Shown here piece by piece: positions 1-64,000 of a DNA stretch of 64,000 nucleotides. The translations under genes and the position numbers were made by a program. The notes beneath the pieces are model-generated. The model did not search any database, was not told where the DNA came from, and saw only the letters and a list, made by a program, of their open reading frames with translations. Position 1 is the first letter of the stretch. Every line of letters starts with the position of its first letter. Source of the stretch: Burkholderia sp. HI2500 (lineage in GTDB: Bacteria > Pseudomonadota > Gammaproteobacteria > Burkholderiales > Burkholderiaceae); the NCBI RefSeq assembly GCF_002223055.1, contig NZ_NKFL01000004.1, forward strand, positions 1,488,001-1,552,000, given 5' to 3'.

Positions 1-624
1 GAATTCGCTGAAGCCCACGAGATCACCCGCTTCGTAGAAGCCAACGAGGTTCCGCACCCACGGGAAGATCGCGATGTCGGCGATCGTGTAGGTATCGCCC
101 ATCACCCACTGGCGATTCGCGAGATGCGCGTCGAGCACGCCGAGCAGGCGCTTGGACTCATCGACGTAGCGGTCGCGCGGACGCTTGTCCTCGAAGTCGC
201 GGCCGGCGAACTTGTGGAAGAACCCGACCTGGCCGAACATCGGCCCGATGCCGCCCATCTGGAACATCACCCACTGGATCGTCTCGTAGCGGCCCGCGAG
301 ATCCTTCGGGATCAACTGGCCCGTCTTGTCCGCGAGATAGATCAGGATCGCGCCCGATTCGAACAGCGGCAGCGGCTTGCCGTCCGGGCCGTTCGGATCG
401 ATGATCGCCGGGATCTTGTTGTTCGGGTTCAGCGACAGGAACGCGGGCGACAGCTGGTCGTTCGTGTCGAAGCGCACGAGGTGCGGCTCGTACGGCAGGC
501 CGGTTTCCTCGAGCATGATCGACACCTTGACGCCGTTCGGCGTCGGCAGCGAGTAGAGCTGGAGACGGTCGGGATGCTGGGCCGGCCACTTTTGCGTGAT
601 CGGGAAGGCGGACAGGTCGGACAT
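1..624 (-). CDS. Glutathione S-transferase (C-terminus cut by window edge)
   Basis: This minus-strand reading frame starts at the ATG at 624-622 and runs off the window start without a stop, so only the first 208 residues are present. The N-terminal thioredoxin-like half has the GST pattern: LYSLPTPNGVKVSIMLEE, then NPNNKIPAI (the cis-proline region that binds glutathione), then LFESGAILIYLADK. The all-helical second domain follows from about residue 95 (WVMFQMGGIGPMFGQ; TIADIAIFPW near the cut). The GVKVSIMLEE signature and the long linker resemble the Ure2p/YfcG/YghU (Nu-class) branch, which often has disulfide reductase or peroxidase activity. The substrate is unknown. The gene lies upstream of, and in the same direction as, whatever lies left of the window; the porin gene behind it is also on the minus strand. 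Confidence 0.9.
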   Translation of the reverse strand, partial: MSDLSAFPITQKWPAQHPDRLQLYSLPTPNGVKVSIMLEETGLPYEPHLVRFDTNDQLSPAFLSLNPNNKIPAIIDPNGPDGKPLPLFESGAILIYLADKTGQLIPKDLAGRYETIQWVMFQMGGIGPMFGQVGFFHKFAGRDFEDKRPRDRYVDESKRLLGVLDAHLANRQWVMGDTYTIADIAIFPWVRNLVGFYEAGDLVGFSEF

Positions 625-806
625 GGAGGGTCGCTCGTCGAAGTGAAGGATCCGCGCCCCGTTCCTGCCGCCGCACGCGCCACGGTCGATGGCGAGACGG
701 CACGGCGGAGCGCGCCGAAAACGCCCACTGTAGCCGATCCCGCGGATCGATGCAGGCGGTGGCCACGCGCGACCGCCGCGGCATCGTCAGGCGCCGCCGG
801 CAACCG

Positions 807-1931
807 TCAGAAGGTGTGCCGCAGCCCGATCATCGCGGCCGTCGTGCCGACGCCCGGCGCAACCGGCTGCCCGTACACGAGCATCTGGTCCATCGTGCCG
901 CGGTTGTTCACGTGGCCGACCTGCGCATAGACCATCGTCCGCTTCGACAGGCTGTAGTCGGCCGCGAGCACGACCGCCGTCGACTTGTTCGTCGAGACGT
1001 TGCGATCCTTCAGGTAATACACCGCGGACGTCACCTGCAGCGCGGGCGTGAAGCGATAGCCGATGCCGGCCGACAGCATGTCGAGGTTCACCTTGTCCGC
1101 ATGCGACGGATTCCTGCCGTTGCCGTACGACGCCGACACCGAGAAACCGTGGATCGTGTACTTCGCGCCGACGTAGATGAAACGGTTGTTGTCGACGCCG
1201 GTCGGCGCGACGCCCGGCACCGGGCTCGTGTCGTGGCCGTTGTAGTAGGCGGCCGAAGCGTTCAGCCCGTCGTTCGCATACCTGAGCACGACCGACTCGC
1301 GCGTGCCGCCCTGGAACTGCCCGGCCACGCCACCCGGCGCGTATTCGAGCGCGATCGACGCACCCGCGAAGGTCGGCGACTGGTAGACGAGCGCATTGCT
1401 GTCGTACAGCGCGCCGATCGCTGCGTTGGTGCTCGTCCCCGACCAGCCGGCTGCCGTGTTCAGGCCGAGCCACGCGATCAGCACGCTGCCGAAGAACTGC
1501 GCGTTGCGCACGTCGGTGTCGGCCATCGCGTAGATCATCGGCACGATCTGGCGGCCGGCCGTGAACGTGCCGAACGGGCCCGACACGCCGAGCGACGCGA
1601 CCTGGTTGAAGATCGCGACGGCGCCCGGCGTGTCGCTCAACTGCAGCTTGCCGCTGCCGCTGTCGAACGAGCCCTGCAGCTTGAAGTTGACCTTGTAGCC
1701 GCCGCCGATGTCCTCGCTGCCCTTGATGCCCCAGAAGCTCGAGTAGATGCCGCCGTCCTTCATGCGAAACACCTTGCCGGTATTCGGCGCGGTCGGGCTG
1801 AACGACGCCGCCGACGTGCTCTGGTACAGCAGGCCCGAGTCGATCACGCCGTAGAGCGTGACGGAGGATTGGGCATGCGCGAGCGCCGAACAGCCGGCAA
1901 GCGCCGCGAGCGCGGCCAGTTTCGTCTTCAT
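807..1931 (-). CDS. Outer-membrane general porin (Gram-negative porin family)
   Basis: The 374-residue product has a signal peptide (MKTKLAALAALAGCSALAHA, cleavage expected before QSSVTLYG). It then has the typical betaproteobacterial porin start SSVTLYGVIDSGLLYQ, and the IKGSEDIGGGYKVNFKLQ motif in the first strands. It ends in a C-terminal phenylalanine (IGLRHTF), the BAM recognition signal of outer-membrane beta barrels. Length matches trimeric 16-strand porins such as OpcP/Omp38-type proteins. It should form a diffusion channel for small hydrophilic solutes. A GGAG ribosome-binding site lies just upstream of the start. A 9-bp hairpin sits in the leader (1956-1979). The gene appears monocistronic, with the MalT-like regulator gene upstream on the same strand. 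Confidence 0.92.
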   Translation of the reverse strand: MKTKLAALAALAGCSALAHAQSSVTLYGVIDSGLLYQSTSAASFSPTAPNTGKVFRMKDGGIYSSFWGIKGSEDIGGGYKVNFKLQGSFDSGSGKLQLSDTPGAVAIFNQVASLGVSGPFGTFTAGRQIVPMIYAMADTDVRNAQFFGSVLIAWLGLNTAAGWSGTSTNAAIGALYDSNALVYQSPTFAGASIALEYAPGGVAGQFQGGTRESVVLRYANDGLNASAAYYNGHDTSPVPGVAPTGVDNNRFIYVGAKYTIHGFSVSASYGNGRNPSHADKVNLDMLSAGIGYRFTPALQVTSAVYYLKDRNVSTNKSTAVVLAADYSLSKRTMVYAQVGHVNNRGTMDQMLVYGQPVAPGVGTTAAMIGLRHTF

Positions 1932-1955
1932 CGAAGTCTCCAGGGTCGTATTGGA

Positions 1956-1979
1956 CCGGACGGGGTCGAGCCCGTCCGG
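1956..1979 (-). promoter_or_regulatory. Stem-loop in the porin 5' leader
   Basis: CCGGACGGG and CCCGTCCGG are perfect 9-bp arms around a 6-nt loop, 24 nt upstream of the porin ATG. No U-run follows on the porin strand, so it is not a canonical terminator. It may affect leader stability or be a regulatory target, which is speculative. Confidence 0.35.
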
Positions 1980-2111
1980 GTGAAGCAGGGAGGCTAGCGG
2001 GAGGGTGTGACAGGCGACGCCCGCCTGAGCCGTGCGGAAAGACTACGCAACGGCGGGCGGCCGCTCCCCCCCATGCGCGGGGGGCAGGGTTGCGGAGAAT
2101 CGAAGGAAAGC

Positions 2112-2129
2112 GGGCGCGACGATGCGCCC
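2112..2129 (-). terminator. Probable intrinsic terminator of the MalT-like gene
   Basis: Read on the minus strand, GGGCGC-ATCGTC-GCGCCC is followed by GCTTTCCTT, about 25 nt after the stop codon of the MalT-like regulator. The stem is short but perfect and the downstream stretch is moderately U-rich. Confidence 0.5.
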
Positions 2130-2154
2130 GACTGGCGAAACCGGCGTTACGACG

Positions 2155-4857
2155 TCAGGGCGCGCTTTCGAGCAGGCCGAGCACCAGCGCGCGGCGCACC
2201 GCATGCTTGCGCGAACTGGCGTCGAGCTTGCCGAACAGGTTCTTCAGGTGCCACTTCACGGTTTCCTCGCCAACGGCCAGCGCCACCGCGATCTCCTTGT
2301 TCGACAGGTTGCGCGCAAGCAGCTCGAGAATCGCGCGCTCCTTGGGCGTCAGCACGACGCTCGGCACCGCGCGCGGGCTGGCCGCGACGCGCGGGGCCGG
2401 CGGCACGATGCGTGGCTGCGGCAGCGCGTGCCGCGCGGGGCCGGCGCCGGCGACCGCTTCGTCGCCGGCACGGCGCGCCCAGTCGGCGATGGCCGGATGC
2501 GCGTCGGCGAGCGTGCGCGTCAGCCCGAACAGGTCGGCCAGGTTCATCGCTTCGTCGAGCAACGCACGGCCGCCGCCGCACGACTGTTCGCGCGCGAACG
2601 CGCTGAGCGCCATGATCTCGATGCGCGCCTGCCCCATGCTCATTTCGCGGGCCAGCACGGCGGCTTCGTCGAGCGCTGCGCTTGCGTCGTCCCAGCGGCG
2701 CGCGGCCAGCGCGGCACCCGCGTGCGCGGTGGCCTGAAGCAGCACGACGGGGCGCCGCCACAACGGCCCGTGCGACGGAAACTCGGCCGCGGCGATTGCA
2801 TCGATCCGCTCGACGAGCGCGTGGCAGGTCGCCTCGCGATAACGCGCCGCATGAATGCGCACCTGTTCGGCGAGGCTCGCGACCGACAGGCGCGGCAGGC
2901 GGCGCGCGACACCCATCGCGTCGAGCGCTTCGAGCAGGTCGATCGCGCGGTGCTCGACGCCGCGCAGCAGCGCGATGCGCGCGGCGGTGCGATAGCCGAG
3001 CAGCACGGTGTCAGGCGTGCCCGCATGTTCGAGCACATCGAGGCGGTTCGCGAGCAGCGCGGCGGCCTGGTCGACACGGTCGGCCTCGTACGCGAGCGCC
3101 GCGCACATCGCCGCGAGCATGCAGGTGAGCGGATGGCGGCGCCCGAGATCGGCTTCCGCACGCGCCAGCGCCGGAGACAGCGCGTCGTCGGCCAGCCGCA
3201 CCTGGCCCTCGCGCAGGTAGCTCAGGCCCGTGATCAGCTCGCCCCAGCGTGCGACGTAGCCGAACCCGGCCGCCGTCTCGCCGCGCGGCGCCGCGTGCTG
3301 GAAGCGGCGCGCCTGCGCCGGTTCGCCGACGATGATCGCGCGCGCCGACAGCCGGTTCGCGTGCATTTGCGCGAGCCACGTCGCCGCCGGCGGCGTGAAG
3401 TCGGCCCACGGCTCGAACAGCTCGACGAAGCGGTCGATTTCGTCGGCGTAATACGCGGCCGCGCTGAGGATCAGCGCGCATTCGTAGCGCATCGCCGCGG
3501 GCGTGCCGGAGTCCGCGAGGATGCCCGCGATCTGGCGTTGCGCCTCGACATGGCGCTCGCCGAGCGCCAGCGCCCAGGCCACCGCGACACGCAGCGTCGG
3601 GCGCTTGTCGAGCTCCGCGTCGGGCAGCAGCGCGAGCCAGTCGAGCACGTCGTTGATGCGGCCCTGCTTGATCGCATCCTCGAGGCAGCGCTGCGCGAGC
3701 GCGTACGCGACCTCGAACTGGCCGGCCGCATACGCGTGGCGCGCGGCTTCCTCGGTCATCCCGTGCGCGTCGAGCCAGGCAGCCGCCCGTGCATGCAGCG
3801 CGCTGCGCTCGGTGTCCGGGCCCGCGGCCAGGCGGTCGCGCAGCGTGTCGCGCACGAGCGGATGCAGCCGGCACCAGTCCGAATCGTCCGACGCAATGAA
3901 CAGCGGCGTGTCGCGTGCGAGTCGGGCGAGACGGTCGGGTGCGCCTGCGTCGTCGAGCAACGCGGCGCACAGCGACGGATGCAGGCGATCGGCGACGCTC
4001 GTGCGCGTCAGGAACACAGTGTCGTCGGCCGACAGGTTCGCGAGCAGCAGCTCGACGAGCCGGTCGCGCGTGCCGTCCACGCGGGCGGCGAGTGCGTCGA
4101 CCGCCTGGCGCGGATCGGCCGAGCGCGCCATCGCGGCCATCGCGAGCTGCAGGCCGAGCGGCCAGCCGTCGACGCGTTCGAACAGCCGCGCGCACGCGTC
4201 GGCGTCGACCCGCTGCGCAAAGCGCCCGCCGACCAGCGCGATCGTCTCGTCGAGCGTGAAGCGCAGCCAGTCCGGGCCCGCGAGCGTGCACTGCCCGCCG
4301 GCGAGCAGGTCGCCGGCCACGTGATCGAGCCCGCGCCGCGCGGCAACCACGACATGCAGGTTTTGCGGCGCGTTGTGCAGCACGTAGGTCAGCGCATCGA
4401 GGCCGGTGGGCGGCAACCGCTCCGCATCGTCGACGATCAGCAGCGCATCGATCGACAGTTGCGCGACCTCGGCCAGCCACGCCGTCACGCCTTCCAGCGC
4501 GCGCGCCGCGTCGGCCGTGCCGACCGGGATCAGGCGCCCGAAGCCGGGCCGCGCGCAACCGGTCCGCACCGCCTGCACGAGCCCTTGCAGCAAGCGCGCC
4601 GCATCGTCGCGCTCGTCGGCCGACAGCCATACGACCGCACGGCCGAGCGCGAGGGTTTCGCGGCGCCATTGCGCGAGCAGCGACGTCTTGCCGTAACCGG
4701 CCGGCGCCTGCACCAGCGTGACCGGCCGGCCGTCGAAAGCGGGTGCGGCAAGGCTCAGCCGCGCGCGGGCCAGCAACTGCGCCGGCACGCGCGGCGCGGT
4801 CGTCTTCAGGACCAGTTCGGTGGGAGGCGCGTCGGCGCGATCGGGTGGGTGAGCCAT
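2155..4857 (-). CDS. MalT-like ATP-dependent LuxR-family transcriptional activator
   Basis: I place the start at the ATG at 4857 (MAHPPDRADAPPTELVLKTT), giving 900 aa. The frame extends 102 codons upstream, but that part looks non-coding and would leave no divergent promoter. The N-terminal P-loop (QAPAGYGKTSLLAQW, about residue 50) and a Walker B-like stretch (ALLIVDDAERL) define a STAND-type ATPase. A long alpha-helical, TPR-like region follows. The last ~65 residues are a LuxR HTH (LTPKERAILELLARNLSNKEIA, VKWHLKNLFGKL). This MalT/large-LuxR architecture senses an inducer through the central region in an ATP-dependent way and activates nearby catabolic genes. The gene is divergent from the 5.1-11.2 kb run, which is its most obvious candidate target. 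The inducer is unknown. Confidence 0.9.
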   Translation of the reverse strand: MAHPPDRADAPPTELVLKTTAPRVPAQLLARARLSLAAPAFDGRPVTLVQAPAGYGKTSLLAQWRRETLALGRAVVWLSADERDDAARLLQGLVQAVRTGCARPGFGRLIPVGTADAARALEGVTAWLAEVAQLSIDALLIVDDAERLPPTGLDALTYVLHNAPQNLHVVVAARRGLDHVAGDLLAGGQCTLAGPDWLRFTLDETIALVGGRFAQRVDADACARLFERVDGWPLGLQLAMAAMARSADPRQAVDALAARVDGTRDRLVELLLANLSADDTVFLTRTSVADRLHPSLCAALLDDAGAPDRLARLARDTPLFIASDDSDWCRLHPLVRDTLRDRLAAGPDTERSALHARAAAWLDAHGMTEEAARHAYAAGQFEVAYALAQRCLEDAIKQGRINDVLDWLALLPDAELDKRPTLRVAVAWALALGERHVEAQRQIAGILADSGTPAAMRYECALILSAAAYYADEIDRFVELFEPWADFTPPAATWLAQMHANRLSARAIIVGEPAQARRFQHAAPRGETAAGFGYVARWGELITGLSYLREGQVRLADDALSPALARAEADLGRRHPLTCMLAAMCAALAYEADRVDQAAALLANRLDVLEHAGTPDTVLLGYRTAARIALLRGVEHRAIDLLEALDAMGVARRLPRLSVASLAEQVRIHAARYREATCHALVERIDAIAAAEFPSHGPLWRRPVVLLQATAHAGAALAARRWDDASAALDEAAVLAREMSMGQARIEIMALSAFAREQSCGGGRALLDEAMNLADLFGLTRTLADAHPAIADWARRAGDEAVAGAGPARHALPQPRIVPPAPRVAASPRAVPSVVLTPKERAILELLARNLSNKEIAVALAVGEETVKWHLKNLFGKLDASSRKHAVRRALVLGLLESAP

Positions 4858-5036
4858 CGGGGCAGCAGTCGGAATCCGGCGGTGCCGTGGGGGCCAGCGT
4901 CCGGGGTGGGTGTGGGGGGAAGGATCGGCCGAACCGCGTTCGCGCGTCAATCCCCCCCGCGACGAGTGGGGCCGCGCCGGCACGGCGTCGATAGCATGGG
5001 TTCCGATGCAAGACGAACACCACGAGGAGCCCACCC

Positions 5037-5087
5037 ATGAAGATCGTATCGACCGGCACGCGGCGCAGCGCGGCGCTCGCCGGATAA
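5037..5087 (+). CDS. Possible 16-residue leader ORF ahead of the Usp fusion gene
   Basis: A GAGGAG Shine-Dalgarno sequence lies 7 nt before an ATG that opens a 16-codon frame (MKIVSTGTRRSAALAG, stop TAA). It ends 13 nt before the ATG of the universal-stress-protein fusion. Good SD spacing and tight placement suggest translation, either as a coupling or leader peptide or as a decayed gene start. There is no homology basis. Confidence 0.3.
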   Translation: MKIVSTGTRRSAALAG

Positions 5088-5100
5088 GCGGAGCGGCACG

Positions 5101-6063
5101 ATGTACCGCCATCTGCTCGTGACGGTCGACGGCTCGCCCGGCGGCATCGACGCGATCGGCCATGCGCTCGAACTGGCGCGTGCGGTCGGCGCCCGGGTCA
5201 CGTTCATGCTGACCGGCGCCGCGCCGGACTCGCGTTTATCCGGAGCGCGGCTGCCGGAGCACGGTGCGAAAGTGGAAGCCGCCGCGCGGGCACAGGGGTT
5301 GTCTCATGCGATCGCGGGGGCCGGCCATCCGGGGGCCGGCCATCCGGGGGCCGGCCATCCGGGGGCCGGCGACGCAGCGCCCGGTGCGCTGGCGGCCGAA
5401 CTCGGCTGCGACCTGATCGGCGTCGCGGCGCTGCCGCACGATGCCGATGCGGCGGCCTGCGCGCAACGGCAGCACCTGCTCGCGATGAGCGGCGTGCCGG
5501 TGCTCGTGTGCACGTCGCGGCGCACGCCTGCCGAGGCGCGCGTGATGGCGCGTTGCCTCGATGCGCATCGTGCGGTCGAAGGGTGGCTGCATGCGTTGAT
5601 GACGACCGGCGTACCCGCAAACGTGGACGCGCCGCAGCGGCAAGCGGCCGATATGCAGGAGGCGCTGGCATCGCTCGCCGCCTTGCAGCACGCCCGGGTC
5701 GGCACGGCCGCCGAAGCGCGCCTGTTCGCGGCATTGCGCATCCGTGCGGAGTGCGTCGCGGCCGAACTGGACGAACTCGACCGCCAGCGGCAGCGCGACG
5801 CGCAAGCCCTCGATGCGCTCATGCGGATCGCCGCGGAAGGGCTGCCGTCGGCCGCGTTCGACACGGCGCTCGCCCGCTATGCGCACGGCGCGTTCGAGCA
5901 GATGGGACGGATGGAAGGCGTGATTTTCCCGGCCGCGCGGCGCTATCTCGGCGACGCGGACTGGGCAGAGCTAGATGAATCGCTGGCGGACGGCGCAGCC
6001 GCGACGCCGCCACGCGCAAACGAACCGAACGAACCCGACGATGCGCGGCGCGCATCCGACTGA
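5101..6063 (+). CDS. UspA-domain protein with C-terminal hemerythrin (HHE)-like helical domain
   Basis: The 320-aa product starts MYRHLLVTVDGSPGGIDAIGHALELARAVGARVTF, the classic UspA nucleotide-binding fold opening (hydrophobic strand, D-G-S, long helix). The Usp half ends near residue 145 (VPVLVCTSRR). From about residue 150 it is helical. The final part (YAHGAFEQMGRMEGVIFPAARRYL, then DADWAEL) resembles the C-terminal HHE signature H..xE..lfP found in hemerythrin cation-binding domains, though several ligand histidines are hard to place, so iron binding is uncertain. Between residues 72 and 91 is an in-frame five-residue repeat (AGHPG) from a 15-bp tandem repeat. It is the first complete gene of the plus-strand run, 18 nt ahead of the quinone oxidoreductase gene. 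A role in redox, oxygen or NO stress sensing is inferred. Confidence 0.75.
   Translation: MYRHLLVTVDGSPGGIDAIGHALELARAVGARVTFMLTGAAPDSRLSGARLPEHGAKVEAAARAQGLSHAIAGAGHPGAGHPGAGHPGAGDAAPGALAAELGCDLIGVAALPHDADAAACAQRQHLLAMSGVPVLVCTSRRTPAEARVMARCLDAHRAVEGWLHALMTTGVPANVDAPQRQAADMQEALASLAALQHARVGTAAEARLFAALRIRAECVAAELDELDRQRQRDAQALDALMRIAAEGLPSAAFDTALARYAHGAFEQMGRMEGVIFPAARRYLGDADWAELDESLADGAAATPPRANEPNEPDDARRASD
5316..5370 (+). repeat. 15-bp in-frame tandem repeat, 3.7 copies
   Basis: The unit GGGGGCCGGCCATCC repeats at 5316, 5331 and 5346 with a 10-bp partial copy at 5361. It lies inside the Usp fusion gene and encodes repeats of Ala-Gly-His-Pro-Gly. Copies are identical, which suggests recent slippage. 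Because the unit is a multiple of three, copy-number change keeps the frame. Confidence 0.95.
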
Positions 6064-6081
6064 CACCCTACGGAGAACACC

Positions 6082-7062
6082 ATGGCACATGCAGTGCGAT
6101 TCCACGAAACCGGCGGCCCCGAGGTCCTGCGCTGGGAGGAAGTCGACGTCGGCGACCCGGGCCCCGGCCAGGTCCGCCTGCGCCACGACGCGGTCGGCCT
6201 GAATTTCGCCGACACGTACTTCCGCAGCGGCCTGTATCCGGTGCCGCTGCCTGCCGGCCTCGGCGTCGAGGCGGCCGGCGTGGTCGAAGCGGTCGGCCCC
6301 GGCGTGACGAACGTCGCCGTCGGCGACCGCGTGACCTACACGGGCTTCCTGAACACGCTCGGCGCGTACAGCACCGAACGGCTGATTCCCGCCGCGCCGC
6401 TCGTGCGGCTGCCGGCCGGCATCACGTGCGAAACGGCCGCGGCGATGACGATGCGCGGCCTGACGTCGGCCTACCTGCTGCGCCGCATCCATGCGTTCGC
6501 ACCGGGCGACACGATCCTGCTGCACGCGGCCGCCGGCGGCGTCGGGCTGATTGTGTCGCAATGGGCGAAGCTGCTCGGGCTCAAGGTGATCGGCACCGTC
6601 TCCAGCGAGCACAAGGCCGAAATCGCCCGCGCACACGGTTGCGATCACACGATCGACTACAGCCGCGAGGACGTCGCGAAGCGCGTGCGCGAGCTGACGG
6701 ACGGTGCGGGCGTCGACGTCGTGTTCGACAGCGTCGGCAAGGACACCTTCGAAGGCTCACTCGATTCGCTGAAGCGGCGCGGGCTGATGGTGTGCGTCGG
6801 CACCGCGTCGGGCCCGATCCCGCCGTTCGATCCGCAGCGCCTCGCGATGAAAGGCTCGCTATACCTGACGCGCCCGGCGCTGGCCGACTACATCGCCGAT
6901 CCGGCCGAGAAGAACGACCTGGCCGGCGAACTGTTCGCGCACGTCGCGGCCGGCCGGATCCGGATCGAGATCAACCAGCGCTACGCGCTGCAGGACGCCG
7001 CGCAGGCGCATCGCGATCTCGAATCGCGCAAGACGACCGGTTCGTCGGTGTTCATGGTCTGA
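6082..7062 (+). CDS. NADPH:quinone oxidoreductase / zinc-less MDR family
   Basis: The 326-aa product (MAHAVRFHETGGPEVLRWEE) is a medium-chain dehydrogenase/reductase of the quinone reductase (Qor, zeta-crystallin-like) class. Visible signatures are the GroES-like N-terminal half (NFADTYFRSGLYPVPLPAGLG) and the Rossmann segment LLHAAAGGVGLIVSQWAK with the AAGGVG nucleotide-binding motif. No structural zinc cysteine cluster is visible, as expected for Qor. It would reduce quinones or alpha,beta-unsaturated carbonyls with NADPH. A GGAGAA ribosome-binding site precedes the start. It ends 10 nt before the dioxygenase gene, so the two are almost certainly co-transcribed. Confidence 0.9.
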   Translation: MAHAVRFHETGGPEVLRWEEVDVGDPGPGQVRLRHDAVGLNFADTYFRSGLYPVPLPAGLGVEAAGVVEAVGPGVTNVAVGDRVTYTGFLNTLGAYSTERLIPAAPLVRLPAGITCETAAAMTMRGLTSAYLLRRIHAFAPGDTILLHAAAGGVGLIVSQWAKLLGLKVIGTVSSEHKAEIARAHGCDHTIDYSREDVAKRVRELTDGAGVDVVFDSVGKDTFEGSLDSLKRRGLMVCVGTASGPIPPFDPQRLAMKGSLYLTRPALADYIADPAEKNDLAGELFAHVAAGRIRIEINQRYALQDAAQAHRDLESRKTTGSSVFMV

Positions 7063-7072
7063 GGAGACGCGC

Positions 7073-7921
7073 ATGCGAGTCGAACCCCTGACCTGCGCGA
7101 TCGGCGCGGAACTGCTGGATGTGAGCCTCGCCGACGCCGTGCACGACGACGGCCTGTTCGCCGAGATCCGCGTGCAGCTGCTTCGCCATCGCGTGCTGTT
7201 CCTGCGCGACCAGGACATCACGCGCGCCGAGCATGTCGCGTTCGCGCGGCGCTTCGGCGAGCTCGAGGATCATCCGGTGGCCGGCAGCGATCCCGAGCAT
7301 CCGGGGCTCGTGCGGATCTACAAGTCGCCCGACCAGCCGAACGACCGCTACGAGAATGCGTGGCACAGCGATGCGAGCTGGCGCGTGGCGCCGCCGTTCG
7401 GCTGCGTACTGCGCTGCATCGACGGTCCGCCGGTTGGCGGCGACACGATGTGGGCGAACATGGTGCTCGCCTACGAGCGCCTGCCTGAACACGTGAAGCA
7501 GCAGATCGACGACTTGCGCGCGCGCCACAGCATCGAGGCGAGCTTCGGCGCGGCGATGCCGATCGACAAGCGCCTCGCGCTGAAGGCGCAGTACCCGGAC
7601 GCCGAGCATCCGGTCGTGCGCACGCATCCTGAAACCGGCGAGAAAGTGCTGTACGTGAATGCGTTCACCACGCATTTCACCAACTTCCACACGCCGGCGC
7701 GCGTGCGGGTCGGGCAGGACGCGAATCCCGGCGCCGGCCAGTTGCTGCAATACCTGGTCAGCCAGGCGTACATCCCCGAGTACCAGGTGCGCTGGCGCTG
7801 GAAGAGGCACAGCGTCGCGATCTGGGACAACCGCAGCACCCAGCACTACGCGGTGATGGACTACCCGCCGTGCGTGCGCCAGATGGAGCGCGCGGGCATC
7901 GTCGGCGACGTGCCGTTCTGA
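7073..7921 (+). CDS. TauD/TfdA-family Fe(II)/2-oxoglutarate dioxygenase
   Basis: This is a 282-aa enzyme of the taurine/alpha-ketoglutarate dioxygenase family. The iron-binding HxD is in ENAWHSDASW, and the distal His is in the WDNRSTQHYAV motif near the C-terminus, followed by the 2-oxoglutarate-binding Arg (PCVRQMER). LFLRDQDITRAEHVAFARRFG is the usual family N-terminal motif. It would hydroxylate an amine, sulfonate, ether or carnitine-like substrate with loss of CO2 and succinate. Its neighbours (quinone oxidoreductase, BKACE, MFS transporter) suggest it starts or carries out one step of a catabolic route ending in beta-keto-acid cleavage. The actual substrate is not readable from sequence. 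Confidence 0.92.
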   Translation: MRVEPLTCAIGAELLDVSLADAVHDDGLFAEIRVQLLRHRVLFLRDQDITRAEHVAFARRFGELEDHPVAGSDPEHPGLVRIYKSPDQPNDRYENAWHSDASWRVAPPFGCVLRCIDGPPVGGDTMWANMVLAYERLPEHVKQQIDDLRARHSIEASFGAAMPIDKRLALKAQYPDAEHPVVRTHPETGEKVLYVNAFTTHFTNFHTPARVRVGQDANPGAGQLLQYLVSQAYIPEYQVRWRWKRHSVAIWDNRSTQHYAVMDYPPCVRQMERAGIVGDVPF

Positions 7922-7961
7922 GCCCGCCAACACCGTAGCCCATCTCTGAAACCCCATGCAA

Positions 7962-7986
7962 CGCGCCGGGCCCGCCGCCCGGCGCG
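7962..7986. other. Intergenic perfect 10-bp stem-loop between dioxygenase and BKACE genes
   Basis: CGCGCCGGGC and GCCCGGCGCG pair perfectly around a 5-nt loop (CCGCC). No U-run follows on either strand. It sits in the 120-nt gap inside the putative operon and could be an mRNA-processing or stability element. Confidence 0.4.
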
Positions 7987-8041
7987 GCGGGATACGCACG
8001 CCCGTACGCCCGCAATACAACGATTTCCACTGGAGGACGAC

Positions 8042-9097
8042 ATGCAATTTCTCGACGATTCGCTGCACCCGGAAAACCAGGACAAGGTGGTCATCACGGT
8101 CGCGCCGTACGGCCCCGAATGGATGCCGGCCGATTTTCCGGAAGACATTCCGGTGACGATGGACGAGCACGTGCAGAAGGCCGTCGACTGCTACAACGCG
8201 GGCGCGACGGTGCTGCACCTGCACGTGCGCGAACTCGACGGCAAGGGCAGCAAGCGCCTGTCGAAGTTCAACGAACTGCTCGGCCGGCTGCGCGAGGCGG
8301 TGCCCGACATGATCCTGCAGGTGGGCGGCTCGATCTCGTTCGCGCCGGAAGGCGAGGGCGCCGACGCGAAATGGCTGTCCGACGACACGCGCCACATGCT
8401 TGCCGAATTGACGCCGAAGCCCGACCAGGTGACGGTCGCGATCAACACCGTGCAGATGAACATCACCGAGCTGATGAACCGCCAGGACATCGCCGGCACG
8501 TCGTTGAACGAAGCCGCGTACTGGGACGCGTACCGCGAGATGACCGTGCCGGCCGGCCCCGGCTGGGTCGACGAGCACCTGCGCCGCCTGCAGGCGGCCG
8601 GCATCCAGCCGCATTTCCAGCTCACCGGCATGCACGCGCTGGAAACGCTCGAACGGATCATCCGCCGCGGCGTCTATCGCGGCCCGCTGAACGTCACGTG
8701 GGTCGGCATCGGCGGCGGCTTCGACGGCCCGAATCCGTACAACTTCATGGAATTCGTGCGGCGCTGCCCGGACGGCGCGTGCATCACGCTCGAATCGCTG
8801 ATGAAGAACGTCCTGCCGATCAACACGGTCGCGATGGCGCTGGGCCTGCATCCGCGCTGCGGGATCGAGGACACGATCATCGACCAGAAGGGCAACCGGA
8901 TGACGTCGGTGCAGCAGGTCGAGCAGTGCGCACGGATCGCGCGCGAACTCGGCCGCGACATCGCCACCGGCAAGGAGGCGAAGGCGATCTACCGGATCGG
9001 CGTGCAGTACGACGGCATCGACGAAACGCTGGCGCACCTCGGGATGGCGCCGAACCGCCGCTCCGGCCAGGTGAACGTGCCGCTGCGGGCCGCCTGA
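8042..9097 (+). CDS. Beta-keto acid cleavage enzyme (BKACE, DUF849)
   Basis: The 351-aa product is a clear member of the BKACE family, whose prototype is the 3-keto-5-aminohexanoate cleavage enzyme Kce. These Zn-dependent TIM-barrel enzymes condense a beta-keto acid with acetyl-CoA to give acetoacetate and a new acyl-CoA. Visible features are the zinc HxH pair in ATVLHLHVRELDGKG, VTVAPYGPEWMP at the first strand, and the C-terminal TSVQQVEQCARIARELGRDIAT segment. A GGAGG ribosome-binding site lies upstream. Different BKACEs act on 3-keto-5-aminohexanoate, dehydrocarnitine, beta-ketoglutarate and others. The gene context with a TauD-like oxygenase and an MFS carrier does not settle which. Confidence 0.92.
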   Translation: MQFLDDSLHPENQDKVVITVAPYGPEWMPADFPEDIPVTMDEHVQKAVDCYNAGATVLHLHVRELDGKGSKRLSKFNELLGRLREAVPDMILQVGGSISFAPEGEGADAKWLSDDTRHMLAELTPKPDQVTVAINTVQMNITELMNRQDIAGTSLNEAAYWDAYREMTVPAGPGWVDEHLRRLQAAGIQPHFQLTGMHALETLERIIRRGVYRGPLNVTWVGIGGGFDGPNPYNFMEFVRRCPDGACITLESLMKNVLPINTVAMALGLHPRCGIEDTIIDQKGNRMTSVQQVEQCARIARELGRDIATGKEAKAIYRIGVQYDGIDETLAHLGMAPNRRSGQVNVPLRAA

Positions 9098-9155
9098 CGC
9101 GCCGCGCATCCGGGCAGGCGGTCGTCACGGCCGCCGCCCGCCGATCGTTGTGGCG

Positions 9156-9170
9156 TGGCACCACCCCTGC
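9156..9170 (+). promoter_or_regulatory. Weak sigma-54-like -24/-12 match upstream of the MFS gene
   Basis: TGGCAC-N5-CTGC has the correct GG-N10-GC spacing and lies 88 nt upstream of the MFS ATG. About one such match by chance is plausible in this much GC-rich DNA, and no enhancer-binding protein gene is nearby. Confidence 0.22.
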
Positions 9171-9257
9171 GCAGCGCGCGGGAGCGGACTCCGGTCAACG
9201 GAGCGGTGCCACGCAAGCCGCGCCGAAGCACGACCTCCGGCGCCGGAGGAGACACGC

Positions 9258-10586
9258 ATGCTGATCCATCAAGTCGAGCCGTCGATGCAGGACGTCGCCG
9301 CCGCCGGCCGGCGCGCGCCCGCGTATGCGTGGCTCGTGTTCGGCCTGACCGTCGGCCTGCTGCTGTCGGACTACATGTCGCGGCAGGTGCTCAATGCCGT
9401 ATTCCCGCTGCTCAAGCACGCGTGGGCGCTGTCGGACACGCAGCTCGGTTCGCTGTCCGGCGTCGTCGCGCTGCTGGTCGGGTTGCTGACGTTCCCGCTG
9501 TCGGTACTCGCCGACCGCTTCGGGCGCGTGCGCAGCATCGTGCTGATGGCCGCGTTGTGGAGCATCGCGACGCTCGGCTGCGCGCTGTCGACGAACTACG
9601 CGGAGATGCTCGTCGCACGCGGCCTCGTCGGGCTCGGCGAAGCCGCGTACGGCAGCGTCGGCGTCGCGCTGATCCTCAGCATCTTTCCGGCACGGCTGCG
9701 CGCGACCCTGACCGGCGCGTTCATGGCCGGCGGCGCATTCGGCTCCGTGTTCGGGATGGCGCTCGGCGGGCTGGTCGGTGCGCATCTCGGCTGGCGCTGG
9801 TCGTTCGGCGTGATGGCCGCGCTCGGCATCGTGCTGCTCGTCGCGTATCGCTGCGTCGTGACCGAACGGCGGCTCGCCGCGTATCGGATCGAACCGTGCC
9901 GGCGCGACGCCGGCGTGCCGCGCGACCTGCGCGGCAACGTGCGCGCGCTGATGTCGGGGCTGTTCGCATCGCGTTCGGTGATCTGCGCGTACCTCGGCAG
10001 CGGGCTGCACCTGTTCGTGCCGGGCGCGCTGTTCGCGTGGCTGCCGAGCTACCTGAACCGCTACTACGCGATGGCGCCCGACCGCGCGGCGGTGCTCGCG
10101 GCCGGCTTCGTGCTGCTCGCGGGCGTCGGGATGGTCGGCTGCGGGATCGTCACCGACCGCGTCGGCAAGACCGACGGCAAGCGCAAGTGGCTGACCGCGA
10201 TCGCGTATTGCGTCCTCACGGGCGTGTGCCTCGCGATGGCGTTCCGGCTGCCGCCCGGGCCGCTGCAGCTCGCGCTGATCTGCGCGGGGATGCTGGTCGG
10301 CGCGGGTGCGTCCGGTGCATCGGGCGCGATGGTCGCGAACCTGACGCCGGCCGCGATCCACGCGTCGGCGTTCGCGACGCTCACGCTCGCCAACAACCTG
10401 CTCGGCATGGCGCCGGGCCCGCTGCTGACGGGGTGGGTCGCCGATCGCGCCGGGCTCGTCGGCGCACTGCAATGGATTCCCGTCGTGCCGCTCATGGCCG
10501 CCGTGCTGTTCGCCATCGGACGCGCGAGCTATGTGTCCGACCTCGCGCGCGTCGAACGCGAACGGCGCGCGTCCCACCTTTCCTGA
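9258..10586 (+). CDS. Major facilitator superfamily transporter
   Basis: The start is the ATG at 9258, eight nt after a GGAGGA ribosome-binding site, giving 442 aa; an upstream in-frame ATG at 9150 is not preceded by one. The protein has about 12 hydrophobic segments and the MFS loop 2-3 motif (LADRFGRVRS). The first helix (AWLVFGLTVGLLLSDYMSRQVL) is like those of Spinster/ACS-type carriers of organic anions. The gene follows BKACE and precedes the small hydrolase by 16 nt. It most likely imports the substrate degraded by this operon. Confidence 0.9.
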   Translation: MLIHQVEPSMQDVAAAGRRAPAYAWLVFGLTVGLLLSDYMSRQVLNAVFPLLKHAWALSDTQLGSLSGVVALLVGLLTFPLSVLADRFGRVRSIVLMAALWSIATLGCALSTNYAEMLVARGLVGLGEAAYGSVGVALILSIFPARLRATLTGAFMAGGAFGSVFGMALGGLVGAHLGWRWSFGVMAALGIVLLVAYRCVVTERRLAAYRIEPCRRDAGVPRDLRGNVRALMSGLFASRSVICAYLGSGLHLFVPGALFAWLPSYLNRYYAMAPDRAAVLAAGFVLLAGVGMVGCGIVTDRVGKTDGKRKWLTAIAYCVLTGVCLAMAFRLPPGPLQLALICAGMLVGAGASGASGAMVANLTPAAIHASAFATLTLANNLLGMAPGPLLTGWVADRAGLVGALQWIPVVPLMAAVLFAIGRASYVSDLARVERERRASHLS

Positions 10587-10602
10587 ACGTTTCGGAGACT
10601 GC

Positions 10603-11178
10603 ATGACCCTGACGACCACCCCCACCATCCTGATCGTGCCCGGCTTGCGCGATCACGTCGAAGACCACTGGCAGACGCACCTCGAACGGCGCCTGCCGAA
10701 CGCACGCGCCGTCGCGCCGCTCGAAGCCGACAAGCTGAGCCGCGCCGCACGCGTCGCGGCGCTCGATGCGGCGCTGGCCGAAATCGACGGCCCGGTGATC
10801 CTCGTCGCGCACAGCGCGGGCGTGATGATCACGGTGCACTGGGCACGGCAGGCCACGCGCCAGATCCACGGCGCGCTGCTCGCGGCGCCGGCCGATCTCG
10901 AGTCGCCGATGCCCGCCGGTTATCCGGCGCCCGATGCGATCGCCGCGAACGGCTGGACGCCGATACCGACCGGACGGCTGCCGTTTCCGAGCATCGTCGC
11001 CGCGAGCCGCAACGATCCGCTCGCAGGTTTCGAACGCGTCGAGGCGCTGGCGGCAGGGTGGGGCAGCAAGCTGGTCGATCTGGGGGAGGTCGGGCACCTG
11101 AACCCGGCGTCGGGGTATGGCGAGTGGCGGGATGCAGAGCGGTTGATCGAAGAAGTGGCCGCTCTCGGCACGGCCTGA
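10603..11178 (+). CDS. RBBP9/YdeN-type alpha/beta hydrolase
   Basis: The 191-aa product starts MTLTTTPTILIVPGLRDHVEDHW, with the start chosen after CGGAGACTGC. The nucleophile elbow is ILVAHSAGVMI. The C-terminal block SRNDPLAGFERVEALAAGWGSKL, then GHLNPASGYGEW, carries the acid and the catalytic histidine typical of RBBP9/YdeN serine hydrolases. These small enzymes have poorly known substrates. It is the last gene of the 5.1-11.2 kb run, so it may hydrolyse an ester or amide intermediate of that pathway. Confidence 0.88.
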   Translation: MTLTTTPTILIVPGLRDHVEDHWQTHLERRLPNARAVAPLEADKLSRAARVAALDAALAEIDGPVILVAHSAGVMITVHWARQATRQIHGALLAAPADLESPMPAGYPAPDAIAANGWTPIPTGRLPFPSIVAASRNDPLAGFERVEALAAGWGSKLVDLGEVGHLNPASGYGEWRDAERLIEEVAALGTA

Positions 11179-11495
11179 CTGACTGAATATTCCCGCCTTT
11201 CGCGCGCCGCGCCCGACCGGGCGCCCGGCGCGCGCGCCGTCACCGTCGGGTCGCGATGCGGCCTCGAACCGATTCCATTTCGCCGCTCGCCGAGATACGA
11301 CGTCTTAACACGCAGCACAATCGGCCCGGCACGACGCCCCAGCATCGGTCGGCACCCAAATCGTCAACAAACGGAAGGTATTTGTCAGGGAAAGTCCCGC
11401 CCCGCGCGCCGTGGTTTTTTGTTGACCGACATCGTATAACGCCGTCATGATTTCCTGAAAAGAAAGGTCCCATCCACCGACCGAAGTGAGGAGAC
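11179..11495. other. Intergenic region before the ABC-transporter operon
   Basis: This 317-nt stretch has no convincing gene. It contains an imperfect GC-rich hairpin just after the hydrolase gene (about 11202-11238). Further down is an AT-richer segment with a -10-like TATAAC at 11435-11440, but no good -35 at standard spacing. The transporter operon promoter presumably lies here. Confidence 0.5.
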
Positions 11496-12662
11496 ATGAA
11501 CGCCACCCCGATCGCTCGCCGTGTCCGCCGGATCGCACTCGCCGTGGGCTTCACGCTGTCTGCCACGGCCGCCGTCGCCGCCCCCGTCTCGTTGAACATC
11601 GTCGATGTCGCGGGCAACCTTCAGCTCACGCAGAAGGCCATCGAAGCCTTCAAGGACAAGAACCCGAACCTCGTCTCGAACGTCACGTTCACGAACGCGC
11701 CCGCGCCGCAGTTGCCGGGCAAGATCAAGGCGATGCAGGCGGCGGGGCGCGCCGACATCGACCTCGTGCTGACGGGCACCGACGCGCTGGCCGCCGGCAT
11801 CGAGCAGAACCTGTGGCAGAAGCTGCTGCCCGACGACGCGGCCGCGCTCCCCGGCGTGCTCGACAAATACGCGCCCGGCCCGCGCAAGATGCAGGATCTC
11901 GCGCAGGGCTACGGCCTCGAAGTCACCTACATGCCGGCTGGCCCGCTGCTCGAATACAACCCGGCGAAGGTCAGCGACCCGCCGAAGACACCCGATCAGC
12001 TGCTCGCCTGGTGCAAGGCGCACCCGAACAAGCTGATCTATGCGCGCCCGGCGAACTCGGGCCCCGGCCGCACGTTCCTGATGGGGCTGCCGTACGTGCT
12101 CGGCGACAAGAATCCGCAGGATCCGATCAACGGCTGGGACAAGACCTGGGCGTTCCTCAAGGCGCTGAACGACTGCGTGCCGTACTACCCGGGCGGCACG
12201 TCGGCGGTGATGAAGGAACTCGGCGAGGGCACGCGCGACATGACCGTGACCGTCACCGGCTGGGACCTCAACCCGCGCGCCCTCGGCATCGTGCCGGCGG
12301 AATTCAAGGTCCAGGCCTTCGACAACATGACGTGGGTCAACGACGCGCACTACATGGTGATCCCGAAGGGTGTGCCGAAGGAAAAGCTCGACGTGCTGTT
12401 CAAGCTGATGAACTTCCTGCTCGAACCGGCGCAACAGGCGATGACCTACGACGACGGCTACTTCTATCCGGGCCCGGCGGTGAAGGGCGTGACGCTCGAG
12501 ATGGCGCCCGCGCACAGCCAGGAGGTGATCAAGAAATTCGGCCGCCCCGAGTACGCGAAGCTGCTCGCGGAGCGCCCGCACGTGCAGCCGCTCAACGCGC
12601 AGGCGATGGTCGCCGCGTTCCAGAAGTGGGATCGCGAGATCGGATCGCAGAAGTCGAAGTGA
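11496..12662 (+). CDS. ABC transporter periplasmic binding protein (PhnS-like)
   Basis: The 388-aa product has a signal peptide (positively charged N-terminus, hydrophobic AVGFTLSATAAVAA, then APVSLNIVD). The mature part is a type-II periplasmic binding protein: VTFTNAPAPQLPGKIKAM near the N-terminus, LTGTDALAAGIEQ, and PVRxxx-like C-terminal helices. Similarity is to the Fe3+/polyamine/2-aminoethylphosphonate binding-protein group. The four-gene order binding protein, ATPase, permease, permease matches the phnSTUV layout for 2-aminoethylphosphonate uptake, but no phosphonatase genes are present here, so the ligand is uncertain. A GAGGAG ribosome-binding site precedes the start. Confidence 0.85.
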   Translation: MNATPIARRVRRIALAVGFTLSATAAVAAPVSLNIVDVAGNLQLTQKAIEAFKDKNPNLVSNVTFTNAPAPQLPGKIKAMQAAGRADIDLVLTGTDALAAGIEQNLWQKLLPDDAAALPGVLDKYAPGPRKMQDLAQGYGLEVTYMPAGPLLEYNPAKVSDPPKTPDQLLAWCKAHPNKLIYARPANSGPGRTFLMGLPYVLGDKNPQDPINGWDKTWAFLKALNDCVPYYPGGTSAVMKELGEGTRDMTVTVTGWDLNPRALGIVPAEFKVQAFDNMTWVNDAHYMVIPKGVPKEKLDVLFKLMNFLLEPAQQAMTYDDGYFYPGPAVKGVTLEMAPAHSQEVIKKFGRPEYAKLLAERPHVQPLNAQAMVAAFQKWDREIGSQKSK

Positions 12663-12711
12663 CGCAGGAACCGGCGGGCGCCGCGGCGCCCGCGTCGAGG
12701 GAGTTCGCGCA

Positions 12712-13797
12712 ATGAAGCACAGTTTCGAACGGCTGCGGCTCGATGGCGTGTGCCGCAGCTTCACCAATGCGGAAGGCGCGCAGGTCGCCGCGCTGAACGG
12801 TCTCGATCTCGAGATCCGGCGCGGCGAATTCATCGCGCTGCTCGGCCCGTCGGGCTGCGGCAAGTCGACCGCGCTCAACTGCATCGCGGGGCTGCAGCCG
12901 CTCACGCGCGGCGGCATCTGGCTCGACGACACGCGCATCGACGTGCTGCCGCCCGAGCGCCGCGGCTTCGGGATGGTGTTCCAGAACTACGCGCTGTTTC
13001 CGCACATGTCGGTGCTCGACAACGTCGGCTTCGGCCTCAAGATGCGCGGCGTGCCGAAGCAGGAAACGCGGCGGCGCGCGCAGCAGGCGCTCGAACTCGT
13101 GCAGCTCGTCGGCCACGAGGGCAAGCTGCCCGGGCAACTGTCGGGCGGGCAGCAGCAGCGTGTCGCGATTGCGCGCGCGATCGTGATCGAGCCGCCGCTC
13201 GTGCTGATGGACGAGCCGCTGTCGAACCTCGACACGAAGCTGCGCATCGAGATGCGCGCCGAGATCCGCCGCATCCACACACAGCTCGAACGCGCGACGA
13301 TCTACGTGACGCACGACCAGGACGAAGCGCTGTCGATGGCCGACCGCATCGTCGTGATGAAGGAGGGCGTCGTGCAGCAGGTCGCGACGCCGAAGGACGT
13401 CTACACGCGCCCGCACAACCTGCACGTCGCGCGCTTCATGGGTTATCGCAACGTGCTGCCGTTCACGCTCGAAGGGATGGCCGGCGATTACGTGAACGTC
13501 GCGGCCGGTGGCGTGCGCGTCACGGGCGTGCCGATGGCCGGCTTCGATACGAAGGAGGTCGTGGTCGCGCTGCGCCCCGACGACATCGAGCGGGCAGACG
13601 ATGCGGGCGACAACACGAACGCGTTCGACTCGACCGTCGAAACGGTCGAGTACGGCGGCCGCGACTCGCTGATCCGCGCGGTCACGCCGTTCGGCCCGAT
13701 CTGGGCGCGCGTCGCCGGCGAATTCACGGAAGGCGAGCCGCTGCGGCTGCGCGTTGCGCCGTCACGCACGCTCGTCTACCCGGGAGCGCCGACATGA
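12712..13797 (+). CDS. ABC transporter ATP-binding protein (PhnT/PotA-like)
   Basis: The 361-aa ATPase has Walker A LLGPSGCGKSTALN, Q-loop MVFQNYALFPHMSVLDNVGFG, signature LSGGQQQRVAIARA, Walker B VLMDEPLSNLD and switch His YVTHDQDEA. A C-terminal TOBE domain follows (about residues 270-355; VVVALRPDDIERA). This is the CUT1/spermidine-putrescine/iron class that energises an importer with two permeases. It follows the binding-protein gene by 49 nt and is followed closely by the first permease, so they form one operon. Confidence 0.93.
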   Translation: MKHSFERLRLDGVCRSFTNAEGAQVAALNGLDLEIRRGEFIALLGPSGCGKSTALNCIAGLQPLTRGGIWLDDTRIDVLPPERRGFGMVFQNYALFPHMSVLDNVGFGLKMRGVPKQETRRRAQQALELVQLVGHEGKLPGQLSGGQQQRVAIARAIVIEPPLVLMDEPLSNLDTKLRIEMRAEIRRIHTQLERATIYVTHDQDEALSMADRIVVMKEGVVQQVATPKDVYTRPHNLHVARFMGYRNVLPFTLEGMAGDYVNVAAGGVRVTGVPMAGFDTKEVVVALRPDDIERADDAGDNTNAFDSTVETVEYGGRDSLIRAVTPFGPIWARVAGEFTEGEPLRLRVAPSRTLVYPGAPT

Positions 13798-13834
13798 GCG
13801 GCGTGGCCGCCGCGCCGTCATACCGGGAGACCGC

Positions 13835-14707
13835 ATGAGCACGGTCGCATCCGGCGGCACGCCGCGCGACGCGAAAGCGTGGCTCGTCACGCCCGCGCTC
13901 GCATTCATCGTCGCGCTGTTCATCTATCCGTTCGCGTACGGCCTCGTGCTGTCGTTCCAGCCGATGAACGGCGGCGGCGCGCTCGCGAACTACGTGCAGT
14001 TCTTCACCGACACGGCGATGTGGCCGACCGTGCTCGTCACGCTGAAGCTCGCGGTGCCGGCGACGCTGCTCAACGTCGGCATCGCGGTGCCCGTCGCGTT
14101 CGCGCTGCGCCGCCATTCGCCGTACCAGAAGTTCGTCACGACGCTGCTCGTGATTCCCGTCACGCTCGGCACGGTGCTCGTCGCCGACGGGATGCTCACG
14201 TATTTCGGGCCGAACGGCTGGTTCCCGCAGGCGCTGCAGGGGCTGCACCTGTACACCGACGAAGTGCGCCTCACCCACAACTACTTGGGCGTGCTGCTGT
14301 CGCTGATCGTGTCGGGCTTTCCGTTCGCGTTCCTGCTGATGCTGTCGTACATCAGCGGCATCGACCCGACGCTCGCGCGCGCAGCGGCGACGCTCGGCGC
14401 GAACCCGTGGCAGCAGTTCCGGCAGATCTACCTGCCGCTGCTCGTGCCGGGACTGACGATGGCCGCGTGCCTGTCGTTCGTGCAGGCGTTCTCGGTGTTC
14501 CCGTCGGCCGTGCTGCTCGGCGCGCCGGCCGGACCCACGCGCGTGATCTCGATCGCGGCGGCGGAAGCCGCGTTCGAGAGCTACGACTATTCGCTCGCAT
14601 CGGCGATCGCGATCGTGATGGGCTTCGTGCAGTTGCTGGTGGTCGCGTCGATGCTCGGCGCGCGCCGCTTCTTCTATACGGGCGCGGTGACGGGAGGCAA
14701 GGGCTGA
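13835..14707 (+). CDS. ABC transporter permease 1 (PhnU-like)
   Basis: The start is the ATG at 13835 after GGGAGACCGC, giving 290 aa. An upstream in-frame ATG at 13754 would overlap the ATPase gene. The product has six or so hydrophobic segments. The EAA-loop motif, which docks onto the ATPase, is AAATLGANPWQQFRQIYLPLLVPG. It lies in the middle of the operon and its stop overlaps the start of the second permease by one base (TGATG), indicating translational coupling. Confidence 0.9.
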   Translation: MSTVASGGTPRDAKAWLVTPALAFIVALFIYPFAYGLVLSFQPMNGGGALANYVQFFTDTAMWPTVLVTLKLAVPATLLNVGIAVPVAFALRRHSPYQKFVTTLLVIPVTLGTVLVADGMLTYFGPNGWFPQALQGLHLYTDEVRLTHNYLGVLLSLIVSGFPFAFLLMLSYISGIDPTLARAAATLGANPWQQFRQIYLPLLVPGLTMAACLSFVQAFSVFPSAVLLGAPAGPTRVISIAAAEAAFESYDYSLASAIAIVMGFVQLLVVASMLGARRFFYTGAVTGGKG

Positions 14708-15639
14708 TGGCGACCGACAATCATGCCGCGCGCACCTGGCCGCCGAAGCACGACACGCCCGATGCGCCCGATGCGCGCCCCGTCGACGCGAGGAAACCGC
14801 AGAAGATGACAAGCAATCTCGCCGGCCGCGCGTGGAAGGCGCTCGTGTGGGGGCTGATGGCGTTCTTCCTGCTGAACGTGATGCTGCTGATCGCGACCGT
14901 CGCGGTGAATTCGATCGCGACCCGCTGGTTCGGCACGCCGCTGCCGCAGGGCTTCACGCTGCACTGGTACGCGAAGGCGTGGGAGGACTTCCAGCTCGCG
15001 AGCGTGCTGTGGGTGACCGTCGAGGTCGTCGGCGCGGTCGTGCTGCTGTCGATCGCGCTCGGCGTGCCGGCCGCGTATGCGCTCGCGCGCGTGCAGTTTC
15101 GCGGCAAGCGCTTCGCGCTGCTGGTGTTCCTGCTGCCGCTGATGGTGCCGCCCGTCACGTACGGGATCCCGATGGCCACCGTGATGTACAAGGTCGGGCT
15201 CGCGGGCACGCTGCCGGGCGTGATCCTCGCGAACCTCGTGCCGGCGCTGCCGTTCGTGATCCTCGTGATGACGCCGTTCATCGAGCAGATCGACCCGAAT
15301 CTCGAAGCCGCCGCGCGCATCTTCGGCGCGAACACGTGGCGCTATTTCCGCTACGTGCTGCTGCCGCTGCTGGTGCCCGGCATGCTCGCGGCGGGGCTGC
15401 TCGTGCTGGTGCGCACGATCGGGATGTTCGAGCTGACCTTCTTCACCGCGGGGCCGAGCACGCAGACGCTCGTCGTCGCGCTGTATTACGCGGTGTTCTC
15501 GACCGGCGTGCGCGCGCCGCAGTCGATCGACGCGATGGCGATGATCTACATGGCCATCACGCTCGTGTGGGTCGTGATCGCGCTGCAGTTCGTGAGCCCG
15601 ACGCAGCTCGTCAGCCGCGTGAAGCAGGAGCGGCAATAG
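14707..15639 (+). CDS. ABC transporter permease 2 (PhnV-like)
   Basis: This is a 310-aa inner-membrane protein with a ~40-residue hydrophilic N-terminal extension (MATDNHAARTWPPKHDTPDA) before the first membrane helix (ALVWGLMAFFLLNVMLLIATVAV). The EAA loop is AAARIFGANTWRYFRYVLLPLLVPG. It ends at 15639, closing the transporter operon. An internal ATG at codon 34 (MTSNLAGRAWK) is an alternative start that would remove the extension. The one-base overlap with the preceding gene favours the longer form. Confidence 0.9.
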   Translation: MATDNHAARTWPPKHDTPDAPDARPVDARKPQKMTSNLAGRAWKALVWGLMAFFLLNVMLLIATVAVNSIATRWFGTPLPQGFTLHWYAKAWEDFQLASVLWVTVEVVGAVVLLSIALGVPAAYALARVQFRGKRFALLVFLLPLMVPPVTYGIPMATVMYKVGLAGTLPGVILANLVPALPFVILVMTPFIEQIDPNLEAAARIFGANTWRYFRYVLLPLLVPGMLAAGLLVLVRTIGMFELTFFTAGPSTQTLVVALYYAVFSTGVRAPQSIDAMAMIYMAITLVWVVIALQFVSPTQLVSRVKQERQ

Positions 15640-15761
15640 GCGAGGGCGACGCACGGGCACGCGATGCCGCTCGCGCCTCCGTGCAATTGGTTACAAATGG
15701 ATACCGCGCACCGCGCGCGGACGTTGCAGACTACGCGGCGTTCCCCCGATAACGGATATCC

Positions 15762-16199
15762 ATGAAGTTCCACACGCTGCTGACACTCGCCGGTGCATCG
15801 ACGCTGCTGGCTGCCTGCAACCTGCTCCACGACGGCCCCGGGTCGAGCGACGTCGACGCCGCCGTGCGCCGCGCGCTCGAGGCGGAAAACCACGGCGGCC
15901 TGAACGCGCTGTTCGGCCAGCCGCTGCCCGTCTCGGCCGATGTCGTGTCGGCGAAACCCGACGGCGACTGCAAGAAGCTCGGCGATCGCACCTACTCGTG
16001 CGACGTCGTGGTCACGTGGCGCAATGCCGACTACAAGCCTTCGCGCGCGAACCTGACCTTCGTGCAGGCCGCCGACGGCGCGTGGCAGACGTCCGGCGTC
16101 GACGCCGCGATCGTAACCGGCACCGCGAAGTCGCTGGTCGACGAAATCGGCAAGGCGTGGCCGGGCAATGCGGCGAGCGGCGCGTCGGCGCCGCAGTGA
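15762..16199 (+). CDS. Small putative lipoprotein
   Basis: The 145-aa product begins MKFHTLLTLAGASTLLAACN, a short lipoprotein signal peptide with lipobox LLAAC, so it should be lipidated at Cys19. The mature part contains a likely disulfide pair (DCKKLGDRTYSCDVVVTW). A recognisable function is lacking. It sits alone between the ABC transporter and a small membrane-protein gene, with 122 nt upstream that could hold its own promoter. The family looks like short Burkholderia hypothetical lipoproteins. Confidence 0.7.
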   Translation: MKFHTLLTLAGASTLLAACNLLHDGPGSSDVDAAVRRALEAENHGGLNALFGQPLPVSADVVSAKPDGDCKKLGDRTYSCDVVVTWRNADYKPSRANLTFVQAADGAWQTSGVDAAIVTGTAKSLVDEIGKAWPGNAASGASAPQ

Positions 16200-16458
16200 C
16201 GCGCCGGCGGCACGGCGCGCCCTGATTCCGCAGGCACGCGGCTTCGTCCTTGCGGGCCGCGATCGTTCCGTTTATTCAAGCCATCGATGACCATCGCCCC
16301 GTGGAGGCACGACCACGGCCGGCGGGGTGGCGCCATTCGACCGGCGCGACCCGCGTTCGACACCGATTCACTGAAAAGGGGTGCGAACACCTGACCCCAA
16401 AGACCGAACGCATCCTCGGTATGTGGGCCACGTTATAGGGAAAACCCTTATTTCGAGA

Positions 16459-16464
16459 TATAAT
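16459..16464 (+). promoter_or_regulatory. Consensus -10 box ahead of the small membrane-protein gene
   Basis: A perfect TATAAT lies 26 nt before the ATG of the 70-aa gene, in a locally AT-rich stretch unusual for this genome. The best -35-like element (TTATAG, 16433-16438) is 20 bp away, so the -35 is weak. Confidence 0.4.
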
Positions 16465-16489
16465 CACGGCCTAAGAGATAGGTCGAACC

Positions 16490-16702
16490 ATGCCTGAACG
16501 TTTCCAAACCCTTGAAAAATTTGTGTTTTCCCTCGTCGTGATGTCCGCCGTCGTGTGCTCGGCCTTCCTCGCGTACGAGCGTCACCCCGAGATCAAGATC
16601 GCGCTGCACGAAGGCGAAGCGCTGATGCGCGAGAGCGCCAAGTACTCGGTCATCTGCTCGCCGTCCAAGGTCGATCCTTGCGTCGAGATGTCGGCTTACT
16701 GA
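16490..16702 (+). CDS. Small single-span membrane protein of unknown function
   Basis: The 70-aa product (MPERFQTLEKFVFSLVVMSAVVCSAFLAYERHPE in outline) has one hydrophobic segment at about residues 11-29 and then a polar tail with two cysteines (VICSPSKVDPCVEM). That suggests an inner-membrane anchor with a periplasmic or cytoplasmic tail. I do not recognise the family. A consensus -10 box just upstream and normal Burkholderia third-position GC support it being real. Confidence 0.6.
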   Translation: MPERFQTLEKFVFSLVVMSAVVCSAFLAYERHPEIKIALHEGEALMRESAKYSVICSPSKVDPCVEMSAY

Positions 16703-16908
16703 GATTCGCGTCGGTCGCGGTACGCTGCGATCGAAACGGCCGTTTCCAGAATTGGCCCCATTCAGTTTCGGACTTGTCCTATATCGCTGGTCGTCTGGAT
16801 TCCTTAAAGTAGAGCCCATCAGGCATTCAGAAACCGGCCGCAAGATGGGGCGGATGCACGAACCCGTAACGTGCCGAGTCGCTGGCGTAAGCAGCCCCGA
16901 ATTCAGCC

Positions 16909-16937
16909 GGCCCCGCTTCGAGCCATCGAGCGGGGCC
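16909..16937 (+). terminator. Intrinsic terminator-like hairpin
   Basis: GGCCCCGCT and AGCGGGGCC form a perfect 9-bp stem with an 11-nt loop, followed by GTTCTGTTT on the plus strand. It lies 207 nt after the 70-aa gene and 53 nt before the convergent dehydrogenase end. It could end either the small gene's transcript or an unannotated RNA in the gap. Confidence 0.6.
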
Positions 16938-16989
16938 GTTCTGTTTGCGCGGGTTGAATGACCTTCAGCCGCGCCATGCGCCGCGCACG

Positions 16990-17955
16990 TTACACCACAT
17001 GCCGCGGCGTGCCGCCCACGAACGCGGCGACGTTGTCCACGAGCTGATCGGCGAGCGCCTGCATCGCTTCGTCACTCGCCCACGCGACGTGCGGCGTCAG
17101 GATGAATGCCGGATGCGACAGGATCGCGTGGAACGGATGCGCGGCCGGCAGCGGCTCCTGCGTGACCACGTCGAACCCCGCGCCCGCGATCTGCCCCGAC
17201 TGCAATGCGTCGACCAGCGCACCTTCATCCACGAGCCCGCCGCGCGCGGTATTGATCAGCAATGGCCGGCGCGCCATCCGCGCGAACGCGGCCGCGTCGA
17301 TCAGGTGCCGCGTCGCCGGCGCGAGCGGGCAGTGCAGCGTGATCACGTCGCTGTCGCGCAGCAGCGTGTCGAGCGGCGCGTAGTCGTCTCCCGCCGCATC
17401 GCCGTGCGCCGCGAACCGCACCCGCATGTCGAGCGCGCGGGCGATGCCGGCCACCGCGCGCCCGAGCACGCCGTCGCCGACGATCCCGAGCGTCGAGCCG
17501 GCCAGGTCGCGAATCGGATGATCGAAAAAGCAGAACTGCCCGCTGTCGAGCCAGCGCCCGCCACGCACCGCGTCGCGGTACGCGACGAGGCTGCGGCGCA
17601 GCGCGAAGATCAGCGCGAACGTATGCTCGGGCACCGTGCGGACCGCATACCCGCGAATATTGCTCACCACGATGCCGCGCGCCGCGCACGCGTCGAGATC
17701 GACGATGTCGGTGCCCGTCGCGGCGATCGCGATCATCCGTAGGCGCCGCGCATCGGCGAGCGCTGCCGCGTCGAGCCGCACCTTGTTGGTCACGACGATG
17801 TCCGCGTCACCGATGCGCGCGGCTATCTCGTGCGCGGCCGTCCGGTCGAAGGTCTGCAATACGTGCGGGAACGGAAACGGCTTCAGCACGGTGTGCGGCG
17901 ACAGCGTCGCGCGGTCGAGAAACACGATCTTCGCGGGAGAGGAAGCAGAAAACAT
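16990..17955 (-). CDS. D-2-hydroxyacid dehydrogenase (glycerate dehydrogenase-like)
   Basis: The 321-aa NAD(P)-dependent oxidoreductase has the Rossmann motif GIVGDGVLGRAV. The catalytic residues of the family are visible: Arg in LINTARGGLVDEGAL, Glu in VVTQEPLPAAHPF and the His in ILTPHVAWAS. The N-terminal half (VTNKVRLDAAAL, IAIAATGTDIVD) matches HprA/glycerate dehydrogenase rather than phosphoglycerate dehydrogenase, and there is no ACT domain. It likely interconverts hydroxypyruvate or glyoxylate with glycerate or glycolate, or acts on another 2-keto acid. It is divergent from the CoA-transferase operon, with two palindromic repeats in the shared promoter. Confidence 0.9.
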   Translation of the reverse strand: MFSASSPAKIVFLDRATLSPHTVLKPFPFPHVLQTFDRTAAHEIAARIGDADIVVTNKVRLDAAALADARRLRMIAIAATGTDIVDLDACAARGIVVSNIRGYAVRTVPEHTFALIFALRRSLVAYRDAVRGGRWLDSGQFCFFDHPIRDLAGSTLGIVGDGVLGRAVAGIARALDMRVRFAAHGDAAGDDYAPLDTLLRDSDVITLHCPLAPATRHLIDAAAFARMARRPLLINTARGGLVDEGALVDALQSGQIAGAGFDVVTQEPLPAAHPFHAILSHPAFILTPHVAWASDEAMQALADQLVDNVAAFVGGTPRHVV

Positions 17956-18048
17956 GGCGGGTCTCGCTGACAGGCGCCCGGCGGGCGCGGAACGGGTTCG
18001 ATTCTGCCGGCGGCGCGGGTGCCGTCGTTTGCCCGTTGCGCGAGCGCG

Positions 18049-18065
18049 CTTTCCCGGATGGAAAG
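18049..18065. promoter_or_regulatory. Palindrome CTTTCC-N5-GGAAAG, copy 1
   Basis: A perfect inverted repeat in the 251-nt divergent region between the dehydrogenase and CoA-transferase genes. An identical-arm copy starts 55 bp downstream. It is immediately followed by TTGACG. It is a probable operator of an unidentified regulator. Confidence 0.6.
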
Positions 18066-18103
18066 GTTGACGCTACGCGTTGCACGAGGGGCGTGACGCG
18101 CGC

Positions 18104-18120
18104 CTTTCCGAAACGGAAAG
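18104..18120. promoter_or_regulatory. Palindrome CTTTCC-N5-GGAAAG, copy 2
   Basis: This has the same arms as copy 1; the symmetry extends to GCCTTTCCG-AAA-CGGAAAGGC (18102-18122). It lies about 85 nt before the CoA-transferase start. Confidence 0.6.
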
Positions 18121-18206
18121 GCTGGTTGAGCATCGATCGATTTTCGCCGGGCGCGAACGCCGTCATGATCGCCTTCATCGACACCACGATTTCATCGGAG
18201 ACAGCC

Positions 18207-19397
18207 ATGACACGCCCCCTGGACGGCATCCGCGTGCTGGAACTCGGCCAACTGATCGCCGGGCCGTTCGCGGGCCGGATGCTCGCCGAATTCGGCGCCG
18301 ACGTGCTCAAGGTCGAGCCGCCCGGGCTCGGCGACCCGCTGCGCAAATGGCGGCTGCTGCATGAAGGCACGTCGGTCTGGTGGGCCGCGCAGTCGCGCAA
18401 CAAGACCTCGCTCACGCTCGACCTGCGCACGCCCGAAGGGCAGGACGTCGTGCGCCGCCTTGTGGCCGAGACCGACGTGCTGATCGAGAACTTCCGGCCC
18501 GGCACGCTCGAAGGCTGGGGGCTCGGCTGGGACGCGCTGTCCGCGATCAACCCGGGGCTCGTGATGCTGCGCGTGTCGGGCTTCGGCCAGACGGGCCCGT
18601 ACCGCGACCGTCCCGGCTTCGGCGTGATCGCCGAGGCGATGGGCGGCCTGCGGCACCTGACCGGCGAGCCCGGCCGCACACCGGTGCGCGTCGGCATCTC
18701 GCTCGGCGATTCGCTGTCGGCGCTGCACGGCGTGATCGGCGTGCTGCTTGCGCTGCGGCATCGCGAGCAGCAGGGCGGCAAGGGGCAGGTCGTCGACGTC
18801 GCGCTGTACGAGTCGGTCTTCAACATGATGGAAAGCCTGCTGCCCGAATACTCGGCGTTCGGCGCCGTGCGCGAGGCGGCCGGCAGCAGCCTGCCCGGCA
18901 TCGCGCCGACCAACGCGTACCGCTGCCGCGACGGCAAGTACGCACTGATCGCGGGCAACGGCGACAGCATCTTCCGGCGCCTGATGGAGCTGATCGGCCG
19001 GCCCGATCTCGGCAACGACCCCGCGCTCGCGCACAACGACGGGCGCGTCGCGCAGGTCGAGCGCATCGACGCGGCAATCGGCGAATGGAGCGCGCAGCAC
19101 GATCTCGATGCCGTACTGGCCGCGCTGAACGAAGCACGCATTCCGTCCGGGCGCATCTACGACGTGGCCGACATCGCGGCCGATCCGCATTACCGCGCCC
19201 GCGACATGCTCGTCGATGCCGCGTTGCCCGACGGCACGCCGGTACTCGTGCCGGGCATCGTACCGAAGCTCGGCGCGACGCCCGGGCGCATCGAACACGC
19301 GGCGCCCGCGCTCGGCGCGGATACCGACGCGGTACTCGAATCGCTCGGCATCGATGCGGCGACGCGCGGCGACTGGCGCACGCGCGGCGTGATCTGA
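18207..19397 (+). CDS. CaiB/BaiF-family CoA-transferase (type III)
   Basis: The start ATG at 18207 lies 6 nt after CGGAG and gives 396 aa beginning MTRPLDGIRVLELGQLIAGP. An in-frame upstream extension from 18036 covers the palindromes and is rejected. The family signatures are AGRMLAEFGADVLKVEPPG, SRNKTSLTLDLR (substrate loop) and LIENFRPGTLEGWGLG, with the catalytic Asp expected near residue 165 (VGISLGDSLSALHG). Type III enzymes move CoA between carboxylic acids. Followed 24 nt later by an HMG-CoA-lyase-type gene, it probably activates a 3-hydroxy-dicarboxylic acid (for example citramalate or 3-hydroxy-3-methylglutarate) for cleavage. The exact acid is not known. Confidence 0.92.
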   Translation: MTRPLDGIRVLELGQLIAGPFAGRMLAEFGADVLKVEPPGLGDPLRKWRLLHEGTSVWWAAQSRNKTSLTLDLRTPEGQDVVRRLVAETDVLIENFRPGTLEGWGLGWDALSAINPGLVMLRVSGFGQTGPYRDRPGFGVIAEAMGGLRHLTGEPGRTPVRVGISLGDSLSALHGVIGVLLALRHREQQGGKGQVVDVALYESVFNMMESLLPEYSAFGAVREAAGSSLPGIAPTNAYRCRDGKYALIAGNGDSIFRRLMELIGRPDLGNDPALAHNDGRVAQVERIDAAIGEWSAQHDLDAVLAALNEARIPSGRIYDVADIAADPHYRARDMLVDAALPDGTPVLVPGIVPKLGATPGRIEHAAPALGADTDAVLESLGIDAATRGDWRTRGVI

Positions 19398-19421
19398 GAT
19401 GCGGAAACAGGAGAAAACAAC

Positions 19422-20384
19422 ATGAGCGGCCAACGCAAACGCCTCTACCTCCACGAAGTCGCGACGCGCGACGGTCTCCAGAACGAAGCGGCATTCGTCG
19501 ACACCGACGACAAGATCGCGCTCGTCGACGCGCTGAGCGCGTGCGGCTACGCGAAGATCGAGGTCACGTCGTTCACGTCGCCGAAGGCGATCCCTGCGTT
19601 ACGCGACGCGGAGGCCGTGATGCACGGCATCGCGCGCGCACCCGGCGTCGTCTATACGGTGCTCGTGCCGAACGTGCGCGGGGCGGAGCGCGCGCTGTCG
19701 TGCGGGGTCGACGAAGTGAACCTCGTGATGTCGATGAGCGAAAGCCACAACCGCGCGAACCTGCGGATGACGCGCGAGCAGTCGTTCGCACAACTGCGCG
19801 ACGTGATCGACGCGGTACGCGGCGCCGGTGTCGCGATCAACGTGTCGCTGTCGACCGCGATGGGCTGCCCGATGGAAGGCGATGTTGCAGCAGAAGGCGT
19901 GCTCGCATGGATGCAGCGCTTCGCGGATCTCGGCGTGCACGGCTTCACGCTGTGCGACACGACGGGCATGGCGTTTCCGTCGCAGGTGCGCGACCTGTCG
20001 GCACGGGCACGCGAACGCTTCGGTGCGCTGCAGCTCACGCTGCACTTCCACAATACGCGCGGGATGGCGCTCGCGAATACGCTCGCGGCGCTCGACGCCG
20101 GGATCGACCGCTTCGACGCGTCGCTCGGCGGGCTCGGCGGCTGTCCGTACGCGCCGGGCGCGACCGGCAACGCGTGCACCGAAGAACTCGTGCACATGCT
20201 CGAACTCGACGGCTTCGATACGGGCATCGATCTCGCGGCCGTGCTGGCCGCGTCGGCACGGCTGCCCGCACTGATCGGGCATGACGTGCCGAGCCAGATC
20301 CTGAAAGCCGGGCGCCGCTCGGACCTTCATCCGCCGCCGCGCGCGGACGCCGGCGACATGCCCGCGCAGCGCGCGTTCTCATGA
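19422..20384 (+). CDS. Hydroxymethylglutaryl-CoA lyase-family enzyme
   Basis: The 320-aa TIM-barrel lyase has the HMG-CoA lyase pattern: HEVATRDGLQNE (catalytic Arg-Asp), TLCDTTGMAFP, LHFHNTRGMALAN (metal-binding HxH) and the signature loop GGLGGCPYAPGATGNACTEE with the active-site cysteine. It cleaves a 3-hydroxyacyl-CoA to acetyl-CoA or pyruvate plus a keto acid. Placed after a CaiB-type transferase and before a VOC protein, it likely serves a small acid-degradation module rather than leucine catabolism, since the other leucine genes are absent. The start follows a GGAG ribosome-binding site. Confidence 0.92.
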   Translation: MSGQRKRLYLHEVATRDGLQNEAAFVDTDDKIALVDALSACGYAKIEVTSFTSPKAIPALRDAEAVMHGIARAPGVVYTVLVPNVRGAERALSCGVDEVNLVMSMSESHNRANLRMTREQSFAQLRDVIDAVRGAGVAINVSLSTAMGCPMEGDVAAEGVLAWMQRFADLGVHGFTLCDTTGMAFPSQVRDLSARARERFGALQLTLHFHNTRGMALANTLAALDAGIDRFDASLGGLGGCPYAPGATGNACTEELVHMLELDGFDTGIDLAAVLAASARLPALIGHDVPSQILKAGRRSDLHPPPRADAGDMPAQRAFS

Positions 20385-20406
20385 ACCACGAACAGGAGCG
20401 AACCTC

Positions 20407-20790
20407 ATGGCGCTGATCGATCACCTCGACCATCTCGTGCTGACCTGCGTCGATCCCGACCGGACGAAGCATTTCTACACCGAGGTGCTGCAGATGCGGC
20501 TCGAAACCTTCGGCGCGGGCCGGATCGCCTTCCGCTTCGGCAACCAGAAGATCAACCTGCACGTGCGCGGCGCGGAATTCGAACCGAAAGCGCATGTGCC
20601 GGTGCCCGGCGCGCTCGACCTGTGCTTCATCGCGTCCGTGCCGCTCGACGACGTGATCGCACACCTGAAGCGCGTCGCCTGGCCGATCGTCGAAGGGCCG
20701 GTCGAGCGCACGGGCGCGACGCAGAAGATCCGGTCGGTCTACGTGCGCGATCCCGACCTGAACCTGATCGAGATCTCCGAGTTGATCTGA
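20407..20790 (+). CDS. VOC-family (glyoxalase/dioxygenase-like) protein
   Basis: The 127-aa protein contains one vicinal-oxygen-chelate module: IDHLDHLVLTCVDPDRTKHFYTEVL at the N-terminus, and VYVRDPDLNLIEISELI at the C-terminus with the terminal metal-ligand Glu. The metal histidines fall in DHLDHL and near INLHVRG. It could be a lyase, isomerase or dioxygenase subunit. It is the third gene of the CoA-transferase operon, 22 nt after the lyase gene. Confidence 0.88.
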   Translation: MALIDHLDHLVLTCVDPDRTKHFYTEVLQMRLETFGAGRIAFRFGNQKINLHVRGAEFEPKAHVPVPGALDLCFIASVPLDDVIAHLKRVAWPIVEGPVERTGATQKIRSVYVRDPDLNLIEISELI

Positions 20791-21036
20791 GCACCGGCGC
20801 ACCACCGCGTCGTATCGACGCGTCGCCCTCACGCGAGCGGACCTGATCACGGTGCGGCCGCATGCCGCGCCGATCTCCCGCCGAAATCGGACAGCCGGCC
20901 TCCGCGCTCGCCGATTCCGGATAGCCGACCCATGCCGCGCTGCGGATAATGCAGGCATCGGCGACTGAGAAGCCGCCTTCGCAGCGGACGCGACGCTCGC
21001 GTCCGCGCTTCCGCAACCCGACCGAGGCGATTCCCG

Positions 21037-21864
21037 ATGACGATCCTCTACCGCGGCATGGACCGCGCGGCGCTCGACGCCGCTTATCTGAACACGAAGG
21101 TGGTACCCGATTTCCCTGCGTTGCTCGCGTCGATGCAGGCGCGCAGCGCAGCGCTCTATGCAGCCGCGTCCGTCCGGCGCGACCTGCGTTACGGCGCGCA
21201 ACCCGCGCAGCGTTTCGACTGGCTGTCGTGCGGCCAGCCCGAGGCGCCGCTGTTCGTGTTCGTTCACGGCGGCTACTGGCAGCACTGCGCGAAAGAGGAT
21301 TTCGCGTACGGGGCGCGCGGGCCGCTCGCGCGCGGTTTCGACGTGATACTCGCCGAATACACGCTCGCGCCGATCGCGACGATGACCGACATCGTCGGCG
21401 AGATCGGCGCGCTGCTCGACTACCTGGCGAACGACCCGGACGGCCTCGGCACCGCGAAGCGGCCGATCCACCTGAGCGGCCATTCAGCGGGCGGCCATCT
21501 GACGGCCGTGCACCGCGCGCATCCGGCCGTCGTCTCGGCGCTCGCGATCAGTCCGCTCGTCGATCTCGAACCGATCTCGCTGTGCTGCCTGAACGACAAG
21601 CTGCAGCTCACCGCGCACGAAGTCGACGCGTACAGCCCGTTGCGCCACGTCGGGCCCGGCGCGCCGACGGTCGTCGCGGTCGGCGAAGCCGAGCTGCCCG
21701 AACTCGTGCGGCAAGCACGCGACTACGCGACGGCGTGCGAAGCGGCCGGCGAACGAATCATCCACGTAGGATTGCCCGGCATGCAGCACTTCGACGTGCT
21801 CGACGATCTCGAGAAGCCGGACGGTGCGATGCTCACCGCCTTGCTGTCGATCGCGCCACGCTAG
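21037..21864 (+). CDS. Alpha/beta hydrolase (kynurenine-formamidase/esterase-like)
   Basis: The 275-aa product has an oxyanion-hole motif FVHGGYWQ and the nucleophile elbow HLSGHSAGGHL. The catalytic His is probably in MQHFDVLDDL near the C-terminus. The HGG(Y/A)W plus GHSAGG combination is typical of the arylformamidase/BD-FAE and hormone-sensitive-lipase-like group. The substrate is unknown. The gene is 246 nt after the VOC gene and 96 nt before a LysR gene in the same direction, so it may or may not belong to the upstream operon. Confidence 0.85.
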   Translation: MTILYRGMDRAALDAAYLNTKVVPDFPALLASMQARSAALYAAASVRRDLRYGAQPAQRFDWLSCGQPEAPLFVFVHGGYWQHCAKEDFAYGARGPLARGFDVILAEYTLAPIATMTDIVGEIGALLDYLANDPDGLGTAKRPIHLSGHSAGGHLTAVHRAHPAVVSALAISPLVDLEPISLCCLNDKLQLTAHEVDAYSPLRHVGPGAPTVVAVGEAELPELVRQARDYATACEAAGERIIHVGLPGMQHFDVLDDLEKPDGAMLTALLSIAPR

Positions 21865-21960
21865 GCGCGCCGTATCGCGCGGGGGCGGCCGGGCGTATGA
21901 TCGGCGTCAGGCCGCCGCGCCGACGGCAGGCGCCGGCACCGCCTTCCCAGGACCCACGAC

Positions 21961-22854
21961 ATGGTGAATCCGCTTCATTTCGATCTGCAGTCGCTGCGCG
22001 TGTTCGCGCTCGTCGCCGAGCACGGCAGCCTGACGAAAGCGGCCGAACACGGCCAGCTCACGCTGTCCGCGGTCAGCAAGCGCATCGCCGAGCTGGAAAG
22101 CGTGACGGGCAGTGCATTGTTCGTCCGGCATGCGCGCGGTGTCGAGCTGACGCCCGCGGGCCGCGCGCTGCTCGACCACGCGGCGAAGGTGATCGAGCAG
22201 GTCAACCGGATGGCGCACGAGATGAGCGATTACGTCGCCGGCGTGCGCGGCCATATCCACGTGTGGACCAACACGTCCGCGATCGTGCAGTTCCTGCCCG
22301 CCGATCTCGCCGCGTTCCTCACCGACCATCCGGGCATCAAGGTCAGCCTCGAAGAGCGGCTGAGCCACGAGATCGTCGACGCGCTCGCATCCGGCAAGGC
22401 CGATCTCGGCGTGTTCGCCGACAACGTGCCGGCCCCCGGCATCGAACGGCGGTTGTACCGGCGCGACGAGCTCGTGCTGCTCGTGCCGCGCACGCACCGG
22501 TTCGCCGCGCGCGACAGCATCCGCTTCGCGGATACGCTCGACGAAGACTACGTGGGGCTCAGTGACGGCAGCTCGCTGCTCGCGCGCATGACCGACGCGG
22601 CGTTCGCGGTCGAGCGCTCGCTGAAGCTGCGGATCCAGGTATCGAATTTCGACGGTGTGAGCCGGATGATCGAGGCGGGGCTCGGCATCGGCATCCTGCC
22701 GCGCGATGCGGTGACCGGCGAGCGCGCGGCGCGGCTCGGGGTCGTGAAGCTCGACGATGCGTGGGCGACGAGAACGCTGTGGGTGGGGGTGAAGGCCGGC
22801 GCCGTGCTGACGACCGATATCGCGAAGCTGTTCGATTTCATGTCGGCGCGGTGA
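21961..22854 (+). CDS. LysR-family transcriptional regulator
   Basis: The 297-aa regulator has an N-terminal winged HTH (SLRVFALVAEHGSLTKAAEHGQL, then TLSAVSKRIAELE) and a C-terminal periplasmic-binding-like effector domain from about residue 90. It is downstream of, and in the same direction as, the hydrolase gene. LysR proteins usually activate a neighbouring gene set with a small metabolite. Its target here is unclear; the CoA-transferase/lyase operon or the hydrolase is the most likely. Confidence 0.92.
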   Translation: MVNPLHFDLQSLRVFALVAEHGSLTKAAEHGQLTLSAVSKRIAELESVTGSALFVRHARGVELTPAGRALLDHAAKVIEQVNRMAHEMSDYVAGVRGHIHVWTNTSAIVQFLPADLAAFLTDHPGIKVSLEERLSHEIVDALASGKADLGVFADNVPAPGIERRLYRRDELVLLVPRTHRFAARDSIRFADTLDEDYVGLSDGSSLLARMTDAAFAVERSLKLRIQVSNFDGVSRMIEAGLGIGILPRDAVTGERAARLGVVKLDDAWATRTLWVGVKAGAVLTTDIAKLFDFMSAR

Positions 22855-22977
22855 GGCGACGCGGCGTGCGCAAAGCCGTTTTGGCCCGGATTCCGAAGAA
22901 CACGATCATAGGTTCACGTTCGCACCGATTACCGACGTTCTGTCCAATTCCTCAACCGCTGGATCCGGGGCCGCCAC

Positions 22978-23244
22978 ATGAACGAATCGAGCTACCGCCT
23001 TGTTGTCGGCTTTGTCGTTGTCGCTTACGGCATCGCGATGTCCGCCGTCATGGCATTTCGTCCGGAACGGATCTTGGCCCTCCATTGCCGATCGAGGGCC
23101 TGGCGATGGACGTACAAATTCTTTTACAACATGTCGACCGAAGACATCATGTCGGCCAGAATGATTCGAATCACCCGATTCGAGGGGTGGGTAGGGCTGG
23201 TGTTCTGTACGGTCCTCATGTGGGGCTTCCTGTTCCGCAAGTAG
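22978..23244 (+). CDS. Small membrane protein of unknown function (two predicted spans)
   Basis: The 88-aa product has two hydrophobic segments, YRLVVGFVVVAYGIAMSAVM near the N-terminus and WVGLVFCTVLMWGFLF at the C-terminus, separated by a basic loop (RSRAWRWTYKFFYNM). This looks like a hairpin inner-membrane protein. I do not recognise the family. Codon use is a little less GC-biased than in its neighbours. It starts 123 nt after the LysR gene, and the convergent MFS gene ends 150 nt beyond it. Confidence 0.6.
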   Translation: MNESSYRLVVGFVVVAYGIAMSAVMAFRPERILALHCRSRAWRWTYKFFYNMSTEDIMSARMIRITRFEGWVGLVFCTVLMWGFLFRK

Positions 23245-23394
23245 CAAGGCGTCACCGGCTCGCGCATTCATGAGCGCCCCTTTGGGGATCGGGCAAACGT
23301 GTCACCACAGATGACTGGCGACATATCGCCCAGGAAATCCAGCAGCCATCGAAAATGATGCGGGCGCACGTTCCCATGCCCCGCATTCCCCCGC

Positions 23395-24852
23395 TCAAAC
23401 CGGATTGATCTCATCCTGGCTGCGCCGCGTAGTCAGCGGCCCGAGCACGCGCAGCGTGACCGCGACGATACCGAGCGCGACCGAGATTACCCCGAACATC
23501 GCACCCGCGCCATAACTGCCGAGCACCGGCAACAACACGAACGGCAACACCCCGCTGACGATCCTCGACAGCGCATAGGTGCTGCCGATCGCCGTCGAGC
23601 GCACCCGCGCCGGGAAAATCTCTGCCTGATACACGTGATACGCGTTGCTGAACACGTTCGACGCACAGGTCGTCAGGAACCCGAAGCCGACGATCAGCGC
23701 GGTATTGCCCGAATACGCGAAGCACAGCCCGAACACGGCGATCGACAGGATCGACACGATCACGAGCGTGCGGCGCTCGATCCAGTTGAGCAACGGAATC
23801 GACAGCAGCGAGCCGACCGGATAGCCGATGAACGACAGCGCGATGAACAGCGTGCTGTCCGTCACGTCGAAGCCGCGACTTTTCACGACCGTGCCGGCCA
23901 GCGTGCCGAACCCGTAATAACCGAAGCCCTGAAACAGGTGAAAGATCGCGAGCATCACGTAGCGCGCGCCGTACGGTTCGCGTCGCAGCAGCGCGATACG
24001 CTCGCCAAGCCCGAGCGGCCGTTGCGGCTCGACCGGCTCCGCGAATTGCTCTGGCACGCGCACGCCGGTGCCTTCCGCGAAGCGTCGCAATGCCGCATGC
24101 GCGTCGGCGGTGCGACCCTGCGCGAGCAGCCAGCGCGGGCTCTCCGGCAGCCGATGCTGGACGAACAGCACGTACCCGGCGCCGAGGCTGCCGATCGCGA
24201 GGATGATGCGCCAGCCGGCCACGCCACCGACATGAAGCGGGTTCAACCACAGCGCCAGAAACCCGACGAGCGGCACCGCGACATAGGAAGTCGTATAGGC
24301 CCACGCGGCGAGCCTGCCGCGCTTTTCCTTAGGCAGGATCTCGGACAGGAAGCTGTCGGCAACCGGATAGATCGCGCCGACGCCGATGCCGGTCAGGAAC
24401 CGGCACGCGACGAGCATGTCGGCATTCACCGCAAACGCGCCGACCAGCGAGAATGCGCTGTACCACGTGAGCGTCAGCAGGAACGCCTTGCGCCGGCCGA
24501 TGCGGTCGGCGAGGCTGCCGAGGCACATCGCGCCGACGAACATGCCGATGAACGCCGATGCGAGCAGCAGCTTGAAATCGGTGCTCTGCCGGCTCAGCCC
24601 GTATTCGTTCTGCAACGCGGAACCGATCGTGCTGACGAGGAAGATCTCGTACATGTCGAAGAACAGTCCGATGCCGATCACCCAGACGACGAACCGGTGC
24701 AACGCGCCGACGGGCAGGTCGTCCATGAAATCGCCGAGCGTGACGCGGCGGGCGGGGAGGGCCGACGCATCGGCGCCGGCGGCAGTGGCCGGCGGCCGTG
24801 CGAACGCGGGTTCGCCCGCGCTGCCGCCGAGATCGAGGGAATGGCTGTTCAT
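23395..24852 (-). CDS. MFS transporter (sugar-porter/aromatic-acid-like)
   Basis: The 485-aa protein has a ~50-residue hydrophilic N-terminus and then about 12 membrane helices. Signatures are VVWVIGIGLFFDMYEIFLVS in helix 1 (with the acidic residue common in the aromatic-acid and sugar-porter groups), LADRIGRRKAF in loop 2-3 and RFLTGIGVGAIYPVADSFLSE in helix 4. It should be a proton-coupled importer of an organic acid or similar solute. The upstream region contains a near copy of the CTTTCC-N5-GGAAAG palindrome seen at 18 kb. That hints at shared regulation with the CoA-transferase module. Confidence 0.88.
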   Translation of the reverse strand: MNSHSLDLGGSAGEPAFARPPATAAGADASALPARRVTLGDFMDDLPVGALHRFVVWVIGIGLFFDMYEIFLVSTIGSALQNEYGLSRQSTDFKLLLASAFIGMFVGAMCLGSLADRIGRRKAFLLTLTWYSAFSLVGAFAVNADMLVACRFLTGIGVGAIYPVADSFLSEILPKEKRGRLAAWAYTTSYVAVPLVGFLALWLNPLHVGGVAGWRIILAIGSLGAGYVLFVQHRLPESPRWLLAQGRTADAHAALRRFAEGTGVRVPEQFAEPVEPQRPLGLGERIALLRREPYGARYVMLAIFHLFQGFGYYGFGTLAGTVVKSRGFDVTDSTLFIALSFIGYPVGSLLSIPLLNWIERRTLVIVSILSIAVFGLCFAYSGNTALIVGFGFLTTCASNVFSNAYHVYQAEIFPARVRSTAIGSTYALSRIVSGVLPFVLLPVLGSYGAGAMFGVISVALGIVAVTLRVLGPLTTRRSQDEINPV

Positions 24853-25234
24853 CGCGTCTCCTGATTATCGATACGCCGTGGCGCGAGGCCCGGCCGTTCG
24901 CAACCGGCGCGCTGCATCCGGTCGCACGACGTGGCGGCAGGCACCGCAAGGCCAGTGAAAGGGCCGAATAGGCGGGCTGTACCGATCGTTCGACACATGG
25001 TGGGCAAATCCGCGGCACGTGATAATTGCGGATGCCTCAAGCGTCCTTTCCTGCGCAGAAAGGGTGCGGAACACGCGGCAACCGGCATGCACGCGGCAGG
25101 CCCGTGCAGCCTGCCTGGCGCGCGGTCATGCACCGGAGCCGATTGCGCGCTCGCACAACCGGCAGGCCGGGAAAACCATGAGGCCGATGGCCCGGCCGCC
25201 GGCGCGAACACCACCGGCGGCCACGCGTTCGCGC
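24853..25234. other. Promoter region of the MFS gene, no coding evidence
   Basis: This 382-nt gap lies between the MFS start and the end of prfH, both on the minus strand. It holds the near-palindrome at 25046-25062. I see no convincing gene; open frames here lack ribosome-binding sites and look like shadows. Confidence 0.5.
25046..25062. promoter_or_regulatory. Near copy of the 18-kb palindrome: CTTTCC-N5-AGAAAG
   Basis: It differs by one base from the CTTTCC-N5-GGAAAG elements at 18049 and 18104. It lies about 195 nt upstream of the MFS start. It is a candidate operator of the same regulator. Confidence 0.4.
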
Positions 25235-25849
25235 TCAGTCGGCCGGCACGAATGCCGCCCCGTAAAACACGCGCACGGGGTTGCCGCGCTCCAGCGCAAA
25301 GTGCTGCATCCGCCGCTGCCGGCGCGCATCGGACGCGTGACGGTCGGCCTCCTGCTGCAGTCGAACCCGCAGCAACTGCAGCGCCAGGCGCTTGTTCGCG
25401 TGCTGGCTGCGCTCGCTTTCCACGCGCACCGACAGGCCGGTCGCGACATGGGTCGCACGAATCGCGGAGCTCGTCTTGTTCACGTGCTGGCCGCCCGGCC
25501 CGCGTGCGCGCATCGCTTCGAACCGCACATCGCCATCCGGCAGCGGCTGCGCGTTGGCGCAGCACGTGACGCCGATGAACCAGTTCTTGCGCGGATGGCG
25601 CAACCGGTACGGGCTCGCGCAAATCCATTGCAGCGTGCCCGTCCAGCGGTCCGCGAGCGCCTGCGCACCTTCACCGTCGAGGTCGAGCAGCGCCGAGCGC
25701 AGCGTGCCGGGCCGTTCGCCCGGCTGCGCATCGAGCACGGTGACGACGACGCGCTTCGCATCGGCTTCCGCCTGCAGCCGCCGCAACGCATTGGCCGCGG
25801 CCAGCTGGCATTCGAGCGGGCCGTGCGCCGAAGAAATCTGCATCAGCAT
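25235..25849 (-). CDS. prfH: Peptide chain release factor homologue PrfH
   Basis: The 204-aa protein contains the class-I release-factor catalytic domain with the GGQ loop (RARGPGGQHVNKTSSAIRAT, Gly119-Gly120-Gln121), which triggers peptidyl-tRNA hydrolysis. It lacks the codon-recognition superdomain of RF1/RF2, the hallmark of PrfH. Known PrfH proteins act on ribosomes with a cut in the 16S decoding centre and work with an RtcB-type ligase that reseals it. The start at 25849 overlaps the last seven bases of rtcB, implying translational coupling. The basic C-terminus (ASDARRQRRMQHF) resembles the family. Confidence 0.93.
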   Translation of the reverse strand: MLMQISSAHGPLECQLAAANALRRLQAEADAKRVVVTVLDAQPGERPGTLRSALLDLDGEGAQALADRWTGTLQWICASPYRLRHPRKNWFIGVTCCANAQPLPDGDVRFEAMRARGPGGQHVNKTSSAIRATHVATGLSVRVESERSQHANKRLALQLLRVRLQQEADRHASDARRQRRMQHFALERGNPVRVFYGAAFVPAD

Positions 25850-26991
25850 CGGCCAGCCTCCCCGGACGTCTTGTAGGTCAGCACCGGCGCGAGCCGCGCC
25901 AGCTTGCGCAGCAGCCCGGCCGCTTCGAGCGCGTCGACGACGCTGTCGATCGGCTTGTAGGCCTGCGGCGCTTCCTCGTACAGCAGTTCGCGGTCTTCGC
26001 AGATCACGTGGCTGCCGAGCGGCGTGCGCGTGAGCTGCGACGGCGTGAAGCGCCGTTCGAGGCGCCCCTTGCAGTCGCCGCGCGCCCACTTGCGGCCCGC
26101 ACCGTGCGCCAGCGACGCCAGGCTGGCCGCATCGTCGGGCCGCACCGGCGCGACGAGGTAGCTGTAGTCGCCGCGCGATCCGGGAATGACGACCGGCCCC
26201 GCATCGGCCGGCGTCGCACCTTTGCGATGCAGCCAGCCCGGCTCGCCGTCGACCCTCGCGCGGCTCACCAGGTTGTGGTTCACGTCGAGCACGCACCGGC
26301 CATCGGTGCGCCAGCGCGCCAGCATGCGCCGCGCGATCAGGTCGCGATTCGCGATCGCGTAGCGCAACGCCGCATCGTGACGCGCGAGGTACGCCGTGCA
26401 TGCGGCATCCGTGTCGACGAGACCGTTGTAGCCGTGCTCGCGCATGTGCTGCTCGAGGATCGACTGGCCGAAGCCGCGCGATCCGCTATGCACGAGCAGC
26501 AGCAGGCGATCGGGATCGAGGCCGAGCGCCGCGACGGCATCGGTGTCGTACACCGCGTCGATCCGCTGCGCCTCCGCGAAATGATTGCCGCTGCCGATCG
26601 TGCCGAGCGATGCCGCGTACGCGTGATCCGCGAACCCGGCGGCCGCGACGAGCGGCTGCCAGCTTGCATCGGGCGTGGCGTCGATCGAGCCGAGCCGGCT
26701 CGCGAGCTTCGACGCACTGACGCGCCGCGCATCGAGCGCGGTTTGCCACAGCGCCATCCCGCAGCCGATATCGCCGCCGATCAGCGCCGGATACAGCCGG
26801 CCCGTCGAGAAGAACGCGGCGCCAACGGGATAGCCGCGTCCGGGGTGAAGATCGGGCATGCCGGCGACGCGCCGCATGCCGGGGAGGGTGGCAGCGTGTT
26901 CGAGCTGCCGGATCGCCTCACCTTCGATCCAGGTGGTGGCGCAAGCGCACAACGTGATGCGCTCGCCCAGGTATTGCATGGAATTGCCCAT
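25843..26991 (-). CDS. rtcB: RNA ligase RtcB (RtcB2-type, linked to PrfH)
   Basis: The start is the ATG at 26991 (MGNSMQYLGERITLCA) after a GGAAACCTCC-like leader, giving 382 aa. A further 20 in-frame codons upstream look non-coding. RtcB features are visible: MPDLHPGRGYPVGAAF, IGGDIGCGM (metal-binding Asp74 and Cys77), GTIGSGNHFAE (metal His), LVHSGSRGFG, HRKGATPADAGPVVIPGS and the guanylylated histidine in SLAHGAGRKWAR (His296). RtcB joins RNA 3'-phosphate or 2',3'-cyclic phosphate ends to 5'-OH ends using GTP and Mn2+. With prfH immediately downstream and overlapping, the pair matches the RtcB2-PrfH system that repairs decoding-centre cleavage of 16S rRNA. Confidence 0.94.
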   Translation of the reverse strand: MGNSMQYLGERITLCACATTWIEGEAIRQLEHAATLPGMRRVAGMPDLHPGRGYPVGAAFFSTGRLYPALIGGDIGCGMALWQTALDARRVSASKLASRLGSIDATPDASWQPLVAAAGFADHAYAASLGTIGSGNHFAEAQRIDAVYDTDAVAALGLDPDRLLLLVHSGSRGFGQSILEQHMREHGYNGLVDTDAACTAYLARHDAALRYAIANRDLIARRMLARWRTDGRCVLDVNHNLVSRARVDGEPGWLHRKGATPADAGPVVIPGSRGDYSYLVAPVRPDDAASLASLAHGAGRKWARGDCKGRLERRFTPSQLTRTPLGSHVICEDRELLYEEAPQAYKPIDSVVDALEAAGLLRKLARLAPVLTYKTSGEAGRC

Positions 26992-27724
26992 GGAGGTTTC
27001 CGTTCGATGAAAAGGAAGAACGGCGGGCCATGGTGCAGGCAGCGCACACATGCGCTGCCCGACATCGGAAGTCGGGAAGAGGGCGGCACGACCGGATCGG
27101 AACGACCCGGCTCATCGCCGTGACGGCGATACGGGGTGCTGCTTGGCGTGAACGATGAAACGAACGGACGCGAAAAACCCGAACTACGACCCGCGACGGG
27201 AGGAGTGCTGGCGTGACGTCATGATTTCTTCTCCTTGCGAGTGAGGGGTTGATCGGAATGGCGGCGACTCTAGCATGCACGCGACGAGCGCAGCAAGCGG
27301 GTGGCGCGGCGTGGCCCATCGAATCACGGCTCGATGTGGCGAAAAACACACAAACAGGAATCCGGATCATTTCCATGTCGATGGCGCGCGTGGCACGCCG
27401 CAGCAGGCATTCGACGCACGCCGACAACCGCAACGGCCGTACCCGGCCGCGCTTGACAGCACACATGCCGTTTCGTAGCATCCGCCTGCTTCATCCCTGA
27501 ACCCTCATCGAATCGGTGATCCAAGTGCCCGCAAACATTCGTCCCTTCGCCTGATACGCCGACGACTGCCGTCCCGGCCGCGTGTCGTCCTGCCCGTTCC
27601 CGTCCGCCTCGCGGCACCGGAACAGTGATCGCAGGGCCGCGCCCGGACACGCACTGACACCGCAACGCACACCCCATCGTTCGTTCACGTCGTCGGCTTT
27701 TTCTGATGTTTCCGGAGAAAGACC
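26992..27724. other. Divergent promoter region of the RNA-repair island
   Basis: This 733-nt gap separates rtcB (minus) from the RNA ligase gene (plus). It contains no supported gene. A near-consensus sigma-70 promoter for the plus strand lies at 27453-27481. The rest shows no clear operator. A match to a sigma-54 promoter, known for E. coli rtcBA, was looked for and not found. Confidence 0.6.
27453..27481 (+). promoter_or_regulatory. Sigma-70-type promoter for the RNA ligase/kinase operon
   Basis: A perfect -35 TTGACA (27453-27458), an ideal 17-bp spacer and -10 TAGCAT (27476-27481). Transcription would start near 27488, leaving a leader of about 235 nt before the ligase ATG at 27725. Confidence 0.6.
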
Positions 27725-28594
27725 ATGACGCTGGATTTCCGCGCCTACGCGCAATCGCTCGACCTCGCCCGCTACCCGCGCACGCCGCACCTCGAAGGCT
27801 CGCGCCTGCAGGACGGCGACGAAGGTCACGACCACGTTCCCTATCGCACCCTCGCAGGCGCCCATCTCGTCGTCGAGGAAAAGCTCGACGGCGCGAACAC
27901 GGGCATCAGCTTCAGCCCCGCGGGCGAACTGCTGCTGCAGTCGCGCGGCCACTATCTGGCCGGCGGCGGCCGCGAACGGCAGTTCGGGTTCGTGAAGACC
28001 TGGGCCGCCGCCCATGCCGGCTGGCTGCTCGATCGCCTCGGCGATCGCTACGTGATGTACGGCGAGACGATGAGCAAGAAGCACGCGGTGTTCTACGACG
28101 CGCTGCCGCATCACTTTTTCGAGTTCGACGTGTTCGATCGCGCAACGGGCCGTTTCCTGTCGACACCCGCGCGTCGCGCGCTGCTCGCCGACGGGCCCGT
28201 GCTGTCGGTGCCCGTGCTGTACGAAGGCATCGCGCCGGCGCGACTCGCGAACCTGAAGGCCATGCTCGGCCCGTCGCTCGCGAAGACGCCGGACTGGCGT
28301 CGCGCGTTCGAGGAAACGGTGCGGCGGCAGGGGCTCGACCTCGCGCGTGCATGGCAGCAGTGCGACAAGTCGGAGCGCTCCGAAGGGCTCTACGTGAAGG
28401 TCGAGACGGACGACACGACGACCGCGCGCCTGAAGTGGGTGCGCCACGATTTCGTGCAGGCCATTCTCGAATCGGCGCGCCATCACTCGGAGCAGCCGTT
28501 CATCCCGAACCTGCTCGCGCCGGGTGTCGACCTGTATGCGCCGCGCCCGACGGTCACGTGGGCATCGATCCCCGCCGCGCGCCCGAACCCATGA
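27725..28594 (+). CDS. ATP-dependent RNA ligase family protein
   Basis: The 289-aa nucleotidyltransferase-superfamily ligase shows motif I VEEKLDGANTG with the adenylylated Lys53, a motif III-like MYGETM (Glu114) and HFFEFDVFD, motif IV SEGLYVKVE and motif V ARLKWVRHDF. It joins 3'-OH to 5'-phosphate RNA ends after forming an enzyme-AMP intermediate. The C-terminal region after motif V is short (about 50 residues), unlike T4 Rnl1 or Rnl2. The next gene, 41 nt later, encodes a kinase and HD phosphohydrolase, the healing activities this ligase needs. A GGAG ribosome-binding site lies before the start. Confidence 0.9.
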   Translation: MTLDFRAYAQSLDLARYPRTPHLEGSRLQDGDEGHDHVPYRTLAGAHLVVEEKLDGANTGISFSPAGELLLQSRGHYLAGGGRERQFGFVKTWAAAHAGWLLDRLGDRYVMYGETMSKKHAVFYDALPHHFFEFDVFDRATGRFLSTPARRALLADGPVLSVPVLYEGIAPARLANLKAMLGPSLAKTPDWRRAFEETVRRQGLDLARAWQQCDKSERSEGLYVKVETDDTTTARLKWVRHDFVQAILESARHHSEQPFIPNLLAPGVDLYAPRPTVTWASIPAARPNP

Positions 28595-28635
28595 ATTCGG
28601 AACGGCCGTGTGCCGTTTCGAGAGGAGTCTTGATC

Positions 28636-29769
28636 ATGAAGTACGAACAATTGCAGGCACTCGTGCCCGCACCCGGCCGGCAGCCGGACTATCACGCGTG
28701 TCTCGCGGCATTTCCCGCGCTCGAACACGCGAAGACGACACCGCAGGAGCCCGCGCACCACGGCGAAGGCGACGTGTGGACGCATACGATGATGGTGATC
28801 GATGCGCTGCTCGCGCTGCCCGAGTACCAGGCCGCATCGCGTGGCGACCAGGAGATCGTGTTCCTGGCCGCGCTGCTGCACGACGTCGCGAAGCACGGCA
28901 CGACGGTCATCGATCCCGTTACCGGTGCGATCGGCCATCCCGGCCACTCGCGCAAGGGCGCGATCGATGCGCGGATTGCACTGTGGGATGCCGGCGTGCC
29001 GTTCGCGGTGCGCGAAGCGATCTGCCGGATGATCGCCGTGCACCAGGTGCCGTTCTTCGCGATGAGCGGGTCGCGCCGCGGCACGCCGGAGTTCATCGCG
29101 CGCGAGCTGTCATGGCAGGTCAGCCTGCCGCTGCTGTGCCTGCTTGCAGAAGCCGACATTCGCGGGCGCATCTGCGGCGACACGCAGCGCGTGCTCGACA
29201 ACATCGAACTGTTGCGCGAACTCGCGCGGGAAGAGGGCTGCTACGGCCAGCCGCGTGCATTCGCCGATGCGCACACGGCGCTCAGCTACTTCCGCGGTGC
29301 GGACGTGCATCCCGACTATCCGCTGTTTCGCACACCGGGCGCGCAGGTCGTCGTGATGTCGGGCCTGCCTGCGTCGGGCAAGAACACGTGGGTGGCGCGG
29401 CATCATCCGGATCTGCCGGTCGTGTCGTTCGACGATGCGCGCGATGCATTGGGTCTGCGTCATGGGCAGAACGAGGGCGCGGTCGCGCACCATGCTATCG
29501 ACGCCGCGAAGGCACTGTTGCGCGCGCAACAACCGTTCGTGTGGAATGCGACGAACCTGTCGCCGCTAATGCGCAAGAAGACGCTCGACCTGCTGTTTGC
29601 ATACAACGCCGACGTGACGCTCGTCTACCTCGAACAGCCGCGCGCGGAACTGTTGCGCCGCAACGCGCGGCGCGACACGTCGCTGACGAACCGCGCGCTC
29701 GAGGCGATGCTGTTGCGCTGGGATTTGCCGCTGCCCACCGAAGCGCACGCAGTGCGGTATGAAGTCTGA
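28636..29769 (+). CDS. HD-domain phosphohydrolase fused to polynucleotide-kinase-like P-loop domain
   Basis: The 377-aa fusion has an N-terminal HD domain (His50 in VWTHTMMVIDAL, the His82-Asp83 pair in AALLHDVAKHG, later His101/His104 and Asp174). A C-terminal P-loop kinase begins near residue 236 (Walker A MSGLPASGKNTW, a Pnk-like acidic motif VVSFDDARDALG, and a lid-like region RRNARRDTS). By analogy with T4 Pnkp and bacterial Pnkp, the kinase would phosphorylate 5'-OH RNA ends. The HD part could remove 2',3'-cyclic or 3'-phosphate, preparing ends for the RNA ligase upstream. The pairing with a ligase is strong. The HD activity is inferred. A strong terminator follows. Confidence 0.85.
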   Translation: MKYEQLQALVPAPGRQPDYHACLAAFPALEHAKTTPQEPAHHGEGDVWTHTMMVIDALLALPEYQAASRGDQEIVFLAALLHDVAKHGTTVIDPVTGAIGHPGHSRKGAIDARIALWDAGVPFAVREAICRMIAVHQVPFFAMSGSRRGTPEFIARELSWQVSLPLLCLLAEADIRGRICGDTQRVLDNIELLRELAREEGCYGQPRAFADAHTALSYFRGADVHPDYPLFRTPGAQVVVMSGLPASGKNTWVARHHPDLPVVSFDDARDALGLRHGQNEGAVAHHAIDAAKALLRAQQPFVWNATNLSPLMRKKTLDLLFAYNADVTLVYLEQPRAELLRRNARRDTSLTNRALEAMLLRWDLPLPTEAHAVRYEV

Positions 29770-29786
29770 TGCGGCAACGTCACGAC

Positions 29787-29831
29787 ACGAGCCGGTACGC
29801 CGCAATTTACCGCGGCGTACCGGCTCGTTTC
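29787..29831 (+). terminator. Strong intrinsic terminator after the RNA-repair operon
   Basis: A 17-bp perfect stem (ACGAGCCGGTACGCCGC with its complement) around an 8-nt loop, followed by TTTCATTT on the plus strand. It lies 18 nt after the stop codon of the HD-kinase gene. Confidence 0.9.
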
Positions 29832-29897
29832 ATTTCAGCGATGCATTCCGCTGCGTCGTGCAAGCGTGCAGCTCAGTGACGCCGCGACGCCGTGGCC

Positions 29898-30536
29898 CTA
29901 GTGAGCCAGCACGAGGAGCGTGGTAAGTGCGATCGGCGCCAGCGCGACACCCAGCAGGCCGAGCGCACCATCGGCTGCAATCGTGATCGGCGACAGCGCG
30001 ATCTTCGCCCCCTTACCGAGCACCGACGGTCGCTCGATCACCGTGACGTTGTACGCGTGATTGAACGCCTGAGGGATCGACGAAGGCGTGACATCGTTCG
30101 GCTGATAACGCTTTCCGGTGATCGTGCCTCTCTCCGTCAGCTCAAACCGCCCGTCCTTGAAACCGTCGGCAAGCGCGCGCTCGCGAAGCTCGGAGCCGGC
30201 CGGTGCGTCCTCGCGCGCGAGCCGCAACACGTAACGCCCCGAGATCTTGTCGCCGTGCGTCTCGAAATCGTCGAAATCGGTATACAGCTTGGAGCGATAG
30301 GGTGCCGTGAGATTGACGGCGAGGGCCGGCGGCACATCGAAAATGTAGTGATACTGCTTGCCGATGACGACGAGGCTCTTTCCGTCCGCGCTGATCAGAA
30401 ATGCCGAGAGCGTTTCATGGTATTCCGGATCCTTCATCATGCGATTGGTGATGGGGCCGATGTCGGCGTCGGCGCAGCCGGCGAGCATGCCGGACGCTGC
30501 CACGGCGGGCAGCGCGAGAAATGTTCTTCTTTTCAT
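29898..30536 (-). CDS. Putative lipoprotein of unknown function
   Basis: The start is the ATG at 30536 (MKRRTFLALPAVAASGMLAGC), giving 212 aa; the frame extends 25 codons further but lacks a signal. The twin-positive N-terminus, hydrophobic core and lipobox LAGC (Cys21) indicate lipidation. The C-terminus is strongly hydrophobic (LGLLGVALAPIALTTLLVLAH), so a second membrane attachment is likely. The middle is beta-rich with no motif I recognise. It is monocistronic and divergent from the nitronate-monooxygenase region. Confidence 0.75.
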   Translation of the reverse strand: MKRRTFLALPAVAASGMLAGCADADIGPITNRMMKDPEYHETLSAFLISADGKSLVVIGKQYHYIFDVPPALAVNLTAPYRSKLYTDFDDFETHGDKISGRYVLRLAREDAPAGSELRERALADGFKDGRFELTERGTITGKRYQPNDVTPSSIPQAFNHAYNVTVIERPSVLGKGAKIALSPITIAADGALGLLGVALAPIALTTLLVLAH

Positions 30537-31102
30537 GTGTGCTGTTGGATGTTGTTGGTTATTCAGCGGAACCGCTTGAATGTCGGACGCTGCGTTCGAT
30601 GAACGCGGCACCCTGACGGCCGATCATGCGGTTTCTTCGCCTGCGCATTGTAGGGCCAAAACGACAAGCGCAGTATCCCCCGGCAAAGCGCGTCACCATC
30701 GAACACCATCCGGCCGTGGCCCGCGCAGTTCAGCGGGCAGATCGGCGTCGCGCCGGGGCTGCATTCGGTATTCTCCGTGACGGGCGTGCTGCTGGCGCCC
30801 TGCGCGGGGCTTGCGCATTGGGCGCGCGGCCGATAGCGGCTGGCCGGCGGAGCGCGGGCTGGCGTAGGATGGGCGCAGTGACCGGTGCCGCACCGGGAAG
30901 CGGCGACAACGAGCACCGTCGCGTCGCCGGCATTGCAGACACCGCCGCACCGCACGGCTACCCATCGTTTCCGACATGACGCTCACGTGACCGGTCGCGT
31001 GCAACGCGCGACGAACGCGCACCGATCCGAACCCGACCCACGCGCGTCGGCCCGCATCCGGCCGACGCATTTCGACGACGAATCTTGCAGGAGACAAGCG
31101 AC
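30537..31102. other. 566-nt gap without a supportable gene
   Basis: It lies between the divergent lipoprotein and nitronate monooxygenase genes. Short open frames occur on both strands but none has a convincing ribosome-binding site or Burkholderia-like codon pattern. It must contain both promoters. No repeats or clear operators are seen. Confidence 0.45.
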
Positions 31103-32203
31103 ATGAATCCATCGACCGACCACCGGACGCTGTTGCGCACGCTCGGCATGCGCGCCCCGATCGTCCAGGCGCCGATGGCCGGCGTCAGCACGCCGGCGCT
31201 GGCGGCCGCCGTGTCGAATGCGGGCGGGCTCGGCTCGCTCGGCGTGGGCGCGACGAACGCCGACGGCGCCCGCAAGATGATCCGCGACACGCGCGCGCTC
31301 ACCGACCGGCCGTTCAACATCAACGTGTTCTGCCACCAGCCGGCGCACGCCGACGCGGCCGTCGAACGCGCGTGGCTCGACTGGCTCGCGCCGGTGTTCC
31401 GCGAATACGGCGCGACGCCGCCCGCCACGCTGTCGGAGATCTATACGAGCTTCGTCGCGGACGAAGCCATGCAGGCGCTGCTCGTCGAAGAAAAGCCGGC
31501 CGTCGTCAGCTTCCATTTCGGGCTGCCGTCCGCGGACGTGATCGCCGCGCTGAAGCGCGCGGGCGTCACGCTGTTCGCGTCCGCGACGAACCTCGACGAA
31601 GCACGCCAGATCGCCGCCGCCGGCATCGACGCGATCGTCGCGCAGGGGATCGAAGCGGGCGGGCACCGCGGCGTGTTCGATTCGACCGCGCATGACGATC
31701 GCCTCGGCACGTTCGCACTCACGCGCCTGATCGTGCGCGAGTGCGCGCTGCCGGTGATCGCCGCCGGCGGCATCATGGACGGCGAGGGCATCGCCGCCGC
31801 GCTCGCGCTCGGCGCGCAGGCCGCCCAGCTCGGCACCGCGTTCGTCGCGTGCCCGGAGACGTCGATCGACGACGGCTATCGCCGCGCGCTGCTGGGCGAT
31901 GCGGCACGCCATACGACGTTCACCGCCGCGATCTCGGGCCGGATCGCACGCGGCCTCGCGAATCGCTTCACCGCGCTCGGCGACGACCCGCGCGTGCCGG
32001 CCATACCCGCATACCCAATCGCGTACGACGCCGGCAAGGCACTGCATGCGGCCGCGAAGGCAAAGGGTGAATTCGGCTACGGCGCGCAGTGGGCCGGGCA
32101 GGCGGCGCCGCTCGTGCGGCCGCTGCCGGCGGCCGAGCTGTTCGCCGCGCTCGAACGCGAAACGCGGGCGGCGATCGAGCGGATGCAGCACGTGCTGGAT
32201 TGA
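31103..32203 (+). CDS. Nitronate monooxygenase / 2-nitropropane dioxygenase family
   Basis: The start ATG at 31103 lies 9 nt after AGGAG and gives 366 aa ([30 protein letters not shown]). FMN-binding TIM-barrel signatures are [27 protein letters not shown], the catalytic-loop EAGGHRG and the phosphate-binding [30 protein letters not shown]. These class-I enzymes oxidise propionate-3-nitronate or other alkyl nitronates, detoxifying them. The gene appears monocistronic. Confidence 0.92.
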
Positions 32204-32398
32204 TCGCACGATTCGCGGGCATGGGGCCGCGGCCCCATGCCGGCGATCGGGGAACGCACCCTGGTCGCCGCGCCGATACGTCGCCGCCCGCCGTCAATTT
32301 GCAATGTTCTGTATCTGCACGAACTGCGGATACATCGCGATACAACGCAAGTTCGGGCGTCCGCTATAAAGCAGGCATGACCTCTTCGGGAGTGCGCC

Positions 32399-32770
32399 AT
32401 GTCTGCAACCTGGTTCAAAGGGTCCTGCCATTGCGGGGCCGTCAAATTCGAAGTCCGAACGGCCATTACGCCGGCGACGCGCTGCAACTGCAGCCTGTGC
32501 CGCCGGCGCGGCGCATTGATGAGCCCGATGTTCGCCGCCAGCGAACTGAAGATTGTCGAAGGCGAGGGCGCGCTGACGTGCTACCAGTTCAACACGCGCA
32601 CGGCCCGTCACTATTTCTGCAGCCATTGCGGCATCTATCCGTTCCATCAGACGCGCAAGGATCCCGCCTGCTGGCGCGTCAATCTCGGCTGCCTCGATGG
32701 CGTCGACCCGTATGCGCTCGACGCGACGGTCGCCGACGGCGCGAGCCTCTCGGTCGTGGAGGACGCATGA
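32399..32770 (+). CDS. GFA (glutathione-dependent formaldehyde-activating enzyme)-family protein
   Basis: The 123-aa zinc-binding protein has the Mss4-like GFA pattern: GSCHCGAVKFEV, then RCNCSLCRRRGALM, and a second site SHCGIYPFHQTRK. The family includes CENP-V and formaldehyde-activating enzyme, but most members are of unknown substrate. Its stop codon overlaps the ATG of a possible 42-residue ORF. Confidence 0.9.
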   Translation: MSATWFKGSCHCGAVKFEVRTAITPATRCNCSLCRRRGALMSPMFAASELKIVEGEGALTCYQFNTRTARHYFCSHCGIYPFHQTRKDPACWRVNLGCLDGVDPYALDATVADGASLSVVEDA

Positions 32771-32895
32771 AACGCTGGCTGATGATCCTGCTGTTTGCCG
32801 CGGGCGGGCTCGCGACCGAAATCGCGCATCCGGTGCAATGCACGCTGCTGTCGGTCAGCCGTCCACCGACCGGCAAGCGCCGCAGGGCGGCCTGA
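32767..32895 (+). CDS. Possible 42-residue membrane or secreted peptide, coupled to GFA
   Basis: Its ATG overlaps the GFA stop (ATGA). The product (MKRWLMILLFAAGGLATEIA at the start, basic RRRAA end) has a signal-peptide or single-helix-like N-terminus. The coupling is the main argument. No family is recognised and it is too short for codon statistics. Confidence 0.3.
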   Translation: MKRWLMILLFAAGGLATEIAHPVQCTLLSVSRPPTGKRRRAA

Positions 32896-32939
32896 CGGCG
32901 CGCCGGTTCATCGAGACCGATTATCATGCTTCCGATAAG

Positions 32940-32951
32940 ATCGCACGCGAT
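32940..32951. promoter_or_regulatory. OhrR-type operator upstream of the ohrR-like gene (ATCGCACGCGAT)
   Basis: A near-perfect 12-bp palindrome that touches the -10 box (TATAAT, 32953-32958) of the ohrR-like gene. The ohr promoter 6.9 kb away has two copies of the closely related ATCGCATGCGAT. The position just upstream of -10 fits autorepression. Confidence 0.65.
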
Positions 32952-32997
32952 ATATAATGCGTCCATCTGCGGCCGTTCGCGTCGCTGGAGGACGTTC

Positions 32998-33453
32998 ATG
33001 AAACCGACCGAAACCCCATCCGACACCGCACCGAAGTTGTCCGAGTTCCTGTGCTTTGCGATCTACTCGACGAACCTCGCGTTCGGCAAGGCGTACAAGC
33101 CGATCCTCGAATCGCTCGGCCTCACGTATACGCAATACATCACGATCATTGCGCTGTGGGAGCAGGACAACCAGACGGTCGGCCAGCTCGGCGAGAAGCT
33201 GTTCCTCGAATCCAATACGCTGACGCCGATCCTGAAGAAGCTCGAGGCGCTGGGCTACCTGGAGCGGCACCGCGATCCGTCGGACGAACGCCAGGTGCTC
33301 GTCAGCCTGACGAAAAGCGGCCGCCGCGTGCGCGAGAAGGGGCTCGACATGAACCTGGTCGAAGCCACCGGGTTGAAGCCGGACGAATTCGCGAAGATGC
33401 AGAAGGCGATCGTCACGCTGCGCGGCAACCTGATCCGGTCGACCGACGAATAA
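32998..33453 (+). CDS. ohrR: OhrR-type MarR-family organic-peroxide-sensing repressor
   Basis: The 151-aa winged-HTH protein matches OhrR: LSEFLCFAIYSTNLAFGKAYKPILESLGLTY with the reactive Cys (Cys19) and the paired Tyr, and the wing (RHRDPSDERQVLVSLT). It has only this one cysteine, so it would be a one-Cys OhrR that is inactivated by forming a mixed disulfide or overoxidation with organic hydroperoxides. The likely target is ohr at 39.4 kb, which shares its palindromic operator. The start follows CTGGAG. OhrR and Ohr are usually adjacent; here they are about 6 kb apart. Confidence 0.85.
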   Translation: MKPTETPSDTAPKLSEFLCFAIYSTNLAFGKAYKPILESLGLTYTQYITIIALWEQDNQTVGQLGEKLFLESNTLTPILKKLEALGYLERHRDPSDERQVLVSLTKSGRRVREKGLDMNLVEATGLKPDEFAKMQKAIVTLRGNLIRSTDE

Positions 33454-33501
33454 ACGCCCGGTTACACTGCGGCCGACACGACCCGCGTGCCGGCCGCGTC
33501 G

Positions 33502-34218
33502 TCATGCGTGCCCGTCGCCCAGCACCAGCAGGTTCATGTCGCGGCGGACGACGAAACCGAGTGCGAGATAGCGCTCGATCGCCACCTGGTTCGACGTGAG
33601 GACGTGCAGGAAAGGCGTATCCTCGCGCGCATCGATCTCCGCAATCAACGCCCGCATCAGCCGCGCCGCCAGCCCTTGCCGGCGGAATGCGGCATCCACG
33701 CAGACGGCGCTGATTTCCGTATACCCGTCGACCTGCATCCGCTCGCCGGCCATCGCGGCCAGCCTGCCGTCGCTGCGAATGCCGATGTAATGGCCGAGCT
33801 CGAACGTGCGCGGGCCGAACGGGCCGGGCTGCGCGGCCGTGGTCAGCGCGAGCATGTCCGGCACATCGGCTTCGCCGAGCGTGACGTAACCCGATTCGGG
33901 CGCCGGGTCGCGCGTCCGCTGCCAGACCATCTGCAACAGGTTCGCGCGCCGGATCACCGACAATCCCGCCGGCGGCTCGATCTCGTCCGGCGTGACCAGT
34001 GCCGCCGGCCCGTGAGCGGCGATCAGTGTACGCAATGCATCGAACGACGCCGCGCTCGTATCCTCCGTCGCGGCAAACGGCGCGACCGCCGCCGGAAACC
34101 GCCATGCACGGTCGTGGCCGACCGCCAAGCGGCGCTGCCTGCCCGTCAGCGCATTCCACACCACACGGTCGAGCGGGTGCGCACGGCCCGGCGCGGTTCC
34201 GGTCGTTGCATCGGACAT
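33502..34218 (-). CDS. GNAT-family N-acetyltransferase
   Basis: The start ATG at 34218 is 6 nt after GAGGAG, giving 238 aa (MSDATTGTAPGRAHPLDRVVW). The C-terminal half holds the GNAT fold: ISAVCVDAAFRRQGLAARLMRALI, the acetyl-CoA pyrophosphate loop (RRQGLA), and FLHVLTSNQVAIERYLALGF. The N-terminal ~100 residues are not typical GNAT, as in FR47-like proteins. Its acceptor is unknown. It converges with the ohrR-like gene, ending 48 nt beyond it. Confidence 0.88.
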   Translation of the reverse strand: MSDATTGTAPGRAHPLDRVVWNALTGRQRRLAVGHDRAWRFPAAVAPFAATEDTSAASFDALRTLIAAHGPAALVTPDEIEPPAGLSVIRRANLLQMVWQRTRDPAPESGYVTLGEADVPDMLALTTAAQPGPFGPRTFELGHYIGIRSDGRLAAMAGERMQVDGYTEISAVCVDAAFRRQGLAARLMRALIAEIDAREDTPFLHVLTSNQVAIERYLALGFVVRRDMNLLVLGDGHA

Positions 34219-34314
34219 CGGCTGCTCCTCGATTGAAGGTTTCGATCGCACAGCATAGACCGGGATCGGGCGGGCCGGGCACGGCCTGCACAGCGCGACT
34301 TGCCGCGGCCCGCG

Positions 34315-35700
34315 CTACCGCTGCCAGCGCTCCGGATCCACCCATATCGGGAACGACAGGACGACCGCCAGCCCGTTTCCCCCGATTCCGGCTGTCACCT
34401 CGACCGACCCGCCGTGAGACGCGGCGATTCGCGCGACGAGCGACAGGCCGATGCCGCTGCCCGGCTGCACCGTCCCCGGTACGCGATAAAAGCGTTCGAA
34501 GATCCGCTCGCGCTCGCCGATCGGCACGCCGGGCCCGTCGTCCGCGATCCGCAGCCTGACCCGCGTCCCGCCCGCATCGGCGGGGACGTCGCACGTGATC
34601 TCGACCTGCCCGCCGTCACGGCCGTAACGCAGCGCGTTGTCGATCAGGTTGCGCACCGCAATCGCGATCTCGTCCAGATCGCCCCACACGCGCACCGGTT
34701 CGACCGCGACCCGCACCGTCTGTCGGCGTGCATGCGCGCCCGCGTCGAAGTCGCTCGCGATCAGCGCAACGAGTCGCGACAGGTCTACCGGCCCGTGCTG
34801 GTCGACGCGCGATCCGGCATCCAGCCGCGCCAGCTCGAGCAATTGCCCGGAGAGCCGCGCACTGCGTTCGACGCCCATGGCGAGCCGACGCAATGCCGCG
34901 TTCTTGTCCGCCAGACTATCCGCCTGCAACGCGACTTCCGCCTGGGCCGACAACGCTGCCAGCGGCGTGCGCAACTCGTGCGCGGCATCGCCGATGAAGC
35001 GGCGTTCGGTGTCGACGGCCTGACTCAGCCGCGCCAGCAGGCGATTGAACGACTCGACGAGCGGGCGGAGTTCGCGCGGCAGCGTCACCAGCGGCAGCGG
35101 CGAGAAATCGAACGCGGCCTTGTGCTGGATCGCTCGCTGGACCTCGCGCACCGGCCCGAACGACCAGCGGATCACCCACCAGATCACGACGCCCAGCATC
35201 CCGAGCATCACCGCCGTATTGAACAGGCCGAGTTGCAGTGCGTTGCTCGCCTTCTCCTGCCAGGTCGTGGCCGGGCCGCCCGTCTGAACGTGAATCCGGC
35301 CCGCCGGATCCGACAGCGAATAGACCCGCCAGGTCTCGTCTTGCGCGGCGCCGCGCCCGGTGCTCACGCCGTATCCGTCCCGCAGGTCCGCCTTGAGCGC
35401 CGGCCCCGGCGCATCCGCGCTGTGCATCACGTTGCGGCCATCGACCCAGACCTGGAACGCGACGTCGTATTTGCCATACGCGGTGTTCGGCACCACCGCC
35501 TGGGCGTTCGCTTCGGGCAGGCGATCGATCGCATCCGGCAACGACAGCAGCAGCAGTTGCGCGGCGCTCTCGAGCATGCCGTCGCGCCAGCCGCGCTGCT
35601 CGCGCCACAGGCCGATGCCGAGAAACGCCCCCCAGCTCGCCCAGAACACGACGACCGCTGCCATCACGGTCGCGAGCAGGCGCACGCGTAGCGACTTCAT
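34315..35700 (-). CDS. Sensor histidine kinase of PmrB/QseC type
   Basis: The 461-aa inner-membrane kinase has an N-terminal helix (LRVRLLATVMAAVVVFWASWGAFLG), a ~130-residue periplasmic region, a second span and HAMP-like linker (MLGVVIWWVIRWSFGPVREV), an H-box FIGDAAHELRTPLAAL, N-box AVRNLIDNALRYG, G1 DDGPGVP and G2 GSGIGLSLV. It overlaps the response-regulator gene by four bases and should phosphorylate it. PmrAB/QseBC systems sense cationic peptides, metals, or envelope signals and control envelope-modifying genes. Confidence 0.93.
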   Translation of the reverse strand: MKSLRVRLLATVMAAVVVFWASWGAFLGIGLWREQRGWRDGMLESAAQLLLLSLPDAIDRLPEANAQAVVPNTAYGKYDVAFQVWVDGRNVMHSADAPGPALKADLRDGYGVSTGRGAAQDETWRVYSLSDPAGRIHVQTGGPATTWQEKASNALQLGLFNTAVMLGMLGVVIWWVIRWSFGPVREVQRAIQHKAAFDFSPLPLVTLPRELRPLVESFNRLLARLSQAVDTERRFIGDAAHELRTPLAALSAQAEVALQADSLADKNAALRRLAMGVERSARLSGQLLELARLDAGSRVDQHGPVDLSRLVALIASDFDAGAHARRQTVRVAVEPVRVWGDLDEIAIAVRNLIDNALRYGRDGGQVEITCDVPADAGGTRVRLRIADDGPGVPIGERERIFERFYRVPGTVQPGSGIGLSLVARIAASHGGSVEVTAGIGGNGLAVVLSFPIWVDPERWQR

Positions 35701-36362
35701 GCCGGGTTCTCCCCGACGCGATAGCCGAAGCCGTGCACCGTCACGATCAGCTCATCGCCAAGCTTGCGCCGCAGTTGGTGGATATACACCGCGATCGTGT
35801 TGCTTTCGATTTCGCTGTCGTTGCCGTAGACGCGCGCTTCGAGCTGCGTGCGCGTGACGACGCGGCCTTGCCGCTCCATCAGCGCGAGCAGCGTGCGGTA
35901 CTCGTGGATGCTGAGCGCAACGGGTTCGCCGGCGCGCGTGACTTCCTTGCGCGCCGGATCGACGTGCACGTCGCGGTAGACCAGGCGCTCCGACACGCGG
36001 CCCTGGCTGCGGCGCGTCAGCGCGCGCAGCCGTGCATAGAGCTCGTCGAGCTGGAACGGCTTCACGAGATAGTCGTCGGCGCCTGCGTCGAGGCCGCGGA
36101 TCCGGTCGCTCAGCTGATCGCGCGCGGTCACGATCAATACCGGCGTCGGGTCGTAGTTCGCGCGCATCGCAGCAAGCAGCGTGAAGCCGGATGCGCCTGG
36201 CAGTTGCAGGTCGAGCAGCACCGCGTCGTAGTCGTGGCCGACGAGCGCGAGCCGCGCGGCCGGCACGTCGGCCGACCAGTCCGCGCGCCAGCCGTTCTGC
36301 CTGAGGCCCGCGCAAACGGCGTCGGCCAGCATGACATCGTCTTCCACCAGCAGGATATCCAT
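35697..36362 (-). CDS. OmpR-family response regulator of PmrA/QseB type
   Basis: The start ATG at 36362 begins MDILLVEDDVMLADAV; a 36-codon in-frame upstream extension contains no RBS-supported start and would run through the PmrA-like box. The 221-aa protein has a receiver domain with phospho-acceptor Asp in VLLDLQLPGASGF and Lys in DYLVKPFQLDEL. A winged-helix OmpR DNA-binding domain follows (IESNTIAVYIHQLRRKLG, VHGFGYRVGE). It forms an operon with the kinase gene. A PmrA-like direct repeat, ATTAAA-N5-CTTAAA, is found 47-63 nt upstream. Confidence 0.93.
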   Translation of the reverse strand: MDILLVEDDVMLADAVCAGLRQNGWRADWSADVPAARLALVGHDYDAVLLDLQLPGASGFTLLAAMRANYDPTPVLIVTARDQLSDRIRGLDAGADDYLVKPFQLDELYARLRALTRRSQGRVSERLVYRDVHVDPARKEVTRAGEPVALSIHEYRTLLALMERQGRVVTRTQLEARVYGNDSEIESNTIAVYIHQLRRKLGDELIVTVHGFGYRVGENPA

Positions 36363-36408
36363 CGGTTTCGCTCCTCGACTGTCGAGGTCGCCAGCCTGAC
36401 CGACCGCG

Positions 36409-36425
36409 ATTAAAAACTTCTTAAA
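36409..36425. promoter_or_regulatory. PmrA/QseB-like box (ATTAAA-N5-CTTAAA)
   Basis: It fits HTTAAD-N5-HTTAAD read on either strand. It lies between the response-regulator operon (minus) and the DedA-like gene (plus). Probable autoregulation and control of the divergent DedA-like/methyltransferase pair. Confidence 0.6.
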
Positions 36426-36655
36426 GCCCGGGGGCCACGATGCGTGCCATTCGCCGCATTGCCGGTGCAATGCATCTGGCGTTTTATCGAGAGGCTCGCG
36501 ATGACCGTGTCATACCCATCAATTCCGTTGCTGCAATGCAATGCGGCGCGAGGCTCCACCTGCGCGCCGTGCGGGTGCGGGCCATTCTGGCATGGAAGGT
36601 CGTGCACGTTGTGCGCGTTGTACGCGTTGCGCACTCGCCGCGCGGGAGCGGCGCG

Positions 36656-37183
36656 ATGAACCAGCTCACCACGCTCGTCCCGTTCGGCGTCGCGCTCAGC
36701 GTGGCCGGCGCCAACAGCATCGCCTGCCTCGTCGGCCTGTCGCTGATCGAGCGGCTGATTCCGGTGCTGCCGTCCCACGTGCTCCTCACGACGATCGGCG
36801 TCGCCAGCGCGCAGGGCGCATGGACACTGCCGGAAGCCATCGTCGTCACGGCGCTCGGCAGCTTCGCGGGCTGCCTGTTGCATTACGCGCTCGGCAACCT
36901 GTGGCCGGAAGACAGCGTGCTGGCCCTGCTGCGCCGCGTCGCGCCGCTGGGCAGGCTGCAGCCCGCGCGAATGGACGCGCTGATCGACGGCATCCGCGCG
37001 CGGCCCACGCGGCTCGCCCTCTGGTCGCAACTGGTGCCGTTCGTCCGGCTCGTCGCGCCGGCGCTCGCCGGCTTGCTGGAAACGAGTTTCGTGCGATTCG
37101 CGTCCGGCGCCGCAGCCGGCATCGCGCTCTGGAACACGCTGTTCATCACGGCGGGCTACCTGGCCGCGCAAGCGGCCGCCTAG
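36656..37183 (+). CDS. DedA/VTT-domain membrane protein
   Basis: The start ATG at 36656 follows GGGAGCGG and gives 175 aa, four or five membrane segments. DedA/VTT features are visible: IERLIPVLPSHVLLTTIGVASAQG, VTALGSFAGCLLHYALG, the SQLVPFVRLVAPALAGLLE segment with the conserved Arg, and a C-terminal GIALWNTLFITAGYLA. DedA proteins include undecaprenyl-phosphate and phospholipid flippases. In Burkholderia a DedA protein is needed for polymyxin tolerance. Being divergent from a PmrAB-like system with a PmrA-like box between is consistent with an envelope-stress module. Confidence 0.85.
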   Translation: MNQLTTLVPFGVALSVAGANSIACLVGLSLIERLIPVLPSHVLLTTIGVASAQGAWTLPEAIVVTALGSFAGCLLHYALGNLWPEDSVLALLRRVAPLGRLQPARMDALIDGIRARPTRLALWSQLVPFVRLVAPALAGLLETSFVRFASGAAAGIALWNTLFITAGYLAAQAAA

Positions 37184-37226
37184 CCCGACATGTCGTTGAC
37201 CGATCGATCCCGCCTGGAGCCTGTCG

Positions 37227-37958
37227 ATGCGAATCCCTGAATGGATGCTGTTCCTGCGTACCTGGTTGCGCAATCCGCGCCGGGTCGGCGCGCTTGCGCC
37301 ATCCAGCCCCGCGCTCGCCGCGCTGATCACCGCCGATATCCCGCGCGACGGCGCCGCCGTGATCGAACTCGGCGCGGGCACCGGCGTGTTCACACGGGCG
37401 CTGCTCGCGCGCGGTGTCGCGAGCGACCGGCTCGTGCTGGTGGAAGCCGATCCGGCTTTCGCGGACGCGTTGCGACATCGGTTTCCCGCGTTGCGGATCA
37501 TGCGGATGGATGCGGCGCAGCTCGGCATGACAGGGGATTTCTTCGGCGGGGCGCGCGCGGATGCGATCGTGAGCGGGCTGCCACTCGTCGCGATGCCGGT
37601 CGAACAGGCCGTCGCGATCGTTCACGGCGCGTTCGCGCGTCATCTGGCTGCCGACGGCGCGTTCTACCAGTTCACCTATGTGCCGCGCTGCCCGATTCCG
37701 GCACGCTATCTGGAGGCCATGCGTATTCGTGCCGTCCGGGTCGGCGTCGCGTGGATGAACTTGCCGCCCGCCATCGTGTATCGGTTCGAACGCCGGATCG
37801 ACACGACCCGACCTCAGTGGCCGGGTGCACGGCCGCAGCTCGATGTGATTGCGGAAACAACCACGTTGCGCGGCATCGATATCACCCGGTTTCCCCATAC
37901 GCCATCACGCCATTCGAGCGGCGTCGGGCCATCGACGGATGGACGTCCAGCATCATGA
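37227..37958 (+). CDS. SAM-dependent methyltransferase (PmtA / rRNA-adenine-dimethylase-like fold)
   Basis: The 243-aa product starts MRIPEWMLFLRTWLRNPRRVGALAPSSPALA, a pattern seen in phosphatidylethanolamine N-methyltransferases (PmtA) and related ones. The SAM site is VIELGAGTGVFTRALLARG, and the later motif is ADAIVSGLPLVAMP. It follows the DedA-like gene by 43 nt in the same operon. If it is a PmtA-like phospholipid methyltransferase, the operon would be consistent with envelope remodelling under a PmrA-like regulator. A DNA/RNA target is the alternative. The C-terminal 20 residues look atypical and may not be conserved. Confidence 0.75.
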   Translation: MRIPEWMLFLRTWLRNPRRVGALAPSSPALAALITADIPRDGAAVIELGAGTGVFTRALLARGVASDRLVLVEADPAFADALRHRFPALRIMRMDAAQLGMTGDFFGGARADAIVSGLPLVAMPVEQAVAIVHGAFARHLAADGAFYQFTYVPRCPIPARYLEAMRIRAVRVGVAWMNLPPAIVYRFERRIDTTRPQWPGARPQLDVIAETTTLRGIDITRFPHTPSRHSSGVGPSTDGRPAS

Positions 37959-38177
37959 GCGCGTTCGGGTAGGGGTTACTGTCTGGCTGGCCGCTGGTCG
38001 CGAAAACCGGGATCGGCGTGGGCGCCGCGCGCTGTCGAATCCCGCACGGACGCAAACGCGCAGGGCATGTCAATGACGCTACGTTCCATCGCTGGCTGAC
38101 GAGGAACGCACCGTGCTCGTGCGCCCCCGTTTCCCATACGTTGCCCCGCCTTGCGCGACGATTCCGACGCGCCATGC

Positions 38178-38507
38178 TCAATGGCCGAAGTAGATCGACC
38201 GCTCGGCCGTGCGAACCGCGCTGCGGCTGCCCGACTGCGTTGCACTGCCGGCGTCGCTGCCGTAACCGGACACCTGCGAATCGACCGCGACCGCAGTGTT
38301 GTCGTGAACCCGGCGCAGCGCAGCCTGGAGATTGTCCGGATAGTTCGGGTCGTTGGGCCGGTTCGGCAGGTAGCCGGCCTGCTGCAGCGCGGCCAGTTCC
38401 GCACGCACTTGCGAGCGCGTCACGGTGCTGTCACCCGCAAACGCCGGCGCGGCAACGGCAGCCGACACGGCAACGAGAAGGGCAGCGATCAGTTGGGTCT
38501 TCATCAT
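38178..38507 (-). CDS. DUF4148 secreted protein, paralogue 1
   Basis: The 109-aa product has a signal peptide (MKTQLIAALLVAVSAAVAAPAFA), the DUF4148 N-terminal motif VTRSQVRAELAALQQAGYLPNRPNDPNYPDNLQ in short form (RAELAALQQAGY), and a conserved C-terminus SIYFGH. It is periplasmic or secreted, of unknown function, and common in Burkholderia. It is the first of three tandem paralogues. The double ATG (MMKT) allows two starts; the second is better spaced from GAGG. Confidence 0.85.
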   Translation of the reverse strand: MMKTQLIAALLVAVSAAVAAPAFAGDSTVTRSQVRAELAALQQAGYLPNRPNDPNYPDNLQAALRRVHDNTAVAVDSQVSGYGSDAGSATQSGSRSAVRTAERSIYFGH

Positions 38508-38580
38508 TTACCTCGACAAGAAAGTGGAGTTCAGGGGTTACGCATCGTGCGCCAGCCACCGGCGCCGTTCGCGGTGTCGT

Positions 38581-38910
38581 TCAATGACCGAAGTAGATCG
38601 AGCGTTCGGCGATTCGCGTCGCGTGCCGGCTGCCCGACTGCGTCGCGGCGGTGGCATCGCTGCCGTAACCGGACGTCGCTGCGTCGGCCACCGCGGTGTC
38701 GTTCGCATGAATGCGCGTCAGTGCGGCCTGCAGATCGTCCGGATAGTGCGGATCGTTCGCGCGGCCCGGCCGATAGCCGGCCTGTTCGAGCTGGACGAGC
38801 TCGGCACGCACCTGCGCGCGGGATACGCCGGCTGCATCGGCGAACGCCGGTGCGGCAGCGGAGGCGGAAACGGCCACGAGAAGGGCGGCGATCAGTTGGG
38901 TTTTCATCAT
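38581..38910 (-). CDS. DUF4148 secreted protein, paralogue 2
   Basis: The 109-aa product is a paralogue of the flanking genes: identical signal MMKTQLIAALLVAVSA, RAQVRAELVQLEQAGYRPGR, ending SIYFGH. It lies 73 nt upstream of paralogue 1, same strand. The leader sequence around the start (GAGGTAAATGATGAA) is nearly identical in the copies, so duplication included the translation signal. Confidence 0.85.
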   Translation of the reverse strand: MMKTQLIAALLVAVSASAAAPAFADAAGVSRAQVRAELVQLEQAGYRPGRANDPHYPDDLQAALTRIHANDTAVADAATSGYGSDATAATQSGSRHATRIAERSIYFGH

Positions 38911-38971
38911 TTACCTCGACAGAAGAGAAATAGAAGGGATTCAGGGTTCACGTATTGACGATGCGTCGCGC

Positions 38972-39301
38972 TCAATGACCGAAATACACCGAGCGGTCGG
39001 CCACGCTGACCGCATGCCGGCGGCCCGATTGCGTTGCCGCCTCGCCGTTGCTGCCGTAGCCGGACGCCTGCTCGTTGCTGGCGACCGCATCGGTGGCATG
39101 GATCTGCGTGAGTGCAGCCTGGAGATCATTCGGATAGGTGGCGTCGGTCGCGCGATTCAGCGGGTAGCCGGCCTGTTGCAACTGCGCGAGCTCGGCGCGC
39201 ACCTGCGCACGCGTCACGGTGGATTCGCTGGAGAACGCCGGTGCGGCAACCGTGGCCGAAACAGCGACGAGAAGGGCGGCGATCAGTCGGGTATTCATCA
39301 T
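38972..39301 (-). CDS. DUF4148 secreted protein, paralogue 3
   Basis: The 109-aa product has a signal peptide (MMNTRLIAALLVAVSATVAAPAFS), then VTRAQVRAELAQLQQAGYPL and a C-terminal SVYFGH. It is the most upstream of the three copies, 61 nt from paralogue 2. It is slightly more divergent than the other two in the signal and leader (GAGGTGAATGATGAA). Confidence 0.85.
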   Translation of the reverse strand: MMNTRLIAALLVAVSATVAAPAFSSESTVTRAQVRAELAQLQQAGYPLNRATDATYPNDLQAALTQIHATDAVASNEQASGYGSNGEAATQSGRRHAVSVADRSVYFGH

Positions 39302-39369
39302 TCACCTCAAAAGGAAAGAAAGGAAATCGGGCATTCGGCAAGGCGGCGCCAGGCCGCCTGATGCATCGT

Positions 39370-39789
39370 TCAAGCGATACGGATGTCGACGTCGATGTTG
39401 CCGCGCGTCGCCTTCGAATACGGGCAGGTCTGGTGTGCCGCATCGACGATGCGCTGCGCGACGTCGCGATCGAGCCCCGGCACGCTCACGTTCAGCCGGG
39501 CCTGCAGGAAGTACGCATTGCCGGCGGTGCCGAGATCCACTTCGGCGTCGACCGCGAGATCGGCCGGCAGCGTCACCTTCGCGGCACGCGCCGCGAGCTG
39601 CATCGCGCCGATGAAGCAGGCCGACCAGCCGGCCGCGAACAGCTGCTCCGGGTTGGTGCCGGTGCCGGCGCTGCCCGGCGACGACAACTGGATGTCGAGG
39701 CGGCCATCGGAACTGCGCGCCGCGCCGTCGCGGCCGCCCGAAGTCGTATGCGTCTTGCCCGTGTACAGCACTTTTTCGATCTTGCTCAT
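39370..39789 (-). CDS. ohr: Organic hydroperoxide resistance protein Ohr (OsmC family)
   Basis: The second ATG at 39789 is best spaced from CGGAGC and gives 139 aa (MSKIEKVLYTGKTHTTSGGRDG); the ATG three bases upstream is the alternative. The catalytic cysteines are in AAGWSACFIGAM and HQTCPYSKATRG, with the Arg (GGRDG) of the Ohr active site. Ohr is a thiol peroxidase that reduces fatty-acid and organic hydroperoxides using lipoylated proteins. Two OhrR-type palindromes flank the predicted -35 (TTGACG, 39875-39870 on the minus strand). The ohrR-like gene is at 33.0 kb. Confidence 0.93.
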   Translation of the reverse strand: MSKIEKVLYTGKTHTTSGGRDGAARSSDGRLDIQLSSPGSAGTGTNPEQLFAAGWSACFIGAMQLAARAAKVTLPADLAVDAEVDLGTAGNAYFLQARLNVSVPGLDRDVAQRIVDAAHQTCPYSKATRGNIDVDIRIA

Positions 39790-39832
39790 CATTTGCTCCG
39801 TCAGTTGGGTGGTTTGTTTCAGATGCGATTCG

Positions 39833-39844
39833 ATCGCATGCGAT
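39833..39844. promoter_or_regulatory. OhrR-type operator 1 of ohr (ATCGCATGCGAT)
   Basis: A perfect 12-bp palindrome, 44 nt upstream of the ohr start, overlapping the expected transcription start if the -10 is GAAACT (39852-39847). Confidence 0.7.
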
Positions 39845-39889
39845 GGAGTTTCGTCGAGACGACCACCCACGTCAAGCGTATTCGATTAA

Positions 39890-39901
39890 ATCGCATGCGA
39901 T
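39890..39901. promoter_or_regulatory. OhrR-type operator 2 of ohr (ATCGCATGCGAT)
   Basis: A second perfect copy of the same palindrome, 57 bp from operator 1, upstream of the TTGACG -35. Confidence 0.7.
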
Positions 39902-40053
39902 ATTTTGTATTTCAATGTATCTGGAACGTGTACAGCCTTGCGGGAGAAGGCATTCCGGCGATCGCTCCCCGATATTCGACGCGCGACGCATCCGGGCAGG
40001 GCGGGTGAAAACGCCCCGGGAACGGCTGGCCGCCGCGCAGGGCGGCCGATCGG

Positions 40054-40518
40054 TCAGGCCGGGTCGATCTCGGCGATCACGACGAGGATCACGGCCGCAT
40101 CGGCCGGCAACTGGCGCTGGGAGAACGCCGAGCGCGCGTGGCCCGACTTTTCGCCCAGCACGGCGGCGAACAGGTCCGACGCGCCGTCGATCACGGCCGG
40201 CTGCCCGACAAAGCCGTCGGACGAACTCACGTGCCCCTCGACGCGCACGATCTTGCGCAGGCGCTCGAACCCGCCCAGGTGCCGGCGAATCTGCGCGAGC
40301 ACGTTCAGCGCCGCGAGCCGGGCGGCATGCTTGCCTTCGTCGACGCTCAACTGCTCCCCGACGCGGCCGGTATAGGCAATCTTGCCGTCGACCAGCGGCA
40401 GTTGTCCGGAGACGAACAGCAGGTTGCCGGCTTCGCTGGCGGCCGTATAGCTGCCGAGCGGGTTCGGCGGCTCGGGTAACGCGAGGCCGAGGTCGGCCAG
40501 TTTCTGTTCGACGGTCAT
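40054..40518 (-). CDS. RidA/YjgF-family protein
   Basis: The 154-aa product (MTVEQKLADLGLALPEPPNPLGSYTAA) belongs to the longer YjgF/RutC/Atu subgroup: NLLFVSGQLPLVDGKIAYTGRVG, then VRVEGHVSSSDGF, and GHARSAFSQRQLPADAAVILVVIAEI, with the Arg of the canonical RidA site in GHARSA. Such proteins hydrolyse reactive enamine/imine intermediates or act in specific pathways. It is divergent from a LysR gene, which may regulate it. Confidence 0.9.
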   Translation of the reverse strand: MTVEQKLADLGLALPEPPNPLGSYTAASEAGNLLFVSGQLPLVDGKIAYTGRVGEQLSVDEGKHAARLAALNVLAQIRRHLGGFERLRKIVRVEGHVSSSDGFVGQPAVIDGASDLFAAVLGEKSGHARSAFSQRQLPADAAVILVVIAEIDPA

Positions 40519-40730
40519 GTCGTGCTCCTTGCAGGAAAGGGGTTCGGCGATCGGTCCGGCCTGTGAGTCACTGTAGCCAGGCGGCCGAAGCCGGTAAATG
40601 TCAGCCGCGCAATTGATTCACGACGCGGTGTAACGAATCGCGTCGTGTGCGCCCGCTGGTTTCCGCCACGAGATTCATGCACACTCGGCGTCATCGCGCG
40701 CCACGCGCCGCAGACGGCAGGAATCGCCTC

Positions 40731-41696
40731 ATGCAACGACAATTCGACGATCTGCTGCTGGGCAGCATCGAGCTGTTCTGCCTCGCCGCCGAACTCGGCA
40801 GCTTCACGCTGGCGGCGAACGCGGCGAGCGTCACGCCGGCCGCGGTCAGCCGGTCGGTCGCGCGGCTCGAGGCGCGTCTCGGCGTGCGGCTGTTCGTGCG
40901 CACGACACGCCAGATCCGCCTGACCGATTCCGGCCGCCGCTACTTCGAGCAATGTCGCGACGCGCTGTCGCAACTGGTCGACGCGGAGCGCGAGGCGACC
41001 GGCCAGCAGGCAACGCCCGCCGGCGTGCTGCGGATCAGCATGCCGACACCGTACGGGCACTATCGCGTGCTGCCGCTGCTGCCAGCGTTTCGCGAGCGCT
41101 ATCCGGACGTGCGCGTCGACACCCACCTGAGCAACCGCAACATCGACTTCGCCGAGGAAGGCTACGACCTCGCGATCCGCGGCCGCGCGCCGGCCGATTC
41201 GAACCTGATCGCACGCAAGCTGGAGGATGCCGAACTCGTGATCGTCGCGGCGCCCGGCTACCTGAAGCGCGCGGGCATGCCGACCGCCGTCGACGACCTG
41301 CATGCACACGAATGCATCCAGTTCGAGCTGCCGAGCAGCGGGCGGACGATTCCGTGGCTGTTCATCGATGGATCGGAGGGGATCGACGTCACGACGACCG
41401 GCAGTTACGGCACGTCGGGGGACTATCTCGCCGGTGTGACGCTCGCGCGCAGCGGCGCGGGCCTGTTCCAGACCTATCGCTTCGTCGTCGAGCAGGATCT
41501 GCGGGCCGGCACGCTCGTGGAAGTGCTGCCCGGCCTCGGCGGGCGGTCGCTGCCGTTCATGCTGCTGTATCCGCATGCGCGCTTTTTGTCGTCGCGCGTA
41601 CGCGTGTTCGTCGACTTTCTCGTCGAGCATCTGGCGCGCGCGCCGGCCGGGCAGCCGGCCGAGAAACGCGCCAAACGAGCCGGCGCATCGCGTTAG
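40731..41696 (+). CDS. LysR-family transcriptional regulator
   Basis: The start ATG at 40731 is followed by MQRQFDDLLLGSIELFCLAAELGSFTLAANAASVTPA in summary, giving 321 aa; upstream in-frame ATGs lack a ribosome-binding site. The N-terminal winged HTH spans about residues 10-70 (TPAAVSRSVARLEARLGVRLF); the effector domain follows (LRISMPTPYGHYRVLPLLP). It is of the subgroup often divergent from oxidoreductase or RidA genes. Candidate targets are the RidA gene (divergent) and the convergent SDR. Confidence 0.92.
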   Translation: MQRQFDDLLLGSIELFCLAAELGSFTLAANAASVTPAAVSRSVARLEARLGVRLFVRTTRQIRLTDSGRRYFEQCRDALSQLVDAEREATGQQATPAGVLRISMPTPYGHYRVLPLLPAFRERYPDVRVDTHLSNRNIDFAEEGYDLAIRGRAPADSNLIARKLEDAELVIVAAPGYLKRAGMPTAVDDLHAHECIQFELPSSGRTIPWLFIDGSEGIDVTTTGSYGTSGDYLAGVTLARSGAGLFQTYRFVVEQDLRAGTLVEVLPGLGGRSLPFMLLYPHARFLSSRVRVFVDFLVEHLARAPAGQPAEKRAKRAGASR

Positions 41697-41727
41697 GCGC
41701 GCCGGCTCGCGGTGTCGACGCCGCGTC

Positions 41728-42435
41728 TCAATGCCCGGCGCTCTGGCCGCCGTCGACATGCAGGATCTCGCCCGTGACGAACGGCGCCGAATCCAGGTAC
41801 AGGATTGCGTCGACGATGTCGCTCATTTCGCCCATGCGGCCGACCGGATGCAGCGACGCGAGCGTCGCGTGCGTTTCGGGCGCGTGCATCGGCGACTTGA
41901 TGATCCCGGGCGATACCGCATTCACGCGAATGCCGGCCTTCGCATACTCGATCGCGAGCGACTTCGTCGCCGCATTCAATCCGCCTTTCGTCAGCGACGC
42001 AAGCACCGACGGCACGTTGCTGTTCGCGTGATCGACCAGGCTCGTCGTGATGCTGACCACGTGGCCGCCGCCGTGTTTCTGCATCGCGGCGATCGCATGC
42101 TGCGTGACGTGGAAGAAGCCGCTCAGGTTGACGTTCGTGATCTGCGCGTAGTCGTCCGCGGTGTACTGCGTGAACGGCTTCGCGATGAAGATGCCCGCGT
42201 TGTTGACGAGCGTGTCGACGCGGCCGAAGCGTTCGATCGCGGCGTCGACCACGCGCCGTGCGACGGCCGCGTCGCCGATGTCGCCCGCGACGGTGACGAG
42301 GTCCGGATCGTTCGACGGCCCGATCGAACGTGACGTTGCGACGACGCGATGGCCGCGGGCCCGGAATGCGTCGACCGTTGCCGCGCCGATGCCTTGCGAT
42401 GCACCGGTGACGATGATGACTCTGGATGCGCTCAT
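41728..42435 (-). CDS. Short-chain dehydrogenase/reductase (SDR)
   Basis: The start ATG at 42435 after GAGGCAAATC gives 235 aa (MSASRVIIVTGASQGIGAATVDAF). Classical SDR residues are the TGASQGIG cofactor motif, NNAG (TLVNNAGIF), the catalytic Ser in VSITTSLVDH, and a degenerate YxxxK: SVLASLTKGG has Leu-Ala-Ser-Leu-Thr-Lys, so the usual Tyr is replaced. The replaced Tyr raises the possibility of altered or lost activity. Its substrate is unknown. It ends convergently, 32 nt from the LysR gene. Confidence 0.85.
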   Translation of the reverse strand: MSASRVIIVTGASQGIGAATVDAFRARGHRVVATSRSIGPSNDPDLVTVAGDIGDAAVARRVVDAAIERFGRVDTLVNNAGIFIAKPFTQYTADDYAQITNVNLSGFFHVTQHAIAAMQKHGGGHVVSITTSLVDHANSNVPSVLASLTKGGLNAATKSLAIEYAKAGIRVNAVSPGIIKSPMHAPETHATLASLHPVGRMGEMSDIVDAILYLDSAPFVTGEILHVDGGQSAGH

Positions 42436-42872
42436 GATTTGCCTCGATAAGTGAAGGGTTCTCGGCTTCGGTGCCGACCGGATCCGTGAATCCGATGGGC
42501 GAACTGTAGGCGCGCCGGTTGCGATCTCGAACACCCACCGTGGAGCAACAGTCTTGCGTCGGGGGAACAAATGCGGGGAGGGGGCAGCCAGGGTGGCTCA
42601 CTCGGACGAACCAAGGTCGGGCATTGCCCTGGCGTCGCCCGACCGATGTACGAGCTCGGCCGCTTTACTGGGAGACCGGCCGAAATGCCGGCGATATTCT
42701 CAACTTAACTGCGGAGGATCCGGATCGTTGACTAGACCGGAAACCACGGGATCGAACGCGTCCTCTGGTTGATCAGGCCGCATTTCGCTACTGTCAACAT
42801 ACGCATGGTCGAGCAACCTTGCTCCGCCCACCGTGAACGCGATCCCGCCAACTCAGTGTCGGTGACCATCCG
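42436..42872. other. 437-nt gap, no gene seen
   Basis: It lies between the SDR start and the end of the lipoprotein gene, both on the minus strand. It contains short frames without ribosome-binding sites. It must hold the SDR promoter. No clear repeats or operators are seen. Confidence 0.45.
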
Positions 42873-43775
42873 CTAAAAACCGCATGGATTCCGGCGATTC
42901 CAGTTTCCGACCCGCCCACTCGGCGGCGGCTGACCGGTGTGCGGCTCCTTCGCGTACATTGCCTGGATGGTCGGGCAATGCGCGTTCACGTATGCGTCGA
43001 TCCCTTTAAGGTCGGCTGCGCTGACATCGAGGCCGCCGTGTGCCACACAATAGTCATGCTGTTCTTCTGCGACACACAGGTCGTGATTCCACACTGCCCG
43101 CTTGAACCGCATTCCCTGCTTCTGATCTTGCTCGATCTTGACCTCTTGCGCACATGGCGAACCCCGCTCAAACCAGAAGGTGAGCCATGTACCGAAATCG
43201 TCGTTGGTTAGCCCCTGTGTCCCGAAAAACTTGACTGCGAACGGTGCGCCAATGCTGCCGCCAGTCTGATGAGCGGTGGGCAGTGCATGAACGACATCGG
43301 CCTCCGTGATGCAGGCGAACCGGCTCAGGGACGCGAATTTCAGCATGGCACGCGTCGTGTCCTGCGGTGGATGGTCGACGGCATATTCGAATGCTGGCGG
43401 AAGCGCCGCATTTACGGTCGATTCGTTCGATAGCCACGTGAATTGGGTGGGTTGATACCAATTTGGCGTATCCGCGATGACGGTCGTGCGATTGATCCTT
43501 CTGGCGTTGCAGTCGCCATGACAGTTCGGTGCTAACGGGGCACTACCGATGGTGTCCGCCTGGTAGCGCAGATCGAGCCGGTGCATCGTCGCATCAACGT
43601 CAAACATCTCTCCTGAATTCGCAACATCGGCCAACCGCTTCACGAAAGCGTCGATCAAGGCTGTCCGGTCGCGGTCCGCGCCGGGTGCTGGCGGCATTGC
43701 TTTCGTGGCCACTTGCGGAGCGTGGCTACAGGCCGCAAGCAGCGCTGTCACGATGATCAAGAGAAAAAATCGCAT
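42873..43775 (-). CDS. Putative lipoprotein, 300 aa
   Basis: The start ATG at 43775 gives MRFFLLIIVTALLAACSH with lipobox LLAAC (Cys16). The mature part has several cysteines (LAPNCHGDCNARR, SRFACITE, RGSPCAQE, NHDLCVAEEQHDYCVAHGG, NPCGF at the end), so it is probably disulfide-bonded in the periplasm. No family is recognised. GC content and codon use are lower than in neighbouring genes, which suggests relatively recent acquisition. The start is chosen by the signal peptide; the frame opens 39 codons earlier. Confidence 0.72.
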   Translation of the reverse strand: MRFFLLIIVTALLAACSHAPQVATKAMPPAPGADRDRTALIDAFVKRLADVANSGEMFDVDATMHRLDLRYQADTIGSAPLAPNCHGDCNARRINRTTVIADTPNWYQPTQFTWLSNESTVNAALPPAFEYAVDHPPQDTTRAMLKFASLSRFACITEADVVHALPTAHQTGGSIGAPFAVKFFGTQGLTNDDFGTWLTFWFERGSPCAQEVKIEQDQKQGMRFKRAVWNHDLCVAEEQHDYCVAHGGLDVSAADLKGIDAYVNAHCPTIQAMYAKEPHTGQPPPSGRVGNWNRRNPCGF

Positions 43776-44298
43776 AGAGCAGGGCTCCGGTGAATGCGCG
43801 GCCCCGATCTTAACGCCGTTGCGCCGTCCGTGAGCACCGCTCAGTGGCGCCGCTGCCGAATACTTGGGGCAAATCCGGGCAGCGCAGGTCATGCTGAGTC
43901 GCCGGAAACAAGGCGAATACGAGAGATTTCACGCCCGACAAGATAACTTTTCTTATCACAATAGCGTCATTTCATTTCAAAACTGACCAGTCGGCAAACG
44001 CGTCAGTCTCGGTAGCCGAGCATGCCGCGGTCAGCATCGCCCGCCGGATACTTTGCGAGGCGGCAGGCGAGCGGGGCACCTGTCCGCGACCGGCAGACAG
44101 CGCTCCACGAAAAGCGCCCCGAAAGCCGGATCGCTATCCGGCCTTTGGGGCGCAGTTCATCGAGTCGCGTTTCGAGGGTTTTCGACTGGCAGGATCGGAC
44201 CAGCCGGCAACCTCCGCCGGCAGTTCCCTCACGATTGCGGCAGCCGACACCCGATCCGCCTGCCCGACACCTCACGACGAATCGCGAGCGGGTTGGCT
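43776..44298. other. 523-nt AT-richer gap with the SDR terminator
   Basis: It lies between the lipoprotein start and the SDR/dioxygenase-like operon end, both on the minus strand. AT content is raised at 43920-43985. The strong hairpin at 44114-44153 is here. No gene is supported. Confidence 0.5.
44114..44153 (-). terminator. Strong terminator-like hairpin downstream of the SDR gene
   Basis: GCGCCCCGAAAGCCGGAT pairs with ATCCGGCCTTTGGGGCGC (two mismatches in 18 bp) around a 4-nt loop. On the minus strand it is followed by TTTTC. It lies 145 nt beyond the SDR stop and probably marks the left end of the biosynthetic cluster transcript. Confidence 0.6.
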
Positions 44299-45024
44299 TC
44301 AGGACGTTTGCGCGGTGGACGTCAGGAAGATCTCCCTCATGCAGACGTGCTGCGGCTGCGCATAGGCGAAGCACACCGCGCGTGCGACGTCGTCGGGATG
44401 CAGCACCGAAGCCAGCGAACTCATCCACTCGCGAAACATCGTCTTGGCGGACTCCGACGTGGTGGCGTCGAGCAGGGGCGTGTCAACCACGCCCGGCGCG
44501 ATGGTCGACACGCGGATATTGTGCTGGCCGAGATCGGCGCCCAGCGCGGCCGACATGCCGTGCACCGCGAATTTCGATGCGCAATACGCCGAATGAAATG
44601 GAAAGGCCTGGCGGCCGGTGATCGAGCTGACGTTGAAAATGCTGCCGCGCCGCCGCTCGATCATGCCGGGCAGCACGCTCTGAATCGCGTTCATCGTCCC
44701 GACGACGTTCACGTCCAGCATGGTTCGCAGTTCGTCGGCCGATTGTTCGAGCGGCTCGCCGAGCAGCATCGTTCCCGCGCTGTTCACGAGGCAGTCGACA
44801 CCGCCGAACTGCGCCTGCGCGGCCTGCACCGCGGCCCGCACCGCACATTCGTCGGTCACGTCCGCCGCAACGCATGCGGCGTTGGGCAAATCGAGCGCCT
44901 GCAGCTCCGCCAACCGCCGCGACACCAGCAGCAGCGGATGCCCGAGCGCCGCGAACGCACGCGCGACCGCCGCGCCAATGCCGGAGCTCGCGCCCGTCAC
45001 CATCACCAGCGGCAAAGTCGTCAC
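44299..45024 (-). CDS. Short-chain dehydrogenase/reductase in the biosynthetic cluster
   Basis: The 241-aa classical SDR starts MTTLPLVMVTGASSGIGAAVARAF. Its TGASSGIG, LVNSAG, catalytic Ser in IFNVSSITG and YCASK (SAYCASKFAVHG) are intact. It prefers NAD(P)H and probably reduces a ketone or aldehyde. Its start overlaps the end of the dioxygenase-like gene by four bases, so they are co-expressed, and both are driven from the lux-box-containing promoter. It could reduce an aldehyde released by the reductase domain of the megasynthase, or act on a side-chain keto group. Confidence 0.9.
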   Translation of the reverse strand: MTTLPLVMVTGASSGIGAAVARAFAALGHPLLLVSRRLAELQALDLPNAACVAADVTDECAVRAAVQAAQAQFGGVDCLVNSAGTMLLGEPLEQSADELRTMLDVNVVGTMNAIQSVLPGMIERRRGSIFNVSSITGRQAFPFHSAYCASKFAVHGMSAALGADLGQHNIRVSTIAPGVVDTPLLDATTSESAKTMFREWMSSLASVLHPDDVARAVCFAYAQPQHVCMREIFLTSTAQTS

Positions 45025-46616
45025 GACGCGCCTCCCGTGCGGACCCCGCGGTCGCGCTTGCGCTGTGCGCGTTGCTGCACGTCGGCATACATCGCCTTGA
45101 CCGCATTCGCCGTGAAGAACGCCATGTGCTCGTCAAAACGTCCCGGATGGACGATCGAGAACGGGGCGGGCGGCCGTTTGCCGAGCGTCGCCTCGTAAAG
45201 CGGGCCGATCGGATCGTTCATGTGCGAGTTGCGGAAGTTGTGCGCGGTCTGGGCCGCGTTTTCGGCGCCCGAAATCGAGGCGGTCGGCGTGTTGTCTTCC
45301 GGACTCACACCGATCTGCGTCTTGACGAACTGGATGTGCTCGTCACGCCATGTCCGCACGTACTGGTACACGTAGACCGTCTGGCGAATCATCGCGGCGA
45401 GCGCCGGTTGCGTGTTCAGGCGCAGCACCTGTTGCGCCTGCTCGAGCACGGCGTCGTCGTCGCGCGCGGCAGTGTCGTTGAATGCCATCAGCCGCAGGCG
45501 GAGCGAACGGACCAGCAGCGGGTAGATCGTCAGGAACAGCCCCTTGCGCAGATTGTGCGAGTGAGACCCGCTCGTGATGCCAAGCGCCGGCCGGATCGCG
45601 AAGTAAGCCTTCGGACTCAGCGTCCGCACGATCGGCTTGATGTTGTCGGTGACGATCTGCAGCAACTTGTTGCACAGCGCCAGCGACGTCGCCTCATGCT
45701 CGAACGACTCGTTCGCTTCGTTCACGAGCGCCAGGATCGAATCCGCGATCACGTCGTTGACAAGGCCCACGAGGACTTCGCTGATCTGGTGGTACGCACG
45801 GAACTGCATCAGGTACGTCGGATCCTTGAGGTCGACGCAGGTGACCGCATCGCGCACCTCGTCGTTCTGGACGACCCGCTGATAGAACTGCTCGGCGCTC
45901 TCGCCCTCGAGACGAAATACGCCCGGCACGCGAACGTGGCGCAGCACGGCCAGCCAGATCGTTTCGTAATTGGTATTGACGAAGGTGTGAAAGAACGTGA
46001 AGCGCTGCGGATCGTCGAGGTCCTTCTCCGAAACGTCGCCGACCGCTTCCGGCGCCGATTTCAGCGCTTCGTACATCGCTTCGGTTTTTTTCGCGGCAGC
46101 CTGATAGGTGGACGAATCCTCGATCGACAGAAAGTCCCCGCCATTGCGCCCGAGATCCGTTTGCACCAGCAACTGCGAAAAGCGGTACAGGGAATCGTTG
46201 AAATGATTCATCCACGAAATCTTGACCGACACGTCGCCGAAGCGGGAATGGCTGACGTCGTCGATGATCCGGTCGGCGAGGACGGAAATGTTATTCAGGC
46301 AGATTTCCGTCCCTCTGAAGATGGCGACAATACATTTTGCATCGATTTGCTGATTTTCGCAGTTTATGAGTCGATCCAGGTATTTCACGCCATGCAGAAG
46401 TTCGTAGTTCGCAAGCACCGCGGTGCTGTCGATCTCCGCATGCGTCGAGAACGCCTCGCGACGGCGCGAGATTTCGTCGAGGTCCAGTGATTTGGCGAGA
46501 AGCTTCTCCGTCGCGTGTTCCGCGGTGACGGGGAGATTGCTTTTGCTGCGCAGGAACGACGCGATTTCTTGCCGAATCGACCGGGCCGATTCGCTCTCAG
46601 GTGCTTTCACTTCCAT
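45021..46616 (-). CDS. Tryptophan 2,3-dioxygenase-superfamily-like heme protein
   Basis: The 531-aa product shows scattered motifs of the TDO/IDO heme superfamily: an early YHQISEVLVGLV (like HQ.yEl), CNKLLQIVTDNIKPIVRTLSP, ITSGSHSHNLRKGLF (like sGfQSlqFR), and TWRDEHIQFVKTQIG with the candidate proximal heme-ligand histidine (like W...H..mV.R.iG). It is much longer than TDO (about 280-400 aa). PrnB (tryptophan-ring rearrangement in pyrrolnitrin), MarE and SfmD are members used in natural-product synthesis. The start follows AGAGG. The gene leads the minus-strand arm of the cluster. Assignment is by motif only. Confidence 0.55.
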   Translation of the reverse strand: MEVKAPESESARSIRQEIASFLRSKSNLPVTAEHATEKLLAKSLDLDEISRRREAFSTHAEIDSTAVLANYELLHGVKYLDRLINCENQQIDAKCIVAIFRGTEICLNNISVLADRIIDDVSHSRFGDVSVKISWMNHFNDSLYRFSQLLVQTDLGRNGGDFLSIEDSSTYQAAAKKTEAMYEALKSAPEAVGDVSEKDLDDPQRFTFFHTFVNTNYETIWLAVLRHVRVPGVFRLEGESAEQFYQRVVQNDEVRDAVTCVDLKDPTYLMQFRAYHQISEVLVGLVNDVIADSILALVNEANESFEHEATSLALCNKLLQIVTDNIKPIVRTLSPKAYFAIRPALGITSGSHSHNLRKGLFLTIYPLLVRSLRLRLMAFNDTAARDDDAVLEQAQQVLRLNTQPALAAMIRQTVYVYQYVRTWRDEHIQFVKTQIGVSPEDNTPTASISGAENAAQTAHNFRNSHMNDPIGPLYEATLGKRPPAPFSIVHPGRFDEHMAFFTANAVKAMYADVQQRAQRKRDRGVRTGGAS

Positions 46617-46686
46617 TTAAAACCTCTCGATGGTCCGATGTTGATTTAATTGATTTTCAAGACGTATCAGGGTGGAGCGGGGGAGG

Positions 46687-46692
46687 ATTGTA
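46687..46692 (-). promoter_or_regulatory. -10 box of the minus-strand arm (TACAAT)
   Basis: Reads TACAAT on the minus strand. It lies exactly 22 bp from the edge of lux-like box 1 (46715-46734), giving a box centred near -44 of the predicted start. Confidence 0.5.
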
Positions 46693-46714
46693 TCGACTAT
46701 TTTCTCGAAATGAT

Positions 46715-46734
46715 CGCTGTCAGAACAGACAGCT
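46715..46734. promoter_or_regulatory. Lux-box-like palindrome 1
   Basis: The core GCTGTCAGAACAGACAGC is a perfect inverted repeat, matching the CT-N12-AG (here CTG-N10-CAG) form of AHL-LuxR boxes. It is predicted to serve the minus-strand arm. Confidence 0.65.
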
Positions 46735-46751
46735 TTATTCACGCCGATGAC

Positions 46752-46771
46752 ACCTGATGTTTGTGTCAGGG
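46752..46771. promoter_or_regulatory. Lux-box-like palindrome 2 (middle)
   Basis: ACCTGATGTTTGTGTCAGGG has the ACCTG...CAGG(t) half-sites of consensus lux boxes. It lies between boxes 1 and 3. Confidence 0.55.
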
Positions 46772-46773
46772 AT

Positions 46774-46793
46774 ATCTGTCAGATATTGCAGGT
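46774..46793. promoter_or_regulatory. Lux-box-like palindrome 3
   Basis: ATCTGTCAGATATTGCAGGT closely matches typical las/rhl/cep-type boxes (CT-N12-AG with GTCAGAT core). It lies 22 bp before the -10 TCTAAT of the plus-strand arm. Confidence 0.65.
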
Positions 46794-46815
46794 TCACGAC
46801 AACTGATTTTGATTG

Positions 46816-46821
46816 TCTAAT
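46816..46821 (+). promoter_or_regulatory. -10 box of the plus-strand arm (TCTAAT)
   Basis: Spaced 22 bp from box 3, the same geometry as on the minus arm. Transcription would start near 46828. Confidence 0.5.
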
Positions 46822-46906
46822 CACATTCCGCAACAGTGATTTGATATTTAATATATTTTTAGCATGTTCAAAGAAACGTGCGGTTTGCAAATCGGGTAAA
46901 TACAGA

Positions 46907-48145
46907 ATGATGCGGACGGACGATATCGCCCCGCGCCTGCGGGCCAGCATGGCCCAGGTTCTCGGAGCGCCGCTCCATTACGGTTTTCTCGCGGCGTTGT
47001 GCCGCGCCGGGGTGCGGGGCATCGATGGCGGCAACGACACGACCATCACGATCCGCAGACGCTCGGCCGTCGGCGCTGCGCCCCCGGCGATCACGATCGG
47101 ATCGCCCGAGATCGCCGGGGCTTTCCGCACGCTGGTTCGACGGGTCGCCGATCGTCTCGACGCGGCGGGGGGCGCGGACGCCGGCGCCGCCATCGATCAA
47201 TGGGAGCTCGAGGTCCGCGGCGGCGCGCACGGCCCCATCCTGCTGCGGCCGCACGACCCGACGCACGCGAACGCATGGCAGGTGAGCGTTGCCGGCGCGC
47301 CGGCGCTCGCGGCCGCCATCGGCGACAGGTGGCGTCACACCGCAGCCGAGCTCGCCGATCAGCTGGCCGTCGATCCGATCGTCGACGTCACCCGCGTGCT
47401 CGCCGGACGCCCGGCGCGCGACGCAAGCGATGCCGTGCTGACCCTGATTCACGGCGCCGACGGCAGCGTCGTGCCGTTCGCGCCGCTGGCCGCGCGGCTG
47501 CCGTTCATCGTCAGGGCGTTTCGCGGGGTGCCGGCGCAACTCGCGCAGGCCACCGACCTGAAGGACCTCGCGTACCGCTATGTCGATGCACTGTGCGAGA
47601 TCGATGACCGGCCTTTCCACTGGATCGGCGGTCACTCGTTCGGTGCGGTGGTGGCGCGCGAAATGGCCGCCCTGCTGGAGCAGCGCGGCAAGCGCCTGGG
47701 CGTCGTGGTCAGTCTCGATCCGTCGCTGGCCCTGGCGGCCCGCGAGCGTGTGAGCGACGACCGCACGGAGCGCGTCACGCTGCTCAAGGCGATGTTTCCG
47801 CCGGCGGAAGCCGATCGCGTCCTCGCCGAATCGCCCAGCGACAGCGAAATCGACGCCTGCCTGCGTCGGCGCATGCCCGCCGCCCGCCTGCGCGAGGTGC
47901 TCGACATGCGCCGCACGTGCCTGGCATTGCTGAAGTCCCACCGCACCGCCGCGGCCCCGGCCGCGCGCGTGGCCTGCCTGCACGCGCGCGAGCCGCTGCT
48001 GCCCGACTGGCATGCGCACGCGCTGCAGCATCGCGTGCAGGGCATCGAAGTACCCGGCAATCACTTTTCAATGCTCTCGGAGCCGCACGTCGCCTGTGTC
48101 GCTTCGATCGTTCAATCCCTTCGTCCTGAATCCTGCGATGACTGA
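46907..48145 (+). CDS. Thioesterase-domain protein with unrecognised N-terminal region
   Basis: The start is the MM pair at 46907 or 46910; upstream frame translates AT-rich promoter and is rejected. The 412-aa product has an unrecognised N-terminal ~175 residues (MMRTDDIAPRLRASMAQVLG). An NRPS/PKS-type II or TE-I thioesterase follows: LTLIHGADGSVVPFAPLA, nucleophile GGHSFGAVVAREM and C-terminal His (VPGNHFSML). It may hydrolyse or edit misloaded carrier proteins, or release a product. It overlaps the A-PCP gene by eight bases. An 11-codon frame (46864-46899) directly upstream may be a leader peptide. Confidence 0.8.
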   Translation: MMRTDDIAPRLRASMAQVLGAPLHYGFLAALCRAGVRGIDGGNDTTITIRRRSAVGAAPPAITIGSPEIAGAFRTLVRRVADRLDAAGGADAGAAIDQWELEVRGGAHGPILLRPHDPTHANAWQVSVAGAPALAAAIGDRWRHTAAELADQLAVDPIVDVTRVLAGRPARDASDAVLTLIHGADGSVVPFAPLAARLPFIVRAFRGVPAQLAQATDLKDLAYRYVDALCEIDDRPFHWIGGHSFGAVVAREMAALLEQRGKRLGVVVSLDPSLALAARERVSDDRTERVTLLKAMFPPAEADRVLAESPSDSEIDACLRRRMPAARLREVLDMRRTCLALLKSHRTAAAPAARVACLHAREPLLPDWHAHALQHRVQGIEVPGNHFSMLSEPHVACVASIVQSLRPESCDD

Positions 48146-49967
48146 ACCCATCTATTCACCCCACATCCCGCATCTGGCCTTCGAGCAGCGCGCCGCAGCG
48201 GCACCCGATCGAATCGCGGCCCTCTCGGAGCGCGAAAGCGTGACCTACGGTGAGATGAACGCGCGCGCGAACCGGCTGGCGCGTTTCCTGCGCGATGAAG
48301 TCGGCATCCGCGCCGGCGAGGCCGTCGGCGTGTGCACGGATCACGATCCTGTCAGGCTCGTCGCGTTACTGGCCATCCTGAAGTGCGGGGCCGTCTACGT
48401 GCCGGTCGACGCCGCGTGCCCCGAGGACCGGATGCGTCACATGGTCCAGCGCGCGCGCATCGCGTTCGTGCTGACGGCCCTGGAAGGTCGTGCGATGACG
48501 CAGCTCGGCGACGTGCCGCAAAGCGACGTCTATGCGGCGTTGAATCGGGCGAGCCAGTTGTCGTCCGACAATCTCGGGCTGGGTGCCGAACTGCACGATC
48601 CGCTCTACATCATCTTCACGTCCGGTTCCACCGGGCTGCCGAAGGGCGTTGCCGTCTCGCATGCCGCGGCGTGGAATCACTTCAGCTGGATCATCGACTA
48701 CCTCGGTTTCCGCGAGGACGATCGCTGGCTGCAAAGCATCAACCCGTGTTTCGACCCCTCCATGCACGAGCTGCTCGCGCCGCTGACAATCGGCGCGACG
48801 GTGTGCTTTCTCGGCGGCACGCACCGGATCGACAGCGTCGAGATCGTGGCCGCGATCCGGCGGCATGCGGCCACGCACATCACCACCGTGCCGACGATGT
48901 TCAACCTCATCACGCAAACGCCGGGCTTCGAACAATGCACGAGCCTGAAGGCGATCTGCGTCGGCGGCGAGGTCTTCCGTCCGTCGCTCGCGGAGCGCGC
49001 CCGGCGCCTGTTGCCCAACACGGTCGTCCACAACGTGTACGGGCCGACGGAGGCGACGATCATGGCGAGCGCATGGCCGTTTGACGACGCGCCGCGGGAT
49101 TCGCTGCCGATCGGTGCACCGGTTTCGCACACGCGCTTCTACCTGCGTCGAACCGCGGCGGACGGCGTGACCGACACGATCGTGTCCACGACGCCGGGGG
49201 AGGAGGGCGAGCTCTGCATCAGCGGCGCGGCGCTGGCCAACGGCTACGTGAACGACGCCGCGGAAACGGCGCGGCGCTTCATCGCGAATCCGCTGTTCGA
49301 GACCGGTGACCTGCCGGTGTACTCGCGCATCTACCTGACGGGCGACATCTGCCGGGTCGATGCAGACGGCCTCGTCCACTGCGTGGGGCGCGTGGACGAC
49401 CAGGTGAAGATCAACGGCCAGCGCGTCGAACTGGCGGAGATCGAATCCGCGGTGCTGCGCTCGCCGATGGTTCGCGATGCCACCGCGCTCGTCGTCGGCG
49501 ACCGGCTGACCGCCATTGTCGTTCTGGCCGACGGCCACGACACCACGTGGATGCGAACACTGAGCGAAACCGCTGCCCACGCGCTGCCGGCCGCCTGGCT
49601 GCCGAAGGACTGGGTCGCGGTCGCGGAGATCCCGCGCCAGGCGACGAGCGGCAAGGCGGACCGGCGCGCGCTCGTCGACCTCTGCCGCCAGGCCAGCGAG
49701 CGCACCCGGGCGGATGACGTGCCGGCCAACGACGTCGAGTCCGAAATCGGCCGCGCGCTGGCCCAGCTGATCGGCCTGGGCAGCGATGCGTTGATCGACC
49801 GGGACGAACCGTTCGCGGATATCGGGCTCGATTCGCTGGGCGTACAGGCGCTGTCGCTGCGGCTCAGCGCCACCTTCGGGGTGTCCCTCCGTGCCGAAGA
49901 CATGTTCGAGTACTACACGATCGACCTTCTTTCGCGCGAAATCCACTCGCGGCTTGCAACGGCATGA
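48138..49967 (+). CDS. Stand-alone NRPS adenylation-PCP didomain
   Basis: The start ATG at 48138 gives 609 aa (MTEPIYSPHIPHLAFEQRAAAAPDR). Adenylation cores are A3 YIIFTSGSTGLPKG, A5 NVYGPTEATI, A7 YLTGDICRVDADG and A8 VDDQVKINGQRVELAEIE, followed by PCP FADIGLDSLGVQAL with the phosphopantetheine Ser. No condensation domain is present, so it loads an amino acid to be modified in trans, as in pyrrole or oxidised-amino-acid starters. The approximate specificity residues (D-P-H-T-I-V-V-I by GrsA alignment) are from eye alignment and not decisive. Overlapping the next gene by four bases, it is coupled to the FAD oxidase. Confidence 0.93.
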   Translation: MTEPIYSPHIPHLAFEQRAAAAPDRIAALSERESVTYGEMNARANRLARFLRDEVGIRAGEAVGVCTDHDPVRLVALLAILKCGAVYVPVDAACPEDRMRHMVQRARIAFVLTALEGRAMTQLGDVPQSDVYAALNRASQLSSDNLGLGAELHDPLYIIFTSGSTGLPKGVAVSHAAAWNHFSWIIDYLGFREDDRWLQSINPCFDPSMHELLAPLTIGATVCFLGGTHRIDSVEIVAAIRRHAATHITTVPTMFNLITQTPGFEQCTSLKAICVGGEVFRPSLAERARRLLPNTVVHNVYGPTEATIMASAWPFDDAPRDSLPIGAPVSHTRFYLRRTAADGVTDTIVSTTPGEEGELCISGAALANGYVNDAAETARRFIANPLFETGDLPVYSRIYLTGDICRVDADGLVHCVGRVDDQVKINGQRVELAEIESAVLRSPMVRDATALVVGDRLTAIVVLADGHDTTWMRTLSETAAHALPAAWLPKDWVAVAEIPRQATSGKADRRALVDLCRQASERTRADDVPANDVESEIGRALAQLIGLGSDALIDRDEPFADIGLDSLGVQALSLRLSATFGVSLRAEDMFEYYTIDLLSREIHSRLATA

Positions 49968-51548
49968 GAACGACACCGGTCGCCGCGCGCAATGGCGCGC
50001 GCGGCACCGGGTCTTCCAGACGGAGAATTCATTTGGATACCGATGTACTGATCGCCGGTGGCGGTCTGGCTGGCCTGTATGCCGCCTATGAACTGAAGAA
50101 GCGTCACCCCGGACTGCGGGTTCGCCTGGTCGAGATGCTGTCTCGCATCGGCGGCCGGGTGCAGACCGACGAGATGCTCGCCGGCGCATTCCGTGCGGAA
50201 TACGGCGCCGTGCGAATCGAGCCCGATCTTCAGCCGCTCGTCGACGCCTTCGTGCAGGCGCTGGGCGTCCCCGTGCAACCCATTTCGTCGCACGAGGCAG
50301 GTTCGTCGATCCGTCCGTGTGCGGCGAAGCTGACCGAGGACGAGCGCGCGCTGCTGGCGGATCCGCGCGCGCACGATCCGCCCTGGGCGCTGCTGATGCA
50401 TGCGGTACGCGTGATCGTCGCCGACCAGTGGGACCTCGACGGCGACCGCTTCGACCGGCCTGGCCGGGCCGAGGCACTGGCGAGATTCCGGACGGACGCC
50501 CGGTTCGGGGGCATGCCGCTTTACCAGCAGGGTATCTGGAACGTGCTGTCGAACGTACTGAGCCATGAAGCGGTCGAGTTCACGCGCGAGAAGGGGGCGT
50601 TCTACAACTTCAAGAACGCGAATCCGAATGCCGCGGAATGGATCGCGACGCTGCTCGACCTGCGCCTGCTCGAGCGTCCGTCCTACCTGCCGGTCGGCGG
50701 CATGCAGACGCTGATCGACTACGCGGGGCGCGCGGTGCGCGCACTGGGCGTCGACGTGGTCGTGGATCACGCGCTCGTCGACTTGTCGGAGCAGCCCGAC
50801 GGCGCCATCGCCGCGACGATCGAAGACGTGTCGACTGCGGAGCGGCGCCGCGTCGTCGTCCGGTGCGGGCGCGTCGTGCTCGCGCTGCCGCAGCGCCCGC
50901 TCCGGGCGCTTGCCCGCTGCCTGCCGCCGGCCGTGACCGCCAGCCTCGATGCCGTCGTCCCGTTCCCGATCACGTGGGCATGCTGCGTGGTCGAGGACCC
51001 GTGGTGGAACGCCGACACGCCGCCAGGCAGCGGCGAAGGCGCGATGGTCCGGGCCGCTCATTTCGAGGTCCACCCCAGCCAGCCGGAACGGTACGGCATG
51101 GCGATGTTCTACAGCGATGAACCGTGGCATCAGTACTGGGCCAACCTGATCGACACGGAAGAAGGCCGCCGCGGCTGGCAGTCGGCCCCGTACCGCAACC
51201 GGGGCGAGCGCCTGAAGGCGGCGCTCGTCCGGACGCTGCAGCAGACGTTCTCGCGCGACGACACGCCGCGCATCCTCGAATGGGGCATCCGCGACTGGAG
51301 CATGGCGCCGTTCGGCGCCGGCGTGCACTTCTGGCGTCCCGGCTACCGCTCGGCGGACGTGATTCGGCAACTGGCCGCCTTCGGCATCGGCGCCGATCCG
51401 GCCAACCGGCGCGTGCATATCTGCGGCGAGGCCTATTCGGACCTGCAGGGCTTCTTCGAAGGCGCCTGCCGTTCGGTGCAATGCATGCTGCAACAGATCG
51501 ACGCGCAGAACGGAACGGAAAAACACAACGCAACGACGGAGTCGAGCA

Positions 51549-51562
<14 letters not shown>
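49964..51562 (+). CDS. FAD-dependent amino-acid oxidase (L-tryptophan-oxidase-like)
   Basis: The product is 532 aa if translated from the ATG that overlaps the previous stop. A TTG at 50033 with a GGAG ribosome-binding site 7 nt before it would give a 509-aa form starting just before the FAD motif, which is plausible. The dinucleotide motif is TDVLIAGGGLAGLYAAYELKK, with the amine-oxidase GGRV (LSRIGGRVQTDEM). The C-terminal motif HICGEAYSDLQGFFEGA resembles that of L-tryptophan oxidases such as VioA and RebO (GEAYSDyQGWvEGA). It would oxidise a free or PCP-bound amino acid to the imine. It overlaps the megasynthase start by 14 bases. Confidence 0.82.
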
Positions 51563-61271
<9,709 letters not shown>

Positions 61272-61323
61272 TCCCTTTCCCTGAACCCGGACGGACGGTT
61301 GCCCGTCCGTCCGCACGCTGACC

Positions 61324-62562
61324 ATGAAGACATCCAAACTTGCCATTGCCTCGCTGTTCCTGACCATCTTTGTCGATGCCGCCGGAATCGGCATCGTGTT
61401 TCCCGCGCTGACGCCGATGCTGCTCAACAACGAAACCGGCCTGTTTGCCGCGTCGGTGAGCGAGGCCACGCGCTATCAGATCTACGGCATCGTGCTGGCG
61501 CTCTATCCGCTGGCCATGTTCGCCGCGTCGCCGCTGCTCGGCGACATGTCCGATCGGTACGGCCGCAAACGTGTGCTGCTGCTGTGCCTGGGCGGCAACG
61601 CGCTCGGCATGCTCGGCACCGCTGCCGGCGTGTACGCCGGCAGTCTGTGGGGGGTGCTCGTCGGCCGCGCGATCTGCGGCCTGACCGCCGCGAGCCTGCC
61701 GGTTGCGCAGGCGGCCGTCATCGACATCAGCACGCCCGACACGAAAGCCGGCAACCTCAGCACGATCACTGCGGCGAACGGCGTGGGATTCGCGATCGGG
61801 CCGGTCATCGGTGGGGTGTTTTCCGGCACGGGCGGCGGTGCGTTCGGCGTCGCGCTGCCGTTCGTCATCGGTGCCGCCCTGGCGGCGCTCACGCTCGCGT
61901 TCGTGATCGCGTTCTTCTCCGATCGTCGCGCACACGACGGCACCACGCCTGCGCGACGCGCCGGCGCATGGCGGCGCATCGTCGCGAATGCGGCATCGCC
62001 GGTACTCCGCACGCCGCTCGTCATCCTCGCGGTGTTCCTGACCGGCTACTACATCTTCTTCAACTACATGTCGGCCTTTTCCCTGCTGCGGTATGGATTC
62101 GACGCGTTCTGGGAGGCGATGCTGCTGTCGTTCTACTCGGCGTGCTTCGCCGTGTCGCTGCTGTTCATCATTCCCGCACTGGCGAAGGCGTTTTCACCGC
62201 GACGGAACCTCATGGGCAGCCTGATCGCGCAACCGGTCCTGATCGCACTGGTGATGCTGGTCGACGCCCCCATCAGCCTCTGGGCGGCCGTGCCGCTGCT
62301 CGCGCTCGCCGTCTCCAACTGCTATGTCACGCTGCTCAGCATCGCGTCGAACCGCGCGACCGCCGACGATCAGGGGCAGGTGCTGGGCGTCGTCTCGTCG
62401 ATCAATGCGCTTGCCTGGGGCGTCGCCCCGATCGTGACCTCGTTGCTGCAGCCGCACTCGATCGTCCTCCCGGTCGCGACGTCCGCGCTCGTGCTCGTGT
62501 CGGCGTGTGTGCTGGGCGGCCGCTTCTGCAACCAGGCGATCGAACTCGAGGTCAGCCGATGA
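61324..62562 (+). CDS. MFS efflux transporter of the biosynthetic cluster
   Basis: The 412-aa protein begins MKTSKLAIASLFLTIFVDAAGIGIVFPALTPML, then shows about 12 membrane segments with LLGDMSDRYGRKRVLLL as the MFS signature loop and motif C-like GPVIGGVFSGTGGG, typical of DHA1 drug:H+ antiporters (TetA-like). It starts 52 nt after the megasynthase stop. It likely exports the cluster's product, conferring self-protection. Confidence 0.9.
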   Translation: MKTSKLAIASLFLTIFVDAAGIGIVFPALTPMLLNNETGLFAASVSEATRYQIYGIVLALYPLAMFAASPLLGDMSDRYGRKRVLLLCLGGNALGMLGTAAGVYAGSLWGVLVGRAICGLTAASLPVAQAAVIDISTPDTKAGNLSTITAANGVGFAIGPVIGGVFSGTGGGAFGVALPFVIGAALAALTLAFVIAFFSDRRAHDGTTPARRAGAWRRIVANAASPVLRTPLVILAVFLTGYYIFFNYMSAFSLLRYGFDAFWEAMLLSFYSACFAVSLLFIIPALAKAFSPRRNLMGSLIAQPVLIALVMLVDAPISLWAAVPLLALAVSNCYVTLLSIASNRATADDQGQVLGVVSSINALAWGVAPIVTSLLQPHSIVLPVATSALVLVSACVLGGRFCNQAIELEVSR

Positions 62563-62605
62563 GCCCGCGTCAAGGTCATTCACCGCGAACCAACTGGAGA
62601 ATTCA

Positions 62606-63922
62606 ATGAATCCCAACACTCCCCAACTGCCTCATCCGCTGGGATTGCGGCGTGTCGTCGTGACGGGGCTCGGCCTCGTGACTCCGCTCGGCGTCGGTGT
62701 CGAACACTCGTGGCGGAACCTGCTCGCCGGTCGAAGCGGTATCACGACCATCGATCGCTTCGACACGTCGAACCTGCCTTGCAAGATCGCCGGGCTGATT
62801 CCCGCCGGCAATGCGCGCGACGGCGGCTTCGATGCGACCGAATGGGTCGAGGCGAAGGAAGTCAAGAAAATGGATCCGTTCATCGTCTATGCGATCGCGG
62901 CCGCCACGGAAGCGCTCGACGACGCACAATGGCATCCGGACGACCGGGCGCTGCAGAATCGCACCGGCGTCATGGTCGGTGCGGGTATCGGCGGCCTGCC
63001 GGGCATCGAGGCTGGATCGCGACAAATCGAGCGTGCGCCCGGCAAGCGGCTGTCGCCGTTCTTCATTCCGTCGAACCTGATCAACCTGGCCGCCGGCCAG
63101 ATTTCGATCAAGTACGGCTTTCGCGGCCCGACGCACGCAACGGTCACGGCATGCGCATCCGGTGCCCATGCGATCGGCGATGCGGCGCGCCTGATCGCGC
63201 TCGACGACGCGGACGTGATGATCGCGGGGGGCGCGGAGGCCGCCGTGTGCGAGGTCGGGATCGCCGGTTTTGCCGCGGCGAAAGCGCTGTCCACGGGCTT
63301 CAACGACACGCCGGAGCGTGCGTCGCGGCCGTGGGATGCCGACCGCGACGGCTTCGTGATGGGTGAGGGCAGCGGCATGGTCGTCCTCGAGGAATACGGG
63401 CATGCGCTGGCGCGCGGCGCCCGGATCTACGCGGAAGTGATCGGTTACGGCATGTCGGGCGACGCTTATCACATCGTCGCGCCGCCGGATGATGGCGACG
63501 GCGCGGCCCGCGCGATGCTGGCCGCCCTCAAGCGTGCGCGCATCGAGCCGGACGCCATCGACTACATCAATGCGCATTCGACGTCGACGCCCGCCGGCGA
63601 TCTGGCCGAGATCGCCGCGCTGAAACGCGTGTTTGGCGAGCATCTGTTCGGTGGTGCGTCGGTGTCCGCCACGAAGGCGTCGACCGGGCACCTGCTCGGC
63701 GCCGCCGGCAGCGTCGAAGCGGTGTTCGCGCTGCTGGCGCTCCGCGACCAGGTCGCACCGCCGACGATCAACCTCGATCGCCCGGCCCCCGAATGCGACG
63801 GCCTCGATCTGGTGCCGAACCGCAGCAAGTCGCGGCCGGTGCGTTACACGCTGTCGAATTCCTTCGGCTTCGGCGGAACGAACGCCGCGCTGATATTCGG
63901 CCCTCCGCCGGCAGACGCCTGA
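62606..63922 (+). CDS. Beta-ketoacyl-ACP synthase II (FabF-like)
   Basis: The start ATG at 62606 after GGAGAATTCA gives 438 aa (MNPNTPQLPHPLGLRRVVVTGLGLVTPLG). The active-site Cys is in ATVTACASGAHAIGDAARLI; His residues are in INAHSTSTPAGDLAE and KASTGHLLGAAG. FabF enzymes usually read AHGTSTP and ACATG, so two nearby positions are altered. It is likely a cluster-specific ketosynthase or a resistant copy that replaces the host FabF if the product targets fatty-acid synthesis. It may also make a fatty-acyl starter. It is followed by a strong terminator. Confidence 0.93.
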   Translation: MNPNTPQLPHPLGLRRVVVTGLGLVTPLGVGVEHSWRNLLAGRSGITTIDRFDTSNLPCKIAGLIPAGNARDGGFDATEWVEAKEVKKMDPFIVYAIAAATEALDDAQWHPDDRALQNRTGVMVGAGIGGLPGIEAGSRQIERAPGKRLSPFFIPSNLINLAAGQISIKYGFRGPTHATVTACASGAHAIGDAARLIALDDADVMIAGGAEAAVCEVGIAGFAAAKALSTGFNDTPERASRPWDADRDGFVMGEGSGMVVLEEYGHALARGARIYAEVIGYGMSGDAYHIVAPPDDGDGAARAMLAALKRARIEPDAIDYINAHSTSTPAGDLAEIAALKRVFGEHLFGGASVSATKASTGHLLGAAGSVEAVFALLALRDQVAPPTINLDRPAPECDGLDLVPNRSKSRPVRYTLSNSFGFGGTNAALIFGPPPADA

Positions 63923-63927
63923 TCCAG

Positions 63928-63960
63928 GGGCATGCCGGACAGCCCGTCCGGCATGCCCTT
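63928..63960 (+). terminator. Strong intrinsic terminator at the right end of the cluster
   Basis: A 13-bp perfect stem (GGGCATGCCGGAC with its complement) and 5-nt loop, followed by only two T. It begins six nt after the FabF-like stop. Confidence 0.7.
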
Positions 63961-64000
63961 GACGTCACATGGCATCCGTCCGGATAGTCACTTGCATATT

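What the first reader, a model, noticed from the sequence alone, without database searches (positions are those of the whole stretch)
44299..63922. Candidate undescribed PKS-NRPS cluster with a tryptophan-type oxidase and reductive release
The genes A-PCP, FAD oxidase, KS-AT-DH-KR-ACP-C-A-PCP-R, thioesterase, MFS, FabF, SDR and TDO-like protein are tightly coupled (overlaps of 4-14 bp). Starting the megasynthase directly with KS suggests that the A-PCP-loaded, oxidised amino acid is the starter. One malonyl extension to an alpha,beta-unsaturated unit, one amino acid and reduction to an aldehyde or alcohol would follow. I do not recognise a matching characterised Burkholderia product (not fragin, pyrrolnitrin, occidiofungin, glidobactin or malleilactone by layout).
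Basis: partly seen in the sequence, partly recalled or inferred. Interest (0 to 1): 0.85.

Follow-up and report, generated by a model that had tools for sequence, protein, structure and literature searches.

The report
Hybrid antibiotic-type cluster with spare FabF
A set of Burkholderia genes looks like an assembly line for an unidentified small molecule ending in an aldehyde or alcohol, and it carries its own altered copy of a fatty-acid enzyme, which hints that the molecule may block that enzyme in competing bacteria.

Summary
A-PCP, flavoenzyme and KS-AT-DH-KR-ACP-C-A-PCP-R, usually with MFS and FabF, recur in Burkholderia sp. BCC0506, B. arboris, Rugamonas, two Legionella and, split over contigs, Janthinobacterium. 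I found no description of it, but had no curated cluster database.

Two corrections. The flavoenzyme is nearest to an L-methionine oxidase, not VioA; 22 of 23 close relatives have Trp where 64 of 64 distant ones have Lys. The TDO-like protein has the TDO/IDO fold and both histidines but is no TDO equivalog.

The missed clue is FabF, an extra copy in all seven genomes. Cluster FabFs form two lineages (one-clade test p 0.004, post hoc). Six of six aligned have Ala/Ser after the catalytic His, Gly in 22 comparison FabFs, though two set-aside BCC0506 paralogues and FabFs elsewhere share Ala. Best reading: the product inhibits fatty-acid condensing enzymes and FabF is self-resistance, as in platensimycin and thiotetronate clusters. 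That is inferred; the product is unknown.

The parts
44299..45024 (-). SDR (short-chain dehydrogenase), tailoring, overlaps the TDO-like gene by 4 bp
   Evidence: PF00106 176.8 bits; 62-99% identical copies beside the TDO-like gene in BCC0506, B. arboris, Janthinobacterium, Rugamonas
45021..46616 (-). TDO/IDO/PrnB-fold protein, probable haem oxygenase; His276 and His427 line up with two key His of TDO (roles recalled)
46907..48145 (+). stand-alone type II thioesterase, with an N-terminal stretch of about 175 residues without a Pfam match (ORF from 46757; preferred start 46907)
   Evidence: PF00975 57.7 bits at residues 228-450 of the ORF
48138..49967 (+). A-PCP loading didomain (ORF from 48012; preferred start 48138)
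   Evidence: PF00501, PF00550; pocket region conserved from Burkholderia to Legionella in 7 copies read
49964..51562 (+). FAD flavoenzyme of the L-amino acid oxidase type, with Trp338 where distant relatives have Lys
   Evidence: PF01593 66.2 bits
51549..61271 (+). megasynthase KS-AT-DH-KR-ACP-C-A-PCP-R, 3240 aa
   Evidence: catalytic motifs
61324..62562 (+). MFS exporter
   Evidence: PF07690 136.3 bits
62606..63922 (+). FabF (beta-ketoacyl-ACP synthase II), extra copy in the genome, proposed self-resistance form (ORF from 62507; preferred start 62606)
   Evidence: TIGR03150 608 bits, cut-off 493.75
63932..64000 (+). start of an HxlR-family regulator gene (its end, 537 bp past the window end, is L009:2537)
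   Evidence: (PF01638 78.1 bits)

Best explanation
It is a horizontally spread natural-product cluster. Steps inferred from domains: the A-PCP loads amino acid 1, the flavoenzyme oxidises it (free or on the PCP), the KS module adds one malonyl unit and reduces it to an alpha,beta-unsaturated acyl group, C-A-PCP adds amino acid 2, and R releases an aldehyde or alcohol. In Burkholderia, Janthinobacterium and Rugamonas a TDO-fold haem protein and an SDR tailor it further. The product, exported by the MFS, is proposed to inhibit fatty-acid condensing enzymes (FabF). The cluster FabF, with a changed active site, would keep the producer alive, and the neighbouring HxlR regulator may control it. Shown: gene content, conservation, two FabF lineages, residue changes. 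Inferred: substrates, product, target, export, resistance.
For: Core genes recur in six named genomes of four genera besides this one, Janthinobacterium split over contigs. The KS, AT, DH, KR, CP, A and R motifs searched for are found in the window copy. Each of the 7 genomes with the core has a further FabF, at least 52% identical, outside the cluster; in G000 it sits next to an acpP-like gene. Six cluster FabFs held as one clade are rejected (AU p 0.0045, test made after seeing an earlier tree), so FabF probably joined the core at least twice. 6 of 6 aligned cluster copies have A/S at E. coli Gly305 (M1 = 1), beside the catalytic His, as has the BCC0506 copy; 22 of 22 comparison FabFs have G. 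The four Burkholderia, Janthinobacterium and Rugamonas copies also have Val at E. coli Thr271 (Thr270 in mature numbering), on the gating loop of PMC7138838 (passages). Precedents: PtmP3/PtnP3 target replacement (PMC6332302 passages); KAS I/II genes in thiotetronate PKS-NRPS clusters (PMC5518548 abstract and passages). HxlR at 96-100% identity occurs only in the 3 of 65 genus genomes that have the flavoenzyme.
Against: No product, target or resistance is shown. Ala at that FabF site also occurs without this cluster: two further FabF-like genes of BCC0506 (C3b, C5b), which I left out of the 22 comparison rows, have it; the Ala/Ser motif matched 29 of 200 phylum genomes, and 21 of the 30 loci fetched hold a FabF, the window's own included. 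Sharing one changed site between the two lineages is not significant by itself (hypergeometric p 0.18). The Legionella and MAG copies keep Thr271. The MAG showed no other FabF above 40% identity. The FabF copy in the L. nautarum cluster reads with two stop codons, although its megasynthase is open. The oxidase lacks the usual Lys, so its reaction is uncertain. The R domain scores 183 bits against the TIGR01746 cut-off of 213.
Confidence: 0.48

Rival explanations
1. FabF is a biosynthetic enzyme of the pathway (for example elongating an acyl chain that is loaded or attached), not a resistance copy; the target is something else.
For: FabF keeps the catalytic Cys, both His and GFGGTN and stays with the core in several genera.
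Against: Two separate FabF lineages joined the same core, more natural for a target copy than for a dedicated pathway enzyme. No separate ACP or other FAS gene is among the nine proteins scanned. The L. nautarum copy reads with stops while the megasynthase is open.
Confidence: 0.2
2. FabF-HxlR is a general FabF2-type stress unit that happens to sit at the cluster edge and has nothing to do with the product.
For: HxlR-FabF pairs occur elsewhere (L138, L139, L152-L154, L167-L169). A cryptic fabF2 in an operon with a TetR repressor and efflux genes is known in P. putida (PMC8319022 abstract and passages).
Against: FabF also accompanies the core in Rugamonas and Legionella drozanskii, and no HxlR match was seen beside the Rugamonas and Janthinobacterium copies (1.5-kb flanks). 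In a gammaproteobacterial MAG, FabF lies beside an MFS gene and near the flavoenzyme gene with another NRPS.
Confidence: 0.15
3. The cluster makes a compound already described in a paper or database not held here.
For: No curated cluster database was available, and most subscription papers are missing from the library.
Against: Searches returned no paper; the titles and abstract starts listed do not describe it. The part of the compound table of PMC10826400 that I saw (passages) names known compounds only; gene layouts were not compared.
Confidence: 0.12

Closest known systems
Thiotetronate clusters (thiolactomycin, Tu 3010), PMC5518548
   Same: PKS-NRPS hybrid with KAS I/II genes in the cluster as plausible self-resistance (abstract and passages)
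   Different: There: iterative PKS, Cy domain, L-Cys, sulfur-transfer enzymes, thioesterase. Here: C domain, reductase release, flavoenzyme, TDO-fold protein
Platensimycin/platencin clusters (PtmP3/PtnP3), PMC6332302
   Same: A cluster-borne condensing enzyme replaces the inhibited FabF (passages)
   Different: Terpenoid product, no PKS-NRPS assembly line (recalled); resistance is reported there, only inferred here
Thailandamide cluster of B. thailandensis
   Same: A Burkholderia product that inhibits fatty-acid synthesis, at acetyl-CoA carboxylase (PMC9958762 passage)
   Different: Different enzyme target and a trans-AT polyketide (recalled)
L-methionine oxidase 8zb2/8zf8
   Different: Trp338 replaces the Lys of that enzyme
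Tryptophan 2,3-dioxygenase, MarE, IDO, PrnB
   Same: Fold and both key histidines of TDO
   Different: 531 aa with an added N-terminal part relative to TDO; 29 bits against the TDO equivalog cut-off 390.7
P. putida fabF2 operon (PMC8319022)
   Same: A second FabF under its own repressor with efflux genes (abstract and passages)
   Different: TetR there, HxlR here; no biosynthetic genes mentioned in the passages seen

Membership tests
Hybrid PKS-NRPS with reductive release | KS, AT, DH, KR, ACP, C, A, PCP in one protein with catalytic motifs | tested here: met
   C motif is NHLVMDA, so the second His is kept but the first is Asn and Gly is Ala
Hybrid PKS-NRPS with reductive release | C-terminal thioester reductase with NAD motif and Tyr-x3-Lys | tested here: met
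   PF07993 148.6 bits, TGATGHLG and GYERSK; but TIGR01746 is 183 bits, below its cut-off 213
VioA-type tryptophan oxidase | NCBIfam equivalog score above cut-off | tested here: not met
   43.5 bits against 600
L-amino acid / amine oxidase | PF01593 and fold | tested here: met
L-amino acid / amine oxidase | conserved Lys in the active site (its role at flavin N5 is recalled; K304 of the methionine oxidase) | tested here: not met
   Trp338; W in 22 of 23 close homologues (one is the window's own protein), K in 64 of 64 distant ones; the 16 weakest of 103 hits were not aligned
Tryptophan 2,3-dioxygenase | TIGR03036 score above cut-off | tested here: not met
   29.1 bits against 390.7
TDO/IDO/PrnB fold | fold and the histidine that binds haem in TDO (recalled role) | tested here: met
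   haem itself not testable
FabF (KAS II) | TIGR03150 above cut-off, Cys-His-His | tested here: met
   608 bits, cut-off 493.75; motifs
Cluster-borne FabF self-resistance | further condensing enzyme in the cluster beside a host copy | tested here: met
Cluster-borne FabF self-resistance | the copy withstands the product | not testable with these tools
   needs product and enzyme
Thiotetronate clusters | Cy domain motif and sulfur-transfer genes in or near the cluster | tested here: not met
   C-type motif instead; no sulfur-transfer family among the nine proteins scanned; the rest of the genome was not searched for them
Glidobactin/syringolin type | same module order and macrocycle chemistry | not tested
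   compared by recall only

The most novel reading that the evidence does not exclude
A new class of FabF inhibitor, probably a vinylogous aminoacyl aldehyde made from an amino acid oxidised by a Lys-less flavoenzyme, produced by distantly related bacteria that took up different, altered FabFs for protection. HxlR-FabF pairs elsewhere would then be resistance cassettes against such compounds.
Probability: 0.25. Interest if true: 0.8.

Novelty: new variant of a known kind. Interest (0 to 1): 0.58.

Why it matters
Few natural inhibitors of bacterial fatty-acid condensing enzymes are known to me. A conserved cluster with a likely target written into it can be tested directly, including in Janthinobacterium or Rugamonas. 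It also raises whether HxlR-FabF pairs in genomes without the cluster are resistance units.

Tried and rejected
A-domain substrate calling: pocket residues read by motif give D-P-H-T-(I/V/M)-V-V-I-M for the first and D-(I/V)-P-S-I-(V/I)-L-(I/V)-Y for the second (sequences; positions and comparison codes recalled). I could match neither to a known substrate, so none is claimed.

VioA/tryptophan oxidase: rejected on score and nearest structure.

Strong convergence claim for the FabF site: weakened, because the same residue occurs in FabFs without this cluster, two of them in BCC0506, and the overlap of changed sites has p 0.18.

HxlR fused to FabF in BCC0506: looked so from the open frame, rejected after translation, since the frame read holds no HxlR domain; the two genes are adjacent.

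Motif patterns on the other megasynthases: several of my patterns found nothing in the Legionella, Rugamonas and Janthinobacterium copies (for example the DH His motif in both Legionella). I did not examine whether these are losses or variants.

Neighbours of the second BCC0506 HxlR-FabF pair: of ten ORFs sent to Pfam, nine from L130, only three gave a family (FabF, an MFS gene, an E1 dehydrogenase); no biosynthetic context was recognised, and the follow-up one search failed.

Paper searches that returned nothing.

First FabF motif and tree scripts failed or read some rows on the wrong strand; superseded.
Full report
What is there. The window lies at 1488001-1552000 of contig C4 of an 8.26-Mb genome, Burkholderia by its named near-identical relative. 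From 46907 to 63922 the plus strand carries a type II thioesterase, an A-PCP didomain, a FAD flavoenzyme, a 3240-residue megasynthase, an MFS exporter and FabF; 9 bp on follows an HxlR regulator that runs out of the window. On the minus strand, divergent from these, lie a TDO-fold gene and an SDR gene with a 4-bp overlap.

The megasynthase is intact by motif: KS Cys and both His, AT GHSVGEY with a malonyl-type AFH motif (specificity reading recalled), DH HxxxGxxxxP and Asp, KR Ser/Tyr/Asn, both carrier serines, A-domain cores and a reductase with TGATGHLG and YERSK. The C motif is NHLVMDA instead of HHxxxDG. The reductase scores below the TIGR01746 cut-off (183 against 213) but far above Pfam's.

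Relatives. The flavoenzyme gene is in 3 of 65 genus genomes, this one included. One scan of the species-genome collection for its alignment returned 54 loci. Of the twelve I compared gene by gene (L014-L025), six carry the core or the part of it on the contig: Burkholderia sp. BCC0506, B. arboris LMG 24066, Janthinobacterium violaceinigrum (cut after the DH region by the contig end; its MFS-FabF pair lies on another contig), Rugamonas sp. CCM 8940, Legionella drozanskii and L. nautarum (no MFS within the stretch held). A gammaproteobacterial MAG (L017) shares flavoenzyme, FabF and MFS but has another NRPS. The other five share only the flavoenzyme, apart from one weak A-domain match in L022. 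The other 42 loci were not compared. The TDO-fold and SDR genes are present in the five Burkholderia, Janthinobacterium and Rugamonas genomes; the TDO-fold protein had no match in the two Legionella genomes or the MAG. The pocket region of the first A domain is nearly the same in the seven copies read, Burkholderia to Legionella, so the starter amino acid is probably shared.

FabF. The genome has another FabF, 55% identical, next to an acpP-like gene; that the copies in the other hosts are the housekeeping ones is assumed. Apart from other cluster copies, the cluster FabF is closest to FabFs of another class in the phylum (65% at best in a 200-genome sample). In the tree the Burkholderia, Janthinobacterium and Rugamonas copies join those (99/100 support), apart from the Legionella and MAG copies; forcing the six cluster FabFs into one clade is rejected (AU p 0.0045). 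I tested this group after seeing an earlier tree. The tree used 15 of the 29 non-self loci fetched, and left out the L. nautarum cluster copy (two stops), the near-identical BCC0506 copy, one misread row and two long-branch rows. All six aligned cluster copies have Ala or Ser after the catalytic His; 22 of 22 comparison FabFs, E. coli included, have Gly. Left out of that comparison were BCC0506 paralogues C3b and C5b, which have Ala, and six FabF-like or FabB-like rows, which have Gly. The four Burkholderia, Janthinobacterium and Rugamonas copies also have Val for Thr271 (Thr270 mature), a residue that PMC7138838 places on gating loop 2 and in contact with ACP (passages).

Limits of that argument. 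The Ala/Ser motif matched 29 of 200 phylum genomes, the Gly motif 189 of 200. Of the 30 loci fetched for the Ala/Ser motif, 21 hold a FabF, one being the window's own; the other 9 show none. Of the 20 others with FabF, 5 have an HxlR gene close by; none of 29 control FabF loci does, though the two sets of stretches are cut differently. So altered FabFs with HxlR exist apart from the cluster. Coincidence of one changed site between lineages has p 0.18. The case for self-resistance rests on the two separate recruitments, the FabF-MFS neighbourhood, the active-site position and precedent: PtmP3/PtnP3 (PMC6332302, passages) and thiotetronate clusters (PMC5518548, abstract and passages).

Mechanism proposed. 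Loading of amino acid 1, oxidation, one malonyl extension to an unsaturated unit, addition of amino acid 2, reductive release. An unsaturated amide and an aldehyde could both react with a catalytic cysteine such as FabF's; this is inference.

Novelty. Ten paper searches were made. Those aimed at this cluster or its parts showed no paper that describes it; some searches looked for other things. I saw listings and the passages cited, no whole paper. No curated cluster database was at hand. It is best called a new variant of a known kind.

Noticed in passing
L138, L139, L152, L153, L154, L167, L168, L169: Further HxlR-FabF gene pairs in other genomes of the phylum and at a second place in BCC0506 (L169); possible stand-alone resistance or stress units.
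   Followed up: partly
L018:11489-19609: The Legionella drozanskii megasynthase goes from KS to DH with no AT match or AT motif found, while L. nautarum has one.
   Followed up: partly
G070:C11:34152-35396 (L076): The L. nautarum cluster FabF reads with two TAA stops; described only.
   Followed up: no
L018:8-7380: Upstream of the L. drozanskii core lie a further A-PCP, a KS-PCP-reductase protein, an ATC-hydrolase-like protein and an M20 peptidase.
   Followed up: partly
L019:8950-18700: In Rugamonas the PKS and NRPS halves lie in different reading frames: two genes or a frame change.
   Followed up: no
P0023: A 56% identical flavoenzyme is recorded from the actinobacterium Crossiella equi; its neighbourhood was not examined.
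   Followed up: no
window:42873-43892: The ORF beyond the SDR gene has a match in only 2 of 65 genus genomes, this one included, and no Pfam hit; outside the cluster.
   Followed up: partly
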